64,000 nt of DNA. Origin: a virus. A program made the position numbers and the translations under genes. Positions 1 through 64,000 of this stretch are shown piece by piece; position 1 is the first letter of the stretch; every line of letters starts with the position of its first letter. The DNA lies in IMG/VR virus record IMGVR_UViG_3300028416_000004, positions 168,515 through 232,514 of that record. One strand, given 5' to 3'. Under the pieces are notes generated by a model. That model was not told the origin of the DNA. It was given only the letters and a program-made list of their open reading frames with translations, and did no database searches.

Positions 1-1089
1 GGAGTTATAGAATCAGATATTCAAATTGATGAAAATTTATTATTAACAAGCTTAAGTTCTGTAACTGAGGATTTTAGGAATCAAATAATAAACACATTTT
101 CATTTAGAGTAAATCCAGATGATATAGGATTAACAAATGAACAATATCTAACAAAATACTTAAGACCTTCATTATCAATGGGTAAAAGAGCTTTAGTTGC
201 TCAAATTATAAAAATGATTTTTGGACCTAAAGAAAAAATAAACCCAGACTCAGAAGTTCAAGAAAAACTATTAAATGCTGCTGCTTGTGGAGAAAAGATG
301 TATTCTATTTCTAATAATCCAGGAGTAACTGAACAAGAATTAGAATATAATAGAGTTGAACTAAAAAGACAGTTAGAGGCTGGAAAAATTGAATTAATAG
401 TTTCTTGTCAAAAAGTTGAAATAAGCTTACCAGAAAATTTTGAAGATGAATTTGATTTAGTTTCTTCTGAAGACTTAGGAATATCTGAAAGCCAAAGACC
501 TAATCCAGCAGAATCTTTTACATTATTAAATAATTATGTAAAATCAGAAATGCAAAGACAAAGAAATGAAGAAGATTCTACACAAGTAAAACAAAGTTTT
601 TTTCAAATAGTTATTGAAAAAATAATGCAATATATAAGTGTTTCTTTATCTGTTAGTCCTGAAATGAATCAAGTATTTGGTGTTATAAATGCTGAGTTAA
701 TAAAAACTGGACAAGAACCTTTGAGCTCTAAAGAAATTTTATCAAGTCCTTGTGAAATTTGTGAATCTTGTAAAAGTGGAAATGAAAAAGATTTTGAGCA
801 AAAATCAGCATTTTCTAAGAGTATAATAAATTCTTTATATTCTATCGTTTTATCTATGCTTATAAGAAGGTTAGTTTCTGAAGCTAAATCAAAAATAGCA
901 AAATTAATACAAGAAAAAGCAAAAGAGAAAATCTTAAAATTAATAAAGAGACAAAAAGAACAATTTGACTTTTTAAAGAAAATTCAAAACGCTTCTGAAA
1001 AAGTTAGTAAAGCAACAGAATATAAAGAAAGGTTAAATTCTAGTGGATTAAAAGATGTTTTTAATTTTAGAAAAGAAGATAATCAATAA
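1..1089 (+). CDS. Partial tail/baseplate-region protein, 5' end outside window
   Basis: The reading frame is open from base 1, so the methionine at 178 is internal and the gene begins upstream. At least 362 residues are visible. The C-terminal third is Lys/Glu-rich and probably helical (about residues 275-350), preceded by a hydrophobic stretch and a Cys cluster (CEICESC, near nucleotides 750-775). I recognise no family. It directly precedes small genes and the gp5-like hub gene on the same strand, so a baseplate or tail structural role is the likeliest reading, by position only. Confidence 0.75.
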   Translation, partial: GVIESDIQIDENLLLTSLSSVTEDFRNQIINTFSFRVNPDDIGLTNEQYLTKYLRPSLSMGKRALVAQIIKMIFGPKEKINPDSEVQEKLLNAAACGEKMYSISNNPGVTEQELEYNRVELKRQLEAGKIELIVSCQKVEISLPENFEDEFDLVSSEDLGISESQRPNPAESFTLLNNYVKSEMQRQRNEEDSTQVKQSFFQIVIEKIMQYISVSLSVSPEMNQVFGVINAELIKTGQEPLSSKEILSSPCEICESCKSGNEKDFEQKSAFSKSIINSLYSIVLSMLIRRLVSEAKSKIAKLIQEKAKEKILKLIKRQKEQFDFLKKIQNASEKVSKATEYKERLNSSGLKDVFNFRKEDNQ

Positions 1090-1115
1090 TTTATTTAAAT
1101 TTAATATTTATAAAT

Positions 1116-1532
1116 ATGGGTTGTATAAAAGTTGATGATAAATTACAAAAATCTGAAGAGCTTTCTAAGTTTTTACTTTTTTTGTTTAAAGAGAATAGAG
1201 TAAAAATACCTAAGTTTAGTTTGTTTCAAATATTACTATCTAAATTTAGACCAGGCTTAGATAGTGATTCTATAAGTTCTGAAATTATATCAAAATTTGA
1301 AAAAATAGGAATTCCAACTGGACCTTTAGAGAATGGAACTCCAAATGTAATGGAAGAATATACTAAGCTTGTAACTAATGAAATAGTTGATGCTATTCAA
1401 AATGATATGAGAGTTGATATTGCGGTAGATTCAGGTATGAATGTTATATCTAGTGGAGCGAATGGAGGGGGTCCTCTTGTTGCAACTGGTGCTAATGTTG
1501 CACCTCATAGTGGAAGTGGATTAGCTACATAA
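1116..1532 (+). CDS. Hypothetical small baseplate-region protein
   Basis: This encodes 138 residues. A helical N-terminal two thirds is followed by a Gly/Ala/Ser-rich tail (about residues 105-138) that looks disordered or fibre-like. No family is recognised. It lies 26 nt after the preceding gene and 5 nt before a 53-codon gene, within a rightward run ending in the gp5-like protein, so it is probably a virion component. The AATATTTATA element at 1103-1112 sits 3 nt before the ATG and there is no Shine-Dalgarno sequence. Confidence 0.7.
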   Translation: MGCIKVDDKLQKSEELSKFLLFLFKENRVKIPKFSLFQILLSKFRPGLDSDSISSEIISKFEKIGIPTGPLENGTPNVMEEYTKLVTNEIVDAIQNDMRVDIAVDSGMNVISSGANGGGPLVATGANVAPHSGSGLAT

Positions 1533-1537
1533 ATATT

Positions 1538-1699
1538 ATGGAAGAGGTAACAAAAAGAAGTAAAACTCAAATTTTAAGAGAAATTCAAGAAACTGTAGAT
1601 GAATTTTTACAAAAAAAACAATTAGTTGAAAGTTTACTTGAAGAAATTGATAATTTAGAGTTAAAATATTATGAACTTCAAAAAGAAATAAAAAAATAA
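1538..1699 (+). CDS. Small coiled-coil protein, 53 aa
   Basis: This is a short ORF of 53 codons plus stop. It is almost entirely Glu/Lys/Gln/Leu with regularly spaced leucines and isoleucines (residues 12-52), which predicts one long amphipathic helix or coiled coil. It fits tightly: 5 nt after the previous stop and 4 nt before the next ATG, in the same direction, which supports it as real. It could be a small structural or assembly protein of the baseplate hub. The function is unknown. Confidence 0.6.
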   Translation: MEEVTKRSKTQILREIQETVDEFLQKKQLVESLLEEIDNLELKYYELQKEIKK

Positions 1700-1703
1700 T
1701 AAA

Positions 1704-2729
1704 ATGAGTTTAGATGGATTATCTGAAAATTTGAATATTATGGGAGGTCAATCTTCTGTGTTTGGAGATGCAACTCAAGGCAATAGGATAATATATTTGG
1801 GTAAAGTAATAAGTAATGAAGATGCTTCTAATATGGGAAGGCTTTTAGTTACTATAATAGATTTTGCTTCTGAAACTGGTATAGAACAACCAGGTAAAGA
1901 TAAAAATGATAATACTCCAAAAATGGCTTATCCATTAATACCTCAATTTGTAAATGTAATACCTAGAGTTGATGAATTAGTTTATGTATTTTTGGAAAAC
2001 CCTAAAGACCAAAGTTCTAGAAGGTTTTATGCAGGACCAATTAGAAGTGTAAAAAAAGCTCAAACAGAATTTGAAAGTACTTCTTCTTCTAATGAATTAT
2101 TTACTGTAAATACATTTTCTAGAGAAAATAAAAGTGTAGATGTACAAAATTTTATAATAAAAGATAATATTAGATTAGATGGTAAAAATAATGCTAATAT
2201 TGCTCTAAAGCCTAGAGAAGTTTTAATTACTGCTGGAGGTTTAAAAGATAATAGTTTTGAAAAAAATGAAAAAACAGAATGTTATATTCAAATAAAAGAT
2301 AATTTAGAACAAACTCGTGAAAAAATAGCTCGTTCTTCTTTGGATATAAATCAAAATATAATTACTAGAGACTCTTTTTCTCAAGCTAACATTGTAGCAT
2401 CCAATATAAATTTAATATCCTCAAATAAGTCTTCTAGAAAAAATAGAGCACTAGATGAAAATGGAAATCTAAAAGATTTATCTAATGTTGAGATAAATAC
2501 GAATCCAGATTTAGAAACTTATGGAGATTTAGCAAAAGAATTACATCCTTTAGTTTTAGGTGATGAATTGGTGAAACTTTTAAAGATTATAATTAGATTT
2601 TGTTTAAATCATAAACATACACCACAAGAAAAACCTTATGCTACAGTAGAAGAAATAAATCTTTTAAATGAATATTTATCTGATGAAAAAATACAAGAAA
2701 TTCTTTCAAAATCTGTAAGAACAAATTAA
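1704..2729 (+). CDS. Baseplate hub/tail spike OB-fold protein (T4 gp5-like)
   Basis: This 341-residue protein has an N-terminal domain (about 25-120) that reads as the OB fold of phage hub/spike proteins: an opening RIIYLGKV strand, a conserved IPRVDELVYVFLENP segment and a following FYAGPI strand. The central part is Ser/Asn-rich and the C-terminal 60 residues are helical. No lysozyme domain is visible, so it would be a spike or hub lacking the T4 gp5 lysozyme insert. It neighbours gp6- and gp25-like genes. Its stop overlaps the stop of the convergent gp6-like gene through a shared TTAA. Confidence 0.65.
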   Translation: MSLDGLSENLNIMGGQSSVFGDATQGNRIIYLGKVISNEDASNMGRLLVTIIDFASETGIEQPGKDKNDNTPKMAYPLIPQFVNVIPRVDELVYVFLENPKDQSSRRFYAGPIRSVKKAQTEFESTSSSNELFTVNTFSRENKSVDVQNFIIKDNIRLDGKNNANIALKPREVLITAGGLKDNSFEKNEKTECYIQIKDNLEQTREKIARSSLDINQNIITRDSFSQANIVASNINLISSNKSSRKNRALDENGNLKDLSNVEINTNPDLETYGDLAKELHPLVLGDELVKLLKIIIRFCLNHKHTPQEKPYATVEEINLLNEYLSDEKIQEILSKSVRTN

Positions 2730-4585
2730 GTTGTTCTTATTTTTAAATCTGCATCAGGATATCTAACTTCAAACATTGATAAAGGCGTTGAATATATAGT
2801 GTTATCAATTAAATTTATTAAAGTCTTTCTTATGTTATTAGAAGCACTAGAAGGTAATAGAGTTGTAGGTCCACTAGCTTGAGAAATTAAATTAGAAGAA
2901 TATAATCCTCCATCTAAATTGTAAACTCTTATTCCAGAAACATTTATTACACCTGGAACTTCTCTTAGGATATCTGTTAATTGAGAAATATAAACATGTT
3001 GTCCCATATCCCAATTGTCAATATTAAAATAATCTTTTAATTGTTGCAAACAAGTTACTTTAACTTCATTACTATTAAAACTTTTATCTGTAAGTAAATC
3101 TATTTCAAAAGATAAATTAACAACTTTTGCATCATTTATTTCTATAAAGTCATTGATAGCTCTATATTTAGAAAGATAGTTTACAAGATTATTTTTTAGT
3201 AAACTTAAAGAAGTTTCTGAAAGTTTTCCATTAGAATCTTTAGATAAAACATAAAGTTGAATTTTATTATCATTAACTCTTCCATTAATTCTAAAAGGAG
3301 CACCAAATTTGCCAGGTATCTGTTTTGCTCTTGCAATATAATCTTCAAGCGTTATACATCTTTCTTGAGCTGCAAAATTACTAGATGCAGCATATCTAAT
3401 TTCTTGAACATTAGGCAAACCTCGACCTCCTAATGCTGGAATAATATTAGTCCCTTTTGTTGAAGATAAGACAGAATCGTTAACTGTAGCATTAACTCCT
3501 TGTATTACAGCATTTATGTTTCCTATTTTATTTAAAACGTTTGTACCAACATTAGATTCTTCCCCGCCTCCTATTCTATATTTTATAAATAGAGTAGAGT
3601 CAGCAGGTAATTTTTCACCTAAAGAAGTATTATTTAATATTCTTTCATAACTAACTTGATTAGCACTATTTAATGCTAGACTATTTAAGTATTCAGCATA
3701 TGCATTAACATTTGGTGTACCACCTCCAAAAGTTAATTTACAAGAACCATCTGATAAAAATTCTTTTGTAAATCTTCTATTTACTTCAACCCATCTCCCA
3801 TAAGAAAAAGAACCAGTAGAAACCCCAGTATCTTCTAAGAAGATTTCATCTTCAGCTAAGTGGTCTACTTCGTAATATTTGTAATCAAAATTTTTATAAT
3901 CAGTATATGTTGGAGGAATGTTTATGTTAGTTCCTGGAAGAACTATAACATCTAAAATTTCTAAAATATTAGTTTGTGATAAAAACACCTCTAAAAATTC
4001 TGTTTCAGAATCTTCATCTGTGATAATTTTTTGTAAAGTTGTAGTTATACCAGCAACTGCAAATTCTCTTTTTGTGATATTATATCCTAATATATTTTGT
4101 GAAGCATCAAAAATTGGATTTATAATTCTATTAGTAACACCAGTTTCAGAAAAATCACTTGAAAAATCAACTTGATTAACAGTTTCAAAAGATTGGCCAT
4201 TCCCATCAAATCTAACTCCAGGTCTATAAATAGGCAAATATTGTTCGTCTGGTCCTGTAGAAATAGCTGGAACTCTAATAGTTATATCGACAAGAGTGGA
4301 GCTACCTCTAACTCCAGGTACTTTGTATCCTAAAGTTTTAGCTAATCTATAAGCTGAAGAAATTTCACTAACTCCATCTAAAAATAATTCATTAAATCTT
4401 TTATCTGTATAATAAGATAATAAATCAGAAACATAAGCAAGTAAGTCTACTAAAGCCATACCAGCACTTGTCACATTGAAATCTTGCCATTGTTTTGGAA
4501 AATAAACTTTTAAAACTTTTTCTATATCTTCTCTTATAGTGTTAAAATCTCTTTTAAGATAATCCTGCTTTTTTAATACTGGCAT
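2726..4585 (-). CDS. Baseplate wedge protein, T4 gp6 / baseplate J family
   Basis: This 619-residue protein would form the wedge ring around the hub. The N-terminus (about 10-100) has the family pattern: a DFNTIREDIEKVLKVYFP helix, W-Q-D-F, then LVDLLAYVSDLLSYYTD and NELFLDG, then an LGY motif. The C-terminus (about 480-560) contains the GVINVSGIRV segment usual in baseplate J-like proteins. It is 18 nt downstream of the gp25-like gene on the same strand, matching the common gp25-gp6 order. It is slightly shorter than T4 gp6 (about 660 aa). Confidence 0.85.
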   Translation of the reverse strand: MPVLKKQDYLKRDFNTIREDIEKVLKVYFPKQWQDFNVTSAGMALVDLLAYVSDLLSYYTDKRFNELFLDGVSEISSAYRLAKTLGYKVPGVRGSSTLVDITIRVPAISTGPDEQYLPIYRPGVRFDGNGQSFETVNQVDFSSDFSETGVTNRIINPIFDASQNILGYNITKREFAVAGITTTLQKIITDEDSETEFLEVFLSQTNILEILDVIVLPGTNINIPPTYTDYKNFDYKYYEVDHLAEDEIFLEDTGVSTGSFSYGRWVEVNRRFTKEFLSDGSCKLTFGGGTPNVNAYAEYLNSLALNSANQVSYERILNNTSLGEKLPADSTLFIKYRIGGGEESNVGTNVLNKIGNINAVIQGVNATVNDSVLSSTKGTNIIPALGGRGLPNVQEIRYAASSNFAAQERCITLEDYIARAKQIPGKFGAPFRINGRVNDNKIQLYVLSKDSNGKLSETSLSLLKNNLVNYLSKYRAINDFIEINDAKVVNLSFEIDLLTDKSFNSNEVKVTCLQQLKDYFNIDNWDMGQHVYISQLTDILREVPGVINVSGIRVYNLDGGLYSSNLISQASGPTTLLPSSASNNIRKTLINLIDNTIYSTPLSMFEVRYPDADLKIRTT

Positions 4586-4603
4586 ATTGTGTTTGTTTAA
4601 TTA

Positions 4604-4990
4604 TTAAAATTCTCTTGGTATATTTAGTGTTACAGAATCTGTAACTCCAAAGAAAGTGTTTATTTTAAATACTATTTCTATTGTTAATAAATTAGTTTCT
4701 TCTTGTTCTGTGAAAAAAATTTTTACTATTGTTATTTGAGGAATAAATTCAGCAACCTTTTCTTCAATATCTTTTTGTAGTTCAGATTTTGTAAAATCAT
4801 CCAATGGCTCCATAATATAGTCGTATATTGGTGAAAAAAGAGTACTTCTCATAGGTCTTTGCCCTCTTCTTGTTGTCAATAAAGAAATTAAATCAGCCTT
4901 TAAAGCTTGTTCAGTTGTTTGGTTAGTATCAAATATACCACCTGTTGTTGTTTCTTTAAAAGGAAATTTAATATTTATACTATTAGCCAT
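4604..4990 (-). CDS. Baseplate wedge protein, gp25/GPW family
   Basis: This encodes 128 residues, the usual length for the gp25-like family (named lysozyme-like but structural in T4). The family signature is clear: FPF near the N-terminus, then LISLLTTRRGQRPMRSTLFSP around residues 33-55, then an amphipathic helix and a C-terminal beta region. It forms a two-gene leftward unit with the gp6-like wedge gene. The coding strand upstream of the ATG carries ACTATTTATAATA, a promoter-like element seen before several structural genes here. Confidence 0.88.
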   Translation of the reverse strand: MANSINIKFPFKETTTGGIFDTNQTTEQALKADLISLLTTRRGQRPMRSTLFSPIYDYIMEPLDDFTKSELQKDIEEKVAEFIPQITIVKIFFTEQEETNLLTIEIVFKINTFFGVTDSVTLNIPREF

Positions 4991-5114
4991 TATGTTTTTT
5001 TATTATAAATAGTAAAGTCAAAAAAATTAAAGACTTTTTTAATGCACTATTTATGTTATATATAATAAATACTAATTAATATATATAATTTAAAATAAAA
5101 ATAAACTATAAAAT
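4991..5114. promoter_or_regulatory. Divergent intergenic region with promoter-like AT elements
   Basis: This gap separates the leftward gp25/gp6 unit from the rightward gene at 5115. TATAAATA on the plus strand (4994-5001) reads TATTTATA toward the gp25-like gene, about 13 nt before its ATG. The plus strand also has runs of TATATA and AATAAATAC nearer the rightward gene. I infer divergent, probably late, promoters. No transcription data support this. Confidence 0.35.
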
Positions 5115-6521
5115 ATGGGAAGACTTAGAATTTATCCTGACAAAAATAACACAATAGCTTCTGGTTATTTCGAAAACTTTAACTCTGCCTATAATCCAGG
5201 TACTATATTGTGGTATGGGGGGTCTGGATTAAGAAATAGTATATCTAAATTTTTGATTCACTTTGATTTAGAAGAATTAAAAAATAAATTAAATTCTAAG
5301 GAGATAAATTCTGATTACATCTCTTCTTATAGACTTAAGATGACAAATGTAGTTCCAGACGGAAAATTGTTAGAAAGTGATTTTGAATTTGCTAGATTGG
5401 ACAAAAAAATAGCTTCTTCTTTTGATTTAATCGCTTTTCCTGTCAATAAAGAATGGGATGCTGGTAGAGGTTATGATTTAATGGGTCAAGAATATATAAA
5501 AACTACAAAAGGCGATACAAATTTAACTGGCTATTCAAATTGGAATCAAGCAACATCTATTACTTCTTGGGATGAGCCAGGAATTTTTATAAATCCTACA
5601 GCTTCAACAACTAATTATTCTATTCAACATTTTGATGTTGGAGACGAAGATTTAGATTTAGATATAACTAATATCGTAAAAGATTGGCTTAGTGGAGGTT
5701 CTGAAAATTATGGTTTAGCAATTTCTTATACAAGAGATTATGAATTAATTTCAGGATACACTAGGTATATGTCTAGATTTTATACTAAGCACACTAATAC
5801 AGCTTTTAAACCTTATATGGAAATTGTGTATGACAATCAAATAATAAGAGATGATAGATTAAGAGTAGCAAATAATAGAACTTCTAGGTTATTCTTAAAT
5901 TTATTTAGTGGAAATACATCGGCTAATTATTTTTCTGCTGGAACTGTTTCTATAAAAAACTCTGCTAATCAAGATGTTATAACTGGATTAACGCCAAACC
6001 AATTAACAAAAGGTGTGTATTATGTAGATGTTTTAATGACAGGTGCAACAAAAAATCAAATTTATAAAGATGTGTGGAATGATATAACATTTTCCCCAGG
6101 CATTGACAAACAATCTTTTGAACAAAAATTTCATATTTTAGGTAATTATTATACTAATTTTCCAAAAGAAATTAATCAATATGTAGTTGAGTTATATGGA
6201 ATATCTAATAATCAAATTCTTAAAAAAGGAGAATTGATAAGAATATATGCAGAAACTAGAGTTGAATATAGTACAAAAACTCCTAATGAATATTATGGTT
6301 TAGAATATAGATTAATCCATAATGAAATTACAGAAGTTATACCTTGGTCTTCTTTCAATTCAATAGTAATAGATGGTTGCACTAAAGAATTTATTGATTT
6401 AGACACTTCTTGGCTTTTATCTAATCAAAATTATAAGATTGAATTAAGAGTAAATGAACTAGGAACTAAAAGAGTATTGGATGAAACGGTTTATTTTAAG
6501 ATTTTCAATGAAAGAAATTAA
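5115..6521 (+). CDS. Virion protein with DNRLRE/CBM96-like beta domain
   Basis: This encodes 468 residues. The N-terminal half (about 1-235) looks like the beta-sandwich called DNRLRE or CBM96-like in cell-surface proteins: a RIYPDKNNTIASG opening, long beta strands, then LDLDITNIVKDWLSG and NYGLAISYT, ending in KPYMEIVYD. Those last two elements are typical of the family. The remainder is beta-rich with no recognised fold. It starts a rightward run of large virion proteins after the baseplate genes. A role in the baseplate periphery or in binding surface glycans is plausible but inferred. Confidence 0.6.
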   Translation: MGRLRIYPDKNNTIASGYFENFNSAYNPGTILWYGGSGLRNSISKFLIHFDLEELKNKLNSKEINSDYISSYRLKMTNVVPDGKLLESDFEFARLDKKIASSFDLIAFPVNKEWDAGRGYDLMGQEYIKTTKGDTNLTGYSNWNQATSITSWDEPGIFINPTASTTNYSIQHFDVGDEDLDLDITNIVKDWLSGGSENYGLAISYTRDYELISGYTRYMSRFYTKHTNTAFKPYMEIVYDNQIIRDDRLRVANNRTSRLFLNLFSGNTSANYFSAGTVSIKNSANQDVITGLTPNQLTKGVYYVDVLMTGATKNQIYKDVWNDITFSPGIDKQSFEQKFHILGNYYTNFPKEINQYVVELYGISNNQILKKGELIRIYAETRVEYSTKTPNEYYGLEYRLIHNEITEVIPWSSFNSIVIDGCTKEFIDLDTSWLLSNQNYKIELRVNELGTKRVLDETVYFKIFNERN

Positions 6522-6575
6522 AATTCATTGACTTTTTTATTAAATTCCTTAAAATAACAATTATAAATATTCCAA

Positions 6576-9539
6576 ATGGCAGATATTATAAAAAAAATAA
6601 AAACCAATAAAGATGTAAATGTAATAACTTACTTTACGACAGTTGATGCGAGTTCAAAAGAAATTTTTGAAAAACTCAAAAATATTTCCAGTTTACCAAC
6701 TATAAATAGACAACTTAGAATTTGGGATACTATACAACAACAAGGAAAAGAAGCTTATGCAATAAAAGGAGCAAATAATAAAGTTGTTGAATTGTTAGAA
6801 ATGGTAGATGGTTCTTATTGTAAAAGAATACCTTTAACTAATGAATTTAAATTTTTATCTGAAGATGAAGAAAAGAATGTAGTTAAAGGTAAAGTTTTTT
6901 ATGCAAAACAAGATTATGTAAGACCATTAAAGAATGAAACTGTTGAAGAATTTATAGAACAAGCAATAGCTTACTCTGGAAATTCAGCATATTCAAATGT
7001 TTTTAATACAATTCAAAAAAAAACAGATTACTATGCTGACATAACTTTAAAAAGGAGTATAGATACACTCGATACTTTAAATGTCAAAAATAATCTTTTA
7101 TCTGAAGTACCAACTCAAGAGTCAGACACTGGTGTTGTATGTGGAACTTTAGTAGCTAGACAAAAAGTTTTAGATGAAAATGGAGAAAGAGCTTTAATTC
7201 CTTTGGCAAATGTTCCAATAGTTATTTTTAATCCTTCAGAAGAATTTCCTACATATACTTCTCAGGATGAAAATGGCAATAGAATAACTTTGAATGTCAT
7301 ACAAAATTCAGAACCAGAAGATTATTCAGATTTAAACTCTTATGTTTTAGATGTAGGTGTAGATAAGGCAAGAGAAGCTTTAGGGAGTAATGATGTTGGA
7401 GAGGAGTTTGATGGATTGAAACCTTTGTTAAAATCTGTTGAAAGTTTAAATTTACCTGAACATTATAAATATTCAACTATTACAAATGAAAAAGGAGAAT
7501 TTGTAATTCATGATGTACCTACTGGAAATCAAGTTTTATTATTTGAAGTAGATTTATTAAAACAAGGGATGAATAAAAGTGAAGTCGCCTTAAATTTCTT
7601 CCCATACACTAATGAAGAATTACCTAACATAGATAATGTACCTCATTTTTATTATAGGCAAATTCCAATCTCTGTAGTTTCTTCTTGGGGCGAATTTCAA
7701 ACTGGATTTACTGAAGTGAATATAACTTCTAATTTAGATATGAGAAAATGGTCTACTTTTTATGTATCTCCCATTTCTGTTGAAGATAATAATTTAGAAG
7801 AACTTTTTGCTTTAGGTAATTTTAGTAGATTAAATATTTTAGCTAAAGATATGACTAAAGAAGGATATCCTTTAACTACAGAAATAGTAGAAGTGGATGA
7901 TATTTTTTCTAGAGTTGAAAATCAAAGATTAGAGTGGTTTAATGAAAATAAATTTACTAAGTCACAGATTAATTTTAGTAAAAATAATTTTCAAACTTTT
8001 AAACTACCTGCTAATCTTTATGACCCAAATGGAATATCATCTAAAGATGGTGGAAGAACTAAATTAAATTCTAAAAAAGGTGTTTGGTTATGTTCTTATC
8101 AAATGAAAATGTATTACGAAGGAAATCCAGATGTTTATCGAACAACTGGATTTTTAAGAGATAAATTAGAAGAAAATGCTGTTCATTCAAGTCATTTTGA
8201 TGCTAATAGAGGTGTAGACTCTAATCCTTCTTCTGCTACTGGCAACGGATACAATACTTCTATCAACACTTTTCCATATGAAAGAACTTGGACAATAAAT
8301 TACCCAGAACCTTATAAAATACCTTCACTACCTATAGAATATAATGAAAAAGACTTCAATAATCAAGTTGAGCCTAGATATTTAGATGGTGATTTAGCTG
8401 GGTTTTATTATGGTCAAGAAGAATCAACAGGGTATGGACTTATGACTCCCTTAGAAGGAGGTGATGCTATATATAATAAATTTTCACAGACGATTACTAA
8501 AAGTAGAATATATAAATATGAAACAGATGTTTCTTGGCATGAAGAATATTCAAATGGATTTAGAAAATCACAACACTCTAATCTTTTTCAAGGTAAACAT
8601 TTTACTGTAAAAAGTGGAGAAAAGTATCAAAGAATAGAATGTGGATTTGCTTATTGGTTAAAACCAGAAGGTTGGGGTAGAATTAATAATCAAGGTTGGG
8701 GTGATATTATGTTAAATTCAGATATTAATTCAAATTATTCATCTTCAGACAATAAACTTATACCTCAATCTTATATAGGTGCAAATTATAGACAGAGTGA
8801 AAATTTATTATTAAAAATGGATAGCTCAATTTCTCCTTCATGGTTAAGACAAGGTGCTATTGATTTTTATAGAATTGTAGATGATTCTCCTCAATTTTTA
8901 GAAGAAAAAATACCATCACCAATTAAAAAGTATGGCAAAGTTGTAATTGAAAATATCTACACCAATAGAGAAAAGGCTATCTCTAGGCTTGAATTACGAA
9001 TAAGTAATAAAAAAAACTATAGAATGAGAATTTCACAAAATTCTGTTATTGAAATAACAAATAATGGTGCCATAAAATCTGAAATAACAGTTAATGGTGA
9101 TAAGAGACAAGTTGAACCAAAAAAATCTATCTCTTTTAATGTTGCATCTTATACTGAAATTACATTTACTTCAAATTTAGATTATGATATTCAAAAAAAT
9201 TCTTATGATACTTGTAATTATACATTTAAGTTTAAAAATAGTGAAATTAAGAAAGTAGACACTATAATTTATGATTATTATAACTTTACCTTAACAGCTG
9301 GTGAACAAACTCAAATACCAACTAGATATTTAGTTACGACAGTATATAGTGCTGAAGGTAATGTAAAAATCAAGAAAAAAGGAGTTAAGAAGTGTAAAAA
9401 AACATTCAATCAAGCAGGCACATATCAGATTAATGGTTTGATTTTTGAAAAAACTAAATCTTCATCAGCATTAAGCTTCACTTCATCACGAGTAGGTCAT
9501 GATTGTGCTGATGGTGGTATTAAAATTTTGAGAGTTTAA
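6576..9539 (+). CDS. Large tail/baseplate structural protein with carboxypeptidase-regulatory-like domain
   Basis: This encodes 987 residues. Residues about 185-330 contain a pattern of carboxypeptidase regulatory-like (transthyretin-type) domains: GTLVARQKVLDENGERALIPLANVPIVI..., then TNEKGEFVIHDVPTGNQVLLFEVD. The rest is beta-rich and aromatic, with several WG motifs between 660 and 720 and a Gly-poor Ile/Thr/Lys-rich C-terminus. No catalytic motif was seen. It is probably a baseplate or tail component. TATAAATA at 6562-6569 lies 6 nt before the ATG. Confidence 0.6.
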   Translation: MADIIKKIKTNKDVNVITYFTTVDASSKEIFEKLKNISSLPTINRQLRIWDTIQQQGKEAYAIKGANNKVVELLEMVDGSYCKRIPLTNEFKFLSEDEEKNVVKGKVFYAKQDYVRPLKNETVEEFIEQAIAYSGNSAYSNVFNTIQKKTDYYADITLKRSIDTLDTLNVKNNLLSEVPTQESDTGVVCGTLVARQKVLDENGERALIPLANVPIVIFNPSEEFPTYTSQDENGNRITLNVIQNSEPEDYSDLNSYVLDVGVDKAREALGSNDVGEEFDGLKPLLKSVESLNLPEHYKYSTITNEKGEFVIHDVPTGNQVLLFEVDLLKQGMNKSEVALNFFPYTNEELPNIDNVPHFYYRQIPISVVSSWGEFQTGFTEVNITSNLDMRKWSTFYVSPISVEDNNLEELFALGNFSRLNILAKDMTKEGYPLTTEIVEVDDIFSRVENQRLEWFNENKFTKSQINFSKNNFQTFKLPANLYDPNGISSKDGGRTKLNSKKGVWLCSYQMKMYYEGNPDVYRTTGFLRDKLEENAVHSSHFDANRGVDSNPSSATGNGYNTSINTFPYERTWTINYPEPYKIPSLPIEYNEKDFNNQVEPRYLDGDLAGFYYGQEESTGYGLMTPLEGGDAIYNKFSQTITKSRIYKYETDVSWHEEYSNGFRKSQHSNLFQGKHFTVKSGEKYQRIECGFAYWLKPEGWGRINNQGWGDIMLNSDINSNYSSSDNKLIPQSYIGANYRQSENLLLKMDSSISPSWLRQGAIDFYRIVDDSPQFLEEKIPSPIKKYGKVVIENIYTNREKAISRLELRISNKKNYRMRISQNSVIEITNNGAIKSEITVNGDKRQVEPKKSISFNVASYTEITFTSNLDYDIQKNSYDTCNYTFKFKNSEIKKVDTIIYDYYNFTLTAGEQTQIPTRYLVTTVYSAEGNVKIKKKGVKKCKKTFNQAGTYQINGLIFEKTKSSSALSFTSSRVGHDCADGGIKILRV

Positions 9540-9554
9540 TTTTAAAAAAAACTA

Positions 9555-11882
9555 ATGAAAGATAAAATAAAAATATTATTAGGTGAAAAAGATGTTTTTC
9601 CTCAAGTAAATAAAGATGTTTATATAAATTTAGAAATTTATAATTCACCTAATGAAATTAAAAAAGAGTTAGTTAATAATGACTTTAATGTAAGAGAACA
9701 ATTTAACAAAGAAAGAAGAGAATCTTTGAGATTTTGTATATATGGAACCTTAAATTCAATCTTTTCTGATACCAACAATTTATCGATAGAAATAAAAACT
9801 AATCATGAAGATTTGTTGTTTAGCCCAAGAATAGAACCTAATGCTAAATCTTCTGTTACACATAAAGTGTTATCAGCACCTTTATCAAAAAATAATAATT
9901 TATCTAAAAATATATTTAAAAAAAATAAAAGTTGTTTTAATTTTTTGTTTGAAATTAGCCCTGATATAAATAATTATGGAGAAACTAAAGTTTTAGAAGT
10001 TAAAATTATTGATGAGGAAAAAAATATTTTTGCCAATTTTGAGATACCATTTTTATTTTTCGATTCTGAAGGTAATTTTATTGATTTTGGTACAGAAACA
10101 GTTGATATAGATATAGACGGTAATGAACAAGTTGTAGAAAATGATTTTCCTTTTTTTTATGGAACTCATTGGATAAAACAAGAATTTAGTCTATCTAAAC
10201 CCCTCAAAATATCCCTAGTTAAATCTGAATTTGATAATTTAAATAATTTAACTGTAAACGAAAGAACGGGTGAAGTAAAGTTTTATGCTAAATTAGAAAC
10301 GCCTAGTTTATATGGGGTTGAAGAGGCTGAAATTTATATAGAAAGAGATGAGACTTTAAAAGACCCAAATGAAGATTTTGTTTTTGAAAATCAAATTTTA
10401 AAATGGGAAAAAGGAGAACAATTTAAAGAAGTTAATCTACAAGTTTTAGATGATTTATTTACGGAGGAAGATGAAAGAATTATTTTTGGTATTAAAAATC
10501 TAAAATATTCAGAAAAAGATATTAATTCTAATTTTGAATTAATCATAAAAAATGATGATTTACCATCTCCTATAGGGTTTGAAAGTAAGCAATTTGAAAT
10601 TACTTCTGGAGATAAATTGAATATATCATTAGAAGCAGACACTCCAATAAAAGGTATTAATCAAACTATAGATTTAATTTTAGATGATGTTAATAGTACA
10701 ATAATAATAGGAGAGGACATAGAGAATACTGGTACTATTGAAGACCCAGAATTTAGAAAGACCATACTTTTAAAAGAAGGTTTAGATTTATTTGAAATAG
10801 AAATAGATATAAAAGAATATTTTAATTATGGATTAGATAAAAAAGCTATTTTTAAATTAGAAAATCCTACTCAAAATATTAAAGTAAAAGATAATTTAAA
10901 ACAACTTAATTTAACTGTAAAAGATAAATCAGTAAAAAGATATACTACATACAAAATAGATAATGACCCTTTAAGAGGTCAAGGTATATTTAGATTGTCA
11001 TACCCTAGTCCTAAATTAGTGGGGGCTCCAATATCTTTTGCTAATACGAATCTGTATTCTCAATATAATGTAACTAACAACTTTACTTATAAAATTAATA
11101 TTATAAACGAAGGAGAAATTGTTTTATATGATAATAAATTAATTAATCCTGGGGAGGTTGTTACAAGTATAAGTTCAAGTGATGGATTTCAAAACTTTGA
11201 GTTTACATTACCTTCTAATTATTCTTTTGATAAACAAAATGTTTTTTATGAAAAATCAAAATATAAGTTTGTAATAACAGATATAGAAGATTCTTCTAAA
11301 ATACAAGTTATAAAAAATGATTACATAACTTTCGCAGATGTTAATATAGATTCTCAAGCATTAGATTCTTCACTTGATTTTTCTGGTAAAACTTATTATT
11401 TAACTTCAGAAATTTTAAAAATAAAAACTAGATTAGATTTAAATGGTGATTTAAAAAGTGAAAAGGCAATTTATGATATAATCAATAACGCTAAGATTAA
11501 CACAAGTGATAATTTAACTGTAATTAAGCAAAAATTAAGAGATGCAGGTTATTATAAAAAAAATACGTTTACATTTTTGAATAATAAATTTGATGAAAAT
11601 AAAATAACTTCCACAGCAAATAGTATATTGAATTTTATTAGTAAATATCCAACCTTTGAAATACCTAACTTTTTTACTCCTTCAGATGAAATTAGTAGTT
11701 TCTCTATAGATTGCAAAATAAATGGTTTATTAATATTAAGTAAATTATTTAGCAAAACATCAGCAGTTACTAAAGTTAATAATATTAAATTTGAAGAAAA
11801 TCCTATAAAATATACTTATTTTAAAGAAGTAGATGGTAGTAATTATACATTAATGCCAGTAGAACCATTAAATAATTATTAG
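9555..11882 (+). CDS. Virion protein with Calx-beta-like domains
   Basis: This encodes 775 residues. Around residues 235-335 there is a clear Calx-beta-like repeat (LKWEKGEQFKEVNLQVLDD, then EEDERIIFGIKNL, ending in IKNDD). A weaker second copy follows at about 345-460. Calx-beta domains are Ca-binding beta-sandwiches common in adhesins. The C-terminal part is helical and hydrophobic, with no recognised fold. It lies 15 nt after the previous gene in the rightward virion run, so tail or fibre attachment is the probable role. Confidence 0.6.
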   Translation: MKDKIKILLGEKDVFPQVNKDVYINLEIYNSPNEIKKELVNNDFNVREQFNKERRESLRFCIYGTLNSIFSDTNNLSIEIKTNHEDLLFSPRIEPNAKSSVTHKVLSAPLSKNNNLSKNIFKKNKSCFNFLFEISPDINNYGETKVLEVKIIDEEKNIFANFEIPFLFFDSEGNFIDFGTETVDIDIDGNEQVVENDFPFFYGTHWIKQEFSLSKPLKISLVKSEFDNLNNLTVNERTGEVKFYAKLETPSLYGVEEAEIYIERDETLKDPNEDFVFENQILKWEKGEQFKEVNLQVLDDLFTEEDERIIFGIKNLKYSEKDINSNFELIIKNDDLPSPIGFESKQFEITSGDKLNISLEADTPIKGINQTIDLILDDVNSTIIIGEDIENTGTIEDPEFRKTILLKEGLDLFEIEIDIKEYFNYGLDKKAIFKLENPTQNIKVKDNLKQLNLTVKDKSVKRYTTYKIDNDPLRGQGIFRLSYPSPKLVGAPISFANTNLYSQYNVTNNFTYKINIINEGEIVLYDNKLINPGEVVTSISSSDGFQNFEFTLPSNYSFDKQNVFYEKSKYKFVITDIEDSSKIQVIKNDYITFADVNIDSQALDSSLDFSGKTYYLTSEILKIKTRLDLNGDLKSEKAIYDIINNAKINTSDNLTVIKQKLRDAGYYKKNTFTFLNNKFDENKITSTANSILNFISKYPTFEIPNFFTPSDEISSFSIDCKINGLLILSKLFSKTSAVTKVNNIKFEENPIKYTYFKEVDGSNYTLMPVEPLNNY

Positions 11883-11900
11883 TGAGATATATTTATATAT

Positions 11901-12221
11901 ATGAAAGAGACTTATCAATATAAAATAAGATTAAATGTCACTCCTTTTGGGGGAATAAAAACTAGTACTGGTTTAATTTCAGATGCTTATGATAAAGACT
12001 TTTATATAAATATCCCAGTATACAAGACACATAATTTAGAGGGATATGTAAATGTTGACATTGACCCGTCAAGAGCTACTATGGAAAGACAATTTATAAA
12101 TCCTTTTTTTATAGAATTAGGTTTTTTTGAAAATGTAGAATCAGTATTGAGTTCAAATACAAGTTCCGACAATTCCATACAAATTAAAGCTCAAAATTAC
12201 GGAATAGATATTAATAAATAA
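11901..12221 (+). CDS. Small virion-region protein, unknown
   Basis: This encodes 106 residues, mostly beta-strand in character, with an RLNVTPFGG start. No family is recognised. It is 18 nt after the Calx-beta protein and 2 nt before the next ATG, so it is cotranscribed with them. ATATTTATA (11889-11897) sits 3 nt before the ATG. It is possibly a small baseplate or tail accessory protein. Confidence 0.65.
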   Translation: MKETYQYKIRLNVTPFGGIKTSTGLISDAYDKDFYINIPVYKTHNLEGYVNVDIDPSRATMERQFINPFFIELGFFENVESVLSSNTSSDNSIQIKAQNYGIDINK

Positions 12222-12223
12222 AA

Positions 12224-13054
12224 ATGTTAAAGTATAAAATAGTAATAAAACCAGTAAATCTATCAGATGCTACAATAGAAAATAACTTTAGCGTTACAAA
12301 TGGTTATTTAGTTTATGATAATTCTAAAGTTGAACAAGGAGTTTTGGTTGATGAGTTTAATGTTCAACAATTTTTAGAAGACCCCAACAATTCTGTTGTT
12401 GTCGAAAAATTCAAAAAATACCTTAGAGAATATACTAATGAATTAGAATTTAATGAAATATTTTATAAACCAAAAAAAGTAGCTCCAATACTTAATGATT
12501 TTTATAATGAAGAAATTAGATTTAACTCTGAAGCAAATCCAGCATTAATAACTGATGCAATAAAAGATACAGAGGTTATATATTATCAAAATAATAATTA
12601 CGACTTTTTAAGTAATCAAAGAATGTCTTTTGAAAATAAATCTTTATTATTTGAGTCTTTAAGTGCTAATACAGAATATAAAGATTACTATATTGATTTT
12701 AAAGTTGATTTAAATAAAAGCCTTATAGGCAATAATGATTATTCAAATTATATCAAAGATTATAAGGAAGATGATATTGTCTATAAAAATTCTTTTGTAA
12801 ATTTAAATGATAAAGTTAATCCATTTGAGTTTTGGACAAATGAAAAAAATACAAAAAAATGGATTACAAGTCCAGAAAATACTGAAGAAATAAGAGTTCA
12901 AGATTTTGAAAATATAGCTTTAAAATTCGAACAACAAGCAGAAGCTGTAAAAGACAAGAATAGCATCGAATTTGCAACTCTAAATAACAAAGCAATACAA
13001 GCTAGAAAAGTTGCTGATTTAGAAAGAGCTAAATTGAATAGAAAAACAAATTAA
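12224..13054 (+). CDS. Virion-region protein, unknown, with helical C-terminus
   Basis: This encodes 276 residues. The N-terminal 80 residues look beta-rich. The C-terminal 50 form a probable helix rich in Ala, Lys, Glu and Gln (NIALKFEQQAEAVKDK onward). No family is recognised. It lies 2 nt after the previous stop, in the middle of the rightward structural run. A tail or baseplate role is inferred from position only. Confidence 0.65.
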   Translation: MLKYKIVIKPVNLSDATIENNFSVTNGYLVYDNSKVEQGVLVDEFNVQQFLEDPNNSVVVEKFKKYLREYTNELEFNEIFYKPKKVAPILNDFYNEEIRFNSEANPALITDAIKDTEVIYYQNNNYDFLSNQRMSFENKSLLFESLSANTEYKDYYIDFKVDLNKSLIGNNDYSNYIKDYKEDDIVYKNSFVNLNDKVNPFEFWTNEKNTKKWITSPENTEEIRVQDFENIALKFEQQAEAVKDKNSIEFATLNNKAIQARKVADLERAKLNRKTN

Positions 13055-13114
13055 CAATTTAATAAAACTTTAAAAATATTTTTAATTTATTATATTTATA
13101 TTAAACGATAATTT

Positions 13115-13993
13115 ATGAGTGTAGGTATATACGGTACGAAAAAGTTGGCAGACATAACATCAGATGATGTAGATGTTTTATATGCATATAGTCCTAGTAG
13201 AGAAGATTTAGGAGAAGTTACTTTTAAACCTTTATATAATGCTATTAATGAAAGTGATTTACTTAAAATGATTGGAGTTGATGGTATGTATAAGTTAAGA
13301 TTGCCTGCCGATATTTTTAATAAAATAGGTTTTTACTCCTTAATGATAAAACCTAAAACTTTTCAAGTTACAATAAGAGATTGTTCATATGTAGTTACAG
13401 AAGATGAGACTGGTGTGCAATTATCCAAAAAAGGTGTAGTTATACCTGCGGCACAATTTAGAAAAACTAATGGACTAGTTGGTTGGTCTGTTGAATATAT
13501 AGGTGCTGATGGGAGAAAGATAAAAAATTTAAATAGAATAATAACAAGTAGCGATTTAGTAAGTCCTTCTGTAAATACAACAACTGTTAATAGGGGTGCT
13601 ACAACTTATAATTTAGATAGCACTGGAAGTAATTTATTTTTAACCTTAACGCCTGATGAAGGAAGTATAGTTTCTGGGGGTGGTGCAGCTAATTTAGGAG
13701 ATGCTGGACAGGTTATTTTATTGTCTAACACTTATTTTGACCCTATTTCAATAGAAGTTGAAATGGTAGAACATGATGTTCAAACTTTATCTTATGCTCT
13801 TTATGGTAATACCACTAGAGATAATGAAACTGGTACATTAACATATTATGATGAAAATAATAATATTTATAGACAATATAATTTATTTACACAGAAAAAA
13901 CAGTTCTCTCAAGGTAGTATAGATATTCGTCAAATAAGAGACAATATAAATTTCAATCAAGATTTTCAAACAATAACTCAAGGTTTAAAATAA
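13115..13993 (+). CDS. Structural protein, unknown (tail or neck region)
   Basis: This encodes 292 residues of mixed alpha/beta composition, with a Gly-rich loop near 190 (SGGGAANLGDAGQ). The N-terminus (MSVGIYGTKKLADIT) resembles the opening of other short virion proteins, but I cannot place the family. It has TATATTTATA (13091-13100) 14 nt before its ATG, suggesting its own promoter. It is the last clearly structural gene before the accessory block. Confidence 0.65.
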   Translation: MSVGIYGTKKLADITSDDVDVLYAYSPSREDLGEVTFKPLYNAINESDLLKMIGVDGMYKLRLPADIFNKIGFYSLMIKPKTFQVTIRDCSYVVTEDETGVQLSKKGVVIPAAQFRKTNGLVGWSVEYIGADGRKIKNLNRIITSSDLVSPSVNTTTVNRGATTYNLDSTGSNLFLTLTPDEGSIVSGGGAANLGDAGQVILLSNTYFDPISIEVEMVEHDVQTLSYALYGNTTRDNETGTLTYYDENNNIYRQYNLFTQKKQFSQGSIDIRQIRDNINFNQDFQTITQGLK

Positions 13994-14037
13994 AATATTT
14001 TTTTTCTTTTTAAGAATATATTTTAATATTTATATAT

Positions 14038-14673
14038 ATGAAAAAGAAAGTTAAAAAGTTAGAATTAAAAAAATTGATTCAAGAGTATAATTATTTGTTG
14101 ACAGATGAAACTTATAAACAAGAAGTTGTTTCTGAAACTAAATCTGATTTCCTTAAAGAAGTTCATAATAAAAGAGTTGATTTAGGTTTAATAAAAGATG
14201 AACCGTACACTCCAGAAAATGATAACAATAACAATAAAAAGGAAGAAGGAAGTAAAGGTGAAGAAGGGAATGAAGCAGAAGATAATAAACAAAACTCTAA
14301 TAGTGAAGACGAAATAACAAATGATTCAAACAAAAAAGAAAAATCACCTAAAGTTAAAAAAATATACAGAGAAATTGTAAAAAAAACCCACCCAGACAAA
14401 GACAAAACAGAAAAGTATATAGATTTATATAAAGAAGCAACTTCTGCATATGAAAAAAACGATATAGTAGCCCTAATATTTATTTGTTCTAAATTAGATA
14501 TTGAAATTGATTTAGAAGAAGATGATATAGGAAGTATAACTTTAGCAATTAAAGAAAAGAAAAAAGAACTACAAAATATAGAAATGTCTTATTTGTGGTT
14601 ATGGTATAATTCTAAAACACAAGAACAAAGAGATAAAGTGGTAGAATTGTTTATAAGTAAAAATGTCAAATAA
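14038..14673 (+). CDS. J-domain-like (DnaJ-type) protein
   Basis: This encodes 211 residues. A basic helical N-terminus is followed by a low-complexity acidic Asn/Glu/Lys linker (about 58-103) and a J-domain-like segment: KIYREIVKKTHPDK with the diagnostic HPD at 118-120, then an LYKEATSAYEKND helix. J domains recruit and stimulate Hsp70 (DnaK). A phage copy could direct host DnaK to virion assembly or to a substrate bound by the C-terminal helices. The helix III/IV region is non-standard, so this is J-like. ATATTTATA sits 3 nt before the ATG. Confidence 0.65.
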   Translation: MKKKVKKLELKKLIQEYNYLLTDETYKQEVVSETKSDFLKEVHNKRVDLGLIKDEPYTPENDNNNNKKEEGSKGEEGNEAEDNKQNSNSEDEITNDSNKKEKSPKVKKIYREIVKKTHPDKDKTEKYIDLYKEATSAYEKNDIVALIFICSKLDIEIDLEEDDIGSITLAIKEKKKELQNIEMSYLWLWYNSKTQEQRDKVVELFISKNVK

Positions 14674-14730
14674 AAAATTGCATCATACTTTATTATAAAT
14701 AAATCATAATATTTATAATAAAAAATTATT

Positions 14731-15468
14731 ATGGCTTTATTAAATTTTATTATGGTGGTATTACCACCTGTTGTTTATAGTGGAATAATCTATTTAACAT
14801 CACCATACAAATCTATCAGCTTGACTAAATCATTACAATATCTAATTGGAGGTATTTTATCTATACCTTTAGTGATGTTATTTAATTTACTATTACCTTA
14901 TAAATCAGACTTATTAACCAGTCCATTTGTTTTCTGCTTTTTCGAAGTTGCACCACATGAAGAAATATCTAAATTATTAGTTTATTTTATTATATATAAA
15001 ATAATGGATAAACAAAAATCAAAACACCCAATAGGTACAATGTTTTATATGGGAATGGTTGGTCTAGGCTTTGCTATGATTGAAAATGTACAATACTTAT
15101 GTAGGTTTGGCGAAAAAATATTATTTATAAGAAACTTTACATCAACATTTGCTCATATGATATTCGGTATGTTTACAGGTTATTGGATATCTTTAAGTAA
15201 AATTAAAATAAATAAATATAGCACTAGGTCTGTATTTGATATTGTTATGTCTAGTAAACAAAAAATTAGGTTTTTTGTGTATGTGATGATTGGTTTAATG
15301 TGTGGTATTGGTTATCATGGGTTATGGAATTATAATTTAACTGTTTCAGGCAAATCAGCACCATCAATAATGATTTTAATGTTGTTTATAGGTTTAATTA
15401 GTTCAAAGTTTGCTTCAAACAATCTTAGAAACAAAAAAAATATAAATCAAGAAAATGAATATAATTAA
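14731..15468 (+). CDS. PrsW-like intramembrane metalloprotease
   Basis: This is a 245-residue multi-pass membrane protein with about seven hydrophobic segments. It carries the motifs of the PrsW/CPBP superfamily: EEISK (77-81), GLGFAMIEN (111-119, with Glu118), His142 in STFAHMIFGMFTG, and a final GYHGLWN (His196). In Bacillus, PrsW cleaves an anti-sigma factor within the membrane. A phage copy could cleave a host anti-sigma factor or envelope protein; that is inference. It starts the accessory block, with ATATTTATA at 14709-14717. Confidence 0.8.
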   Translation: MALLNFIMVVLPPVVYSGIIYLTSPYKSISLTKSLQYLIGGILSIPLVMLFNLLLPYKSDLLTSPFVFCFFEVAPHEEISKLLVYFIIYKIMDKQKSKHPIGTMFYMGMVGLGFAMIENVQYLCRFGEKILFIRNFTSTFAHMIFGMFTGYWISLSKIKINKYSTRSVFDIVMSSKQKIRFFVYVMIGLMCGIGYHGLWNYNLTVSGKSAPSIMILMLFIGLISSKFASNNLRNKKNINQENEYN

Positions 15469-15494
15469 ATAACTATAAAGCCAAAAAATAAATT

Positions 15495-16055
15495 ATGGAA
15501 AATTTAGAACAAATTTTAAATGAAATATATAACCAAACACCATATTTAGAGTATCAAAATAAAACAGAATTTAAAAAAGAATACCCAGCAACATATGGTG
15601 AAGTAACAAAACAATCCACAAATGCTATTGTAAACCAATTCAAAAAACACTTCAATCAAGATACAATATTTTATGACTTAGGTTGTGGGTTAGGAAAAAT
15701 GGTAATACATGTTGCTTTACAATATAACCCTAAAAAATCTTGTGGTATTGAGTTATCAAAAGAAAGAATAAAGGGAGCAAATGATTTAAAAGAAAAACAT
15801 TGTAAAGACAATAAAATTATTTCTTTTATTGAGGGTGATTTCTTTGATAATAATTTTAGTGATGCTACCGTTATTTATGTAGATAACACCGCTATGTCAC
15901 ATGATATTACAAAAAAGATTATTGATAACTTATCGAAAGGTTGTTTATTTATTTGTAGAAAAAAACCACATTTTATTGAAACTGAGGAACTTAGTGCAGA
16001 TAGATTTAAAACTGGGTATAAAAAACCAGATATACATTTTTTAATAAAAGAATAA
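15495..16055 (+). CDS. SAM-dependent methyltransferase, DOT1-like
   Basis: This 186-residue class I methyltransferase has motif I DLGCGLGK (61-68), an acidic motif II in CGIELSKER (83-91), an EGD (113-115) and a YVDN motif (128-131) followed by a helix. The spacing and the GIELSKERI and VIYVDN pieces resemble DOT1-family enzymes more than typical DNA methyltransferases. The substrate is unknown: protein lysine or a small molecule are both possible. It lies 26 nt after the PrsW-like gene and 6 nt before the AlaRS-like gene, so the three are probably cotranscribed. Confidence 0.75.
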   Translation: MENLEQILNEIYNQTPYLEYQNKTEFKKEYPATYGEVTKQSTNAIVNQFKKHFNQDTIFYDLGCGLGKMVIHVALQYNPKKSCGIELSKERIKGANDLKEKHCKDNKIISFIEGDFFDNNFSDATVIYVDNTAMSHDITKKIIDNLSKGCLFICRKKPHFIETEELSADRFKTGYKKPDIHFLIKE

Positions 16056-16061
16056 AAAAAT

Positions 16062-16907
16062 ATGAAAGATTTAATAAAACTTTATGAAAACTTTTGTTTT
16101 TTAAAGGAAATCCCTTTTAAATTAGATGATAGTGTTAATAGTTATGATGACACAACTCTTTTTTGTCCAGCTGGTATGCAACAATTTAAAGACAAATTTA
16201 AAAATCCTGATAACACCACAATAGCAAATATACAATCTTGTATTAGGTTAAATGATTTAGAAGAAATCGGTGATGGTACCCATATGTTACACTTTAGAAT
16301 GATTGGTTTGTTTTCTTTCGGTAAAATGACACTTAATGAGGCTGTTGATTTTTGGGTGGATTTTATTAAAGACTTCTTAGGTATAAAGATTGATTATGTT
16401 ACTATTCACCCAGATAAATTTGATACTTGGAAATGGTTATATGAACGTCATAAAATACCAATTAAATTAGATAGTGAATGTATTTGGTCAGATGGTGAAA
16501 TGGGTGGTTATTGCACCGAGTTTTATCATGATGATGTTGAAATTGGTAATATCGTAAATACAATGGATAAGTTTATTGATGTTGGTTTTGGATTCTCTAG
16601 AATTAATGATATTATTAATGGTAAGAACGAATTAACAAAAAATGATATATTGAGTGATGCTATCAATAAGATTATTGAAGCTGGTTTTAAACCTGGTCCA
16701 CAAAAACAAGGATACGTGCTTAGGAGACTTTTAAGGCAACTTTATAAGGGTGGTGGTAGTATTGAACATCCATTCTTCACAAAAGAGGTTGAGAGACAAG
16801 AAAAGGCTAAAGTAAGATATGAAAGGCTTAAAATTAAACATCGTGACAAACCAAAAGAATGGTGGTTTGATACACATGGAATTGATTTAGATGAAATGGA
16901 GGATTAA
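16062..16907 (+). CDS. Stand-alone alanyl-tRNA synthetase catalytic-domain homologue
   Basis: This encodes 281 residues that align by eye along bacterial AlaRS from its N-terminus: LFCPAGMQQFKDKF (33-46), IQSCIRLNDLEEIG (57-70), HFRMIGLFSFG (77-87), GGYCTEFYHDD (148-158), VGFGFSRI (174-181) and QGYVLRRLLRQLYKGG (216-231). Full AlaRS is about 870 residues; editing and C-Ala domains are absent here. It could therefore activate an amino acid, perhaps for transfer to something other than tRNA-Ala, or bind a tRNA. Some class II motif positions differ from AlaRS, so alanine specificity is unsure. It ends in a terminator. Confidence 0.8.
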   Translation: MKDLIKLYENFCFLKEIPFKLDDSVNSYDDTTLFCPAGMQQFKDKFKNPDNTTIANIQSCIRLNDLEEIGDGTHMLHFRMIGLFSFGKMTLNEAVDFWVDFIKDFLGIKIDYVTIHPDKFDTWKWLYERHKIPIKLDSECIWSDGEMGGYCTEFYHDDVEIGNIVNTMDKFIDVGFGFSRINDIINGKNELTKNDILSDAINKIIEAGFKPGPQKQGYVLRRLLRQLYKGGGSIEHPFFTKEVERQEKAKVRYERLKIKHRDKPKEWWFDTHGIDLDEMED

Positions 16908-16925
16908 AAACCCTCCATTTTTTTT
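16894..16925 (+). terminator. Terminator between convergent genes
   Basis: The 9-bp stem AAATGGAGG (894-902) / CCTCCATTT (912-920) is followed by more T (921-925), overlapping the end of the AlaRS-like gene. Because the stem begins with AAA and the downstream flank is A/T-rich, it may also act on the opposite strand, where the next gene ends at 16927. Confidence 0.8.
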
Positions 16926-16926
16926 A

Positions 16927-18147
16927 TTATAACAAATTAAAATAGTTGTTTGTAGTAGGGTCGTATTTTAATTCAGAACTATTTCCACCATTAAATAAAT
17001 TATGGATTAATTTATCGTATGTTTTTGATATTAATGGGTTTGATACATGATATCTCCATAAAGATTGTTTATTACGTTCCTTATAGTATTCCAGATTTTT
17101 ATCGTGGTTTTCCAATATCCAGTTTAACATTTCACCACCTTTTCTTGAATCTGAGTTTTCATAATAATAACCTATATCTTTACACATTGGTGCGTTATGT
17201 AATACAGGATAACCCATATACGCAACATCCAAATAAAGATAGTTTAATGGGTTCATAATTTGATGAGAAACAACAATATCCAAAAACTGAGATACAACAT
17301 AAGAAGTTTGATATCTATGTTCCATTGTTACTTTTTTGTCCTTATATAAGTCCAAACTTTTAATAATTGATATGAATGGTGGATTTTTATCCAAACCACC
17401 TTTTTCGTGTTTTCCGTTTGTTATCATCAACTTATCAATCTTATTTTTACCAATTTCTGTACGATAAGATTCTTCTGCAATTAAAGTTGGTATAACAGCG
17501 GTTTTAACCATATTTAAGTTTGGTTCCATAATACCAATAACCTTCTTTTCTTTTGTTGGGTCGTATCTATGGTCTTTTTTATATTTTCCTTCTTTGCTTA
17601 ATTTATTGATTGAGTTTAGGGATGAATCCAAGAAACTATTATCCCATAAGAAAGGTACACTTATTGCGTTTGTTCTATAAAGTGTTTTAAAGTAACCACT
17701 ATTATTATAATCTTGTTGTGGCACATACCAAACTTCATCAACACCTTCATCAACAATATGTGGCTTTCCTTCTTTAAATAACATCTCTTCAATGAATAAA
17801 ACATAATTGTTACCACACTTATAATTAATAACTTTATTGGTTGGTTTTTGTTTCTTAAAATCTTTAATTGTTTCGTTTGATATTTGTGCTCCCATGGATA
17901 TAATTAAATCCATTTCTCTGTATTTATCTTTTAATAACGAAACATTAATTCCATCGAAGTGTTTTGGTGGGTTATTTAAATCAATATCCAACGTATTCAA
18001 TAAATAAATTTGATAATTCTTTTTTGATTTTTTTAATAGGTTAATCATCATAAGGATGTTTAGTTTCATCCCATTTGTCCACATTGATTCTTTTATATCG
18101 TTTAATGCTATGGTAATACCTATTTTTATATTTTCTGTATCCATCAT
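16927..18147 (-). CDS. DUF2827-like glycosyltransferase-type protein
   Basis: This 406-residue protein opens IKIGITIALNDIKESMWTNG, followed by LNILMMINLLKKS and IYLLNT. This matches my recollection of the DUF2827 family (GT-B-like, MRIGI...SIWENGLGQN pattern), found beside surface glycan genes. The C-terminal part has a PLNYLYLDVAYMGYPVLHNA segment, like the nucleotide-sugar region of GT-B enzymes, with no classic EX7E motif seen. A role in glycosylating host surface glycans, phage DNA or virion protein is inferred. Its start overlaps the preceding gene by 4 nt (ATGA). Confidence 0.7.
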   Translation of the reverse strand: MMDTENIKIGITIALNDIKESMWTNGMKLNILMMINLLKKSKKNYQIYLLNTLDIDLNNPPKHFDGINVSLLKDKYREMDLIISMGAQISNETIKDFKKQKPTNKVINYKCGNNYVLFIEEMLFKEGKPHIVDEGVDEVWYVPQQDYNNSGYFKTLYRTNAISVPFLWDNSFLDSSLNSINKLSKEGKYKKDHRYDPTKEKKVIGIMEPNLNMVKTAVIPTLIAEESYRTEIGKNKIDKLMITNGKHEKGGLDKNPPFISIIKSLDLYKDKKVTMEHRYQTSYVVSQFLDIVVSHQIMNPLNYLYLDVAYMGYPVLHNAPMCKDIGYYYENSDSRKGGEMLNWILENHDKNLEYYKERNKQSLWRYHVSNPLISKTYDKLIHNLFNGGNSSELKYDPTTNNYFNLL

Positions 18148-18380
18148 ACTATTCTTGGTTTTTTTGTGTTTTTATAGATATCAGAGTTAAATTTCTTCAA
18201 GTCATCTAATGAAATATTTAGTTTTTTTCTCCACTTTGTTATAACGTGTTCGTAACCATTATTATATAACTCACATTCTTCTAAAACTGGGTTATCAACA
18301 CCTACTTCATCTATATCATAAGATGGGTCCGAAATTAAATATAAATCTCTTGTTATCTTATAATAAATATCTTTTTCCAT
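18144..18380 (-). CDS. Small protein cotranscribed with glycosyltransferase-like gene
   Basis: This encodes 78 acidic/aromatic residues with many Tyr and Asp. No family is recognised. Its stop overlaps the start of the DUF2827-like gene by 4 nt, so the two are translationally coupled. It could be a partner or regulator of that enzyme. The coding-strand upstream region contains TATATTTATTTTT. Confidence 0.65.
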   Translation of the reverse strand: MEKDIYYKITRDLYLISDPSYDIDEVGVDNPVLEECELYNNGYEHVITKWRKKLNISLDDLKKFNSDIYKNTKKPRIV

Positions 18381-18415
18381 AACTTTTAAACCTTTAAAAA
18401 TAAATATAAGGGAAT

Positions 18416-18446
18416 AAAAAAAGGTCTAAATAATTTTAGACCTTTT
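18416..18446 (-). terminator. Terminator after first LamG adhesin
   Basis: The 11-bp perfect stem AAAGGTCTAAA (420-430) / TTTAGACCTTT (435-445) has a 4-nt loop. On the minus strand it is followed by a U-tract (A-run 416-422 on plus). It lies 20 nt after the end of the 18466-19152 gene. Confidence 0.85.
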
Positions 18447-18465
18447 ATATTGTTTTTTTTATTTA

Positions 18466-19152
18466 TTATAATCCAAATCTTCCTTTGGTTGTGTTATAAT
18501 TTTGTAATACTTCACTATCTGTTAACGCTCTATTGTAAATTAAAGTATTACCAATTTTTTTATCACTAGCAACATAACTACCACCTGGATAACTATTAAT
18601 AGATATACCTTGTGTTGTTTGTGCTTGACTACTAGAATTAGAAGACCCAAACAAAACTCCATTATGATATAGTGATACTGTAGATGTACCATTATAAGTA
18701 CCAACTATATTGTGCCAATTACCATCTTCTAAATCTGTTTTTAATATTTTAGGGGTTGCAGTACCATAAAAAAACTGTATACCACTATTCTCATAAAACC
18801 AGTATGTTCTAGAGTTAATACCTAAACCCTTACTTAATAAAACTTTATTATTAGATAATAAATTGAATTTAACCCACATAGAAACTGAAACAGAGATGGT
18901 ATTTAAAGAATCTGAATTTGATATTGAAACATAATCATTCACACCATCAAATGACACAATTCCTCCATTATCAGTTAAGTATGTTACACCATTGGTTAAT
19001 GTACCATCATTATTATTTGATGTTAAATCATTCCAAATAGTACCTGTACCTGGATATGATAATGTATTTCCTGCATCTAAATGTAACACTAACCCATCTG
19101 TTATTATATTTGATGTTTGTCTTGGTCTCACCCCTACTCTTGTTTGTGCCAT
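18466..19152 (-). CDS. LamG/concanavalin-like adhesin (putative receptor-binding protein)
   Basis: This encodes 228 residues. The first 15 (MAQTRVGVRPRQ...) match the start of the next gene and resemble the LRR genes upstream. Residues about 18-225 form one LamG/ConA-type jelly-roll: GLVLHLDAGN, SFDGVNDYVSI, VSMWVKFN, DGNWHNIVGTYNG, VSLYHNGV, and a closing IGNTLIYNRALTDSEVLQNYN. Such domains bind carbohydrates. As one of five proteins with a common N-terminus, it is probably an interchangeable tip or receptor-binding module. Confidence 0.8.
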   Translation of the reverse strand: MAQTRVGVRPRQTSNIITDGLVLHLDAGNTLSYPGTGTIWNDLTSNNNDGTLTNGVTYLTDNGGIVSFDGVNDYVSISNSDSLNTISVSVSMWVKFNLLSNNKVLLSKGLGINSRTYWFYENSGIQFFYGTATPKILKTDLEDGNWHNIVGTYNGTSTVSLYHNGVLFGSSNSSSQAQTTQGISINSYPGGSYVASDKKIGNTLIYNRALTDSEVLQNYNTTKGRFGL

Positions 19153-19175
19153 AATATTTTGTTTTTTAATTTATA

Positions 19176-19835
19176 TTATTTTTGTTTTCCGTTTCCTGAA
19201 TTGTATAGTTGTGATACTTCTGTTGGTGTTAGTTCTCTGTTCCAAATACCTATTTCATCCATATTACCATTTAAGAATTGACTAGATGTTCTCCTACTTA
19301 ATATAAAACCATTTACAAAACCCAAAGATGTACAATCAGTGAATGTTGTTGTACCAGCAGAAATTAAATTACCATCCATATACATATTTAATAATTTAGT
19401 TGACTCATTCCAAGCGAAAGCAACATGTCTCCAAACATTATTACCTATAGTTAAACTTTGTGATAAATAACCCCCATTTGTTTTGAATGCGTATAAAATT
19501 ATTGATGTAAATTGGAAAGTAAAACCCATAGACCCATTTGAACCGAAATTAGGTGTTTGAAAAAAACAGGCCGTACCTGTATTATTTTTATACACCCATC
19601 CACTTACCGTAAAATCTCCAGTAATACCAACATCACCTGTGTATTGTACATAATCATTAACACCATCAAACTTAAATCCTTGATTAATTTTACCTGTGTC
19701 ATATGTTGTTCCATTAATTAATGTTAAATCGTGTCCATTCCCTGTTTGGTCTATTGGTGTTCCATCAGCTCTATAATAAGCCAATAATCCATCCCATATA
19801 CCAGGTCTTCTAACCCCCACTCTTGTTTGTGCCAT
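19176..19835 (-). CDS. LamG/concanavalin-like adhesin, paralogue
   Basis: This encodes 219 residues, paralogous in plan to the downstream gene: MAQTRVGVRRPG then a LamG-type domain (GLLAYYRADG, GFKFDGVNDYVQYTG, FTVSGWVYKN, VWRHVAFAWNES, LNMYMDG, and a final IGIWNRELTPTEVSQLYNSG). It lies 23 nt upstream of its partner on the same strand. The two differ substantially outside structural positions, so they probably recognise different glycans. Confidence 0.8.
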   Translation of the reverse strand: MAQTRVGVRRPGIWDGLLAYYRADGTPIDQTGNGHDLTLINGTTYDTGKINQGFKFDGVNDYVQYTGDVGITGDFTVSGWVYKNNTGTACFFQTPNFGSNGSMGFTFQFTSIILYAFKTNGGYLSQSLTIGNNVWRHVAFAWNESTKLLNMYMDGNLISAGTTTFTDCTSLGFVNGFILSRRTSSQFLNGNMDEIGIWNRELTPTEVSQLYNSGNGKQK

Positions 19836-19872
19836 TTTTTATATTGTTTTAATTTTATTTGTTATTTTTAAA

Positions 19873-19905
19873 GAAAAAAAAAGGGTTTAAATAAATAAAC
19901 CCTTT
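19873..19905 (-). terminator. Terminator after the 68-aa gene
   Basis: The 10-bp stem AAAGGGTTTA (880-889) / TAAACCCTTT (896-905) has a 6-nt loop. On the minus strand it is followed by a U-tract (A-rich 873-882 on plus). It separates the LamG pair from the small gene upstream. Confidence 0.82.
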
Positions 19906-19922
19906 GTTTAATCTTTTAATTT

Positions 19923-20129
19923 TTAGATTACCTCTTCAGTTGATGTCCATTCAGGTCCTTCACAAATTGTAATCATTTCTTCTTTTGTGTAATCTGTGAA
20001 TGAATCACCTTCAACGATGAATTTTGTTCCATCGATTGACTTTCTTACTGTATCAGCTGTTGAATAACCTGTACATAATGAAAAGTCGAATGTTGTAATC
20101 TCTGCGATGTCTTTAATTGCGTATCCCAT
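19923..20129 (-). CDS. Small acidic protein in adhesin cluster
   Basis: This encodes 68 residues. No known family is recognised. It contains Cys-Thr-Gly-Tyr and repeated Thr/Asp/Glu and ends acidic (STEEVI). It sits between an LRR adhesin and the LamG pair and is bounded by its own terminator and an upstream element with TATTTATA. By analogy with other small proteins alternating with adhesins here, a fibre assembly or chaperone role is possible, but this one is not similar to the 74-76 aa pair. Confidence 0.55.
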   Translation of the reverse strand: MGYAIKDIAEITTFDFSLCTGYSTADTVRKSIDGTKFIVEGDSFTDYTKEEMITICEGPEWTSTEEVI

Positions 20130-20169
20130 TTTTTTTGTTTTTAATTAATTATTTGTTATTTTATTCAAT

Positions 20170-20209
20170 TATAAATATCTACCAATTTTTAATAATAGAG
20201 ATATTTATA
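20170..20209. promoter_or_regulatory. Inverted repeat with opposed TATTTATA motifs
   Basis: TATAAATATCT (170-180) is the exact reverse complement of AGATATTTATA (199-209), with an 18-nt spacer, then a T-run to 221 on the plus strand. It lies between leftward genes 20223-21656 and 19923-20129. It may be a promoter for the latter, with the motif also read on the other strand, or a weak terminator; only the symmetry is certain. Confidence 0.4.
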
Positions 20210-20222
20210 TTTTTTTTTTTTT

Positions 20223-21656
20223 TTAAATTCCACCACCATCGGTGATTGTCCATAAATCACTTAAAATTAAGTTTGATTTTGCTGCTTCAGCTGGACTTCC
20301 TATTGTGTATTTGGACGTACCAAAGTTAACAGACAAACCACTTACGGGGTTAAGTGCGTTCCATGCAACTAATAACTTATCATATTCAGTTGTTGTTATA
20401 GTTGAACCTCTTAGGAAATCTTTCATATTAGAAACAGTAGATATATCCCAAGTGTCTAATCCAACAACATCACACACACCTAAACCATAAAATGGTTCAT
20501 ACATAATAACTGGTCCAGATGTTCTTATTGTAATACCTGTAACATCAATATAATCAGCACCACACCCATTAAACATACCAGCGTATCTATTACCAAATGT
20601 TGTACAATTACTTAAATCCCAACCACTTACATTTAATGATGTTAAATTAACTGTGGGTGAGAAGGTATTAGATGTTGAAGTGACTTGAGAAACATCCCAT
20701 CCTGTTAAATCTAAATCGCCTGATATACCACAACCACGGAACATACCAATAATATTAGTGAATGGTACTGTTATATCTTCAATACCAGTTATTGTGGTTA
20801 AATTAGGTGTAGCTTGGAAGGTACTTGAGAAATTAACACCTAGTGTTCTAAAAGTAACTCCACTTACATCAACAGAAGTCAATGATATGTTATAGTAGAA
20901 CATTTGTCTGAAATCACTACAATTAGATAAATCCATTCCTGACATATCTAAAGATGTTAATGATGTACAACCTCTAAAAGTTTGGTACATAGTATATACT
21001 TTAGAAGTGTTAAGTGTGTTAAACCCTGTTACTGTAGTTAATGAGGTACAATTATAAAATACCTCTCTAAATTGAACATTTGAAGTTGTGTTTAATTTAC
21101 ATCCAGTAAAATCTATTGAAGTTAATGATGTACAAGATTGGAAACCACCAGTATAACCCCAACCAAAAGAAGTACAAGAAGTTAAATCCCAACCAGCTAA
21201 AGACATTGTGGTTAATGATGTACAACCATTAAAAGCATTTGCTAATGTATTAACTAATGATGTATTTGGAATATCTGTGGCATAAATTTCTAAATTACTA
21301 CACCCTTGGAAAGAAGTACCCATACTTCTCCATTCATTATAACCCCACTGATTAACTGACATCAATTTTTCTCTATCAGTACCATTAAATTTAGGCCAAG
21401 GTAAATTACCTAAGACTTTAATTGTATAAATTCCTGGTGTTGAATAGACGTGAGTTAAATCAGTATCATTATATGATGTAATTGTTGATGTTGTACCATC
21501 ACCCCACTCAATCGTTGCATTATAAACACCTAAATTTCCAGCACCTAAAATAAATGTATCACTCGCACTACCAGCATTTTCAGTGTTTATTGTAAATATA
21601 AATTTTCTTTTTTCCAAGGAACCATCTTTGATTCCAACTCTTATCTGTGCTGCCAT
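20223..21656 (-). CDS. BspA-like leucine-rich repeat adhesin with PKD-like domain
   Basis: This encodes 477 residues. The start MAAQIRVGIKDG shares the short N-terminal pattern of the neighbouring adhesins. Residues about 18-85 look PKD-like (ATIEWGDG, then HVYSTPGIYTIKV). Then about 13 BspA-type repeats of 20-25 residues run to near residue 440, with CTSLTSLDMSGMDLSNC-like units and aromatic F/M positions. These repeats form surface-exposed solenoids used in host-cell adhesion by Bacteroidetes and Mycoplasma. A receptor-binding role is inferred. Confidence 0.78.
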   Translation of the reverse strand: MAAQIRVGIKDGSLEKRKFIFTINTENAGSASDTFILGAGNLGVYNATIEWGDGTTSTITSYNDTDLTHVYSTPGIYTIKVLGNLPWPKFNGTDREKLMSVNQWGYNEWRSMGTSFQGCSNLEIYATDIPNTSLVNTLANAFNGCTSLTTMSLAGWDLTSCTSFGWGYTGGFQSCTSLTSIDFTGCKLNTTSNVQFREVFYNCTSLTTVTGFNTLNTSKVYTMYQTFRGCTSLTSLDMSGMDLSNCSDFRQMFYYNISLTSVDVSGVTFRTLGVNFSSTFQATPNLTTITGIEDITVPFTNIIGMFRGCGISGDLDLTGWDVSQVTSTSNTFSPTVNLTSLNVSGWDLSNCTTFGNRYAGMFNGCGADYIDVTGITIRTSGPVIMYEPFYGLGVCDVVGLDTWDISTVSNMKDFLRGSTITTTEYDKLLVAWNALNPVSGLSVNFGTSKYTIGSPAEAAKSNLILSDLWTITDGGGI

Positions 21657-21658
21657 AA

Positions 21659-21880
21659 TTATTCTGTTATTTCTTCTTCTTCATTGTTATCAACATCAAT
21701 TCCATAAACATTTAATAACTCTGTTTTCCAAGATGTTTCATCATCGAATATTGTGTGATTCGGTAAACCTGTTTCGGTTTGTTGTGGTGGGTCAGTTTTT
21801 CCGTAGTGAACAATTGAATTATCTTCATTTGTTGCAATCCACCATTTTTCATTCATTTCTGTTTTTGTTACTATTATCAT
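21659..21880 (-). CDS. Small acidic protein preceding LRR adhesin
   Basis: This encodes 73 residues: an amphipathic N-terminal part with WWIATNEDNSIVHYG, then a C-terminus ending in a run of Glu. It lies immediately before (2 nt) the 477-aa LRR adhesin on the same strand and so is probably cotranslated with it. The Trp/Tyr-rich N-terminus followed by an acidic tail is loosely like the 74-76 aa proteins near the other LRR genes. A fibre chaperone or tail assembly role is possible. Confidence 0.6.
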   Translation of the reverse strand: MIIVTKTEMNEKWWIATNEDNSIVHYGKTDPPQQTETGLPNHTIFDDETSWKTELLNVYGIDVDNNEEEEITE

Positions 21881-21907
21881 AATTTATTTTTTTATATAAA
21901 TATCATA

Positions 21908-21933
21908 TAAAAAGGGAGATATTCACCTCCCTT
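21908..21933 (-). terminator. Terminator after LRR adhesin 2
   Basis: The stem AAGGGAG (912-918) / CTCCCTT (927-933) is followed on the minus strand by a short U-tract. It lies 12 nt beyond the stop of the 21946-24144 gene. The U-tract is shorter than at neighbouring terminators. Confidence 0.6.
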
Positions 21934-21942
21934 CATTTTTTT

Positions 21943-22056
21943 TTATTAAACCGTTACAGTCCATCCTTTTGATGTTGCTATAGCAATATCTTCAGGAGTT
22001 AAATCAGCTGTACCAGGGTTATACCTAACATCTATTGTTTGAGATGTTGCGTTACC
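21943..22056. repeat. 114-bp direct repeat, copy 1 (3' end of LRR gene)
   Basis: This is identical to 24501-24614. It covers the last 37 codons or so of two paralogous LRR genes, which encode an identical C-terminus from SQTIDVRYN to SKGWTVTV. Flanking sequence diverges abruptly, consistent with recombination or conversion restricted to the gene ends. Confidence 0.9.
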
Positions 22057-24144
22057 TAGGTTGTTAAATATGTTTATTAAAGCCAATCTAGACAATTTGT
22101 TTGTATTATAACTATGTGATTTAGTTAAACCAAAAATATTAGATTCAGATAATTCAAAATTACTTCTTAACATAAGGTTAGCACTTGTTACGTTAGACAT
22201 ATCTAAACTACCAATTTTTCTTAGTTCTATACACCTGTCAAAAGTATAAGTCACATTTGTCGTTAAAGAAAAATCCAAATCAGGAATAATTTCAATTTTA
22301 CTAGAATTAAATAAATAATGTAAATTTGATTGTGAATTACTTGTATTGATTTGTGGTATAGTTTTTAAACCTGTACCTATAAACATTGCGTATATATTTG
22401 CACTATCTGTGTTAAAGTCTGATGGTAATTCTCTTAATGATGAACAACTATGGAACATATAACTCATATTTGAAACACCTGAAGTATTAATTAAACCATT
22501 TGGAAATCCTTCTAATGAACTACAATATATAAACATATAGAATGTTGTAGTACAATTTTGTAAATCTAATAATGGTAAGTTTTTTAAATTACTACATCCT
22601 TGGAAAACATTACTTAAAACTGTTGCAGATGAAGTATCTAAACCAGTAACAGTTTCTAAACTACTACAATTTAAAAACATTTTATTCATAGTAGTCACAT
22701 TACCAGTGTTTTGTAAATTAACTTCTTTTATCTTATTACTACCATCAAACATTTGTATTGTACTTGTACAAGAAGTTAAATCCAATGATATTTTTTCTAA
22801 TGAAGAACAATCTTTAAACATATAATCACATTTCGTTGAGTTTGAAGTATCAAACCCTTCAGGTAATTCTAATATACCTGAATTAAAAAACATATATTGC
22901 ATATTTGTAACACTGTCTGTGTTTAATAAATGTATTTTTCTTAAAGATGAACAATAACCAAACATACCATACATATTTGTACAACCACTAGTATCAAAAT
23001 CTTTAGGTATTTCTAATAACGAATTACAACTATGAAACATATAACCCATATTTGAAACACCAGATGTGTTAATTAAACCATTTTCAAATCTAACAATAGA
23101 AGAACAACGAACAAACATATAGTATGCTGTAGTACAAGAAGTAAAATCTATTTGTGGTACATCAATTAAACTAGAGCAACTTTCAAATAAATTACTTAAA
23201 TTTGTTGCAGATGAAGTATCTAAACCTGTTACAGTTTCTAAACTACTACAACCTTTAAACATTTTATTCATGTTTGTCACATTACCAGTATTTTGTAAAT
23301 TAGCTTCTTTTATCTTATTACTACCCTCAAAAATTTGTACTGTATTTGTACAAGAAGTTAAATCTAACGATATTTTTTCTAATGAAGAACAATTTTTAAA
23401 CATACTACCACATTCCGTTAGGTTTGAAGTGTCAAAATCAGATGGTAACTCTATTAAATTAGAACACCCATTAAACATACTAGTACCATTTGTAATGTTT
23501 GTCATATCAAATGATACCAATTTTTTAATTTTTGAATTAACAAAAAGACTAGTCGCATTAGTTATACTATGTGAACCAATAAATTCGATTTGTTCCATTT
23601 TTTTATGGTACGCACTCCCAGGTCTAAAAATACTTATATTTTGACCAGCTATTTTAACATCCAAAATATTAGAATAAGTAGCTACGTTTAATTCAGATTG
23701 ATAAGCGTAAGCTAAATCAAATTTAGTTAATGCACCTGGTACTTGTGGTGTTATTTTAACAATTACTTGTCTATATCCTTCAGATGTTAATGTTGACTCA
23801 TCAAGGTCTTCCCAATTCAATACATGATTTACTCTGTGAGTCGCACTTGTTTTTGATATACCATCATAATTAATAATGTTTCCATCACCCCAATCAACAG
23901 TAAAATCATCATTAACTGCAAAACCAACATAACTTGGTGTGTTTTCATATACACTAACCAACATGTAAACAACTTCATCACCATTATTAACTTCAGGCAA
24001 CGTTAACCAATCACTTGGTCTCACATAAGTATCATTAAATGTTGTTGTTTTTTCATATGTATAATTTAATTTATTATATCTTACCGTAGCATTCGGTAAG
24101 TACATATATTTTGGGGCTTGAACCCCTCCTACTACTTGTGCCAT
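21946..24144 (-). CDS. BspA-like LRR adhesin (paralogue A)
   Basis: This encodes 732 residues. The N-terminus MAQVVGGVQAPKYMYLPN is almost identical to that of the next gene. Residues about 75-95 contain VDWGDGNIINYD, a PKD-like hallmark. From about 180 to 665, BspA-type repeats (MFxxCSSLxxxP...DLTSCT, 22-24 residues) form a solenoid. The last 40 residues match paralogue B. The design suggests a conserved anchor, a variable repeat array and a conserved cap. It is probably a host-surface binding protein. Confidence 0.8.
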   Translation of the reverse strand: MAQVVGGVQAPKYMYLPNATVRYNKLNYTYEKTTTFNDTYVRPSDWLTLPEVNNGDEVVYMLVSVYENTPSYVGFAVNDDFTVDWGDGNIINYDGISKTSATHRVNHVLNWEDLDESTLTSEGYRQVIVKITPQVPGALTKFDLAYAYQSELNVATYSNILDVKIAGQNISIFRPGSAYHKKMEQIEFIGSHSITNATSLFVNSKIKKLVSFDMTNITNGTSMFNGCSNLIELPSDFDTSNLTECGSMFKNCSSLEKISLDLTSCTNTVQIFEGSNKIKEANLQNTGNVTNMNKMFKGCSSLETVTGLDTSSATNLSNLFESCSSLIDVPQIDFTSCTTAYYMFVRCSSIVRFENGLINTSGVSNMGYMFHSCNSLLEIPKDFDTSGCTNMYGMFGYCSSLRKIHLLNTDSVTNMQYMFFNSGILELPEGFDTSNSTKCDYMFKDCSSLEKISLDLTSCTSTIQMFDGSNKIKEVNLQNTGNVTTMNKMFLNCSSLETVTGLDTSSATVLSNVFQGCSNLKNLPLLDLQNCTTTFYMFIYCSSLEGFPNGLINTSGVSNMSYMFHSCSSLRELPSDFNTDSANIYAMFIGTGLKTIPQINTSNSQSNLHYLFNSSKIEIIPDLDFSLTTNVTYTFDRCIELRKIGSLDMSNVTSANLMLRSNFELSESNIFGLTKSHSYNTNKLSRLALINIFNNLGNATSQTIDVRYNPGTADLTPEDIAIATSKGWTVTV

Positions 24145-24184
24145 AATTTTTTATTTTTTTAATTAATTTGTTATTGTTTTTTTA

Positions 24185-24415
24185 TTATAATGTAGTTTCT
24201 TCTTCTGAAATATTATCTTCTTCTTCCTCTTCAGGTTTATTGAATATATCAATAAATCCTTCAGGTTCATCATCATACCATTTCCATCCATCAACTGGAT
24301 AGTTGTATGTATCTTTTTGTTCTTTTAATAAAGAATAATCACCATTATACACCGCATTCGGTGCATAATACCAACCTTCTTCGGTTTCTTTGTAAAATCC
24401 TAGTTTTAATTCCAT
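24185..24415 (-). CDS. Small acidic protein paired with LRR adhesin A
   Basis: This encodes 76 residues, near-identical over its first 60 to the protein at 26756-26980: KPGFYKETEEGWYYAPN-type start, YSLLKEQKDTY, WYDDEPEGFIDIFNKPEEE, then an acidic tail. It lies 40 nt upstream of the LRR gene on the same strand. The pairing with paralogous LRR proteins suggests a dedicated chaperone or attachment partner. No known family is recognised. Confidence 0.72.
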   Translation of the reverse strand: MELKLGFYKETEEGWYYAPNAVYNGDYSLLKEQKDTYNYPVDGWKWYDDEPEGFIDIFNKPEEEEEDNISEEETTL

Positions 24416-24461
24416 TTTTCTTTTTTTTATTTTTTAATTTGTTATTTTTTTTATAAATATG

Positions 24462-24490
24462 AAAAAAGAGAGGGAGAATACCCCCTCTTT
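24462..24490 (-). terminator. Terminator after LRR adhesin B
   Basis: AAAGAGAGGG can pair with CCCCCTCTTT across a short loop, with one mismatch. On the minus strand it is followed by U-rich sequence. It lies about 13 nt downstream of the 24504-26726 stop. Confidence 0.7.
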
Positions 24491-24500
24491 AATTATTAAA

Positions 24501-24614
24501 TTATTAAACCGTTACAGTCCATCCTTTTGATGTTGCTATAGCAATATCTTCAGGAGTTAAATCAGCTGTACCAGGGTTATACCTAACATCTATTGTTTGA
24601 GATGTTGCGTTACC
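24501..24614. repeat. 114-bp direct repeat, copy 2
   Basis: This is identical to 21943-22056. It covers the 3' end of LRR gene B and 3 nt beyond its stop. Confidence 0.9.
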
Positions 24615-26726
24615 CAAGTTGTTGAAAATGTTAACTAATTCAGTTCTAGATAACTTACCATGAAGATAAGTATGTGATTTAGTTAAACCATATATATCAG
24701 ACTTACCAATACCATAGTTATTTCTGAACATATTTGTTGCGTTAGTTACAGATGAAAAATCCAAACTACCTATTTTTCTAAGTCTTGAACAATAACCAAA
24801 CATTTCTCTACTATCTGTAATATTGGAAGTATCCAAATCAGGAATTTCTTCAATACCTGATTGTCTAAACATATAATAACCACTAGTTATATTTGAAGTA
24901 TTAATAGATGGTATTGTTTTTAAATTAGATGTTGTTTGAAACATATAAAGCATATTTGTTGCACTATCTGTATTAAAATCAGATGGTATTTCTATTAAAT
25001 TTGAACAATAACCAAACATACTTTGCATATTCGTTACACCTGATGTATTAATTATATCATTATCAAATCTTATGATTGAATTACACCCATAAAACATACT
25101 TGAAGTCCTTGTACAACTTTGTAAGTTAATTTTAGGTAAATCCATTAATTTATTACAACCATAAAACATTTGATGTGTTATTGTCATTGAACTTGTATCT
25201 AAACCAGTTATTTTAACTAAGTTTGAACAGCCGTAAAAAGCATCTTGTCCACTTGTTACATTGGATGTATTTATTAAATTAATTTCTCTTATCTGAGAAG
25301 AATTTTTAAACATATTGTGCATACTTGTACAACTAGATAAGTCTAATGTTGGTAACGTTTTTAATTTATAACAATGCGAAAACATCTCTCCAGCGTGTGT
25401 TATATTAGAGAAATCTAAATCAGGAATTTCTTCAATATCTGCTTGTCTAAACATATAATAACCACTAGTTATATTTGAAGTATTTAATAAAGGTATTCTT
25501 CTTAAAGAACTACATTTATTAAACATATAAGTCATATTTGTTGCACTAGATGTATCAAAATCTTTAGGTATTTCTATTAAATTTGAACAATGACCAAACA
25601 TACCTTGCATATTCGTTACACCTGATGTATTAATTATATCATTATCAAATCTTATGATTGAATTACACGCATAAAACATACTTGAAGTCCTTGTACAACT
25701 TTGTAAGTTAATTTCAGGTAAATCCATTAATTTATTACAACCATAAAACATTTGATGTGTTATTGTCATTGAACTTGTATCTAAACCAGTTATTTTAACT
25801 AAGTTTGAACAGCCGTAAAAAGCATCTTGTCCATTTGTTACATTGGATGTATTTATTAAATTAATTTCTCTTATCTGAGAAGAATGTTTAAACATATTTT
25901 GCATACTTGTACAACTTGTCAAATCTAATGTTGGTAATTTTTCTAATGAACTACAATACGCAAACATGTCATATACATTTGTTAAACTTGTTAAATCCAT
26001 ATCTTCTGGTAACTCTATTAATTTAGTACATTGTCTAAACATATAATAACCATTAGTGATATTAGACATATCTAAAGAAACTATTTTTTTAATAGTTGAA
26101 CCATTAAACATACTGTTACTAGCCACAATACTATTTGAACCAACAAACTCAAATTGTTCGAATTTTGGGTTATTACCACCACCAACTTTTAAATAATTGA
26201 TGTTTTGTCCAGCCATTTTCATATCCAAAAGACCTGAAAGACCTACACCACCATATACACCATTAAGCATTGATTGATAGAATGATTGATTATTGAAATG
26301 AGTTAAACCACCAGGAACTTGTGGTGTGATTTTAACAATTGCTTGTCTATATCCTTCTGATGTTAATGTTGATGGGTCAATGTCATCCCAATTTATTGAA
26401 TAACCTGTTTTACCATCAACAGCATTCACACTTGTACTATTTTGGTCATAATTAATAATATTTCCATCACCCCAATCAACAGTATAATCACCTCTAACTG
26501 AGAATACGATACTATTTGGGTTATTTTCATAAATTGCAACCAACATGTAAATTACTTCATCACCTTCATTTACCGCTGGTAAATCCAACCAATCCGCTGG
26601 TCTTGTATAAGTTTTGTATGGTGTTGTATCGATTGGATAATTATAATTTAATTTATTATATCTTACCGTAGCGTTAGGTAAGTAAATATATTTAGGTGCT
26701 TGTACACCTCCTACTACTTGTGCCAT
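24504..26726 (-). CDS. BspA-like LRR adhesin (paralogue B)
   Basis: This 740-residue protein has the same plan as paralogue A: MAQVVGGVQAPKYIYLPN start, PKD-like YTVDWGDGNIINYD near residue 90, a BspA-type repeat array from about 185 to 675, and the identical C-terminus. Within the array a block of about 115 residues occurs twice (HSSQIREINLINTSNV... onward, then NSSQIREINLINTSNV...), an internal duplication. The gene with its 74-aa partner forms a cassette duplicated from 21946-24415. Confidence 0.8.
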   Translation of the reverse strand: MAQVVGGVQAPKYIYLPNATVRYNKLNYNYPIDTTPYKTYTRPADWLDLPAVNEGDEVIYMLVAIYENNPNSIVFSVRGDYTVDWGDGNIINYDQNSTSVNAVDGKTGYSINWDDIDPSTLTSEGYRQAIVKITPQVPGGLTHFNNQSFYQSMLNGVYGGVGLSGLLDMKMAGQNINYLKVGGGNNPKFEQFEFVGSNSIVASNSMFNGSTIKKIVSLDMSNITNGYYMFRQCTKLIELPEDMDLTSLTNVYDMFAYCSSLEKLPTLDLTSCTSMQNMFKHSSQIREINLINTSNVTNGQDAFYGCSNLVKITGLDTSSMTITHQMFYGCNKLMDLPEINLQSCTRTSSMFYACNSIIRFDNDIINTSGVTNMQGMFGHCSNLIEIPKDFDTSSATNMTYMFNKCSSLRRIPLLNTSNITSGYYMFRQADIEEIPDLDFSNITHAGEMFSHCYKLKTLPTLDLSSCTSMHNMFKNSSQIREINLINTSNVTSGQDAFYGCSNLVKITGLDTSSMTITHQMFYGCNKLMDLPKINLQSCTRTSSMFYGCNSIIRFDNDIINTSGVTNMQSMFGYCSNLIEIPSDFNTDSATNMLYMFQTTSNLKTIPSINTSNITSGYYMFRQSGIEEIPDLDTSNITDSREMFGYCSRLRKIGSLDFSSVTNATNMFRNNYGIGKSDIYGLTKSHTYLHGKLSRTELVNIFNNLGNATSQTIDVRYNPGTADLTPEDIAIATSKGWTVTV

Positions 26727-26755
26727 AATTTTCTATTTTTTTAATTAATTTGTTA

Positions 26756-26980
26756 TTATAATTCACCTTCAGGTGTTTCTTCAGTTATTTCTTCTTCAGG
26801 TTTATTGAATATATCAATAAATCCTTCAGGTTCATCATCATACCATGACCACCCATCCGTTGGATAAGTGTAGGTATCTTTTTGTTCTTTTAATAAAGAA
26901 TAATCACCATTATACACTGCATTTGGTGCATAATACCAACCTTCTTCGGTTTCTTTGTAAAATCCTGGTTTTGTTTCCAT
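26756..26980 (-). CDS. Small acidic protein paired with LRR adhesin B
   Basis: This encodes 74 residues, near-identical to the 24185-24415 protein except in the acidic tail. It lies 29 nt upstream of LRR gene B. It forms the first gene of the duplicated two-gene cassette. Confidence 0.72.
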   Translation of the reverse strand: METKPGFYKETEEGWYYAPNAVYNGDYSLLKEQKDTYTYPTDGWSWYDDEPEGFIDIFNKPEEEITEETPEGEL

Positions 26981-27012
26981 TTTTCTTTTTTTTTATTTTT
27001 TAATTTGTTATT

Positions 27013-27591
27013 TTATAGTTTTATTAACACATCATGAGTAATTAATCGAATTAATTTTGTTGTTTCAGGGTTATTTTTATGTGTTTTTCTTATAGAAGAA
27101 TAAAACCCCATTCCAGACCAAGCATATTCAACCAATATTCCGTTTGGTTTTAACTCATCAACAATTTTTTGATACATACCCATCAATTCATTTTCATTCT
27201 TAAATGGTGTGTAACAATAAACAATATCATATTTACCATAATTATGATTCATAATATCATCAACATACAAATCGATATTATTATCCCAATAACCTTTTAG
27301 GTTTTTATTAAAAAAATCAACATACTCTTTATACTTCTCAACACCAAAAAAATTAAAAGTTTTGTCCTCAAATTTTTTGGATTCAATATAAAAGTTATAC
27401 ATCATTGTACCCAAACCAAATCCAGCATCACATACGTTAAATGTTGTTTTTGATGGTGTTAAATTTATCATTCTGGGAAAAATATTTTCGAATTGGGTTG
27501 TTGTTGGTTCGATATAATACCACTCATTGGTGTTATCAACAAAATCATTATTGTTTAATTCTTGTGATTTTATTTTATATTCTTTTTTCAT
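27013..27591 (-). CDS. SAM-dependent methyltransferase (class I)
   Basis: This encodes 192 residues from the preferred start MKKEYKIKSQ. The in-frame ATG 36 nt upstream lies in the loop of the fibre gene's terminator and would not be on an mRNA starting after it. Motif I is CDAGFGLGTMMYN, motif II FGVEKYKEY, then DLYVDDIMNH, a YDIVYCYTPF motif IV region and a GILVEYAW strand. The closest reading is a small-molecule or sugar methyltransferase; the YDIVYCYTPF motif is unlike DNA methylases (no DPPY or NPPF). It sits between adhesin genes, so modification of surface glycans or fibres is a guess. Confidence 0.72.
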   Translation of the reverse strand: MKKEYKIKSQELNNNDFVDNTNEWYYIEPTTTQFENIFPRMINLTPSKTTFNVCDAGFGLGTMMYNFYIESKKFEDKTFNFFGVEKYKEYVDFFNKNLKGYWDNNIDLYVDDIMNHNYGKYDIVYCYTPFKNENELMGMYQKIVDELKPNGILVEYAWSGMGFYSSIRKTHKNNPETTKLIRLITHDVLIKL

Positions 27592-27600
27592 AAGTGTTAA

Positions 27601-27640
27601 AAATAAAAAGAGGGAGGAGTATTTCATCCTCCCCTTTTTT
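27601..27640 (-). terminator. Terminator after long fibre gene
   Basis: The stem GGGAGGA (612-618) / TCCTCCC (627-633) has an 8-nt loop. On the minus strand it is followed by TCTTTTTATTTTT. It terminates the 27695-30445 fibre transcript. The loop contains an ATG in frame with the methyltransferase gene. Confidence 0.82.
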
Positions 27641-27694
27641 GTTTATGTATTAAATTAATAATACATTGGTTTTAGTTTAATCTAGGGTTGTAGA

Positions 27695-30445
27695 TTATGC
27701 TAATGGAGTAAAGTTACCATAATAATCAGGGTTTACAGCAATTGCTTCTTGTCCGTAAATCACAACTGATGCTCCAGTTTCAGGTGCTACATTGAACGTG
27801 AAGGTACCTTGAGTGTTACCTTTAGCATCTACTACTGAACTGAAAGTATAATCAACATCTCTTTCTTGTAATAAACCATTTAAGTAGATTGCTCCACTTC
27901 CATTAATTAATACACTGAAATCTACAGTTACACCATCTCCGACTGCACTATTTAAAATCACAAACTTCCCGACATTAACAGCGTTTAAAATCATAGATTT
28001 GATTTCAACTAATGCTCCGTTAACACCATCTTTGATAGCTTGGTCGATTGAGTTTTGAACTGAAATCTCAGCAGATAACACAACTTCTAATGAAGCGTCA
28101 GCAGCAAGTCTTGCAGCTTTCTCTACAGAGTCAGCAGCTTCGAATGCAGCTGTTACAGCAGCGTCACCAGCAATTCTTGCGTTTTGTTCAGCTAAGTCAG
28201 CAGATTCTCTAGCAGCAACTTCAGTTGAGATATCAGCGTTTACTTTAGCTTCTAATGAAGCGTCAGCAGCTTCTCTAGCAGCAACTTCAGTTGAGATATC
28301 AGCGTTTACTTTACCTTCTAGTGAAGCGTCAGCAGATTCTCTAGCAGCAACTTCAGTTGATAAAGCAGCGTCATTACTCAATACGTAAGAAGCAAATGCT
28401 TGGTCGTTTTCAGTATCAACAGAGTTGATTAGTGTTACGATTTCAGCAAATGAATCTTTATCAGCATCAGAAGCCTCTAAGATAGCATCAATTCTACTTT
28501 TTTCAGTAGATACTTTAGCCTCTAATGAAGCGTCTCCTGAAACTCTCGCTGATTCTTCAGCAGATACGTCAGCATCGATTTTAGCTTCTAATGAACCATC
28601 AGCAGCAACTCTTGAACTAGCTTCAGAACTGATTGCAGCTTCTCTAGCAGCAACTTCAGTAGAGTATTCAATAGCGTGAGTTGATTCCTCAGTAGACAAT
28701 CTTAATTCTAATGAAGCATCAGCAGCAGCTCTAATACTAGCTTCAGCAGATACGTCACCTGTTACAGTAGCATCAAAGTTATCTAAAATTCCTTTAGTAA
28801 TGAATGATAAAGCATCATATCCAGCTAAACTATCTGGTTGAACACCAGCTTTGTTTAAACCTTCGAATGTTCTTTCTCCAGCTGTACCTTCAGCAATAAC
28901 ATCTTTCATTCTAATGTTGTTATCACCATCAACTTCGATTGTTACATCATCAGTTAAAGGTAATGCATCGATTTCAGCTTCCAATGAAGTATCACTAGCT
29001 AAACGAGTTGATTCTTCAGCATCTAATTCACTAACAACTTCTGCGAATGAATCGATTGAGTTTAAGTCAGTGTTAGCGATGATTGAAGAAACCTCACTTG
29101 ATAATACTGTAGCGATTGAATCTTCAGCTTCAGTAGCTCTTGAAATCTCAGCAGCTAATGCAACATCTAATGAACCATCAGCAGCAATTCTTGCAGCTTC
29201 TTCACTAGCTATAGATTCATTTAAATCCTTAGACTCAAGTTCGATTTTTTCATTTAATGAAGCATCAGCAGATACTCTTGAACTTACTTCAGATTCGATA
29301 GCTGTATCATGCTGAGCATCTTTAGCTGTAGCTCTAGCTATCTCAGCGTTTAATTCATTTTGAAGGTCAGTATCTGTATTTATCGCTCTAGTTATTTCGT
29401 CATCGATTTTAGCTTCTAATGAACCATCAGTAGCAATTCTTGCAGATTCTTCAGCTGACATGTCAGCATCGATTTTAGCTTCTAATGAACCATCAGCAGC
29501 AATTCTTGCAGATTCTTCAGCTGACATGTCAGCATCGATTTTAGCTTCTAATGAAGCGTCAGCAGCTTCTCTAGTAGCTTTCTCTACAGAGTCAGCAGCT
29601 TCGAATGCAGCCGTTACAGCAGCATCACCAGCAATTCTTGCGTTTTGTTCAGCTAAGTCAGCAGATTCTCTAGCAGAAACCTCAGTTGAGATATCAGCGT
29701 TTACTTTACCTTCTAATGAAGCGTCACCTGAAATTCTTGAAGATACTTCAGTTGATAAAGCAGCATCATTAGATAATACATAAGATGCAAATGCTTGGTC
29801 ATTTTCAGTATCAACAGAGTTGATTAATGTTACGATTTCAGCGAATGAATCTTTATCAGCATCAGAAGCCTCTAAAATAGCATCAATTCTACTTTTTTCA
29901 GTAGATACTTTAGCCTCTAATGAAGCGTCTCCTGAAACTCTCGCTGATTCTTCAGCAGATACGTCAGCATCGATTTTAGCCTCTAATGAAGCGTCTCCTG
30001 AAACTCTCGCTGATTCTTCAGCAGATACGTCAGCATCGATTTTAACTTCTAATGAACCTTCAGCATCTTTAGCTCTAGTAGTTTCATCACTGATTGATGT
30101 CTCTAATGAACCTTCAGCATCTTTAGCTCTAGCAACTTCAGCATCGATAGCTGCATCATGTTCAGCATCTTTTGCTTCAGCTCTAGCAACTTCAGCAGCG
30201 ATTTCAGCATCATGTTCAGCATCTTTTGCTTCAGCTCTACTCTTCTCGTTGGTAATTGCTTGTTCTAAATTTTGTAAGTCGTCAACTAACCCAGGTAAAT
30301 CTGATTTCTCAATACCAATTGGTCTTAAAATTTCAGCATCAGTCAATTTACCGTCTGATTGTTTATTTAAGATAATCCTAGTTCCACCTGTAAAATTGTT
30401 TGTTGGCTCTACTGGTGCTTCTAATAAAAATAATCTATTTTCCAT
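27695..30445 (-). CDS. Long tail fibre with coiled-coil repeats
   Basis: This encodes 916 residues. The bulk is Ala/Glu/Asp/Ser repeats of the type ASLEAKIDADVSAEESAR, predicted trimeric coiled coil. A longer unit of about 95 residues (LEAKVSTEKSRIDAI...DNDQAFASYVL region) occurs twice, near 150-245 and 610-705. The C-terminal 90 residues are globular and resemble the domain repeated twice in the protein at 31808 (AIYLNGLLQERDVDYTF, then ASVVIYGQE). It is leftward and ends at a strong terminator. It is probably a side or long tail fibre shaft. Confidence 0.8.
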   Translation of the reverse strand: MENRLFLLEAPVEPTNNFTGGTRIILNKQSDGKLTDAEILRPIGIEKSDLPGLVDDLQNLEQAITNEKSRAEAKDAEHDAEIAAEVARAEAKDAEHDAAIDAEVARAKDAEGSLETSISDETTRAKDAEGSLEVKIDADVSAEESARVSGDASLEAKIDADVSAEESARVSGDASLEAKVSTEKSRIDAILEASDADKDSFAEIVTLINSVDTENDQAFASYVLSNDAALSTEVSSRISGDASLEGKVNADISTEVSARESADLAEQNARIAGDAAVTAAFEAADSVEKATREAADASLEAKIDADMSAEESARIAADGSLEAKIDADMSAEESARIATDGSLEAKIDDEITRAINTDTDLQNELNAEIARATAKDAQHDTAIESEVSSRVSADASLNEKIELESKDLNESIASEEAARIAADGSLDVALAAEISRATEAEDSIATVLSSEVSSIIANTDLNSIDSFAEVVSELDAEESTRLASDTSLEAEIDALPLTDDVTIEVDGDNNIRMKDVIAEGTAGERTFEGLNKAGVQPDSLAGYDALSFITKGILDNFDATVTGDVSAEASIRAAADASLELRLSTEESTHAIEYSTEVAAREAAISSEASSRVAADGSLEAKIDADVSAEESARVSGDASLEAKVSTEKSRIDAILEASDADKDSFAEIVTLINSVDTENDQAFASYVLSNDAALSTEVAARESADASLEGKVNADISTEVAAREAADASLEAKVNADISTEVAARESADLAEQNARIAGDAAVTAAFEAADSVEKAARLAADASLEVVLSAEISVQNSIDQAIKDGVNGALVEIKSMILNAVNVGKFVILNSAVGDGVTVDFSVLINGSGAIYLNGLLQERDVDYTFSSVVDAKGNTQGTFTFNVAPETGASVVIYGQEAIAVNPDYYGNFTPLA

Positions 30446-30726
30446 TTGTTTTTTTAATTATTATGTTTTATTCTACACTCTTTCGTGTCGTTTTTGGCAT
30501 ATACATAATTAATTTAAATATAAAATAGGATTATAAATATAAATGATTAAAAACTATTAAAATATTTTTATACAAAAAAATATTTATTAAAAGTTTTTTT
30601 TAATATAAATGTGAAATAAATCTTCAAATTTTGTTTGAGAGATTTCTTGATATAATATATAAATTTAAATATTTGAGCCTTGGAAGCTCATTGCAATTAA
30701 TAAATATAAAGAAAAAAAAATAAAAA
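30446..30726. other. Intergenic region with hairpins
   Basis: This 281-nt gap lies between leftward genes. It contains ATATTTATA on the minus strand (30532-30540), a candidate promoter for the long fibre. It also has two hairpins: AAATC-T-TCAAA (618-628) with TTTGA-GA-GATTT (634-645), and TGAGC...GCTCA near 30675-30691. Neither hairpin has a clear U-tract. No ORF was found. Confidence 0.4.
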
Positions 30727-31464
30727 CTATTTTTTAACATTTTTTAACAAATAATCTACCTTGTTTATTTTCTTTAAAATATATAAACCTCTAATTTTAA
30801 AAAACTTATTACAATATTCTAAAAAACTTTCATATGTTTTAAATTTGTTAAATTTAGGAATGTTATATGATTGTAAAATATTAAATTCTTTTTTACATTT
30901 TTTATTTTTAAAATTTTCAACTTTGAAATCTAACATTTTTTTTATTTCATTTTTATAATAAAAATTATTGTCAAAAAAATGATTTTCTAAAAAAGAAGGT
31001 ATTTCTAATTTTGTTGAATAATAAAAAAAGCGAATAACTTTTATTAAGTTAGGTATTTTACTTTTGTCTGTTGTTAATAATTTTTGAAAATCTTCAGTAT
31101 ACAACTCTTTAACTTCTTTACTTTCTTTAATTGGTTTACCTCCATTTTTATAAATGCACCAATCAACATAAATATGTTTTAACTCATGTAACAAAGAATC
31201 AACTGTTAAATTATTTACATTCAAAGTAAGATAAGATATATATTCATTTTTGTCTTTATGGAATCCAGATTTATCATGTAAATACTCATTCAATTGACCT
31301 AACTCAATAATAATTTTATCTACACCAAAATTTTCATATATACCTTTTAAGGATTTAATGTCTATGATTAGTTTTTCATTAATATTATCTTCAGAATAAT
31401 AGTTTGATATTTCTTCTACAATAAAATCTGTTAAATTTTTAACTACTAAAGATATTCCTAACAT
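30727..31464 (-). CDS. Putative zinc-dependent peptidase-like protein (HExxH)
   Basis: This encodes 245 residues. LLHELKHIYVDW (91-102) contains HELKH, matching the HExxH zinc-peptidase motif and set in a helix after beta strands as usual. A third ligand is not obvious. The C-terminal half is Lys/Asn/Phe-rich. It is 32 nt after a small DUF5659-like gene on the same strand. It could be a virion peptidase or an inactive relative. The family is not recognised. Confidence 0.55.
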   Translation of the reverse strand: MLGISLVVKNLTDFIVEEISNYYSEDNINEKLIIDIKSLKGIYENFGVDKIIIELGQLNEYLHDKSGFHKDKNEYISYLTLNVNNLTVDSLLHELKHIYVDWCIYKNGGKPIKESKEVKELYTEDFQKLLTTDKSKIPNLIKVIRFFYYSTKLEIPSFLENHFFDNNFYYKNEIKKMLDFKVENFKNKKCKKEFNILQSYNIPKFNKFKTYESFLEYCNKFFKIRGLYILKKINKVDYLLKNVKK

Positions 31465-31496
31465 AATAACAAAAAATTAATATGTTATAATCTTAA

Positions 31497-31721
31497 TTAA
31501 AGGTTATAAATAAGATTTTTTAAATTTTTGATTGAATTTGTATAAGACAAAGGTTTACAGTTTCCTTCTTCAGTTAAATAAAGATTAACTAAATTTAATA
31601 ATTCTTCAGTTTCATCAAAAATAAAAGAAACTTTATTCTTATTTTTTTCAACCGAAATTTTTTGGTTGTTCAACTTTAAGAAAGCTGCTAAATATAAATC
31701 GTTTGTTTTGTACTTATTCAT
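31497..31721 (-). CDS. DUF5659-like small protein
   Basis: This encodes 74 residues matching my memory of DUF5659: TNDLYLAAFLKLNN, then KVSFIFDETEELLNLVNLY, then SYTNSIKNLKNLIYN. The family is small and of unknown function, frequent in phages. Upstream on the coding strand is ATATTTATTAATA. Confidence 0.65.
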   Translation of the reverse strand: MNKYKTNDLYLAAFLKLNNQKISVEKNKNKVSFIFDETEELLNLVNLYLTEEGNCKPLSYTNSIKNLKNLIYNL

Positions 31722-31807
31722 GTTTCAATTATTTTATAGTTCTCATTTTTGCGTTATTAATAAATATGATTTTTTTTTTTATTTTATGATTTATATTAAT
31801 TTTATTT

Positions 31808-32521
31808 TTAAAAAAATCTATAAGTACATTTTATTCTAGAATCTTTTAAAGGTGGGTATTTGAATATAATTTGATTATCAACAATTTCATAATCATAATC
31901 TTGACTATCATCTTGTAGTAATCCATTTACATAAACATGTTCAGAGTTTATTTCAGGTAGATTTTGTAATAAAAATATATTATTAAATCCATCAGCAACC
32001 CCTTCTGGTATTTCTTTGTCTGAAATTTGAAGTTCTGGGGAGATTTTTTCTATTAGTCTATAAGTACATCTAACTTTTGAACCTAAATAAGGTGCTTTTC
32101 TAAATGTTATAACATTTCCGAATATAGTATAATCATTTTCTTCTCCTGGGTCTTGTAAAGCTCCATTTAGATAAACATGCTCAGAGTTTTCTTGTGGTAT
32201 TTGAGATAATATAAATTCTCTATTTATACCATTAACTATCCCAGTAGGTATCTCTTTATCTAAAAAGCTTTTTTCGTCTTTATTGTCTATTGATAGGGGT
32301 TGCCAATCAGTAGTGGTAAAGTTCCAATCAACATCTTTTAGAATATAAAAAGAATTACTTTCTAAAATATACACCATCATCCCAGACTTTCGTCTCTCTG
32401 CTGGTAAACTATTTAATTGAAATGCACTATTAAGAACAGCATAAGAACCAACATCCATAGGTGTAGCATATATGTTGTTGTTTAAAATGTTCCTACTATT
32501 ATATGTAATTAAAGATGGCAT
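31808..32521 (-). CDS. Tail structural protein with duplicated beta domain
   Basis: This encodes 237 residues. The N-terminal 80 residues contain a segment common in phage fibre attachment regions (MMVYILESNSFYIL). Then two copies of one domain of about 75 residues follow: EIPTGIVNGINREFIL...SEHVYLNGALQD and EIPEGVADGFNNIFLL...SEHVYVNGLLQD. A third relative forms the C-terminus of the 916-aa fibre. It is likely a fibre connector or tip, leftward and directly after the YadA-like cluster. Confidence 0.65.
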   Translation of the reverse strand: MPSLITYNSRNILNNNIYATPMDVGSYAVLNSAFQLNSLPAERRKSGMMVYILESNSFYILKDVDWNFTTTDWQPLSIDNKDEKSFLDKEIPTGIVNGINREFILSQIPQENSEHVYLNGALQDPGEENDYTIFGNVITFRKAPYLGSKVRCTYRLIEKISPELQISDKEIPEGVADGFNNIFLLQNLPEINSEHVYVNGLLQDDSQDYDYEIVDNQIIFKYPPLKDSRIKCTYRFF

Positions 32522-32548
32522 ACTAATAAATAGTAAATTTTTAATTTA

Positions 32549-33592
32549 TTAACCTCTAATTAACCGAATCCATACATTATCTGCAACTGCTGTAAACCAA
32601 TAATTCGCATTAAAGTAAGCTTGACCTTGATATGTATCTAATATTGTAGGACCTACATATACACCATTAATATCCCAATTTGTAGAATTATCTAATAAAG
32701 ATATGTTATAAGCTGACAATATATAAGCATCTAAAATTGGAATCTCTTCAACTGTACCTCCAGTTGGTGTTGAAGTACCTACGACTGATTTCCCTGTTAA
32801 ATTTTGAAACTTTTCAAATGTAACACTTTGAGGTTGTATAGTTGTACGACCTGAATAATTAATAAAAACATCACCAATAACATCTACAGCTTGAGGATTG
32901 TTAGTTTGGTCTCCAATAAATATTTGCGCTTGATTTATGGAAGGTAAAGGTGTTAAAGCTCCTATTGGAGCAAATAAATTAGATAAATCAGTAGAACCTG
33001 AAGAAATTACCCCAGAAACTTCAAAATCACCATTAATAGTTAATCCTGTAAATTCATCTATAACAACTTCTAAAATGGAAGAATCACTCTTAGATAAAGT
33101 TAATTTATTCGCATTATCATATGTTAAACCATTAGTAAATACATCAGAACCAATTGTAGAAAAAATATTATACAAATCAGTTCCTGCAGAGTAAATTACT
33201 CCACCATTTTCAGCTAACCTAGCATTTTCCGTGTATAAAGAATTACTCTTATTAGCATTTATGTTAACACCTCCAGCAATTACCGTATTATAAATATTAT
33301 CGTCAATAGTATTACTTAACCCTCCTAATATTGCTGAATAATCAGAATTAGAACCTATAGCATTAGTTAAACCTCCTAATACTGCTGAATAATCACCTCC
33401 AGCATCACTATTGGAATTTTTTAAAACAACTGAATTGTTACCACTACCAACTTCAAATAAGCTTAATGTACTTCCACTACCTAATACAACACTATCAATC
33501 TCACGCTTCAATGTACGCAAATTAACAGCATCCTTATCATACTTGGGGTCTGATAAATTTAATCCTCTTCCGTTTTTAAAATCGTTTGACAT
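32549..33592 (-). CDS. YadA-head-like fibre protein 1
   Basis: This encodes 347 residues. Short Ser/Gly/Ala repeats YSAVLGGLTNAIGSNSDYSAILGG (residues about 65-105; quoted in part) match the head repeats of trimeric autotransporter adhesins. The C-terminal part is beta-rich (LRLPTT-like segments are absent; it ends NVWIRLIRG). It is the first of four tandem genes with this design and probably a trimeric fibre component. Confidence 0.65.
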   Translation of the reverse strand: MSNDFKNGRGLNLSDPKYDKDAVNLRTLKREIDSVVLGSGSTLSLFEVGSGNNSVVLKNSNSDAGGDYSAVLGGLTNAIGSNSDYSAILGGLSNTIDDNIYNTVIAGGVNINANKSNSLYTENARLAENGGVIYSAGTDLYNIFSTIGSDVFTNGLTYDNANKLTLSKSDSSILEVVIDEFTGLTINGDFEVSGVISSGSTDLSNLFAPIGALTPLPSINQAQIFIGDQTNNPQAVDVIGDVFINYSGRTTIQPQSVTFEKFQNLTGKSVVGTSTPTGGTVEEIPILDAYILSAYNISLLDNSTNWDINGVYVGPTILDTYQGQAYFNANYWFTAVADNVWIRLIRG

Positions 33593-33608
33593 ACTATTAA
33601 ATATTTAT

Positions 33609-34742
33609 TTAACTAATGTATTCCGTATCACAATCAGTTGACCCATAATCATCTAAACTGGTAATAAATTTACCTATTGTATCATGTTTAGTTACAACCC
33701 AACAATCTAATCCAACATCTGAACCAAAATATGTAAATTCAATTACAGTTCCTCTTTTTAAATTAAAATCATCACTAGAAGCATTTGCATTTGTCAATTC
33801 AATTCCAGTACTATCTCCAATACCATAAAAAATAGAAGTATTATATGTTATATTTACTGATATATATTCTTTAAATGTATTTGAATTCCGCATATTAGCA
33901 ATAATTATAACATCTCCTGTATTTCCTGTTGTAGGTAAAAAGTTTTTATTTGTAGGATTTGATTGAAATAATGAATAAAATTTATTTACTTCTAAAACTA
34001 TTGAGTTACTTAAATTTTCTCCTGTTAAGTTTATGAAATTAGTATCGTATTCTTTTTGGTTTACATCACCATTAGACTCTAAAGTTAAAACATTTGTTAG
34101 GTTATTATCATTAGATATATTATTAATATTTAACTTTGAAACATATACCATATCATCATCATAAAGATTAGTCATTGAAGAACCTCCTAAAATCGCACTT
34201 TTATTACCAAGACATTTTAAATCATACAATGTACTTGTAGAAGAATTTATAAATGAATAATCTCCATCTATTTGAACATATTGACCAGATGCAAAAGAGT
34301 AATCTCCATAAGTTAAAGTTCTATTATTTATACTAGTCGAACAAGCTCCAGAAGAAATACTTAAATTATTTAATGACAAAGAATAATTTCCATAAGATTT
34401 ACACTCATCATTAGATGTAAAAGAATAATCTCCAAATGATGTAGTTTTATTTCCTTGTGCAAAAGAATAATTACCAATAGCAGTTGTTTGATGTCCAGAA
34501 GCAAAAGAATAATCACCACCAGCAACATTTTTATATCCATTAGAAAAAGAAGTATTTCCAGATGAAAAATTATCATTACCAGCAGCAAATGAATAATTAG
34601 CAGATGCTAAATTTCCAGTTGAATTATCGGCTATTATTGAATAATTTCCAGTACTAGCACTCCACAAAGAGGTCAAACCAGATAGACTATTAATTTTAAT
34701 TCTACCTTCATTTATATTATCTCCACTTAATATTAAATCCAT
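33609..34742 (-). CDS. YadA-head-like fibre protein 2
   Basis: This encodes 377 residues. The start (DLILSGDNINEGRIKINSLSGLTSLWSASTG, in part) is paralogous to the next two genes. About ten 14-residue repeats with YSFASG/GDYSFA cores run from 55 to 190 (left-handed beta-roll head). A distinct C-terminal beta domain (about 230-377) has WVVTKHDTIG near its end. It is 16 nt from its neighbour. It is predicted to be a trimeric adhesive fibre. Confidence 0.72.
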   Translation of the reverse strand: MDLILSGDNINEGRIKINSLSGLTSLWSASTGNYSIIADNSTGNLASANYSFAAGNDNFSSGNTSFSNGYKNVAGGDYSFASGHQTTAIGNYSFAQGNKTTSFGDYSFTSNDECKSYGNYSLSLNNLSISSGACSTSINNRTLTYGDYSFASGQYVQIDGDYSFINSSTSTLYDLKCLGNKSAILGGSSMTNLYDDDMVYVSKLNINNISNDNNLTNVLTLESNGDVNQKEYDTNFINLTGENLSNSIVLEVNKFYSLFQSNPTNKNFLPTTGNTGDVIIIANMRNSNTFKEYISVNITYNTSIFYGIGDSTGIELTNANASSDDFNLKRGTVIEFTYFGSDVGLDCWVVTKHDTIGKFITSLDDYGSTDCDTEYIS

Positions 34743-34757
34743 ATTTTTTTATTTTGT

Positions 34758-35852
34758 TTATTGAATTCTAGATTTAAAAAAATCATAATGCTCAGTTCTT
34801 AAATTACTAACAAAATTATTTATAACCCAGAAATAATTTGATGAATTATAATAAAAGAAAGTTAATTCGATATATTCATATTCATATAAATATAAAGATT
34901 TATTATCAATTTTTTTTGGAACATCATTAAAATAAGATAAATATACATTAGGAGGAAAATATAAACGAGTAACACTACTTTCATCACTAACTAATTTTAT
35001 TTTTTTTCCAAAATCTGAAGAATTAGAAGTAGGCATTGTAAAAGTATTATAATTACCAACTTGATAAGTTCCATTTGTCTTGCTAACATATCCATTATTT
35101 AAGGTTATATTAATATTTTGTCCTGTTATGTGATTCCAAACAAAAAAAGATGAAGGAATTACCAAATCTTTCGTTATGACATTTCCATTTAAATCTATAG
35201 ATAAAACTTTTGTTGGAGGAGAAGAAATGTCTTCTACTGTATCTATTTTAACAGAAGGAACATATACAGTATCATCACTCCCCCCAGTTATATTTTCACC
35301 TCCAATAATAGCACTTCTATCACCTGTTATTAATGAATTTTTTGAATAAACAAAAGAATAATCGCCAATAGCAGATGAATTATAACCACTTGCAAAAGAA
35401 TAATTTCCAGAAGCAATTGTCTGATATCCAGAAGCAAAAGAATAATCACCAATAGCAGTTGTTTGATATCCAGAAGCAAAAGAATAATCACCAATAGCAG
35501 TTGTTTGATATCCAGAAGCAAAAGAATAGTTTCCTATGGCAGTTGTTTGTAATCCAGAAGTAAAAGAAAAATCTCCAATTGAACTACCACTCTCTCCTGT
35601 TGCAAAAGAATAATCTCCATCAGCACTTACATTTTTACCATAAGCAAAAGAATATAATCCATTAGATTTGCTTTTTAGACCTCCAGCAAAACTATAGTCA
35701 TTTGAAGATATATTATTTGTATCATTTATAGATATAATTGAATTGTTACCAGTAGTAGAACTCCAAATATTAGAATCCCCAGAAAAATTTTCATTTATTT
35801 TATCTACAGCTTCAAAAGTTGTATCGCTTGTTAATATGTAATTAAAACTCAT
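34758..35852 (-). CDS. YadA-head-like fibre protein 3
   Basis: This encodes 364 residues. The N-terminus (LTSDTTFEAVDKINENFSGDSNIWSSTTG, in part) is paralogous to proteins 2 and 4. Residues about 55-185 are 14-residue head repeats, several almost identical at DNA level (see repeat at 35423). The C-terminal domain is paralogous in fold position and ends FWVINNFVSNL. Same operon and spacing as its neighbours. Confidence 0.75.
   Translation of the reverse strand: MSFNYILTSDTTFEAVDKINENFSGDSNIWSSTTGNNSIISINDTNNISSNDYSFAGGLKSKSNGLYSFAYGKNVSADGDYSFATGESGSSIGDFSFTSGLQTTAIGNYSFASGYQTTAIGDYSFASGYQTTAIGDYSFASGYQTIASGNYSFASGYNSSAIGDYSFVYSKNSLITGDRSAIIGGENITGGSDDTVYVPSVKIDTVEDISSPPTKVLSIDLNGNVITKDLVIPSSFFVWNHITGQNINITLNNGYVSKTNGTYQVGNYNTFTMPTSNSSDFGKKIKLVSDESSVTRLYFPPNVYLSYFNDVPKKIDNKSLYLYEYEYIELTFFYYNSSNYFWVINNFVSNLRTEHYDFFKSRIQ
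35423..35528. repeat. 42-bp tandem repeats in YadA-like gene
   Basis: Two perfect 42-bp units begin at 35423 and 35465, followed by a third, partial, from 35507. Each encodes a 14-residue head repeat with core GYQTTAIGDYSFAS. Diverged units continue on both sides. Slipped-strand changes would alter fibre length in-frame. Confidence 0.9.
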
Positions 35853-35869
35853 AATTTTTATATCTTTTT

Positions 35870-37054
35870 TTAAATAAATCTATCACTCAATAAAGCATCA
35901 AAACCCGTTGTTGAATTATATTTTTGAAAATTTTGCAATGTTGTTATATTTGAAATTACCCATTTTATTCCTGAACTAATATTAATACAAGTAAATTCAA
36001 CAGTTTCATAAATAAATAATTGAAAATTCTTAGTATTACCATATGTATATGTATTACTTGTTATTAATGTATCATTCAATTCATCTTTTCCTCCACCTAA
36101 AACTATTAAATCTAAAGCTCCTATAACTTTTATTTTAACACCACTTGTATTTGGCATAAAAGACAAAATTCTTACAGAATCTCCAATTGAAGCAGTAGTA
36201 GGTAATCTTAAGGTGTAAGCAACTGATGGAGATGATAATTCATTAATTATATAAGAAGAGTTTATATTAAGATTTCTAGTAATAGGTTGACCATTTATTT
36301 GTTGCCAATTTTTATAGTTATCAATACCATCGCCAGGTAAACTTGTTTTTTCTACATTTTTAGTAGTTGTATTATAAACTAAAACATCACTACTAGAAGA
36401 ATTACCAGTAACTGTTTGAATGTTTAAGTATGGTACATATACAGTTTTTGGAGAATTTGCACTTATATTTTGTCCACCTAAAATTACACTATAACTAGCA
36501 GACGAACTTAAGGATGAGTATGGAGAACAAAAAATAGATGAATATAATCCATCATTTACATTATTTAATCCACCAAATATATTAGAACCTCTTGAATTTG
36601 AAGTAGAGTTATAACCTTGTAAATAAATGACACCACCTGAAGAAGTTATAACATTATTTGCTCCTATACAAAAATTTTCAGAATAATTAACTGTATCTCC
36701 TAAACCAACTGTATTTCCTGAACCATAAATTACACTCAACTTACTAGTTGAAATATTATTTTGTCCATATAAAGAATTATAGTCTTTTACTGAATTGTTA
36801 TTTTTACCAATCAAAAAACTTGAATTGTTACCAGTTAAATTTTGACCATAAATAAATGAATAATCACCATTAGATAATGAGTTTTCGCCACCAACAACAC
36901 TATATTCTCCTAATGATTCATTATTAGTGGAATTATTTGCTACTATAGAATAAGAACCAGTACCAGCAGTCCATAAAGACAAATTATTATATATATTATT
37001 AATTTTTTGTCTTCCTTCTTCTAATGTATCTCCTGTGTTTATTATATTTGACAT
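35870..37054 (-). CDS. YadA-head-like fibre protein 4
   Basis: This encodes 394 residues. Start paralogue: INTGDTLEEGRQKINNIYNNLSLWTAGTG (in part). The head repeats (GEYSVVGGENSLSNGDYSFIYGQN type) are more diverged than in protein 3 and extend to about residue 205. The C-terminal beta domain contains a conserved YTLRLPTTASIGDSVRI strand. It lies 11 nt from the next structural gene, a leftward cotranscribed array. Confidence 0.72.
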   Translation of the reverse strand: MSNIINTGDTLEEGRQKINNIYNNLSLWTAGTGSYSIVANNSTNNESLGEYSVVGGENSLSNGDYSFIYGQNLTGNNSSFLIGKNNNSVKDYNSLYGQNNISTSKLSVIYGSGNTVGLGDTVNYSENFCIGANNVITSSGGVIYLQGYNSTSNSRGSNIFGGLNNVNDGLYSSIFCSPYSSLSSSASYSVILGGQNISANSPKTVYVPYLNIQTVTGNSSSSDVLVYNTTTKNVEKTSLPGDGIDNYKNWQQINGQPITRNLNINSSYIINELSSPSVAYTLRLPTTASIGDSVRILSFMPNTSGVKIKVIGALDLIVLGGGKDELNDTLITSNTYTYGNTKNFQLFIYETVEFTCINISSGIKWVISNITTLQNFQKYNSTTGFDALLSDRFI

Positions 37055-37064
37055 ATTTTAAATT

Positions 37065-38594
37065 TTAAATAAATATTTGACTACCAACATTTCCAAATGT
37101 AGTACCCGTATTACCCCAATATAAATTCAATGCATAATCTACCCCTGATGCAGTAGCTTTATTCATATAAGTTCCAGTATATGTTTGATAATAAGGATGA
37201 GTTATTACTACTGCTAAATTACCACCTTGTACATTATTAATTGTATAAGAGCCATTCACATCTGTTGTTGCTGAAAATAAAGTACCAGCACCACCACCAA
37301 GAGCTTGATTAATTTCATCTGCAATTACATTTTCATAAGGTGCATCAACTCCTAATTCTACATCTGCGTTAGCACTAACTACAATAAAAATAACAGTAGC
37401 ACCAGTAATCGGACTTCCAACTAATCCTGAAGGGTCACCAGGAGCATAATCTTGATAAATTCCACCAGAAATATTAAATATTCCAGCTGAAGCAGTAAGA
37501 GCTTGTTCACTTCTTCCCCAAGTGGTAACATTTTGTTTTACTCCAAAAATGTTAGTAATTTCTTTAGTATTACCTATTCTGTATAAGAAGAAAGTATCTG
37601 GAGAAAGTGGTGTAGAATAAGTTCTAATAAAATCAGGTACTCCTTCTTGTTTTGGAATTCTAAAAATTGTCCCACCAGTAAATGCTGTATCATTAACATC
37701 ATAAGTTACTTGTAACCTATAATAATCTCCATCAGAAACGTTATTAAAACTGAATATTGGAGAAAATGTATCTAAAGTACCTACAACACTAGGTTGGTCG
37801 CTTATAACATCTATATTAGGTTTTTGAGGAGCAACAAAATAAGTAAAAAGAGCACCATGTGAAGTTATTCCAGAAAATTTTCCTTTATTTATTGTTTCTG
37901 CGTTCCTACTTGTTTCTACTAAAAAGTCTCCACTGTCACTTAAACCTGATAAGGTTATATTTGTTGCAACTCCACCACTTAAAATTTGATATCCTCCCAA
38001 ACTCTTATCTCTTTCTAAAGGAAATTCATATCTTGTATCTATGAAATATTGAGCTTTATCTTCTAAGAGTGGTTGTGCAAATTGATTTTCTGGTTTTATT
38101 ATAAACGGTAAATCTAACGTATAATTTGGTAAAGTTACAGTTGAACCAGTATCATATAGTGTAATTAAAGGGTTTTCTAATATTTCAGAAATAGTATCTG
38201 TTGTTATTGTTTCTGCGGTTGCTCCTATTGTAGTTGCAGAATCTGGTAAAATCTCATCTCCTTCTATATCAAAGTTGTTAAAAACTGTATTGTATGTAGG
38301 GAAATCTAACTTATAAATATCATATATAGTTTTCGTAATAGCACTAAATGATGATGTGTTTGCAGTATAAGTATAAAATATTTGTTTTTGATTGTTTATA
38401 TTAACTGAAATCCCATCTATGACTTGATTGTAAAAATCAAATGTTGCACCCTGTAAACTAAAAAGTGGTACTGGGAAAGTTTTTGGCTCTAAGATAGGTT
38501 CATAAATATAAGGTATATGATTTTGAATAAAAACTTGAGAAATACCATCATTTTCACCAATTGTTCTAGATACTATTTGTTTATTTAATGACAT
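37065..38594 (-). CDS. Tail structural protein with C-terminal regulatory-like beta domain
   Basis: This encodes 509 residues, mainly beta-rich. Residues about 385-505 read as a carboxypeptidase regulatory-like domain (SPITGATVIFIVVS, then FSATTDVNGSYTINNVQGGNLAVVI), as in the 6576 protein. The middle resembles fibronectin-type III (PQKPNIDVISDQPSV...). It is 2 nt from the 854-aa tail gene on the same strand. It is probably part of the baseplate-to-fibre connector. Confidence 0.62.
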   Translation of the reverse strand: MSLNKQIVSRTIGENDGISQVFIQNHIPYIYEPILEPKTFPVPLFSLQGATFDFYNQVIDGISVNINNQKQIFYTYTANTSSFSAITKTIYDIYKLDFPTYNTVFNNFDIEGDEILPDSATTIGATAETITTDTISEILENPLITLYDTGSTVTLPNYTLDLPFIIKPENQFAQPLLEDKAQYFIDTRYEFPLERDKSLGGYQILSGGVATNITLSGLSDSGDFLVETSRNAETINKGKFSGITSHGALFTYFVAPQKPNIDVISDQPSVVGTLDTFSPIFSFNNVSDGDYYRLQVTYDVNDTAFTGGTIFRIPKQEGVPDFIRTYSTPLSPDTFFLYRIGNTKEITNIFGVKQNVTTWGRSEQALTASAGIFNISGGIYQDYAPGDPSGLVGSPITGATVIFIVVSANADVELGVDAPYENVIADEINQALGGGAGTLFSATTDVNGSYTINNVQGGNLAVVITHPYYQTYTGTYMNKATASGVDYALNLYWGNTGTTFGNVGSQIFI

Positions 38595-38595
38595 A

Positions 38596-41160
38596 TTAAT
38601 CTGGATAAATTATTGGAGTTAAATTTCTAACAACTTGTTGATATTGCACTTGTTTAATTTCTTCTTCATATACTTTTGTGTTTGAATTAATTAAGTTTGT
38701 ACTTGGATTAACCTTCTCAGACAATGTAACTCTAAAATCAGAAATGTCAATATTTACCTCTGGTTTATTTGAAATATTTGCTGTAAAATTGTTTGAATTT
38801 ATAGAAGGGTCAAAATTATTAGAAATACTAACAGTAAAATCAGAAGTCTGCACTGTAGGCTCAAGAACTAAAGGTAAATCAACTTTAAACTCTGAACCAT
38901 CATTTATACCTGGTTTATAAATAAATCTATGTCTATTAAATTCAGTATTTCCATATGTTGTTCCATATGTCGATATTATGCTAGTGGAAGGAACTAAAAA
39001 AGGTACTAAATCTTGAAAGTTTCTTTCTAATAAACTTAAAAATTTATCTAACTTCTTAAATGTTAACCTATTTGAATTTTGATTATTAGTCCATAACATA
39101 TAAGTTATGTATATTTTTTTCAAATCTTTATAGGTACCTGTGGTTCCATTTTGCCAATCTTTTGTTTTTCTATTTCTTGGGTCTACATTGTTTTTGTAAA
39201 TATAATCTAACCATTCATATATGGTTATTCCTGACATATTATTTGGAACAATAGTATTTACATCTTCAACTTGCCAATCAAAAGGTACAGTTAATCCTGA
39301 GAAATAATAAGAAGTTGAACCCCAATTCCACCAACCATACCCTAACTCATACCAATCCATAACATCACACTCGATAGCTCTAGATGGTCTTAAGTCTACA
39401 TTTATTTCTTTGGAATTTACAATACTTCTAGTATTTCCTGTTTTAGTCTTTAAGTTATCAACTCTTTTTAAAGGGTCATACTCTGTACCTAACCCATCTA
39501 TAAAGCTTTGACCATTACCTCTACCTAGACCTCCAATTTGAAAAATTTGAGAATTTACATCTGGATAACCATCATTATTTATGATATTACCATTTTCATC
39601 AAATGCAAGAGCATCATTTAAATCTCTTGAACTAATTTCATCAAAAAGGTTAGCTGGTATAAAAGATTCTGGTTCATTACTATTTTCTATAGTAAAAGTA
39701 TTTGGGTCAAATACATCAGTTTCTCCTATATTTAAATCAAGACTTCTTGTTACCTTTTTAACATCATAAACAAATTCTTCTAAATTAAAAAGACATTTAG
39801 GCGCACCTATTAATTTAAAAATAAAACTTATAGCATCTCTAGTACCTCTTTTTTTATAGAGCCAAACTATGTTTACCATAATTCTTCTCCACAATTCTAA
39901 GTTATATTCTTCGAATGATTTATTAGATGAATCAAATTCTCCTGCTAGATAATCTATTACATTTTCTGAATTAAAGGCATTCGGCAATTTAGCCCCTAAC
40001 ATATTAGCTAGTCGTACTAAAAATTTATTTGGTACACTTTCAGAACCATCATAGCTAACAGAATGAGCATAAGCAATACCGTCTATATATTGTTTAATTG
40101 AATCAAATTGCTCAGCATATACAGTTGTTAATTTTCTATAGGCTTTATCTTGAGAATCTAAATCTATAAAATTCTCAGGAAGCATAGTTCTTAGCATTAT
40201 GTTAGTTTTCTCTTCATCTATATATCTTGCAACTTCTAATATATTTTCTACATAAGAATCAAAAGAGTTTCCATAACTATCAGGAGCAAAACCATCAATC
40301 GTCTTTGGCCATTCAAATATTTTTCTTTCATAAGTGCCTATTTCGCTATTCGGAACTAAAAAAGTACCATCATAAATAATTTGCCTCTCCAGATTTGGTA
40401 AAGTTCTTTTAAATTGACCCACTCTTTCTCTAGTAGGTCTTATATATAAAGGATAATTAAAACTACTTAAACTAACAGACTCTTGAGGTAATAAAATACC
40501 ATCTATTGTAAATTGCAAATATTGATTCAAAGAATAACTATAAGAAGTTATTTTATGAATTTCGTTCATAAATGTATTACCAGTACCAAGATTTTGAGAA
40601 TCTCCACTTAACTGTATAGCAAAAGAACTAGTTTCATTAAATAAATCTATTTGTGATTCTGATTGTTCAGACCTACCAGAAACATATAAAATGTCACCTT
40701 GATTAGTTATTGATGAAAAAGCTATTTTAAATGTTGAAGTATTTTGTATAACATCATGAGAATAATCATAAATAGTCACTCCACTATTAATAGATTTTGA
40801 AAGAAAAGCATAAGGGAACGTGTCTATTATATTATTTATTGCATTAGCTACTTTAGTATAAAAAGAACCGAAATAAGCATAACTTGTAGCGTCCTCTGGC
40901 TTTAAATTTAATTCATTTGATTTTGTTGTTATTACTTTAATAATATCAAAATCAGCTGTTTTTGTATTTTCTAAAGTTGCATAAGAACCATAAGAAAGAG
41001 TAGACCCACTAATATTATCTATAAAAGGATTTACTGTATTATTTTCTAATCTAAAAGTACCAAAAGTAAAAGTAGATTCAGAGCCTGTTGCTGCAAATCT
41101 CGTATCTCTACCTGGCGTAGGTCTGATGTCTAAAGTTGTTCCGCTATCTATTGATGTCAT
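38596..41160 (-). CDS. Large baseplate/tail protein with P2 gpI-like segment
   Basis: This encodes 854 residues. A segment around 340-460 (FLVRLANMLGAKLPNAF, then LWRRIMVNIVWLYKKRGTRDAISFIFKLIGAP) resembles the tail-fibre-attachment module of P2 gpI/T4-wedge-type proteins that join the baseplate to fibres. The N-terminal 250 residues and the C-terminal 150 are beta/coil with no recognised fold. It heads the leftward fibre operon and has a divergent promoter region upstream. The assignment is by pattern only. Confidence 0.65.
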   Translation of the reverse strand: MTSIDSGTTLDIRPTPGRDTRFAATGSESTFTFGTFRLENNTVNPFIDNISGSTLSYGSYATLENTKTADFDIIKVITTKSNELNLKPEDATSYAYFGSFYTKVANAINNIIDTFPYAFLSKSINSGVTIYDYSHDVIQNTSTFKIAFSSITNQGDILYVSGRSEQSESQIDLFNETSSFAIQLSGDSQNLGTGNTFMNEIHKITSYSYSLNQYLQFTIDGILLPQESVSLSSFNYPLYIRPTRERVGQFKRTLPNLERQIIYDGTFLVPNSEIGTYERKIFEWPKTIDGFAPDSYGNSFDSYVENILEVARYIDEEKTNIMLRTMLPENFIDLDSQDKAYRKLTTVYAEQFDSIKQYIDGIAYAHSVSYDGSESVPNKFLVRLANMLGAKLPNAFNSENVIDYLAGEFDSSNKSFEEYNLELWRRIMVNIVWLYKKRGTRDAISFIFKLIGAPKCLFNLEEFVYDVKKVTRSLDLNIGETDVFDPNTFTIENSNEPESFIPANLFDEISSRDLNDALAFDENGNIINNDGYPDVNSQIFQIGGLGRGNGQSFIDGLGTEYDPLKRVDNLKTKTGNTRSIVNSKEINVDLRPSRAIECDVMDWYELGYGWWNWGSTSYYFSGLTVPFDWQVEDVNTIVPNNMSGITIYEWLDYIYKNNVDPRNRKTKDWQNGTTGTYKDLKKIYITYMLWTNNQNSNRLTFKKLDKFLSLLERNFQDLVPFLVPSTSIISTYGTTYGNTEFNRHRFIYKPGINDGSEFKVDLPLVLEPTVQTSDFTVSISNNFDPSINSNNFTANISNKPEVNIDISDFRVTLSEKVNPSTNLINSNTKVYEEEIKQVQYQQVVRNLTPIIYPD

Positions 41161-41262
41161 TTAAAATACTTTAATGATAAATATTTAGTTATAAAAAAAC
41201 TTATATAAATAAATTTTATTTTTTTTTAATACTATATTTATTTCTATAGGAAAGAAATATTT

Positions 41263-41296
41263 TTTTAAAGTAAACAAATAAAAGTTTACTTTAAAA
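41263..41296. promoter_or_regulatory. 13-bp perfect inverted repeat in divergent control region
   Basis: TTTTAAAGTAAAC (263-275) and GTTTACTTTAAAA (284-296) are perfect reverse complements with an 8-nt spacer, followed by a second small palindrome AACTTTTAAAGTT (295-307). It lies in the 183-nt gap between two large divergent structural operons, 48 nt before the 41344 start. No U-tract follows, so an operator or 5'-UTR hairpin is more likely than a terminator. Confidence 0.55.
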
Positions 41297-41343
41297 CTTT
41301 TAAAGTTATATTATAAAAAATTCCTAAAAAGAGTAAATAGAAA

Positions 41344-43404
41344 ATGGGATATATTTTAAATGAACCTAAAACTTTTATAAACGTCAAATTAACTGATGTT
41401 GGGAGAAGACAATTGTCTTTGGGTAACTTAACTTTTGTTAGTGCTGTTTTATCTGATAGAGAAGTTGATTATTCTATTGATAGAGGAAATCCTATGAGAT
41501 ATGACATTTCTAATAATAGAATCTTATCTCCTTTAGATGATAATCCTATTATTTCAACTAATTTTGATGGTTCACAGCCTATAACTTTAGAGGGAAATCA
41601 ATTAGTTTCATCTAAACAATTTTCAACAGGAGCTACTGAAAGTTATGGTTTTTTTACTGGAACGACAAGTTTAACTGCAACTACAGCTGTAGACACTTCT
41701 AAGTTGTTGGGGTCAAACACTATAACTTATGCAACCTCTCCAATTGATGGAGGTTATACAGTTACTTTAGATAATCTGTCACCTAGTGATTATTATCCGA
41801 ATGCAGGAGATTTGGTTTATATTCCTTGGGAGCCAATACAAAATAGTGGTAAAACATATTCTGGTAATATAATAGATACAGTTAATCCAACAGTTGGTTT
41901 ATGGTATAGAGTGACTAGTACAAATGGAAGTACTGACATTAGTTTAGATAGACCAATACCAGATTTTGGGGGGGTGGTTTCTACTTCACAAATAATTAAT
42001 GCATACTTTTATCCATTTAATGGAGGAGAAAATTATTACGGAACTGGAACAACTGTAAACCCTTCTTTATGGAATATGAATATAGTAAGGACTCAATCAG
42101 TTGTTGGTAGACCTTTAAATGTTGTTAGCGGTTATACTTCTTATGGTTCTATAGAATATAATGGAACTAAACAATATCTTGGTTTTACAGGAGATACTCA
42201 AGCTGTTGGTATTTTACATTACACAAATGAATTTACAGGTAATACTTATGCTGAACAACTTTTAGAGAAAACAGTTAGAATTGATTTGCCTAATGTTATG
42301 TGGCATAATATATCAGGAGATAATGGAAAAACTCTTTCTTATGGTCTTACTTTATATGATATAGATGGAGATACTGAAATTGATGATTTTAGCAATACAA
42401 CTTATAGAAATTTAAAGGATGGAGTAACTAGTTCATCTAATGTGGTTGGTAGAGTTTATCACAAATTAAAAATAGCAGTCATAACAGACCCAGAGTTACT
42501 TAATTCATTAACTTATAAGTCTAATAGAAATTACACAATACCTCCATTGAATATTTCAACTATAGGAGTTCCTAAATATCCCTTAACTACTTCTCAAGCT
42601 ACTGGTTTAGTTAAATCTGGAAAAACTTATTTTGTAACTTATTTAACGGAGAGTGAATCAACATTTTCAGCAACTTCCCCAGACACTACTTTTGGATATC
42701 CAAAATCATTACATTGTGGATATATTCAAAAATTAAATGGACAAGTTGATGATTCAGGTAATTATCAATATTTATCTGCTACTTTTCCAACAAACACTTT
42801 TCCTTATCTTAGAAATAGTCAAGATATGTTATCTTCTTCTTCTTATTCAGGTACTGGATGGAATGCTAATAAAGTACAACTTTTAGTGGCAGAAGTAGAT
42901 GACCCAAATGCGGTAGCAACTATTGAAGATGTGAATTCGAATAGTTGGAAACTTATTTCAAATGGAGTTGGTAATGGTATTTATACAGGTAGCACTTCTG
43001 ATAATACAATAGATGCTAGAGATTTAAACGCATTTCAATTTATTATTTCTCAAGAAGATTATGATAGTGGTACAACTTATGTTTTAGATAATATTTTCAC
43101 TGATAATTCTGACCACTCTACAACTGGTCTCACATTTGGAGATGAATCCTTTTTGTTTGGTAATTTAAAATCAGACATAATGGCAACTACTTACAAAACA
43201 GTTATTACTACTTTTGCAAAAAACGATTCTTTCAATAGTTCTATAAATGGTTCTTTTGATGATACTTTAGATAGTGATACATACATAACAGAAGTTGGAA
43301 TATTAGATGGAGAAGGTAATTTAGTAGCTGTAGGAAAACCTACATATCCAATCAAAAAAAATGAAGGAAGATTTTTAACATTTCAATTACAAATAGACTT
43401 TTAA
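41344..43404 (+). CDS. Virion protein with tail-collar-like C-terminal motif
   Basis: This encodes 686 residues. The N-terminal 40 residues (FINVKLTDVGRRQLSLG) recall small virion-protein starts. The C-terminus ends with DTYITEVGILDGEGNLVAVGKP (in part), a motif family seen in phage tail-collar and tail-fibre N-terminal modules. The 44576 protein ends with the same motif. The rest is beta-rich with no recognised fold. It is 20 nt from the next gene in a rightward unit. Confidence 0.62.
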   Translation: MGYILNEPKTFINVKLTDVGRRQLSLGNLTFVSAVLSDREVDYSIDRGNPMRYDISNNRILSPLDDNPIISTNFDGSQPITLEGNQLVSSKQFSTGATESYGFFTGTTSLTATTAVDTSKLLGSNTITYATSPIDGGYTVTLDNLSPSDYYPNAGDLVYIPWEPIQNSGKTYSGNIIDTVNPTVGLWYRVTSTNGSTDISLDRPIPDFGGVVSTSQIINAYFYPFNGGENYYGTGTTVNPSLWNMNIVRTQSVVGRPLNVVSGYTSYGSIEYNGTKQYLGFTGDTQAVGILHYTNEFTGNTYAEQLLEKTVRIDLPNVMWHNISGDNGKTLSYGLTLYDIDGDTEIDDFSNTTYRNLKDGVTSSSNVVGRVYHKLKIAVITDPELLNSLTYKSNRNYTIPPLNISTIGVPKYPLTTSQATGLVKSGKTYFVTYLTESESTFSATSPDTTFGYPKSLHCGYIQKLNGQVDDSGNYQYLSATFPTNTFPYLRNSQDMLSSSSYSGTGWNANKVQLLVAEVDDPNAVATIEDVNSNSWKLISNGVGNGIYTGSTSDNTIDARDLNAFQFIISQEDYDSGTTYVLDNIFTDNSDHSTTGLTFGDESFLFGNLKSDIMATTYKTVITTFAKNDSFNSSINGSFDDTLDSDTYITEVGILDGEGNLVAVGKPTYPIKKNEGRFLTFQLQIDF

Positions 43405-43424
43405 AAAAAATAAAATAAAAATAT

Positions 43425-44114
43425 ATGGGAGCAATAGCATCAGCAGATACAGTTTACGCCACAGCTTATTTAACAGAGATAGGAAGGCAATATTTATTTC
43501 AAGATAACAATCATCCTAGGTTTGTCGAACTTTCAGATGGTACAAAAATAGATAGATTAAAAATAGAAAGATTCTCTTTGGGAGATGCTGACGTAAATTA
43601 TAAAATTCCTTATAATTTAGAATCAGGACAAGTGCCAGATTTATCAGGAGAAAATGAAGGAAATATAACTGGAGCAAAAGGAAGAGCTTTAAAATATTTA
43701 ATTTCTCCAAATGAATCTGTTTTAGGAGATGGAGATGAAAGTTTAGAATATACAACTAGTCAAGGAGATATTACAGTTGATTTAAATAAAGATTTAAGTA
43801 AGATACCAACAGTATTCACTCAAGAATTATTAACTCTTTTAGATGAAGAGCCTACTCTAGAATCTACTTATGAATTACTTCCAAAGAATTTTGGAGAAAA
43901 TCAAGTTAAAGACAATGAATTGATTATTAATTTGAAAGAAGCTACAGAAACTACACCAGGTTATAGAATAAGAATACTATATCCTACAATAGAAGATGAC
44001 AATAATGTTTGTACAATTCAATTTGAAAAATCAAACATCCTTAAAACAACTAAAAAAGCTTTTCAAAAAGCTTCTTCTATCAAAACTCCTCAAAGTTTTG
44101 GAACAAAATTATAA
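43425..44114 (+). CDS. Virion protein, unknown
   Basis: This encodes 229 residues. The N-terminus has ATAYLTEIGRQYLFQD and LKIERFSLGDADVNY, closely paralleling the start of the 41344 protein (VKLTDVGRRQLSLG ... SDREVDYSID). The two are probably related structural proteins. Function unknown. It lies between two proteins with the TEVG motif. Confidence 0.65.
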   Translation: MGAIASADTVYATAYLTEIGRQYLFQDNNHPRFVELSDGTKIDRLKIERFSLGDADVNYKIPYNLESGQVPDLSGENEGNITGAKGRALKYLISPNESVLGDGDESLEYTTSQGDITVDLNKDLSKIPTVFTQELLTLLDEEPTLESTYELLPKNFGENQVKDNELIINLKEATETTPGYRIRILYPTIEDDNNVCTIQFEKSNILKTTKKAFQKASSIKTPQSFGTKL

Positions 44115-44124
44115 ATAATAAATT

Positions 44125-44550
44125 ATGAACAAAAATAATATAAGCCCAGCAAGAAAAACCGCAACAGACTTTGTTAAAACACCTTTAACTAGAAGGTTAG
44201 GTCCACAAGTTGCAACAACTTCAACACAAAGCAAAACTCCTTTACAAGATGTTATTGATGAAGGAAATATGGAAATTTCTTATAATGATTGGCAAGTAAT
44301 GGACCAATTTGATGAAGGGTTAAGGCAAGCACTTATAAAGTGGGTAGATACAACTAAAGAAGGCAGACAAGTATTGAGTCCTACTGGTTCAACAAGAAGT
44401 AAAACAATAGATTTTCAGTTTTACGGAAATCCATCTAATGATTTAGTAGGTGCTGGTGATATTGGTGAATTTAAATTAGAATTTAAATATACAAGAAAAA
44501 TAATAGCACCTCAATCTATTGGTGCTGCTGATAATATTTTAACTAGATAA
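44125..44550 (+). CDS. Small virion protein, unknown
   Basis: This encodes 141 residues. The first 45 residues are basic and Thr-rich, probably disordered; the remainder is a small alpha/beta domain (NDWQVMDQFDEGLRQALIKWVD). No family is recognised. It is 10 nt after the previous gene and cotranscribed. Confidence 0.65.
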   Translation: MNKNNISPARKTATDFVKTPLTRRLGPQVATTSTQSKTPLQDVIDEGNMEISYNDWQVMDQFDEGLRQALIKWVDTTKEGRQVLSPTGSTRSKTIDFQFYGNPSNDLVGAGDIGEFKLEFKYTRKIIAPQSIGAADNILTR

Positions 44551-44575
44551 ACAAACAAATAAATAAAAAAATAAA

Positions 44576-45727
44576 ATGATTGCAGATTCAAGATTTACAA
44601 AAAAGGTAGATTCATATGTGGCTTTACAAAGAGAAAGTTCAAGAATCAAAAGTGTCTTTGAAGAAAATTTAAAATTTACTCTTTGCGATAGAACAAGCTT
44701 AACAAATAATAAAGGTAATTATTTTACATCATTCAATTTGCCTTATAAAGAAAGTAAGTTTCCTACAACAAGTAGAGTTTCAGAAGTATTTCCTGAATTA
44801 CAGCAATTAAATGTAGACCAAGCAGTAATTGTTCCTATACCTGCAGATAGTTATAGTGAATTTATAGATGGTAGAACAATTGAAATGACAGTTCCAGTTA
44901 CAGGTAGTACTACTCCTGGTGAGCTTTCTGGTGTCACTTTGTATTCAAGTACATACACAGCTACAAAACCTTTAAAGAGAGAATCTAATGTTTTATTAGG
45001 GGATAATATTGTATTTTTATTTTCAGATGATATAAATAAACCTTATTCAGGTAAAACTAGAAATGAATTGGGAGATGCTATAGATAATTCTTCTTCTACT
45101 TCTTGGAATCCAACTGGAGAATATAAAGATAGACCAGGTGCAACTTCTTATTCAGAAGTAAAAGATTTTTATAATACTGACCAAAGAACAAATGGTAATT
45201 ATGCAGTTTCAGTTACTGCTGGTTATCCAGATGGTAGAGATGGTTATAATTACGATGTACCATGTGGGTTTGCAGTATTAGATAAAGGTTACGTTGTTAT
45301 AACTCATCCTCAAATTGTAAACAACATTCCTTGGAGTTCAGGTTTTACAGAAAGTGGTTCACCTTATACTGGTATTGATGTTGATGATAAAACAAATATT
45401 TATTTCACTGGTAATAGTCTTTCTAATAATTCTTTAGAAGGAGCTATACTTTCTTATCAAGATGTAGACACTTCTTTTAAGATGACTTCTGTTTGTATAG
45501 CTATGCCTCAAGAGTTTTTTATATCAAATAACCCAACTTGGGATAAAGAAAAAGCTATATCTCAATTAAATAGTGCAACTCCAATAGTTAATTATGATGA
45601 TATATATATAACTGAAGTCGGTTTATATAATGCATTTGGAGAATTAATTGCAGTAGCGAAAATGAGTGAACCTGTTTTGAAAACTTATGTAAATGCAGTT
45701 ACTTTTGAGATTAATTTAGAAATGTAG
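44576..45727 (+). CDS. Virion protein with tail-collar-like C-terminal motif, paralogue
   Basis: This encodes 383 residues. The C-terminus (DDIYITEVGLYNAFGELIAVAKMSEP, in part) repeats the motif of the 41344 protein. The middle is beta-rich with several Gly/Ser loops and PYSGKT-like segments. It is the last gene of the rightward structural unit and is followed by a strong terminator. The role is inferred to be a tail sheath/collar or neck-associated protein, at low certainty. Confidence 0.62.
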   Translation: MIADSRFTKKVDSYVALQRESSRIKSVFEENLKFTLCDRTSLTNNKGNYFTSFNLPYKESKFPTTSRVSEVFPELQQLNVDQAVIVPIPADSYSEFIDGRTIEMTVPVTGSTTPGELSGVTLYSSTYTATKPLKRESNVLLGDNIVFLFSDDINKPYSGKTRNELGDAIDNSSSTSWNPTGEYKDRPGATSYSEVKDFYNTDQRTNGNYAVSVTAGYPDGRDGYNYDVPCGFAVLDKGYVVITHPQIVNNIPWSSGFTESGSPYTGIDVDDKTNIYFTGNSLSNNSLEGAILSYQDVDTSFKMTSVCIAMPQEFFISNNPTWDKEKAISQLNSATPIVNYDDIYITEVGLYNAFGELIAVAKMSEPVLKTYVNAVTFEINLEM

Positions 45728-45749
45728 AATAATAACAAAAAAATATACA

Positions 45750-45779
45750 AGCCTTCTTTATAGAAGGCTTTTTTTTTTT
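45750..45779 (+). terminator. Strong rho-independent terminator
   Basis: The stem AGCCTTCT (750-757) / AGAAGGCT (762-769) has a 4-nt loop and then an uninterrupted T-run to 779. It ends the 41344-45727 unit and separates it from the replication genes. Confidence 0.92.
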
Positions 45780-45829
45780 GAAATTACTATTTATTTTTTA
45801 ATTAAAAAACATATATTATACTTTGAGTT

Positions 45830-45837
45830 TATATTTG
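45830..45837 (+). promoter_or_regulatory. Bacteroidetes-type -7 element before RuvC-like gene
   Basis: TATATTTG matches the Bacteroidetes TAnnTTTG -7 box, 27 nt before the ATG at 45865. A convincing -33 TTG at the usual distance was not found, so the promoter is weaker than that at 46452. Confidence 0.5.
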
Positions 45838-45864
45838 CAAAACTCATATTAAAAATACGAAAAA

Positions 45865-46449
45865 ATGACTTTAGGACTAGATATATCTACAACTGTAATT
45901 GGCATAGCTTTATTTGATAAAAATGATAAACTTTGTAATTTAGAATATATAAAATTCAAACCTAAAACAAATCTGTTTCAAAGGTTAGATGATTTTGTTG
46001 AACATTTTGAACAATTAAGTTTAGCTATAAATTTAGAAAATGGAGAAAATAAATTAGAACACATATCAATAGAAGAACCTTTAAAAGCTTTTAAAGGAAA
46101 GTTTTCAAATGCAGAAACTATACAAAAACTTACTACTATGAATGCATTTATTAGTTCTTATTTGTATAGAAAATTTAAAATAGAACCTAGATATTATAAT
46201 GTTAACACTGCTAGAAAAACTGCATTTCCTAGTTTAGTTATTCCAAAAAGTGCTACCAATAAAAAATATTTAATTTGGGAAAAAGTTGTAGAAAAAGAAC
46301 CTCAAATAAATTGGAAATACTCAAAAAAAACTCACAAGCTTATGGATGAAAATTTTGATATGTCTGATGCTTATGTTGTGGGTTATGCTGATATTGTAAC
46401 TAGAAATATAACTAATAAAAATCTCAATAAAGAAAAAGAAATAAAATAA
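45865..46449 (+). CDS. RuvC-like Holliday junction resolvase / RNase H-fold nuclease
   Basis: This encodes 194 residues. It has the RNase H-fold pattern: LGLDISTTVIGIALF with Asp6 (beta 1), HISIEEPLKAF with an acidic pair (beta 4), and a C-terminal FDMSDAYVVG acidic residue. The RuvC family binds and cleaves Holliday junctions to resolve phage recombination and packaging intermediates. T4 uses the unrelated gp49 for this. It precedes primase and the SbcD-SbcC gene, consistent with replication and recombination. Length is near the usual 170-190. Confidence 0.72.
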   Translation: MTLGLDISTTVIGIALFDKNDKLCNLEYIKFKPKTNLFQRLDDFVEHFEQLSLAINLENGENKLEHISIEEPLKAFKGKFSNAETIQKLTTMNAFISSYLYRKFKIEPRYYNVNTARKTAFPSLVIPKSATNKKYLIWEKVVEKEPQINWKYSKKTHKLMDENFDMSDAYVVGYADIVTRNITNKNLNKEKEIK

Positions 46450-46451
46450 AA

Positions 46452-46482
46452 TTGTTTTAAAAATAATTTTACACTATATTTG
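46452..46482 (+). promoter_or_regulatory. Bacteroidetes housekeeping-type promoter for primase operon
   Basis: TTG (452-454), 20-nt spacer, TATATTTG (475-482), matching the known Bacteroidetes -33/-7 consensus (TTTG...TAnnTTTG, spacing about 17-23). The primase ATG at 46500 is 17 nt after the -7 box, implying a short leader of about 10-12 nt. This suggests early or middle transcription by host RNA polymerase. Confidence 0.75.
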
Positions 46483-46499
46483 TTTCCACAAACATATCT

Positions 46500-47543
46500 A
46501 TGGAAAACAATAAGCAAGTTGTACTGAATATTTTAGAAAGAATTTTAGGTTCTCCTAAAAGAGATGGAGAACTTAAAGAATATGAATTTAATTGCAAGAC
46601 TAAAGTTTGTATAAATGATGAAGATAAATACAATCTTGCTTATAACTCCAAGAGTAATATATTTCACTGTTGGAAATGTAGATATAAAGGTCATGTCTCT
46701 AAGTTGATTTCAGATTATGGCAATCAGGAAGATTTAAGAAGATTAAATTTAGTTTTACCAACAACAAAATCTTTCCAGAAAAAACAAAAACCAGAAGAGT
46801 ATAGCGATTTAGTAACTTGTTCTTTACCAGAAGGTTTTAAATATTTGTCCAAAAAGAGTAATTCTAAATATTATAAGTCAGCAGTTAAATATATGCTTTC
46901 TGAAAGAGGTTGGACTTGGGATAAGATTAAAAAATACAATATAGGATATACTGAAAATTTAGGAGATAGAAAATATAGAATTATATTCCCCTCTTATAAT
47001 GAACGTGGTCAAGTTAATTATTATGTAGGAAGGTCTTATTATGGTTTAGTTAAACCAAATTATATGGGACCACCAAAAGAAGAAGTGGCAAGAGTTGATA
47101 TTATTTTTAATTCTAAAAATATTAATTTTGATATACCTGTTTTTTTAGTCGAAGGAGTTTTTGATATGGCTTCAATTTATAATGCACTTCCTATGTTAGG
47201 TAAGGAACCTGCAAATGTAATAATTAAAAAATTTGTAGAACACAACACTAGAGTTGTTCTATGTTTAGATGAAGACGCATTAGTTGATAGTATTCAAATT
47301 TATAATAAACTAACTTCATATGGATTAAAAGTATATTTTGTTGAAATTCCAGATGACATTGATAATTATCTTAAAAAATATGGTAAAAATGCTACAATAA
47401 ATTTATTGAAAATGTCTAGAGATGAAAATTTTCAAAAAATATTCCATGAATTTTCTATTAATTTTAATAAACAAGATAATGAAATAGTTGATGTAAATAA
47501 AGTAAGACAAGAATGGCAAATATTAAAAAAAACAAATCTTTAA
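46500..47543 (+). CDS. DNA primase with zinc and TOPRIM domains
   Basis: This encodes 347 residues. The N-terminus carries a zinc-binding pattern: CKTKVC (33-38) and FHCWKCRYKGHV around 57-69, like the DnaG/gp61-type zinc domain. The TOPRIM core has VFLVEGVFDMASIYN (Glu) and VVLCLDEDALVDSIQIYN (DxD) at about 217-270. The family synthesises RNA primers for lagging strand DNA synthesis. It is preceded by a Bacteroidetes-type promoter and followed 12 nt later by the SbcD-SbcC fusion. Confidence 0.85.
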   Translation: MENNKQVVLNILERILGSPKRDGELKEYEFNCKTKVCINDEDKYNLAYNSKSNIFHCWKCRYKGHVSKLISDYGNQEDLRRLNLVLPTTKSFQKKQKPEEYSDLVTCSLPEGFKYLSKKSNSKYYKSAVKYMLSERGWTWDKIKKYNIGYTENLGDRKYRIIFPSYNERGQVNYYVGRSYYGLVKPNYMGPPKEEVARVDIIFNSKNINFDIPVFLVEGVFDMASIYNALPMLGKEPANVIIKKFVEHNTRVVLCLDEDALVDSIQIYNKLTSYGLKVYFVEIPDDIDNYLKKYGKNATINLLKMSRDENFQKIFHEFSINFNKQDNEIVDVNKVRQEWQILKKTNL

Positions 47544-47555
47544 ATAATTAATATA

Positions 47556-50500
47556 ATGAGTAAAGTTACAATTAAAAATTCAATAGCACATTTATCTGAT
47601 ATTCATATTAGATACGGAAGTAGGCATCAAGAATATAGAGAAGTTTTTGAAGAAACTATAAAAGATTTAAAAAAACAAAAGCCTAGAAGGATAGCTTTAA
47701 CTGGAGATTTATTTCATATTAAAATAACTCTTTCTCCAAAAGCTGTACAGTTAGCTGGTTGGTTTTTAAAAGAATTGTCTAAAATAGCACCAGTTGATTT
47801 AATTTTAGGTAATCATGATTTAAATCTACAATCTTTAGACCAAGGTAATGCAATTGAACCAATAATTGATTTAGTTAATGGCGGTTATATTGTAGAAAAA
47901 GATGCAAAAGACTTACCTATACACGTAGGTGAAGGAAATGGTATTTTCTTTTTTTTACATAGTGGTTTTTACAATATTGAAGATGATATTGTTTACGGTA
48001 TTTATTCTTGTCTGGATGATGAAATATTAACTCTAAGTAAGAAGGATAAAAACAAAACTTATATTGCTATGTATCATGGGCCCATTTATGGCTCTAGAGG
48101 AAATAATGGTTATGAGTTACATTCTAATGAATATATGATGAAGTTAAGTAGCTTTAATAACTTCGATATAGTCATGTTAGGAGATATTCATGAACACCAA
48201 GCTTTTTCTTTAAAAGATTCTTCTATTGAAAATGTAGCTTATCCTGGGTCTTTAATACAGCAAGATTATGGTGAAAGTATTGATAAAGGTTATATTATTT
48301 GGAATTTAGAAACTAAAAAGTTTGAAAGAAAATTTATACCTAATAACTATGGATTTTCTAGTTTACACATTTCAAAAGGAGAATTGTTTGAAGAAAGGTT
48401 AGAAGATTTAAAATTATCTAATAATCCTAAAAAAACAAAAGTTTCTATTGTATGGGAGGAATATGAAGAAAATTATTCTGTTGAAAAAGAAAAGCAAATA
48501 GAAAAGTTTATTAAAAACAAATATGGTTGTGAAATTATCAATATTGATTGTAAATATATAAGTAAAGAAGATGAGATTGACGAATTATCTATTGATGATG
48601 ACATTGATTATTCGAATACAGATGAATTTGAAGATTTATTAAAAGAATTTGTTGAAAATAGTGAATATGATAATGAAGAAGAAGTTTTAGAGTTATCAAG
48701 AAAAATAGATGAAGAATTAAATTATTTAATAACTAAAGGTAAAAAATGGTTTTTAGATAGTTTAGAAGTATGGAATTTATTTGGTTTCCCTTCAGAGAAA
48801 ACTACATTTGATTTCAATAAAATGACTAGTGTAACTGGTATTTTCGGTAAAAACTTTAGTGGTAAAACAAACATCATTAGAGCTTTAGTTTGGATTGCTT
48901 ACAGAAAAATATTAGGCGGTGGAGAACCATATAGATTAACTAATATGTACACCAAAGATGATAAAGCTGGTGGTAGAATTTATTTAACTATAGATTCTCA
49001 AAAGTACTATATTGAAAGAACTGTAAAAGTTAAAACTAAAAAAGATGGCACTTATGATGTTTCATATGGGGTTGAATATAAAGTTTTAAAAACTGATGAG
49101 GAAGGTAAAGAGAAGTGGGTTTCTATAGATTCCGAAAAAGCTGCAACAGAAAAAAAAGAAAGAAATAATATTATAATTGATTCTATAGGTACATTTGATG
49201 ACTTCACTAAAATTGTTTTACAAGCTCAAGGGGGTGAGGGTAACTTTTTAGATATGAGTCAACAACCTAAAAATGATTTAATCAACAAATATTTAGGGCT
49301 TGAAATTTTTAGGGATAGGTACGAATTTGCTAAAAAGACTTTTAACGACATAAAAGCAAAGCAGAAATTTTTAGGAAGCTCTAAAGAACATCAAGAATCT
49401 ATAGAAAAAGAAAAAGAATCAATTAAAAGTAACAAAACTTCACTAAAACAATATCAAGATGAAAAGTTAGATACTGAAAAATTAGTTGAAAATCAAGAAG
49501 GTGAAATATTAGAGTTAACAAAAACTTTAATAAAAGTAGAAGAAACAAAATATAAAGATGTAGATTCAGCAAATAAAATTATAGAAAAAACAAAAGAAAA
49601 AATAGATAACAATAATAGTTCTCAAAAGGATTTGACAGATTGGTTGTCTATTAATTATAAGAAAGAAATCCCTCAAGATAATGTTCTTACGGTTAGTGAA
49701 ATTGAAAGAAAATTAAAAGAAGAAAGGTCATTTTTTGAAACAGAAAAAAAAGAATATAATTCTATAATGAGTTGGGTTGAAGAGAATCCTAAACAAAAAG
49801 AGATAGATGTAAAACCTTTAAATTCTAAAATATTAGAAATAGAATCTGCCTTGTCTAAATTAAGAGATAAGTTAGAAATATCTAAAGGTAAAAAATGTCC
49901 TACTTGTGGAAATGTAGAACAAAAAGCTGATTTAGAATTAGAAAAAAAATGCACTTCAGATATTGAAAGAGGGGAAATCTCTTTAAAAAACAAGAATATT
50001 GAATTAAAAAATGCTGAAGATATAGTTTCTCACAATATAACTTTTGATAAAAAACAAAATAAATTAGGTTCAATAAAAAACTCACTAAAAGAAAGGAAAA
50101 TAAAAATTGATAACCTTAAAGAATCTTTGGAAACTTCTATGAAAATAGATGATATAAAGAAGCATAATAATTTAGTTGAATCGAAAAGTAAGGAATTAGA
50201 AAATTTAAAAAATGAAAACTTATCATTAAATAAAGAATTAGAAAGTGTAGAAAAAGATATTTCCATTTTAGAGACAAATAAAAATTCAATTGAAAGTAAT
50301 AAAGATATAAATTTAAAAATAAAACTTTATGAAGATGAAAAGAAGTCTTTAAAATTAATAATTAATCAATTGAACGATAAATTAACTTCTATTAAATCAG
50401 AAATTAGAATATCAGAAAATAATATAGAAAATTTAGAAGAAAAGTTAGAAGTTATCAAAAAAGCTGAATCTTCATTTAGTAAATACGCTATATATTTACA

Positions 50501-51056
50501 AGCAGTACATAGAGATGGTATACCTGCTAGAATTATTAAGAAAAAACTTCCTGTTATAAATTATAAAATAAATTCTATTTTGAAAAATTTAGTAGATTTT
50601 AAAGTAGAATTAACTATAAAGAGTAATGGAGACATTAAAGAATTTTTCTATTTCAACTCTTTGGAAAGAGATGGTCTTCCAATGTCTATGGCTTCTGGTG
50701 CACAAAAGTTTATTGGTAGTGTTGCTATAAGGGATTCATTGCATTTTGTAAGTTCTTTAACTAAACCATCTTTATGTATTATTGATGAAGGTTTTGGTTC
50801 TTTAGATGATGATTTAACTATTGCTATGCAATCTGTTTTTTATTACTTAAAAGATAAATATAAAAACATATGGATTATTACTCACAAAAATGAAATTAAA
50901 GATTTCGTTGATAATATAATACAAGTTTCAAAGGATAGAAGAATGTTAACTGATGAACAAATGAAAGATAATCCGAAAGCTGGTATTTCAGTTTTTGATT
51001 TAAGTCATTCAAGTAATAAAGGTGAAGTTAATAAAGTAAAAGAATTAGTCCATTAA
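47556..51056 (+). CDS. Fused SbcD-SbcC-type nuclease/ATPase (T4 gp47-gp46 equivalent)
   Basis: This is 1166 residues in one chain. The N-terminal nuclease part (1 to about 390) has the metallophosphatase set: HLSDIHIRYG, TGDLFH, LGNHD, YHGPIYG and LGDIHEHQ. An acidic linker follows (about 345-385). The ATPase part begins with a Walker A (GKNFSGKT, about 430), a long coiled coil with the zinc hook CPTC (about 781), an SGAQK signature (about 1050) and a Walker B CIIDEGFGSLDD (about 1074). In T4 these are separate gp47 and gp46, acting in recombination and replication from ends. It ends convergently with the next gene. Confidence 0.88.
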   Translation: MSKVTIKNSIAHLSDIHIRYGSRHQEYREVFEETIKDLKKQKPRRIALTGDLFHIKITLSPKAVQLAGWFLKELSKIAPVDLILGNHDLNLQSLDQGNAIEPIIDLVNGGYIVEKDAKDLPIHVGEGNGIFFFLHSGFYNIEDDIVYGIYSCLDDEILTLSKKDKNKTYIAMYHGPIYGSRGNNGYELHSNEYMMKLSSFNNFDIVMLGDIHEHQAFSLKDSSIENVAYPGSLIQQDYGESIDKGYIIWNLETKKFERKFIPNNYGFSSLHISKGELFEERLEDLKLSNNPKKTKVSIVWEEYEENYSVEKEKQIEKFIKNKYGCEIINIDCKYISKEDEIDELSIDDDIDYSNTDEFEDLLKEFVENSEYDNEEEVLELSRKIDEELNYLITKGKKWFLDSLEVWNLFGFPSEKTTFDFNKMTSVTGIFGKNFSGKTNIIRALVWIAYRKILGGGEPYRLTNMYTKDDKAGGRIYLTIDSQKYYIERTVKVKTKKDGTYDVSYGVEYKVLKTDEEGKEKWVSIDSEKAATEKKERNNIIIDSIGTFDDFTKIVLQAQGGEGNFLDMSQQPKNDLINKYLGLEIFRDRYEFAKKTFNDIKAKQKFLGSSKEHQESIEKEKESIKSNKTSLKQYQDEKLDTEKLVENQEGEILELTKTLIKVEETKYKDVDSANKIIEKTKEKIDNNNSSQKDLTDWLSINYKKEIPQDNVLTVSEIERKLKEERSFFETEKKEYNSIMSWVEENPKQKEIDVKPLNSKILEIESALSKLRDKLEISKGKKCPTCGNVEQKADLELEKKCTSDIERGEISLKNKNIELKNAEDIVSHNITFDKKQNKLGSIKNSLKERKIKIDNLKESLETSMKIDDIKKHNNLVESKSKELENLKNENLSLNKELESVEKDISILETNKNSIESNKDINLKIKLYEDEKKSLKLIINQLNDKLTSIKSEIRISENNIENLEEKLEVIKKAESSFSKYAIYLQAVHRDGIPARIIKKKLPVINYKINSILKNLVDFKVELTIKSNGDIKEFFYFNSLERDGLPMSMASGAQKFIGSVAIRDSLHFVSSLTKPSLCIIDEGFGSLDDDLTIAMQSVFYYLKDKYKNIWIITHKNEIKDFVDNIIQVSKDRRMLTDEQMKDNPKAGISVFDLSHSSNKGEVNKVKELVH

Positions 51057-53563
51057 TCGTTTGTTTCTGGATTATCATAAGGTTGTTCTAAGTCTCTAGC
51101 ACCAGATTCTCTAAATCTTCTGACTTTAGATTTAAAATCACCTTCTTCTTTTTGTTTTTGAATTAATTCATCTTGGTATTTTTTTGCTTTTGACAAGTCA
51201 AAATTTACTTCTACTGTATTCATTCCTTTATCATTAGGGTTGTATTTATCTGGATTAAAATTGAAGAAATTTCCAGTAAACCACATTCCTCTAATGTTAT
51301 CAGCTTTAAAAAGTCGCCAAACATTCTTAGCTTCTGCGCTACGAATGTTGGTGCTTTTAGCTTCAGATTCTGATTGACCTATTGTGTGTACAGCTCTTAT
51401 GACACGATTACCAGCTCTTGAAATTCCCATAGCTACAGGATAAATCAATCTATATTTACCTGAAGGAGCTTTCATTTCATCACCTTTGTATAAAATTCCA
51501 ACTTCTCTACCTTGTGTTATTGCTTGAGTCATTAAATCTAAATTAAATGGAACTCTTGTGTTACTAGCTGAAAAAGGGTTAGAAGATTCTGTTAAAATTT
51601 TTTCATTATTAGAAAGTACACTTTGTAATTCTCCCCTTATTAATTTTCTAATTTCTGATAATTGATTTTTTTTAATATCTTCAATTTCTCTTAATTCTAT
51701 TACGTTAGGGTTGTATATTATAATATGTTTAGAGTTTTCTCTATTTACAATGACTCCATCAATTCCCAATTTAACACAATTTCTTACAAATTCAACACTA
51801 TCATACCTATAAGCTTCAATCCATATTTGAAGTAACACATCTTTTTCATTGTCATTATATTCATAAGCTGAATCAACCATCATTTCAATTCCAGTTTCAA
51901 TATTTGGAGACCAGTTACTAGTAGTTATTTCTAGTCTTGGTGACATTTTAACTAATTGAATTAATAAATCTCTATTAATATCTTTTTCCTCAGATTCATC
52001 AAATAAAATTTTTGGTGAAACCCTAACTTCATAAACATAACCTCCATCAGCATAACCTAAAGCTTCTTCGTATGAAGTTGTAAAATAAACCCCAGGACCT
52101 TCTTGGTCTGTTGCTTCTTCTGCACCAACAAATTCATCTGTAAATTTTTTAATTTTATGTGGAGAACCATGATAAACAATAAAACTTTCGTTTTCAGTAA
52201 CCTCTTTCATTAAATCATTTTCATTTATAGATTTATCATCAATATCAAATGCTTTAATTTTCCCTTCACTATCAACCCCTAAATTATCAGGTTTTATATC
52301 GCTTGCTTCAATGCCTAAATATCTATATGCTCTATTTATGTCATCAATATCATCAATAAATTTAATCATTTCTTCATCTAAATCTAATTCAGAAGTATCC
52401 AAATTATCTAAATATTGAATAGGTAAACCTTGTTCGCTTAATAAGTCTTCAAGTTGGTAAAACATATCTTCTATACTATAATCCTCCTCCAGTCTTTCCA
52501 TTATAATATAACACTTACCATCTATTACATCCGCAAAATAAAAATCAACAAATCCTTTTAGGGCTGGTATGTTTTTGTTAACTAATTTTTTTGCTAACTC
52601 AAACTCGCTTTTAGATGATGTTATTTTTAAAACTCTACTTTCATCTATTATATAAGCATTTCCAAAGTCACCAGAACCAACAAAAGATAAATCATCTGGG
52701 TTTATGTTTTGCTCTTTATAAAAACTTTCTAAATTAGATTCTTTTAAAGTGCTTTCATTTGTATAACTAGTATCAACCTTAGTATAATAACCTTTATATT
52801 TTTCTATATCTTCTTTAACTAAATTTACACATACCTTTTCTTCACCAGCAGCTATTGCAGACATAATTCTATGGTGACCATCTCTAAGTTGAACTGTAAA
52901 TGAACCTAAATCTCCATCTTGATTTTCGATAGCTTTTTTAATTTTGGTTTCAATATCTATAAATTCATTAAATGTATTATAATCTTCCTCCTCTTTAAAA
53001 TCTTCACCATCAGAATCTCTTTCTAAATCATAAAACTCTTTTTTTAATTGTTCTAAAGATTTAATATTTTCTATTAAGCTAAATTTGTTTTCAATAAAAA
53101 AATCATCTACTTCAGTTAAACTTGTGTAATTTTCATCTGGGATATATGTTTCATTCCCTATATATTCATCTAAGTCACTATCCCCTACACTATAAGGCTC
53201 TTTAACACCATCATAATCTACCTCAAATCTATTATTAAAACTAGCTATTTGATGTTCTTTTATTTCTTGAAAGTTTACTACATTCCCATAAGCATAAGAA
53301 CATTCTATTTCTACATTTTCTTCACTGTTCTTAATTAAGTTAGTTAAAAAATCCATTTTATCAGAATCATATATATTCCCCCACATTCCTTCAACTTGAT
53401 TTTTATTTACAACAATCATTTGATAAGAATCTCCATACCAAGTAACTTGTCTTCCTATGTATTCCGCAGAATTTTCTTTTATATCATCTGAAAGTTTATT
53501 TGAAAAATATTCTTCTTCAAATAAAACACTAAAAGTCTCTCTAATTATATTTCTTATATTCAT
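51053..53563 (-). CDS. Multi-domain effector: ParB-like, kinase-like, ADP-ribosyltransferase-like, WYL-like
   Basis: This encodes 836 residues. The ParB-like motif DGHHRIMSAIAAGEE lies at 228-242. The protein-kinase-like domain has GSGDFGNAYII (297-307), VLKI (312-315), a catalytic-loop-like SDIKPDNLG (421-429) and a metal-loop-like AFDID (438-442; DFG replaced). The ART-like domain has VYHGSPHKIKKF (462-474), GPGVYFTTS (490-498) and DGVIVNRENSKHIIIYNP (602-619). The WYL-like region is at about 683-760. T4 packages an ADP-ribosyltransferase (Alt) in its head; a virion-delivered role is likely but unproven. Confidence 0.72.
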   Translation of the reverse strand: MNIRNIIRETFSVLFEEEYFSNKLSDDIKENSAEYIGRQVTWYGDSYQMIVVNKNQVEGMWGNIYDSDKMDFLTNLIKNSEENVEIECSYAYGNVVNFQEIKEHQIASFNNRFEVDYDGVKEPYSVGDSDLDEYIGNETYIPDENYTSLTEVDDFFIENKFSLIENIKSLEQLKKEFYDLERDSDGEDFKEEEDYNTFNEFIDIETKIKKAIENQDGDLGSFTVQLRDGHHRIMSAIAAGEEKVCVNLVKEDIEKYKGYYTKVDTSYTNESTLKESNLESFYKEQNINPDDLSFVGSGDFGNAYIIDESRVLKITSSKSEFELAKKLVNKNIPALKGFVDFYFADVIDGKCYIIMERLEEDYSIEDMFYQLEDLLSEQGLPIQYLDNLDTSELDLDEEMIKFIDDIDDINRAYRYLGIEASDIKPDNLGVDSEGKIKAFDIDDKSINENDLMKEVTENESFIVYHGSPHKIKKFTDEFVGAEEATDQEGPGVYFTTSYEEALGYADGGYVYEVRVSPKILFDESEEKDINRDLLIQLVKMSPRLEITTSNWSPNIETGIEMMVDSAYEYNDNEKDVLLQIWIEAYRYDSVEFVRNCVKLGIDGVIVNRENSKHIIIYNPNVIELREIEDIKKNQLSEIRKLIRGELQSVLSNNEKILTESSNPFSASNTRVPFNLDLMTQAITQGREVGILYKGDEMKAPSGKYRLIYPVAMGISRAGNRVIRAVHTIGQSESEAKSTNIRSAEAKNVWRLFKADNIRGMWFTGNFFNFNPDKYNPNDKGMNTVEVNFDLSKAKKYQDELIQKQKEEGDFKSKVRRFRESGARDLEQPYDNPETND

Positions 53564-53578
53564 AATAATTAAATAGGT

Positions 53579-54730
53579 TTACTTCTTTTTTTTCTTTTTA
53601 TTTAGTGATTCTTGAGCTTTTTTCCACAAACTCTCATCAGATTGTCTAGCTTTTCCTTTACCTGTTATAAAGCTATTAACTCTTCCCATAGCCCATTGGT
53701 TTTGAGAAACTCCAGACCTATGACCAGTTCTCCAAGCAGCCATACCTTTATCATGAACTTGTTTTAAAATATAATATGGTATACCTGTTTTTTCTGATTT
53801 GTTTTCTAAAGCTTTTTTTGTGTTACTTGAAACACTCTTAGATTCATCAATTTTATTATGACTACTAGGCATTATTGAAATTCCGTATTTTTTATTTAAT
53901 ATTTTTTCTAAAGTTATAGGTATTAACATAGATATTGAACCCATAGCCATAATTGCAACTATTTTTGCTATATCTTTTGCTTGTTCTTTTAGAAATTTTA
54001 TTTCCTTTTCAGAAACTTCTTGTTTTGATAATATTTTTTTACAAATTTTAAAAGCTTCTTTAGTTTCATCTTTTTCTCTTAATGCTATTTCTTTAAATTT
54101 GTTAAAAGATTGTTTTAGTCTTTCTTTTATTTTATCTTTTTTATCATTTAAAATTTCAACATTTTCACCATACATTTTATGGTATGCTTTAGTTGATGAA
54201 CTTGTTTTGGTTTTTTCTCCTTTATCTGCCTCCCATTGTTTTGTATATGCTTTTGGGTTTGAATGATGTTTTTTTGCAAACTTGTCAATTTCTTTTTTCA
54301 TTTGAGCTCTTTTTTTAGAAGATTTAGAAGTTAGATATTTACCTGGTACTTTTATTCCCTTTTTTGTTCTGGAATCTTTTCCTCTTTCTTCTAAAGAAAT
54401 CTGTAAACTATCAGATATGATTTCTTTTAAATTATCAACTTTATTTAAGTTCAATTTATAAATTTTAATTTCTAAATTCCCATCACCCTTAATTAGTCTA
54501 TGAAATTGTTCTGACTCAATTAATATAGGTTCATTAATATTTAAATTCTTAGGAAGTTCATCATCTAATTGTATTTTCCAATCACTTTCATGTAAAGGTA
54601 TTATTATTCTATCTTCAGCATCTCTATGCCAAACTAATTCTTCATTTTTTAATTCTTTTGAGAATGTTCTAATTACAAACTTTCCATCTTTTTGTTCTTT
54701 AAAAGGAAATTTATTTTCTTCTGAATTCAT
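53579..54730 (-). CDS. Cupin-like N-terminus plus DUF5824-like C-terminus
   Basis: This encodes 383 residues. The N-terminal segment (about 30-110) has a cupin-like pattern, VWHRDAEDRIIIPLHESDW then EQFHRLIKGDG. The middle is basic and Ser/Lys-rich. A hydrophobic stretch (about 255-275) could be a membrane segment. The C-terminal region (KTGIPYYILKQVHDKGMAAWRTGHR, in part, then NQWAMGRVNSFITG) matches DUF5824, known from chlorella viruses and phages. The C-terminus ends in a run of lysines. It lies 16 nt before the multi-domain gene, same strand. Confidence 0.6.
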   Translation of the reverse strand: MNSEENKFPFKEQKDGKFVIRTFSKELKNEELVWHRDAEDRIIIPLHESDWKIQLDDELPKNLNINEPILIESEQFHRLIKGDGNLEIKIYKLNLNKVDNLKEIISDSLQISLEERGKDSRTKKGIKVPGKYLTSKSSKKRAQMKKEIDKFAKKHHSNPKAYTKQWEADKGEKTKTSSSTKAYHKMYGENVEILNDKKDKIKERLKQSFNKFKEIALREKDETKEAFKICKKILSKQEVSEKEIKFLKEQAKDIAKIVAIMAMGSISMLIPITLEKILNKKYGISIMPSSHNKIDESKSVSSNTKKALENKSEKTGIPYYILKQVHDKGMAAWRTGHRSGVSQNQWAMGRVNSFITGKGKARQSDESLWKKAQESLNKKKKKK

Positions 54731-54749
54731 AATTTTTTTTAATTATTTT

Positions 54750-55370
54750 TTACCACCATTTTCCACTTCCACTTAAACCTAACATTTTTGCATATCTAGG
54801 CAATCTACAAGACCAATATCCTGGTGTAGTTTTGTCATTTTTTTGTTCACAATTATGTCTATCAGCAAATCTTTTTCTTGCTTCTGGGTCTCGAAGTTTT
54901 ACTGCTAGTTTGCCTCCACCTTCTTTTGCACCAAATGAAACTTTTTGAATCTTTTTAGTTTTAGGATTTCTAACATAAACATAAAATTTTTTTGAACCAC
55001 CTCTTTTTGGTTTGTTTAACTTTATGTTTTTATTATTTTTTTTACCCTCTTCTAAATTTTCTTCATATTCTTCAAATGGTAAATCTAACACCACTTTTTC
55101 CCCCTCAAATATGCCAAAGTAACCTGCGTCACTTTTTATTAACTCTTCATCTTTTTCGCACAATAAAACTGAATTAGAATTATAAAGTTCTCTGACTTCA
55201 TTTATTAATTTCAAATGTTTGTTAGATGCGTATCTATAAATTGAATTCGATATGCCTAATTTGTTTTCTAGGTGATAATTTAAACTTTCACTTATAACAT
55301 TTTTAGACTCTTTAAGAATTATATTTTCCTTAAATTCAACCTCTAATATTTCTGAAATAAACTTTTTCAT
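54750..55370 (-). CDS. Basic C-terminal-domain virion protein, unknown
   Basis: This encodes 206 residues. The first 80 are helical and charged. The C-terminal 75 are strongly basic: KKFYVYVRNPKTKKIQKVSFG, then LRDPEARKRFADRHNCEQK and GYWSCRLPRYAKML, a block recalled from other T4-like marine phage proteins with two Cys. It could bind DNA or the virion interior. The start of the protein (KKFISEILEVEF) resembles N-termini of neighbouring gene products. Confidence 0.6.
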   Translation of the reverse strand: MKKFISEILEVEFKENIILKESKNVISESLNYHLENKLGISNSIYRYASNKHLKLINEVRELYNSNSVLLCEKDEELIKSDAGYFGIFEGEKVVLDLPFEEYEENLEEGKKNNKNIKLNKPKRGGSKKFYVYVRNPKTKKIQKVSFGAKEGGGKLAVKLRDPEARKRFADRHNCEQKNDKTTPGYWSCRLPRYAKMLGLSGSGKWW

Positions 55371-55420
55371 TTATGCTTTTAATAACTATTAAATAAATAG
55401 TTATAAATTTATAAACATAG

Positions 55421-56032
55421 TTAAAATGAATTGTTTTTTAGGTTTGGAAAATTTTTCCAATTATAATCTCTTTTTGATTTATTGAATTTTTTACTTAAAT
55501 ACTTAACTTCACTTTTATTTAAGTCATTTTCATCTGCAGTTTCATCTGCTTTGTCGGAAAAAGTTTTTTGAGTTTTAACATCATAGTTTGAATCAAACCA
55601 AAATCTATCTTCTTCTGGGTTATATTCTTTTTTAAAATCTTCAGAATTAAAAATTTGATTAAAAATATCCATATATATATTAGATACTGAATAATTATCT
55701 GTAGATTTAGGGCCTACATTTTCTTTTACTGATTTTTTGTTTTTTTTTGATGCACAATGAGCTTTTTGGCTAAACCCTTTAGGGTTATTACAATTTATTG
55801 AATTTTTATATTTTTGACTCCAAGCTTCATCAAGACTTCCATACTTGTCAATCATCCATTTTTTTAACTCTTCAATATTAAACTTTTTATTTTCAGAATC
55901 ATACCCACAAGTATGGCAAAGGTATGGATTTTTATCTTCTTTCTCTTTTTCCCAACTATGAAAACAATTATCACAAACAATCATCCCAGAAAGTTCTTTT
56001 AATCTTTTTTTATATTCTTCATTTAAAATCAT
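55421..56032 (-). CDS. Zinc-ribbon protein with GFSQKAHC motif
   Basis: This encodes 203 residues. N-terminal tag YKKRLKELSGMI (6-18), then a zinc-ribbon-like CDNC (20-23) and CHTCGYD (38-44), then a GFSQKAHCASK motif (about 80-90) common in T4-like marine phage proteins. The remainder is disordered and charged. It is followed by a gene carrying a similar N-terminal tag. I infer a virion-associated protein. Confidence 0.62.
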   Translation of the reverse strand: MILNEEYKKRLKELSGMIVCDNCFHSWEKEKEDKNPYLCHTCGYDSENKKFNIEELKKWMIDKYGSLDEAWSQKYKNSINCNNPKGFSQKAHCASKKNKKSVKENVGPKSTDNYSVSNIYMDIFNQIFNSEDFKKEYNPEEDRFWFDSNYDVKTQKTFSDKADETADENDLNKSEVKYLSKKFNKSKRDYNWKNFPNLKNNSF

Positions 56033-56035
56033 AGC

Positions 56036-56401
56036 TTATTTTTTTGTAATTTTAATAAAGTCATCTACAATTTCAACTTTAAAGTCAGAAGGAGAAATGT
56101 TTTCAAAATAAATCTTATAAAATTCTAATGGATTTTTGTTATAATCTAAACTTTTTACTTCTTTTGTTTTATTTTTTTTAGAATCTTTATCTTCCCATGT
56201 TATCAAATTCTTTTTTGTGGAATTTTTATAGAATTCTACTTCATCTATAAATTGCCATTTCTTATCTCCTTTTTTCCTTTTATAAAAAACATCACCACCA
56301 ATGTTACGAACTTGATAATCATAGTTGTTAAGGTTATCATTTTCTAACATTATCCCAGATAAAAATTTAATTCTATTTGTATATGATTCAGATAATTTCA
56401 T
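56036..56401 (-). CDS. Small virion-region protein with N-terminal YxxRIKxLSGI tag
   Basis: This encodes 121 residues. It starts KLSESYTNRIKFLSGIML, which matches the tag at the N-terminus of the downstream protein. The remainder is Lys-rich and not recognised. It is 3 nt from the next gene, leftward. AATATTTATAATA lies upstream on the coding strand, 21 nt before the ATG. Confidence 0.6.
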   Translation of the reverse strand: MKLSESYTNRIKFLSGIMLENDNLNNYDYQVRNIGGDVFYKRKKGDKKWQFIDEVEFYKNSTKKNLITWEDKDSKKNKTKEVKSLDYNKNPLEFYKIYFENISPSDFKVEIVDDFIKITKK

Positions 56402-56476
56402 ACTATTTAATCTAAAGTTTATTATAAATATTAATAAACTTTACTTTTGTGATTGTTTTATTAAATTGTTTTCATA

Positions 56477-56767
56477 ATGCACACTAGGAGACAAATAATT
56501 AAGAATCAAAAAGACTTTTTATATGAAATTAAAAAATCTTTAAATAAAGAATTTAATAATTCAAAACAAGAATTGTTAAATATAGAAACAGATGATAAGG
56601 AAATAATAGATGCTAAAAATATTTTAGAATCTAAATTTAAAAATGTCAAAATCGAAAAAGAAATAAATAAGTTTTTTATAAATGAAAATAACATTTATCC
56701 CAAATATTATGTTTGGTGGGATGAGATTAATGAAAAAGTAGAAATATTTTTATATGAAATCAAATAG
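56477..56767 (+). CDS. Small protein, unknown (start of virion-like operon)
   Basis: This encodes 96 residues, Lys/Glu/Asn-rich, with a C-terminal YPKYYVWWDEINEKVEIF beta segment. No family is recognised. It overlaps the next gene by 14 nt, showing translational coupling, and starts a rightward run of eight genes ending at 60122. Confidence 0.65.
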   Translation: MHTRRQIIKNQKDFLYEIKKSLNKEFNNSKQELLNIETDDKEIIDAKNILESKFKNVKIEKEINKFFINENNIYPKYYVWWDEINEKVEIFLYEIK

Positions 56768-57092
56768 AAAGAATACAGAAAATGTTTTAATAGACCTATC
56801 ATATATGGGTTCTATGAATCAATTTGAAGAATTTTATGGTTTTTCAGTTACATACCAAGAATTAGAACAACAAAGTTATGTTGAATTTAAAGATATAATG
56901 TTTGAAAATATTAATCCTAAAATAAAATTTAGAAAATATGGAAGATTTGGTAACATATTGACTGTTAGAGCTGAAATGTATCAAGAAGAAATACAAAAAT
57001 TTGAAGAATTAATACAAAATAATAAGATTAAAACTATTTATGACTGGATAGTGAAAGATGTTACAATTTTAAAAGAAGAAGATTATGAGTGA
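56754..57092 (+). CDS. Small protein, unknown
   Basis: This encodes 112 residues with an alpha/beta mix. No family is recognised. It overlaps the previous gene by 14 nt and the next by 8 nt (ATGAGTGA). By context, a head or neck accessory or assembly protein. Confidence 0.65.
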   Translation: MKSNRKNTENVLIDLSYMGSMNQFEEFYGFSVTYQELEQQSYVEFKDIMFENINPKIKFRKYGRFGNILTVRAEMYQEEIQKFEELIQNNKIKTIYDWIVKDVTILKEEDYE

Positions 57093-57789
57093 AAAAGGAG
57101 ATGCTAAAAAAGAAATGATGGATAGGTTTACTTCAATGGGCATACCTAAACCAGTAAAGCCGATTTCAAACCCCACTGTTACGCCTAAAAATACAGAAAT
57201 GGCCTCTAAAATGGAACAGATTAGGAATGGAGGTTTAAAAAATAACTTTAAACAGTTTATAGATAAATCTGAAAAAGTTTCACATTCACCATCGGCTATA
57301 CCAGTTCCTAAAGTTGGAAAAAATCCAAATGAAAAAGCTAAAAATGTACCTAATTTAAAAAGTTACTCTTCATCTTCAAGTTCTGAAGCTTCTATGTTAG
57401 AGAATATGATGTATGGAGATAGTAATGTAGCTGTAAGTACACAAAATGGTGAAATAGGTAATTATGGTCCTACAAGTACAAACACTAGACAATTGTTACA
57501 ACAGAGATTGTCAGAGAAGAAAAGTCAAGTAAATGAAAATAGCTATCAATCTGAAGAATTTTTACATTACAATTCTGATAGTAATATAACTGATGCAGAG
57601 TTAACTGAAAAAATTACAGAAATTGCTAAAAAAGTCTCAAGAGAAATGATTAAAAAAGTCATTTTGGAATTATCTGATTCTAAAGGTGGATTAGTTATTG
57701 AAAGTAAAAATGTTAAAAAAGCAGAAGTTATCGCAAAAAATAAAGTTAAAATAGACGGTAAAGTTTATAAATTAAGTTTAGATAAGTAA
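57085..57789 (+). CDS. Proline/serine-rich virion-like protein, unknown
   Basis: This encodes 234 residues. The first 110 are Pro/Lys/Ser-rich and probably disordered; a run of serines occurs near 95. The C-terminal 65 form a helix-beta domain: EKITEIAKKVSREMIKKVILEL, then a KNKVKIDGKVYKLSL hairpin. It could be a scaffold or structural protein. It overlaps the next start by 1 nt (TAATG). Confidence 0.62.
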   Translation: MSEKGDAKKEMMDRFTSMGIPKPVKPISNPTVTPKNTEMASKMEQIRNGGLKNNFKQFIDKSEKVSHSPSAIPVPKVGKNPNEKAKNVPNLKSYSSSSSSEASMLENMMYGDSNVAVSTQNGEIGNYGPTSTNTRQLLQQRLSEKKSQVNENSYQSEEFLHYNSDSNITDAELTEKITEIAKKVSREMIKKVILELSDSKGGLVIESKNVKKAEVIAKNKVKIDGKVYKLSLDK

Positions 57790-58211
57790 TGATGAAAACT
57801 AATTATGATATAAATTCTGAATTAATAAAAAATAAATTTTTTATTTCTGTTGAATTAAAATATAAAGATAGCTTTTTTGATGATAAATATAATTTAAAAG
57901 GATTTGTAAGTGAAAATAAAATAACCTTTTCTGTATACAAAAATAAAAAACAAATGGAAAAGGCATCTTTTGTTTTAGAAGAGAGTTTAGATAACAATAC
58001 TTTTTTGAAAGAGTTAAGTGATAGTATAAAAGATTATGATTTAATGGAAGATTTCAAAAAGAATCATTTCAATGATTTTTCTAAAGAATTATCCGAATAT
58101 ATTAAGAAAGATAATTCATCTATTATTTTGAATAACAAGCTAGTAGAAGGTTATAAAACAAAAATGCAATCAGTAGCTGGAATAAGGGGTGTCAATCAAA
58201 GTTTAAGATAA
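57789..58211 (+). CDS. Virion-like protein with C-terminal YxxKMxxxAGI tag
   Basis: This encodes 140 residues, helical, Lys/Asp-rich. Its C-terminus (GYKTKMQSVAGIRGV) resembles the tag at the ends of other proteins here. A second ATG follows directly, so the true start could be codon 2. It is 1 nt before the endolysin. Function unknown; possibly linked to lysis or virion assembly. Confidence 0.6.
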   Translation: MMKTNYDINSELIKNKFFISVELKYKDSFFDDKYNLKGFVSENKITFSVYKNKKQMEKASFVLEESLDNNTFLKELSDSIKDYDLMEDFKKNHFNDFSKELSEYIKKDNSSIILNNKLVEGYKTKMQSVAGIRGVNQSLR

Positions 58212-58212
58212 T

Positions 58213-59163
58213 ATGTTGATAAAAAAAGGTGACAAAGGAAAAAAAGTAAAAGAAATACAAAAGGCATTAGGTTTAAAAGATGATGGTATTTTCGGTTCAA
58301 ATACCGAAAGAGCTGTTAAAAAATTTCAAAAAGAAAATAGCCTTAAAGATGATGGTATTGTAGGTAAAAAAACATATCAAAAACTCCTAAAGTTAGATAC
58401 AGACAGACAAGGTTTTGATGATTCTAATGATACAGATAATAAATTAAATTATTTAGGCTCTTATGAAACGAGTTTAGGGTTAAAAATAGATAAGGCATAT
58501 TTGGACTCTGATGAATATGTTAAAGATTATGGTAAAATAGAACCAGAAAGTTTCTTTATACATCATACAGCTGGGTGGAATAACCCTTATAGTACAATTA
58601 ATAGTTGGAATATAGATGCTAGAGGGAGGATTGCTACACAATTTTGTATAGGTGGAACTAGCATAAAAAATGGAGATGATACATATAACGGAAAAGTTGT
58701 AGAGTGTTTTCCAAATAACTATATAGGTTGGCATTTAGGTAAAGTTGGAAATTTTAGTGTTTCTAAAAAATCAGCAGGAGTTGAAATTAATAATTTTGGA
58801 TACGTAACAAAGAAAGGTAATAAATTTTATAATTATGTAAATATTGAAGTACCTGAAGAAATGGTTTGTGATTTAGGTTATAAATTTAGAGGTCATCAAT
58901 ATTGGCATGCTTACACTAAAGAACAGATAGATTCTTTAAGGTTGTTAATAAATCATGTTTCAGAAATATACCCTAAAATAGATGTTAAATCAGGTTTAAC
59001 TAAATTATTAAAAGATGGTGTAGAACCTAAAGAAGCATTTGATTTTAATGAAGAAGCTTATAATGGTAGGATAAAAGGTTTATGGTCTCATACAAATGTG
59101 AGAAAAGATAAATTTGATATGTACCCTTGCCCTATGTTAGTTGAAATGTTGAGAAACTTATAA
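58213..59163 (+). CDS. Endolysin: N-acetylmuramoyl-L-alanine amidase with peptidoglycan-binding domain
   Basis: This encodes 316 residues. The N-terminal 57 residues are a peptidoglycan-binding type 1 domain (GDKGKKVKEIQKALG, then DGIFGSNTERAVKKFQ). Residues about 112-305 are an amidase_2-like domain: FIHHTAG (His117 and His118), YIGWHLGK (His174), GVEINNFG (Glu191), and SHTNVRKDKFDMYPCP near 292-307 (His293, Lys300, Asp302). The enzyme cuts the lactyl-L-Ala bond of peptidoglycan and releases progeny phage. No signal peptide is seen, so a holin or spanin elsewhere is expected. Confidence 0.88.
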   Translation: MLIKKGDKGKKVKEIQKALGLKDDGIFGSNTERAVKKFQKENSLKDDGIVGKKTYQKLLKLDTDRQGFDDSNDTDNKLNYLGSYETSLGLKIDKAYLDSDEYVKDYGKIEPESFFIHHTAGWNNPYSTINSWNIDARGRIATQFCIGGTSIKNGDDTYNGKVVECFPNNYIGWHLGKVGNFSVSKKSAGVEINNFGYVTKKGNKFYNYVNIEVPEEMVCDLGYKFRGHQYWHAYTKEQIDSLRLLINHVSEIYPKIDVKSGLTKLLKDGVEPKEAFDFNEEAYNGRIKGLWSHTNVRKDKFDMYPCPMLVEMLRNL

Positions 59164-59196
59164 TCAATAGTTAATTTTTAATTCATATTTATTAAT

Positions 59197-59406
59197 ATGG
59201 AAAATATATATGTTATATCAGAATCTAACAATAAACCTTTATCTAAAACTGAGATTAAAAAAATTATACAATCTGAATTAGAAAAGGCTTTTAAAAAGTC
59301 TAACATTTTAAATAAAGAAGATGTTAGAAAAATTGTTAAAGATATGATGATTAAGCAGTATAAGTTTTTCTGGGAAAAGAAAAGTTTTTGGGCAAATAGC
59401 ATTTAG
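59197..59406 (+). CDS. Small helical protein, unknown
   Basis: This encodes 69 residues: a Lys/Glu-rich helix (EIKKIIQSELEKAFKK) and a C-terminal aromatic stretch (QYKFFWEKKSFWANSI). It has a tightly packed place between endolysin and a 70-aa gene. CATATTTATTAATATG covers the start. Function unknown; similar short proteins occur in T4-like marine phages. Confidence 0.6.
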   Translation: MENIYVISESNNKPLSKTEIKKIIQSELEKAFKKSNILNKEDVRKIVKDMMIKQYKFFWEKKSFWANSI

Positions 59407-59407
59407 T

Positions 59408-59620
59408 ATGAATAAAAAAGAATTAAAAGATTTAATAGATTTAGAAGTTTCTAAAGTTTTTGCTGATATGGTTTATAAAGAACCTAAAGAAGAACCTAAA
59501 GAAGAACCTAAAGAGGAAAATAGTAACAACAATATGATTCAAACTAAAAAAGTAGGTTTAACTGAAGAAGAGTTAGATGAAATATTGTTTTACGGAGGAA
59601 AAAAAGAAAAAGAAGATTAA
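59408..59620 (+). CDS. Small acidic protein with KEEP repeats
   Basis: This encodes 70 residues. The middle has three repeats of KEEP (EPKEEPKEEPKEE), followed by an Asn-rich stretch and an acidic helix. It begins 1 nt after the previous stop. No family recognised; a linker or scaffold-like protein is plausible. Confidence 0.6.
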   Translation: MNKKELKDLIDLEVSKVFADMVYKEPKEEPKEEPKEENSNNNMIQTKKVGLTEEELDEILFYGGKKEKED

Positions 59621-59621
59621 G

Positions 59622-60122
59622 ATGGCAACAAACATTACAACAGCAGAAGTGAAAGAATTGCAAAAACAATTTATTGAAAAAATTGGAGATTATGCAGTTA
59701 AATTTGATGATATTTCTCTTTATAAAGGATATAGTGGACAAGATGCAGTTTTTTCTGGTAAAATATTATTAGAGAAAGATTATAGTATATCTTGGTCTTT
59801 TTCTCTTGTGGATGGAATAAAAATATTAGAAGCTAATTTTGTTATTAACGATAAAAATAGAAATATATTACAAAATCTACAAGATATTTATCAAATATTT
59901 TATGAAAAATTTAATCAATTAATAAGAGATATTGAGATAGATTCAGATGTGGAAGGTTTAAGTGATGAAAGGATTAATATGACACAATCTTCAGAGGAGG
60001 AAAGTTCTCAAGAAGAAGAGGAAGAAAATATGTCAATAACAGAATCTAGATTAGTAAAAAATAGAGCTAAGTTAATTAATTCTAGTTATGAAAGAATGAA
60101 AAAATTATCAGGAATTAAATAA
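59622..60122 (+). CDS. Virion-like protein with C-terminal YERMKKLSGI tag
   Basis: This encodes 166 residues from the start at 59622 (MATNITTAEV). A start at 59577 would overlap the previous gene by 44 nt and add 15 mostly lysine residues, so I prefer 59622. The middle is a long helical region with an acidic Ser/Glu stretch (about 128-140). The C-terminus ends INSSYERMKKLSGIK, the tag shared with nearby proteins. It is the last gene before the bidirectional terminator. Confidence 0.62.
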   Translation: MATNITTAEVKELQKQFIEKIGDYAVKFDDISLYKGYSGQDAVFSGKILLEKDYSISWSFSLVDGIKILEANFVINDKNRNILQNLQDIYQIFYEKFNQLIRDIEIDSDVEGLSDERINMTQSSEEESSQEEEEENMSITESRLVKNRAKLINSSYERMKKLSGIK

Positions 60123-60141
60123 AAAAACAAAAATTATAAAA

Positions 60142-60178
60142 CAAAAAAAAACGCTCACTTAAATGGGCGTTTTTTTTT
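60142..60178. terminator. Bidirectional terminator
   Basis: The stem ACGCTCA (150-156) / TGGGCGT (163-169), with one G-T pair and a 6-nt loop, is flanked by an A-run on one side and a T-run on the other, so it functions for both convergent genes (59622-60122 and 60194-60547). Confidence 0.88.
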
Positions 60179-60193
60179 GTTTTATATAGATAA

Positions 60194-60547
60194 TTAGTTT
60201 TTAATTATCTTCCAACTTTCTAGAGGGTTAGTTTCATATTTTAAAGGTGTCTCTCTATAAATTATAAATTTAAAACTCCTTCCAGGATTAAGAGTATCAT
60301 TACCTTGAATTTTTATGTAATCTCCATCTTTTAACTTTTCGCTTTCAGCAGCGTCAACTATTTTAAATAAATCATCTAATTGTCTTTCCATTTTAATAGT
60401 CACACCTTCAAAATTTAAAATGACAGTTTCACCTGGCTTACTATCAAAAATACTTTCTGAAGAAGTAGGATTTTCTTTTACATGAGAAGTCATTTCTTCG
60501 TATGATTCTCTTATTAATTGTCTTATTAGTTCTTTAGTAATTTTCAT
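60194..60547 (-). CDS. Small virion-like protein with N-terminal IRQLIRESYEE helix
   Basis: This encodes 117 residues. N-terminus ITKELIRQLIRESYEEM (3-19), amphipathic, like the start of the 51053 gene product (NIIRETF...). The remainder is a small beta domain (TVILNFEGVTIKM, then YIKIQGND). No family recognised. It stands alone, between two terminator/promoter regions; AATATTTATAATA precedes it. Confidence 0.6.
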   Translation of the reverse strand: MKITKELIRQLIRESYEEMTSHVKENPTSSESIFDSKPGETVILNFEGVTIKMERQLDDLFKIVDAAESEKLKDGDYIKIQGNDTLNPGRSFKFIIYRETPLKYETNPLESWKIIKN

Positions 60548-60622
60548 TTTTATTTATTTTATAAAAAAATCTTTATTATAAATATTAGGTTTTTTTGTTT
60601 TTTATTTATAAATTGCATAATT

Positions 60623-62521
60623 ATGACTTCAAATACAATTATTATTACAAAACTCAAAACAAATTATAAAATAGAATATAATTTTAGAAAAAATTTGAGT
60701 GACTTCATAAAAAGTTTTCCAGAAGACCAAAGGAAAATACAAGTAGAATATATACAAAATTCAGACGGTAGTACGTATGAAAATTGGTATAGAATAGTTT
60801 CTTCTGGATATATAGGTAAAGTTGTATCTTTTATAAAAGATAATGGTTTTCCATTTAAGTTTACTAATTTAACAAATGAAGAAGTTGAAGAATTAAGAAA
60901 AGAGTTTGAAAAGAGACAAGAATCTTTACTTAAAGCTTTATCTATGAAAACTGAAAATATAGATACTTCTCATATTGATTTTTCTTTTATGAATATAGAG
61001 CCATATGAATACCAAAAGAAAGCTGCTGTTTTTTTTGACACTTGTAATGGAAAAGCCTTACTTGGAGACCAACCAGGGGTAGGAAAAACTGCCTCTGCTA
61101 TGACTTACGCTGCTTGGAAAAAAAAGAAGACTCTAATAGTTTGTCCAGCAAACTTAAGACTTAATTGGAGGAGTGAAATACTTAAGTTTACTAAAGAGAA
61201 GGCGTTTGTTTATAAGTGGAAACCAACAAAAAAGTCAAAGAAAATAAATCACTCAAAAGATGAATCTATGTTCCACATAATAAGTTATAGTTCATTAGAC
61301 ACTTATATAACTATAGAGATGTCTCACAAATGTAAAAATGTATTTTGTGGCTGGAGTGAAAGAAATAGTAAAAAAAGATACAAAGATAAAGTTTGTCCAA
61401 GTTGTGGTGTTAGGAATATGGTAAATTCAAGAGCTACAAAAAATATATCCTTCACCCCAGACAAAGAAGGTCATCAATTGAATCCAAAAGATTATGAAAT
61501 ATTAATAATGGATGAAGCTCACTACATTAAAAACGACTCTGCAGATAGAACTAAATTAGCAAAGAAAACTTTAAAAGAAATACCTCAAAGATTATTATTG
61601 ACAGGCACAGCAATAAAAAGTAGACCATATGAATTTTATTCTTTGTTGAATTTTTTATATCCAGAAGAATGGAGTAATGCTCATTCATTTGGAATGAGGT
61701 ATTGTGCTGCAGAAAAGAATAATTTTGGATGGGATTATTCAGGTGCTTCTAATTTGGATGAATTATTTGAAAAGATTTCACCTTTCTTCTTGAGAAGATT
61801 AAAAAAAGATATATTAAAACATTTACCCCCAAAAACATATACAGTAATACCTATAGAGCTTAGTTCTTCTGAAATGTCTGAATATAACAAAATAAAAAAA
61901 GGAATTAAAGAAGAAATGAGTCAAGATGATAAAAATGCAGACAATAGAATGAATCACTTGACTAGGATTCAAAAGTTAAAAATGTTTACATCTGAAATAA
62001 AAATGAAAAAAGCTTTTGAGTTTATTCAAGATATCATAGATGGAGATGAAAAAGTTGTAGTATTTACTCAATATAAAAGTATTTCATATGAGGTAGTAAG
62101 CAAATTTGGAGACAAAGCAGTTGTTTTTAATGGAGATATAAATGCTAACAAAAAAGAAGAAGCAGTAGAAGCTTTTATGGATGATAAAAATATAAAGGTT
62201 TTTTCTGGTACAATTGGAGCGGCAGGTGTAGGAATAACTTTAACCTCTGCTAGTATTTCAATTTTTATAGACCAACCTTGGACTAGTGCTGATAGAGAAC
62301 AAGCAGAAGATAGAATACATAGAGCTTCTTCAAAAGCGGATAAAATACAAATAATTAGATTGGTCTGTCAAGATACTATAGATGAAGATATCGAAAAGTT
62401 GTTAAATCAAAAATCTTCAATTTTATCTAAAGTGTTAGATGGAAAAGAATTTGAGGAAACAGTAGAAGTTAAAGATGGTAGTATTTTTAATGATTTAGTA
62501 AGTTTGTTATATAATTCTTAA
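60623..62521 (+). CDS. SNF2-family DNA helicase/translocase
   Basis: This 632-residue SF2 helicase of the SNF2/SMARCAL1-like type has GDQPGVGKT (Walker A, about 147-155), IVCPANLRLNW (motif Ia), MDEAHYIKN (DEAH-type Walker B, about 296-304) and LLTGTAIKSRP (motif III). The C-terminal half has VFTQYKS, GAAGVGITLTSA, DQPW and DRIHRASSKADK (motif VI, Arg finger). A Cys cluster CKNVFC...CPSC between Walker A and the DEAH box may be a zinc finger. Likely role: replication fork or recombination remodelling. It is followed directly by the RNA cluster promoter. Confidence 0.85.
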   Translation: MTSNTIIITKLKTNYKIEYNFRKNLSDFIKSFPEDQRKIQVEYIQNSDGSTYENWYRIVSSGYIGKVVSFIKDNGFPFKFTNLTNEEVEELRKEFEKRQESLLKALSMKTENIDTSHIDFSFMNIEPYEYQKKAAVFFDTCNGKALLGDQPGVGKTASAMTYAAWKKKKTLIVCPANLRLNWRSEILKFTKEKAFVYKWKPTKKSKKINHSKDESMFHIISYSSLDTYITIEMSHKCKNVFCGWSERNSKKRYKDKVCPSCGVRNMVNSRATKNISFTPDKEGHQLNPKDYEILIMDEAHYIKNDSADRTKLAKKTLKEIPQRLLLTGTAIKSRPYEFYSLLNFLYPEEWSNAHSFGMRYCAAEKNNFGWDYSGASNLDELFEKISPFFLRRLKKDILKHLPPKTYTVIPIELSSSEMSEYNKIKKGIKEEMSQDDKNADNRMNHLTRIQKLKMFTSEIKMKKAFEFIQDIIDGDEKVVVFTQYKSISYEVVSKFGDKAVVFNGDINANKKEEAVEAFMDDKNIKVFSGTIGAAGVGITLTSASISIFIDQPWTSADREQAEDRIHRASSKADKIQIIRLVCQDTIDEDIEKLLNQKSSILSKVLDGKEFEETVEVKDGSIFNDLVSLLYNS

Positions 62522-62550
62522 AAAAAATAAAAAAAAAAAATAAAAAAATA

Positions 62551-62581
62551 TTTGTTTTTTTGTAATGAACAATTAAATTTG
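62551..62581 (+). promoter_or_regulatory. Bacteroidetes-type promoter for the RNA cluster
   Basis: TTTG (551-554), 19-nt spacer, TAAATTTG (574-581). This is a near-exact match to the Bacteroidetes -33/-7 consensus, and lies 47 nt before tRNA-Glu. It implies the RNA cluster is transcribed by host RNA polymerase. Confidence 0.75.
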
Positions 62582-62627
62582 TCGTTATATAATAAAAAGC
62601 TCTTTGAAATAATGGAGATAATTAAAA

Positions 62628-62702
62628 GCTCCCATCGTCTATCGGTTAGGACATCAGGTTTTCATCCTGAAAAGCGGGGTTCGATTCCCCGTGGGAGTAC
62701 CA
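62628..62702 (+). tRNA. tRNA-Glu (UUC)
   Basis: Full cloverleaf: acceptor 628-634 / 692-698, anticodon loop with TTC, T-arm CGGGG-TTCGATT-CCCCG, encoded CCA at 700-702. It closely follows the usual bacterial tRNA-Glu pattern (TCGTCTA in the D arm). The phage uses GAA heavily. Confidence 0.93.
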
Positions 62703-62750
62703 CTTGTTTTTAATTTCATTATCACAAATAAGTGAAATATATAATATATT

Positions 62751-62819
62751 GCGTGAAAGTGTAAAAGGTTGCATGGGACGCTCATAACATCTACGGGGTG
62801 GTTCGAATCCACAACACGC
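62751..62819 (+). tRNA. Degenerate tRNA-like sequence, CAU anticodon
   Basis: The acceptor has five pairs (GCGTG 751-755 / CACGC 815-819) plus two mismatches. The D-like hairpin is TGT/GCA. The anticodon loop is CTCATAA (781-787) with 4 of 5 stem pairs. The T-arm is GTGG-TTCGAAT-CCAC (4 bp). No encoded CCA (followed by TACA). It could be a divergent tRNA-Met or tRNA-Ile2, or a tRNA-derived RNA. Confidence 0.5.
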
Positions 62820-62823
62820 TACA

Positions 62824-62868
62824 AAGATTTAGAGTAATTAACTAAATCTTGTCTAGTTCGAAATAGAC
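62824..62868 (+). ncRNA. Tandem hairpins
   Basis: A 9-bp perfect hairpin AAGATTTAG (824-832) / CTAAATCTT (842-850) is followed without gap by GTCTA (851-855) / TAGAC (864-868) with loop GTTCGAAA, which resembles a T-arm. They may be part of a larger RNA or a processing signal. Confidence 0.5.
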
Positions 62869-62870
62869 GA

Positions 62871-62943
62871 TTGAATATAGTGTAAGAGGCACGGAAAAAG
62901 GTAATACGGACTCAAGATTAAGGTTCGATTCATTATTATTCAA
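62871..62943 (+). ncRNA. tRNA-like sequence lacking an anticodon arm
   Basis: A perfect 7-bp acceptor-like stem TTGAATA (871-877) / TATTCAA (937-943) spans exactly 73 nt. A D-like hairpin GTG-TAAGAGG-CAC (880-892) and a T-arm-like TAAGG-TTCGATT-CATTA (919-935, 4 of 5 pairs) are in the expected places. No anticodon stem can be drawn. It is probably not a translating tRNA. Confidence 0.5.
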
Positions 62944-62947
62944 CTAG

Positions 62948-63126
62948 TGAGTAAGAGGTGCTCATAGAGTTTGTAGGTAACTCCACAACAAAACCTTCCC
63001 CCAAAGTCTCATGTAGGGTTATGAGTGAGGTATGTGGAATCAGGGCGGAAAGTCCTCCTACCCCCACATTAAGGACTGACGTTTTCAGTGGGTAAGACCA
63101 ACAGGTTTTAGAAAAAGGAAAAAACC
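62948..63126 (+). ncRNA. Structured RNA with predicted pseudoknot
   Basis: From the 5' end: hairpin TGAG/CTCA (948-951/961-964); GAGTT/AACTC with 7-nt loop (967-971/979-983). CTCATA (961-966) can alternatively pair with TATGAG (63020-63025), so this helix competes with the first hairpin. Then ATGTGG...GGG (63032-37, 43-45) with CCC-CCACAT (61-69), whose loop AGTCCT (51-56) is complementary to AGGACT (72-77), giving an H-type pseudoknot. Then GGTTTT (104-109) / AAAACC (121-126). No ORF. It lies between a tRNA-like unit and tRNA-Arg. Confidence 0.6.
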
Positions 63127-63164
63127 GATATATCTAGCATATGTAATCTCAATATGTGACATTT

Positions 63165-63238
63165 GCACCCATAGCTCAGCTGAATAGAGCAATTCACTTC
63201 TAATGAATAGGTCCCAGGTTTGAATCCTGGTGGGTGTA
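63165..63238 (+). tRNA. tRNA-Arg (UCU)
   Basis: The acceptor GCACCCA (165-171) / TGGGTGT (231-237) has one G-T pair. The anticodon loop is CTTCTAA, anticodon TCT. The T-arm is CCAGG-TTTGAAT-CCTGG. AGA is the dominant Arg codon in this phage, so this tRNA supports translation of AT-rich genes. No encoded CCA. Confidence 0.92.
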
Positions 63239-63247
63239 CTAAAAAAA

Positions 63248-63348
63248 GTGATAAGTTCCAAACAAATAATTAGCTCTACCAGGGCACAAATCCGTGTGAG
63301 GTTATCTAATGTGAGGAATTTCTTTTAATATCACACCTATACATAGGT
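63248..63348 (+). ncRNA. Structured RNA with nested stems
   Basis: Outer stem GTGATA (248-253) / TATCAC (329-334); inner AAGTTCC (253-259) / GGAATTT (315-321), sharing one base with the outer. Inside is the hairpin CACA-AATCCG-TGTG (285-298). Then comes ACCTA (335-339) / TAGGT (344-348) with a 4-nt loop. It fills the gap between tRNA-Arg and tRNA-Met/Ile. Confidence 0.5.
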
Positions 63349-63424
63349 CGAAAAGATATATAAAAAATGGATTTATTTAATACTAGTCAAAATAAATTGT
63401 TTATATTAAAAGATAGCTTTTTAA

Positions 63425-63498
63425 GGTCCTTTAACTCAGTTGGTTAGAGTAACTGACTCATAATCAGTAGGTCGATGGTTCGAGTCCATCAAGGACCA
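63425..63498 (+). tRNA. tRNA-Met or tRNA-Ile2 (CAU)
   Basis: Perfect acceptor GGTCCTT (425-431) / AAGGACC (491-497). The anticodon stem ACTGA/TCAGT has the loop CTCATAA. The T-arm is GATGG-TTCGAGT-CCATC. With C34 at the first anticodon position, Met versus lysidine-modified Ile cannot be decided from the anticodon; the GGTCCTTTA...AGTTGGTTAGAG pattern resembles tRNA-Ile2. No CCA encoded. Confidence 0.9.
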
Positions 63499-63512
63499 CA
63501 TATTAAACTAGT

Positions 63513-63648
63513 CTCCAGAAACTTCTTTTATGTAAAGCCTAAGTTGCTAAGGTAAGAATGATAGCAGTTTCTCACAATCGATTAAGCACTACATGACAAT
63601 TGTGAGGATGTAGTAATAAACTTGCATAATAAGAAGTTTCAAATGGAG
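63513..63648 (+). ncRNA. Structured RNA with long closing helix and H-type pseudoknot
   Basis: Closing helix: CTCCA (513-517) / TGGAG (644-648), GAAACTTCTT (518-527) / AAGAAGTTTC (631-640), TTATG (528-532) / CATAA (625-629), so about 20 pairs with a 3-nt and a 1-nt bulge. Inside, GCTA (546-549) / TAGC (562-565). Pseudoknot: CTCACAAT (571-578) / ATTGTGAG (599-606) interleaved with ACTACAT (588-594) / ATGTAGT (608-614). All are exact matches. No ORF. It lies between tRNA-Met/Ile and the Leu-like RNA. Confidence 0.78.
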
Positions 63649-63659
63649 TATTTCACATT

Positions 63660-63785
63660 GTCGGTTTGGTGGATGTGATACACGACCCTTAGACGTAAGG
63701 GCTACTCTTAATAATAAGTTGTAATCGCCCAGGGTAACGGGGACAACCAATATAGAGAAAAGCAGTTAAAATCTGTAGGCCGACA
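63660..63785 (+). ncRNA. tRNA-Leu-like RNA with expanded variable region (about 126 nt)
   Basis: Acceptor GTCGGTT (660-666) / GGCCGAC (778-784), two G-T pairs; D-arm GTG-GATGTGATA-CAC (669-683), as in class II tRNAs; anticodon hairpin CCCTT-AGACGT-AAGGG (686-701) with TTAGAC resembling a Leu UAG loop, but 6-nt loop; T-arm GCAG-TTAAAAT-CTGT (762-776) exactly abutting the acceptor. Between 702 and 760 lies an extra structured domain, GTTGT (718-722) / ACAAC (743-747) enclosing CCC/GGG. Discriminator A785, no CCA. It could be a highly divergent tRNA or a tRNA mimic. Confidence 0.6.
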
Positions 63786-63799
63786 CATTATTTATAAAC

Positions 63800-63873
63800 T
63801 CCTCCTTAGTTCAGTTGGTTAGAACATTTGACTGTTAATCAAAGGGTCCTTGGTTCGAGTCCAAGAGGGGGAG
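63800..63873 (+). tRNA. tRNA-Asn (GUU)
   Basis: Acceptor TCCTCCT (800-806) / AGGGGGA (866-872), one G-T pair; anticodon loop CTGTTAA; T-arm CTTGG-TTCGAGT-CCAAG. Followed by C and a long T-run (63875 onward), which likely terminates transcription. Confidence 0.93.
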
Positions 63874-63894
63874 CTTTTTTTTTTTAAAAAAATG

Positions 63895-64000
63895 TTAAAT
63901 ATATTTATTCTTTTTTTTACGATTATTTCTTTTAATAAACTTTATACCTCTAGAATATTTTTCTCTATGCCTAATCATAGCGTTTTTCATTCTTAAATCT
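63895..64000 (-). CDS. Partial gene, basic C-terminus (5' end outside window)
   Basis: A minus-strand frame is open from the window end to TAA at 63895-63897 (34 residues). The C-terminus is very basic, with repeats of Lys/Arg/Asn (GIKFIKRNNRKKKNKYI). No family can be assigned from this fragment. Confidence 0.45.
   Translation of the reverse strand, partial: DLRMKNAMIRHREKYSRGIKFIKRNNRKKKNKYI

Follow-up and report, generated by a model that had tools for sequence, protein, structure and literature searches.

Bacteriophage T4 encodes two annotated small stable RNAs, RNAC and RNAD, which are expressed late and whose role is unknown (PMC3014915, PMC9697503). ROOL and GOLLD, structured RNAs of phages and prophages, are found near tRNA islands and have no known function (PMC12286853). 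Group I introns in tRNA genes likewise place structured, non-tRNA sequence in phage tRNA arrays. Type III antitoxin RNAs of the ToxI-like kind are compact and pseudoknotted. At least one report describes phage escape from type III systems by RNA mimicry (PMC3475682). Here we describe a locus, U5, that sits among the tRNAs of a phage, just as RNAC (species 1 RNA, 139 nt) and RNAD (species 2 RNA, 119 nt) lie beside tRNAs in the T4 cluster. We favor, with moderate confidence, the view that U5 is a discrete structured RNA of ~136 nt cut from the phage tRNA precursor, a small stable RNA of the RNAC/RNAD kind. Very likely, U5 is a genuine RNA unit belonging to the tRNA operon.

Location and helices of the U5 RNA

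The 64-kb window analyzed here forms the end of a virus record of 232,514 bases and carries a tRNA array near its right end. The host is probably a member of the Bacteroidota, and the baseplate wedge proteins encoded in the window point to a contractile-tailed phage. On the plus strand the array runs tRNA-Glu, tRNA-Arg, tRNA-Met, tRNA-Asn (62628-63874; Table 1), and the last two are separated by a 300-nt spacer, of which U5 fills the first half. No sense-strand ORF of at least 40 aa overlaps it. By location (inside a phage tRNA array, on the same strand) and by form (structured, non-coding and, at 136 nt, within a range of about 100-150 nt), U5 belongs to a loose class of phage tRNA-operon RNAs.

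Nine contigs, our window included, share a leader composed of an A/T-rich block, TANATTTGTCGTTA and a TCTTTGAAA block, and in these nine the TANATTTGTCGTTA block is conserved at the position of the putative promoter. We take the TTTG-N19-TAAATTTG sequence in the leader to be a Bacteroidota-type promoter, a pattern that is weak alone (seven in the window versus 4.4 expected), and we take the GCTCTTTGAAA/TCTTTGAAA element to resemble rrn boxA. Conservation of the leader is measured, whereas promoter and antitermination roles are putative assignments made from the motifs. A conserved leader with promoter-like and boxA-like blocks implies that U5 should be co-transcribed with the tRNAs, as in a stable-RNA operon. 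A terminator scan found no intrinsic terminator and did not call the 11-T run that follows tRNA-Asn.

Table 1 Features of the tRNA array and of the U5 RNA in the 64-kb window
Feature	Position	Strand	Evidence or description
Putative Bacteroidota-type promoter of the tRNA operon, TTTG-N19-TAAATTTG	62551..62581	+	Pattern match
Putative boxA-like antitermination motif in operon leader, GCTCTTTGAAA	62599..62609	+	Conserved as TCTTTGAAA in nine leaders
tRNA-Glu (TTC)	62628..62702	+	ARAGORN; Rfam 58.9 bits
tRNA-Arg (TCT)	63165..63239	+	ARAGORN; Rfam 65.9 bits
Unit D, structured RNA between tRNA-Arg and tRNA-Met	63240..63424	+	Covariation versus L010; ~186 nt
tRNA-Met (CAT)	63425..63499	+	ARAGORN; Rfam 74.7 bits; directly upstream of U5
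U5 RNA	63513..63648	+	Helix search, folding, chance tests; 136 nt
P1, 5' strand	63513..63535	+	Pairs with 63622-63648; 23 bp
P2 hairpin	63541..63570	+	9 bp with G-U, 63541-63549/63562-63570; loop AGGTAAGAATGA
P3 hairpin	63571..63606	+	8 bp, 63571-63578/63599-63606; abuts P2
P4	63588..63614	+	7 bp, 63588-63594/63608-63614; interleaves with P3, pseudoknot or alternative hairpin
P1, 3' strand	63622..63648	+	Bulges at 63630 (1 nt) and 63641-63643 (3 nt)
Unit U6, further probable RNA unit	63654..63799	+	Closing helix TGTCGG/CCGACA
tRNA-Asn (GTT), last gene of array	63800..63874	+	ARAGORN; Rfam 68.6 bits
Run of 11 T, possible terminator tail	63875..63885	+	Directly after tRNA-Asn

The base pairs of P1 are arranged in blocks of 5, 10 and 8 with one G-U pair, include an exact 10-bp helix (63518-63527/63631-63640), and enclose P2, P3 and P4. 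The preliminary description of this locus had listed exact complementarities and a closing helix of about 20 bp. A helix search recovered every one of the former (10-, 8- and 7-bp helices), and the latter is P1, which totals 23 bp with two bulges. P2 was missing from that list and was found when G-U pairs were allowed.

Pseudoknot geometry and chance expectation

P3 and P4 are the two interleaved helices expected of an H-type pseudoknot, and they use different bases, so coexistence is possible. In an H-type fold, loop 3 must be long enough to cross stem 1; here, loop 3 is a single nucleotide (63607) set against the 8-bp stem 1 formed by P3. The H-type pseudoknot originally proposed therefore stands as a pair of interleaved helices but not in its canonical form, because 1 nt fails to cross an 8-bp stem, and this loop 3 geometry makes a canonical coaxial fold of P3 and P4 doubtful. 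The two helices would be compatible only if they lay side by side or if P3 were frayed. The nested folds P1-P2-P3 and P1-P2-P4 are predicted at -32.5 and -31.1 kcal/mol, respectively, and because these alternatives differ by 1.4 kcal/mol, P3 and P4 may alternate. On these folding energies, a P3/P4 switch would be as likely as a pseudoknot.

How unusual is this arrangement? The U5 core has an MFE of -35.9 kcal/mol (z about -4.2), and 5 of 5000 dinucleotide shuffles reach equal stability, both values applying to core ends that were picked post hoc, on the helix. For the tRNA-bounded spacer 63500-63799, whose boundaries were set beforehand by the flanking tRNAs, a closing helix as strong arises in 29 of 2000 shuffles, and the folding z of the whole spacer is -2.1. 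A 10-bp helix around an interleaved 7+7 pseudoknot is expected ~0.5 times per shuffled 64-kb window and occurs three times in the real one; when the inner extension of P1 is also required, the expectation falls to 0.017 per shuffled window and the one real occurrence is the U5 locus. The thermodynamic signal comes from P1, as the inner 86 nt are no stabler than shuffles (z -0.25). An equally good fold is predicted for the opposite strand (z -5.0), as expected when helices are mostly Watson-Crick. Taken together, the shuffle statistics indicate that the feature is real and that its excess is smaller than had been claimed: ‘far more than expected’ was too strong, given how often the looser pattern appears in shuffled windows. 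The U5 feature is unlikely by chance, and the weight of this statement rests on P1 and the genomic context.

Elsewhere in the window, the strongest folding signals lie at 60049-60260, 21889-22030 and 29449-29590, with sliding z values of -6 to -11 that exceed the signal at U5. The fold at 60.1 kb, flanked by convergent genes, is probably a terminator.

Homologues of U5 and RNAs in neighboring spacers

Identical copies of U5 occur in contigs L002 and L004, which represent the same phage (array 99.8-99.9% identical). Blastn searches for U5 in phages gave nothing usable (best E about 2), an IMG/VR search with an exact 27-mer and three 16-mers returned only the same phage plus unrelated contigs, and one U5 16-mer found no usable homologue in 84,980 genomes. 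A covariance model (R1), which was built from three identical copies and can miss distant relatives, detected no divergent homologue in 25 records (related loci, whole contigs and pattern matches) and no homologue in 301 genomes from the family of an Algibacter genome. Two weak matches to the model, L108 2270-2414 (17.6 bits) and L142 1501-1656 (28.6 bits), were rejected as chance matches, being antisense to ORFs of 274 and 595 aa, respectively. When the whole array was used for blastn, tRNAs dominated the top matches. Relatives such as L003 and L016, in which tRNA-Arg and tRNA-Met are adjacent, have no match to U5, and its absence there indicates that U5 is dispensable in this phage group.

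At gathering score or at E up to 10, nothing in Rfam overlaps 63513-63648, with coverage of tRNA, tmRNA, RNase P, introns, ribozymes, riboswitches, ROOL and GOLLD, and ARAGORN calls neither a tRNA nor a tmRNA at U5. The initial judgment that U5 is not a tRNA, tmRNA, RNase P RNA or known self-splicing intron thus holds. So does its reading as a structured RNA, now placed within a tRNA operon and beside a covariation-supported unit; the suggestion that it is regulatory or catalytic found no support.

That neighboring unit, Unit D, is better supported than U5. It has a homologue in the related phage contig L010 (8921-9127) and no Rfam match. In the nested structure, 38 of 38 pairs are kept with nine double compensatory changes, compared with 0 or 1 double changes in control versions shifted by 1-3 columns. 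These two sequences had also served to derive the structure, which favors it over the shifted controls. Nine double changes among so few substitutions nevertheless argue strongly for the proposed Unit D structure, and this covariation indicates that the tRNA array does encode structured RNAs. For U6, downstream of U5, 10 of 150 shuffles match the closing helix and the folding z is -1.1, a weak signal. A U6-derived 16-mer located no further arrays, its matches being without tRNAs.

Related arrays contain other closed RNAs. In L005, a spacer RNA at 11436-11529 is closed by an 11-bp helix. L010 carries a 137-nt RNA (8780-8916) with a 15-bp closing helix, another helix-closed pseudoknot candidate, whose hairpin loop TTTGCAG is complementary to the 7-nt downstream sequence CTGCAAA in an arrangement like that of U5. 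Spacers in these arrays appear to turn over quickly yet keep the habit of encoding closed RNAs.

Several tRNA-like units also came to light. A T-arm and an acceptor-like closing stem, without a normal anticodon or D arm, are found at 62750-62821 and 62870-62945 in our array, at 8590-8690 and 8694-8777 in L010, and at 8465-8540 in L003; the first of these reaches 20 bits against the tRNA model, which is under the cut-off. Just after tRNA-Met, L010 has two tandem copies (9203-9320) of a ~50-nt unit (AGGTAAGGTTTT..GAAGTTCGAATAATC), each with a T-arm-like hairpin. Further along, L010 11813-11977 is a tRNA-like gene with anticodon GTT that ARAGORN does not call; it lies inside an extra 11-bp helix and is preceded by its own boxA-like motif (GTTCTTTGAA). 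In L012, segments 10274-10346 and 10438-10490 could form a circularly permuted tRNA-like gene, in which a T-arm and the 3' acceptor strand TCTCCCC precede the 5' acceptor GGGGAGA, a canonical D-arm and a hairpin. The ends of this gene pair (TCTACGG/CCGTAGA), and the pieces rejoined in tRNA order fold into a cloverleaf whose variable region is long.

Probable origin and possible role of U5 compared with known phage RNAs

There is a plausible route by which U5 could become a separate RNA. P1 would close it off from tRNA-Met upstream and U6 downstream; within this enclosure, the abutting P2 and P3 could stack, with P4 either lying beside P3 in a pseudoknot or forming a hairpin in its place. We infer that release would probably be carried out by host tRNA-processing nucleases. 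For example, RNase III could cut P1, which spans ~two helical turns and might be a site for this enzyme as well as the closing stem, while the flanking tRNAs would be trimmed by RNase P and 3' nucleases. Once released, the RNA would build up as a small stable RNA, like T4 RNAC and RNAD; by analogy, its most likely mode of action would be in trans, with a protein or ribonucleoprotein of the host or the phage as its binding partner. Against this explanation stand the dispensability of U5 within its group, the ordinary folding of its inner 86 nt, and the finding of identical copies only.

Some of the same observations would suit a spacer that acts solely in cis, with P1 serving as an RNase III site that splits the tRNA precursor and the insert having no independent existence. 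In favor of this are the length and near-perfect pairing of P1, its position between two transcripts that have to be parted, and a stability excess that does not extend to the inner part; yet a bare hairpin would suffice for this purpose, leaving 90 nt of ordered P2, P3 and P4 unneeded, and relatives process Arg-Met pairs with spacers of 5-7 nt that contain no such element. We regard a purely cis-acting spacer as possible but unlikely. A somewhat less probable explanation is that nothing here is selected, with U5 being chance pairing in an AT-rich spacer or a decaying remnant. The frequency of the looser pattern in shuffled windows, the ordinary inner region and the lack of conservation of U5 anywhere are all consistent with this idea. 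However, the strict arrangement is rare in shuffled windows and falls inside the tRNA array, phages rarely keep 300 nt of empty operon spacer, and covariation supports Unit D, a nearby spacer of the same array.

Two further alternatives seem to us quite improbable. Interleaving of P3 and P4 and the near-isoenergetic competition between them could reflect the compact pseudoknotted core of a self-cleaving ribozyme, or a bistable switch in a riboswitch-like ligand-binding RNA. By contrast, the ribozyme and riboswitch families of Rfam give no match even at E up to 10, no conserved core is definable, and U5 lies between tRNAs, so there is no adjacent gene to control. Least credible is a MITE-like mobile DNA element whose terminal inverted repeat would only by coincidence look like the helix P1. 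Its ~136 bp, near-perfect terminal inverted repeats and lack of a match in relatives fit such an element, but the 232-kb genome record contains U5 only once and, of the 24 related contigs, just the same phage's own contig has it; moreover, a target-site duplication is not evident and the inner helices would be unexpected.

More broadly, the array suggests that placing structured RNAs of unrelated kinds among tRNAs is a habit that extends more widely among large phages. One speculative extension, which we put forward with low confidence, is that the tRNA operons of large Bacteroidota phages also serve as rapidly changing reservoirs of small RNAs, some of them unrelated helix-closed and pseudoknotted molecules, with U5 as one example, and others aberrant tRNA-like RNAs. 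The boxA leader would allow these RNAs to be made in rRNA-like amounts, and in trans they might affect host translation or serve as decoys against defenses that target tRNAs. Unit D, which covaries, offers a testable entry point, and U5, compact and closed by a long helix, is a further candidate, open to direct probing.

Among known systems, the large RNAs of tRNA islands differ in size and form: ROOL and GOLLD span several hundred nucleotides and form multimeric cages, in contrast to the 136 nt of U5, and identity of U5 as a homologue of either failed every test run. ToxI-like RNAs consist of tandem short pseudoknot repeats beside a toxin gene, whereas U5 is a single 136-nt unit; the only tandem repeat in the array is an A-rich run, and no toxin-type gene adjoins U5. 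Group I introns differ in that U5 lies outside a tRNA, is too short, has no conserved core and has no Rfam match. The related phage L005 does appear to carry such an intron: ~209 nt (8318-8526) interrupt its tRNA-Arg(TCT) after the first anticodon base, and the core of this insert looks like that of a group I intron of the tRNA-Leu type, although Rfam does not call it.

The T4 RNAs share the setting of U5, but the tests run did not identify U5 as a homologue of RNAC: U5 has no blastn match to T4 or its relatives, and RNAC has a tRNA-like T-arm (CCGGGTTCGAATCCCGG), a motif that 63513-63648 does not contain. The T-arm end of RNAC is of the same kind as in the tRNA-like units of the arrays described above. 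A 23-bp closing helix distinguishes U5 from both RNAC and RNAD, neither of which has one.
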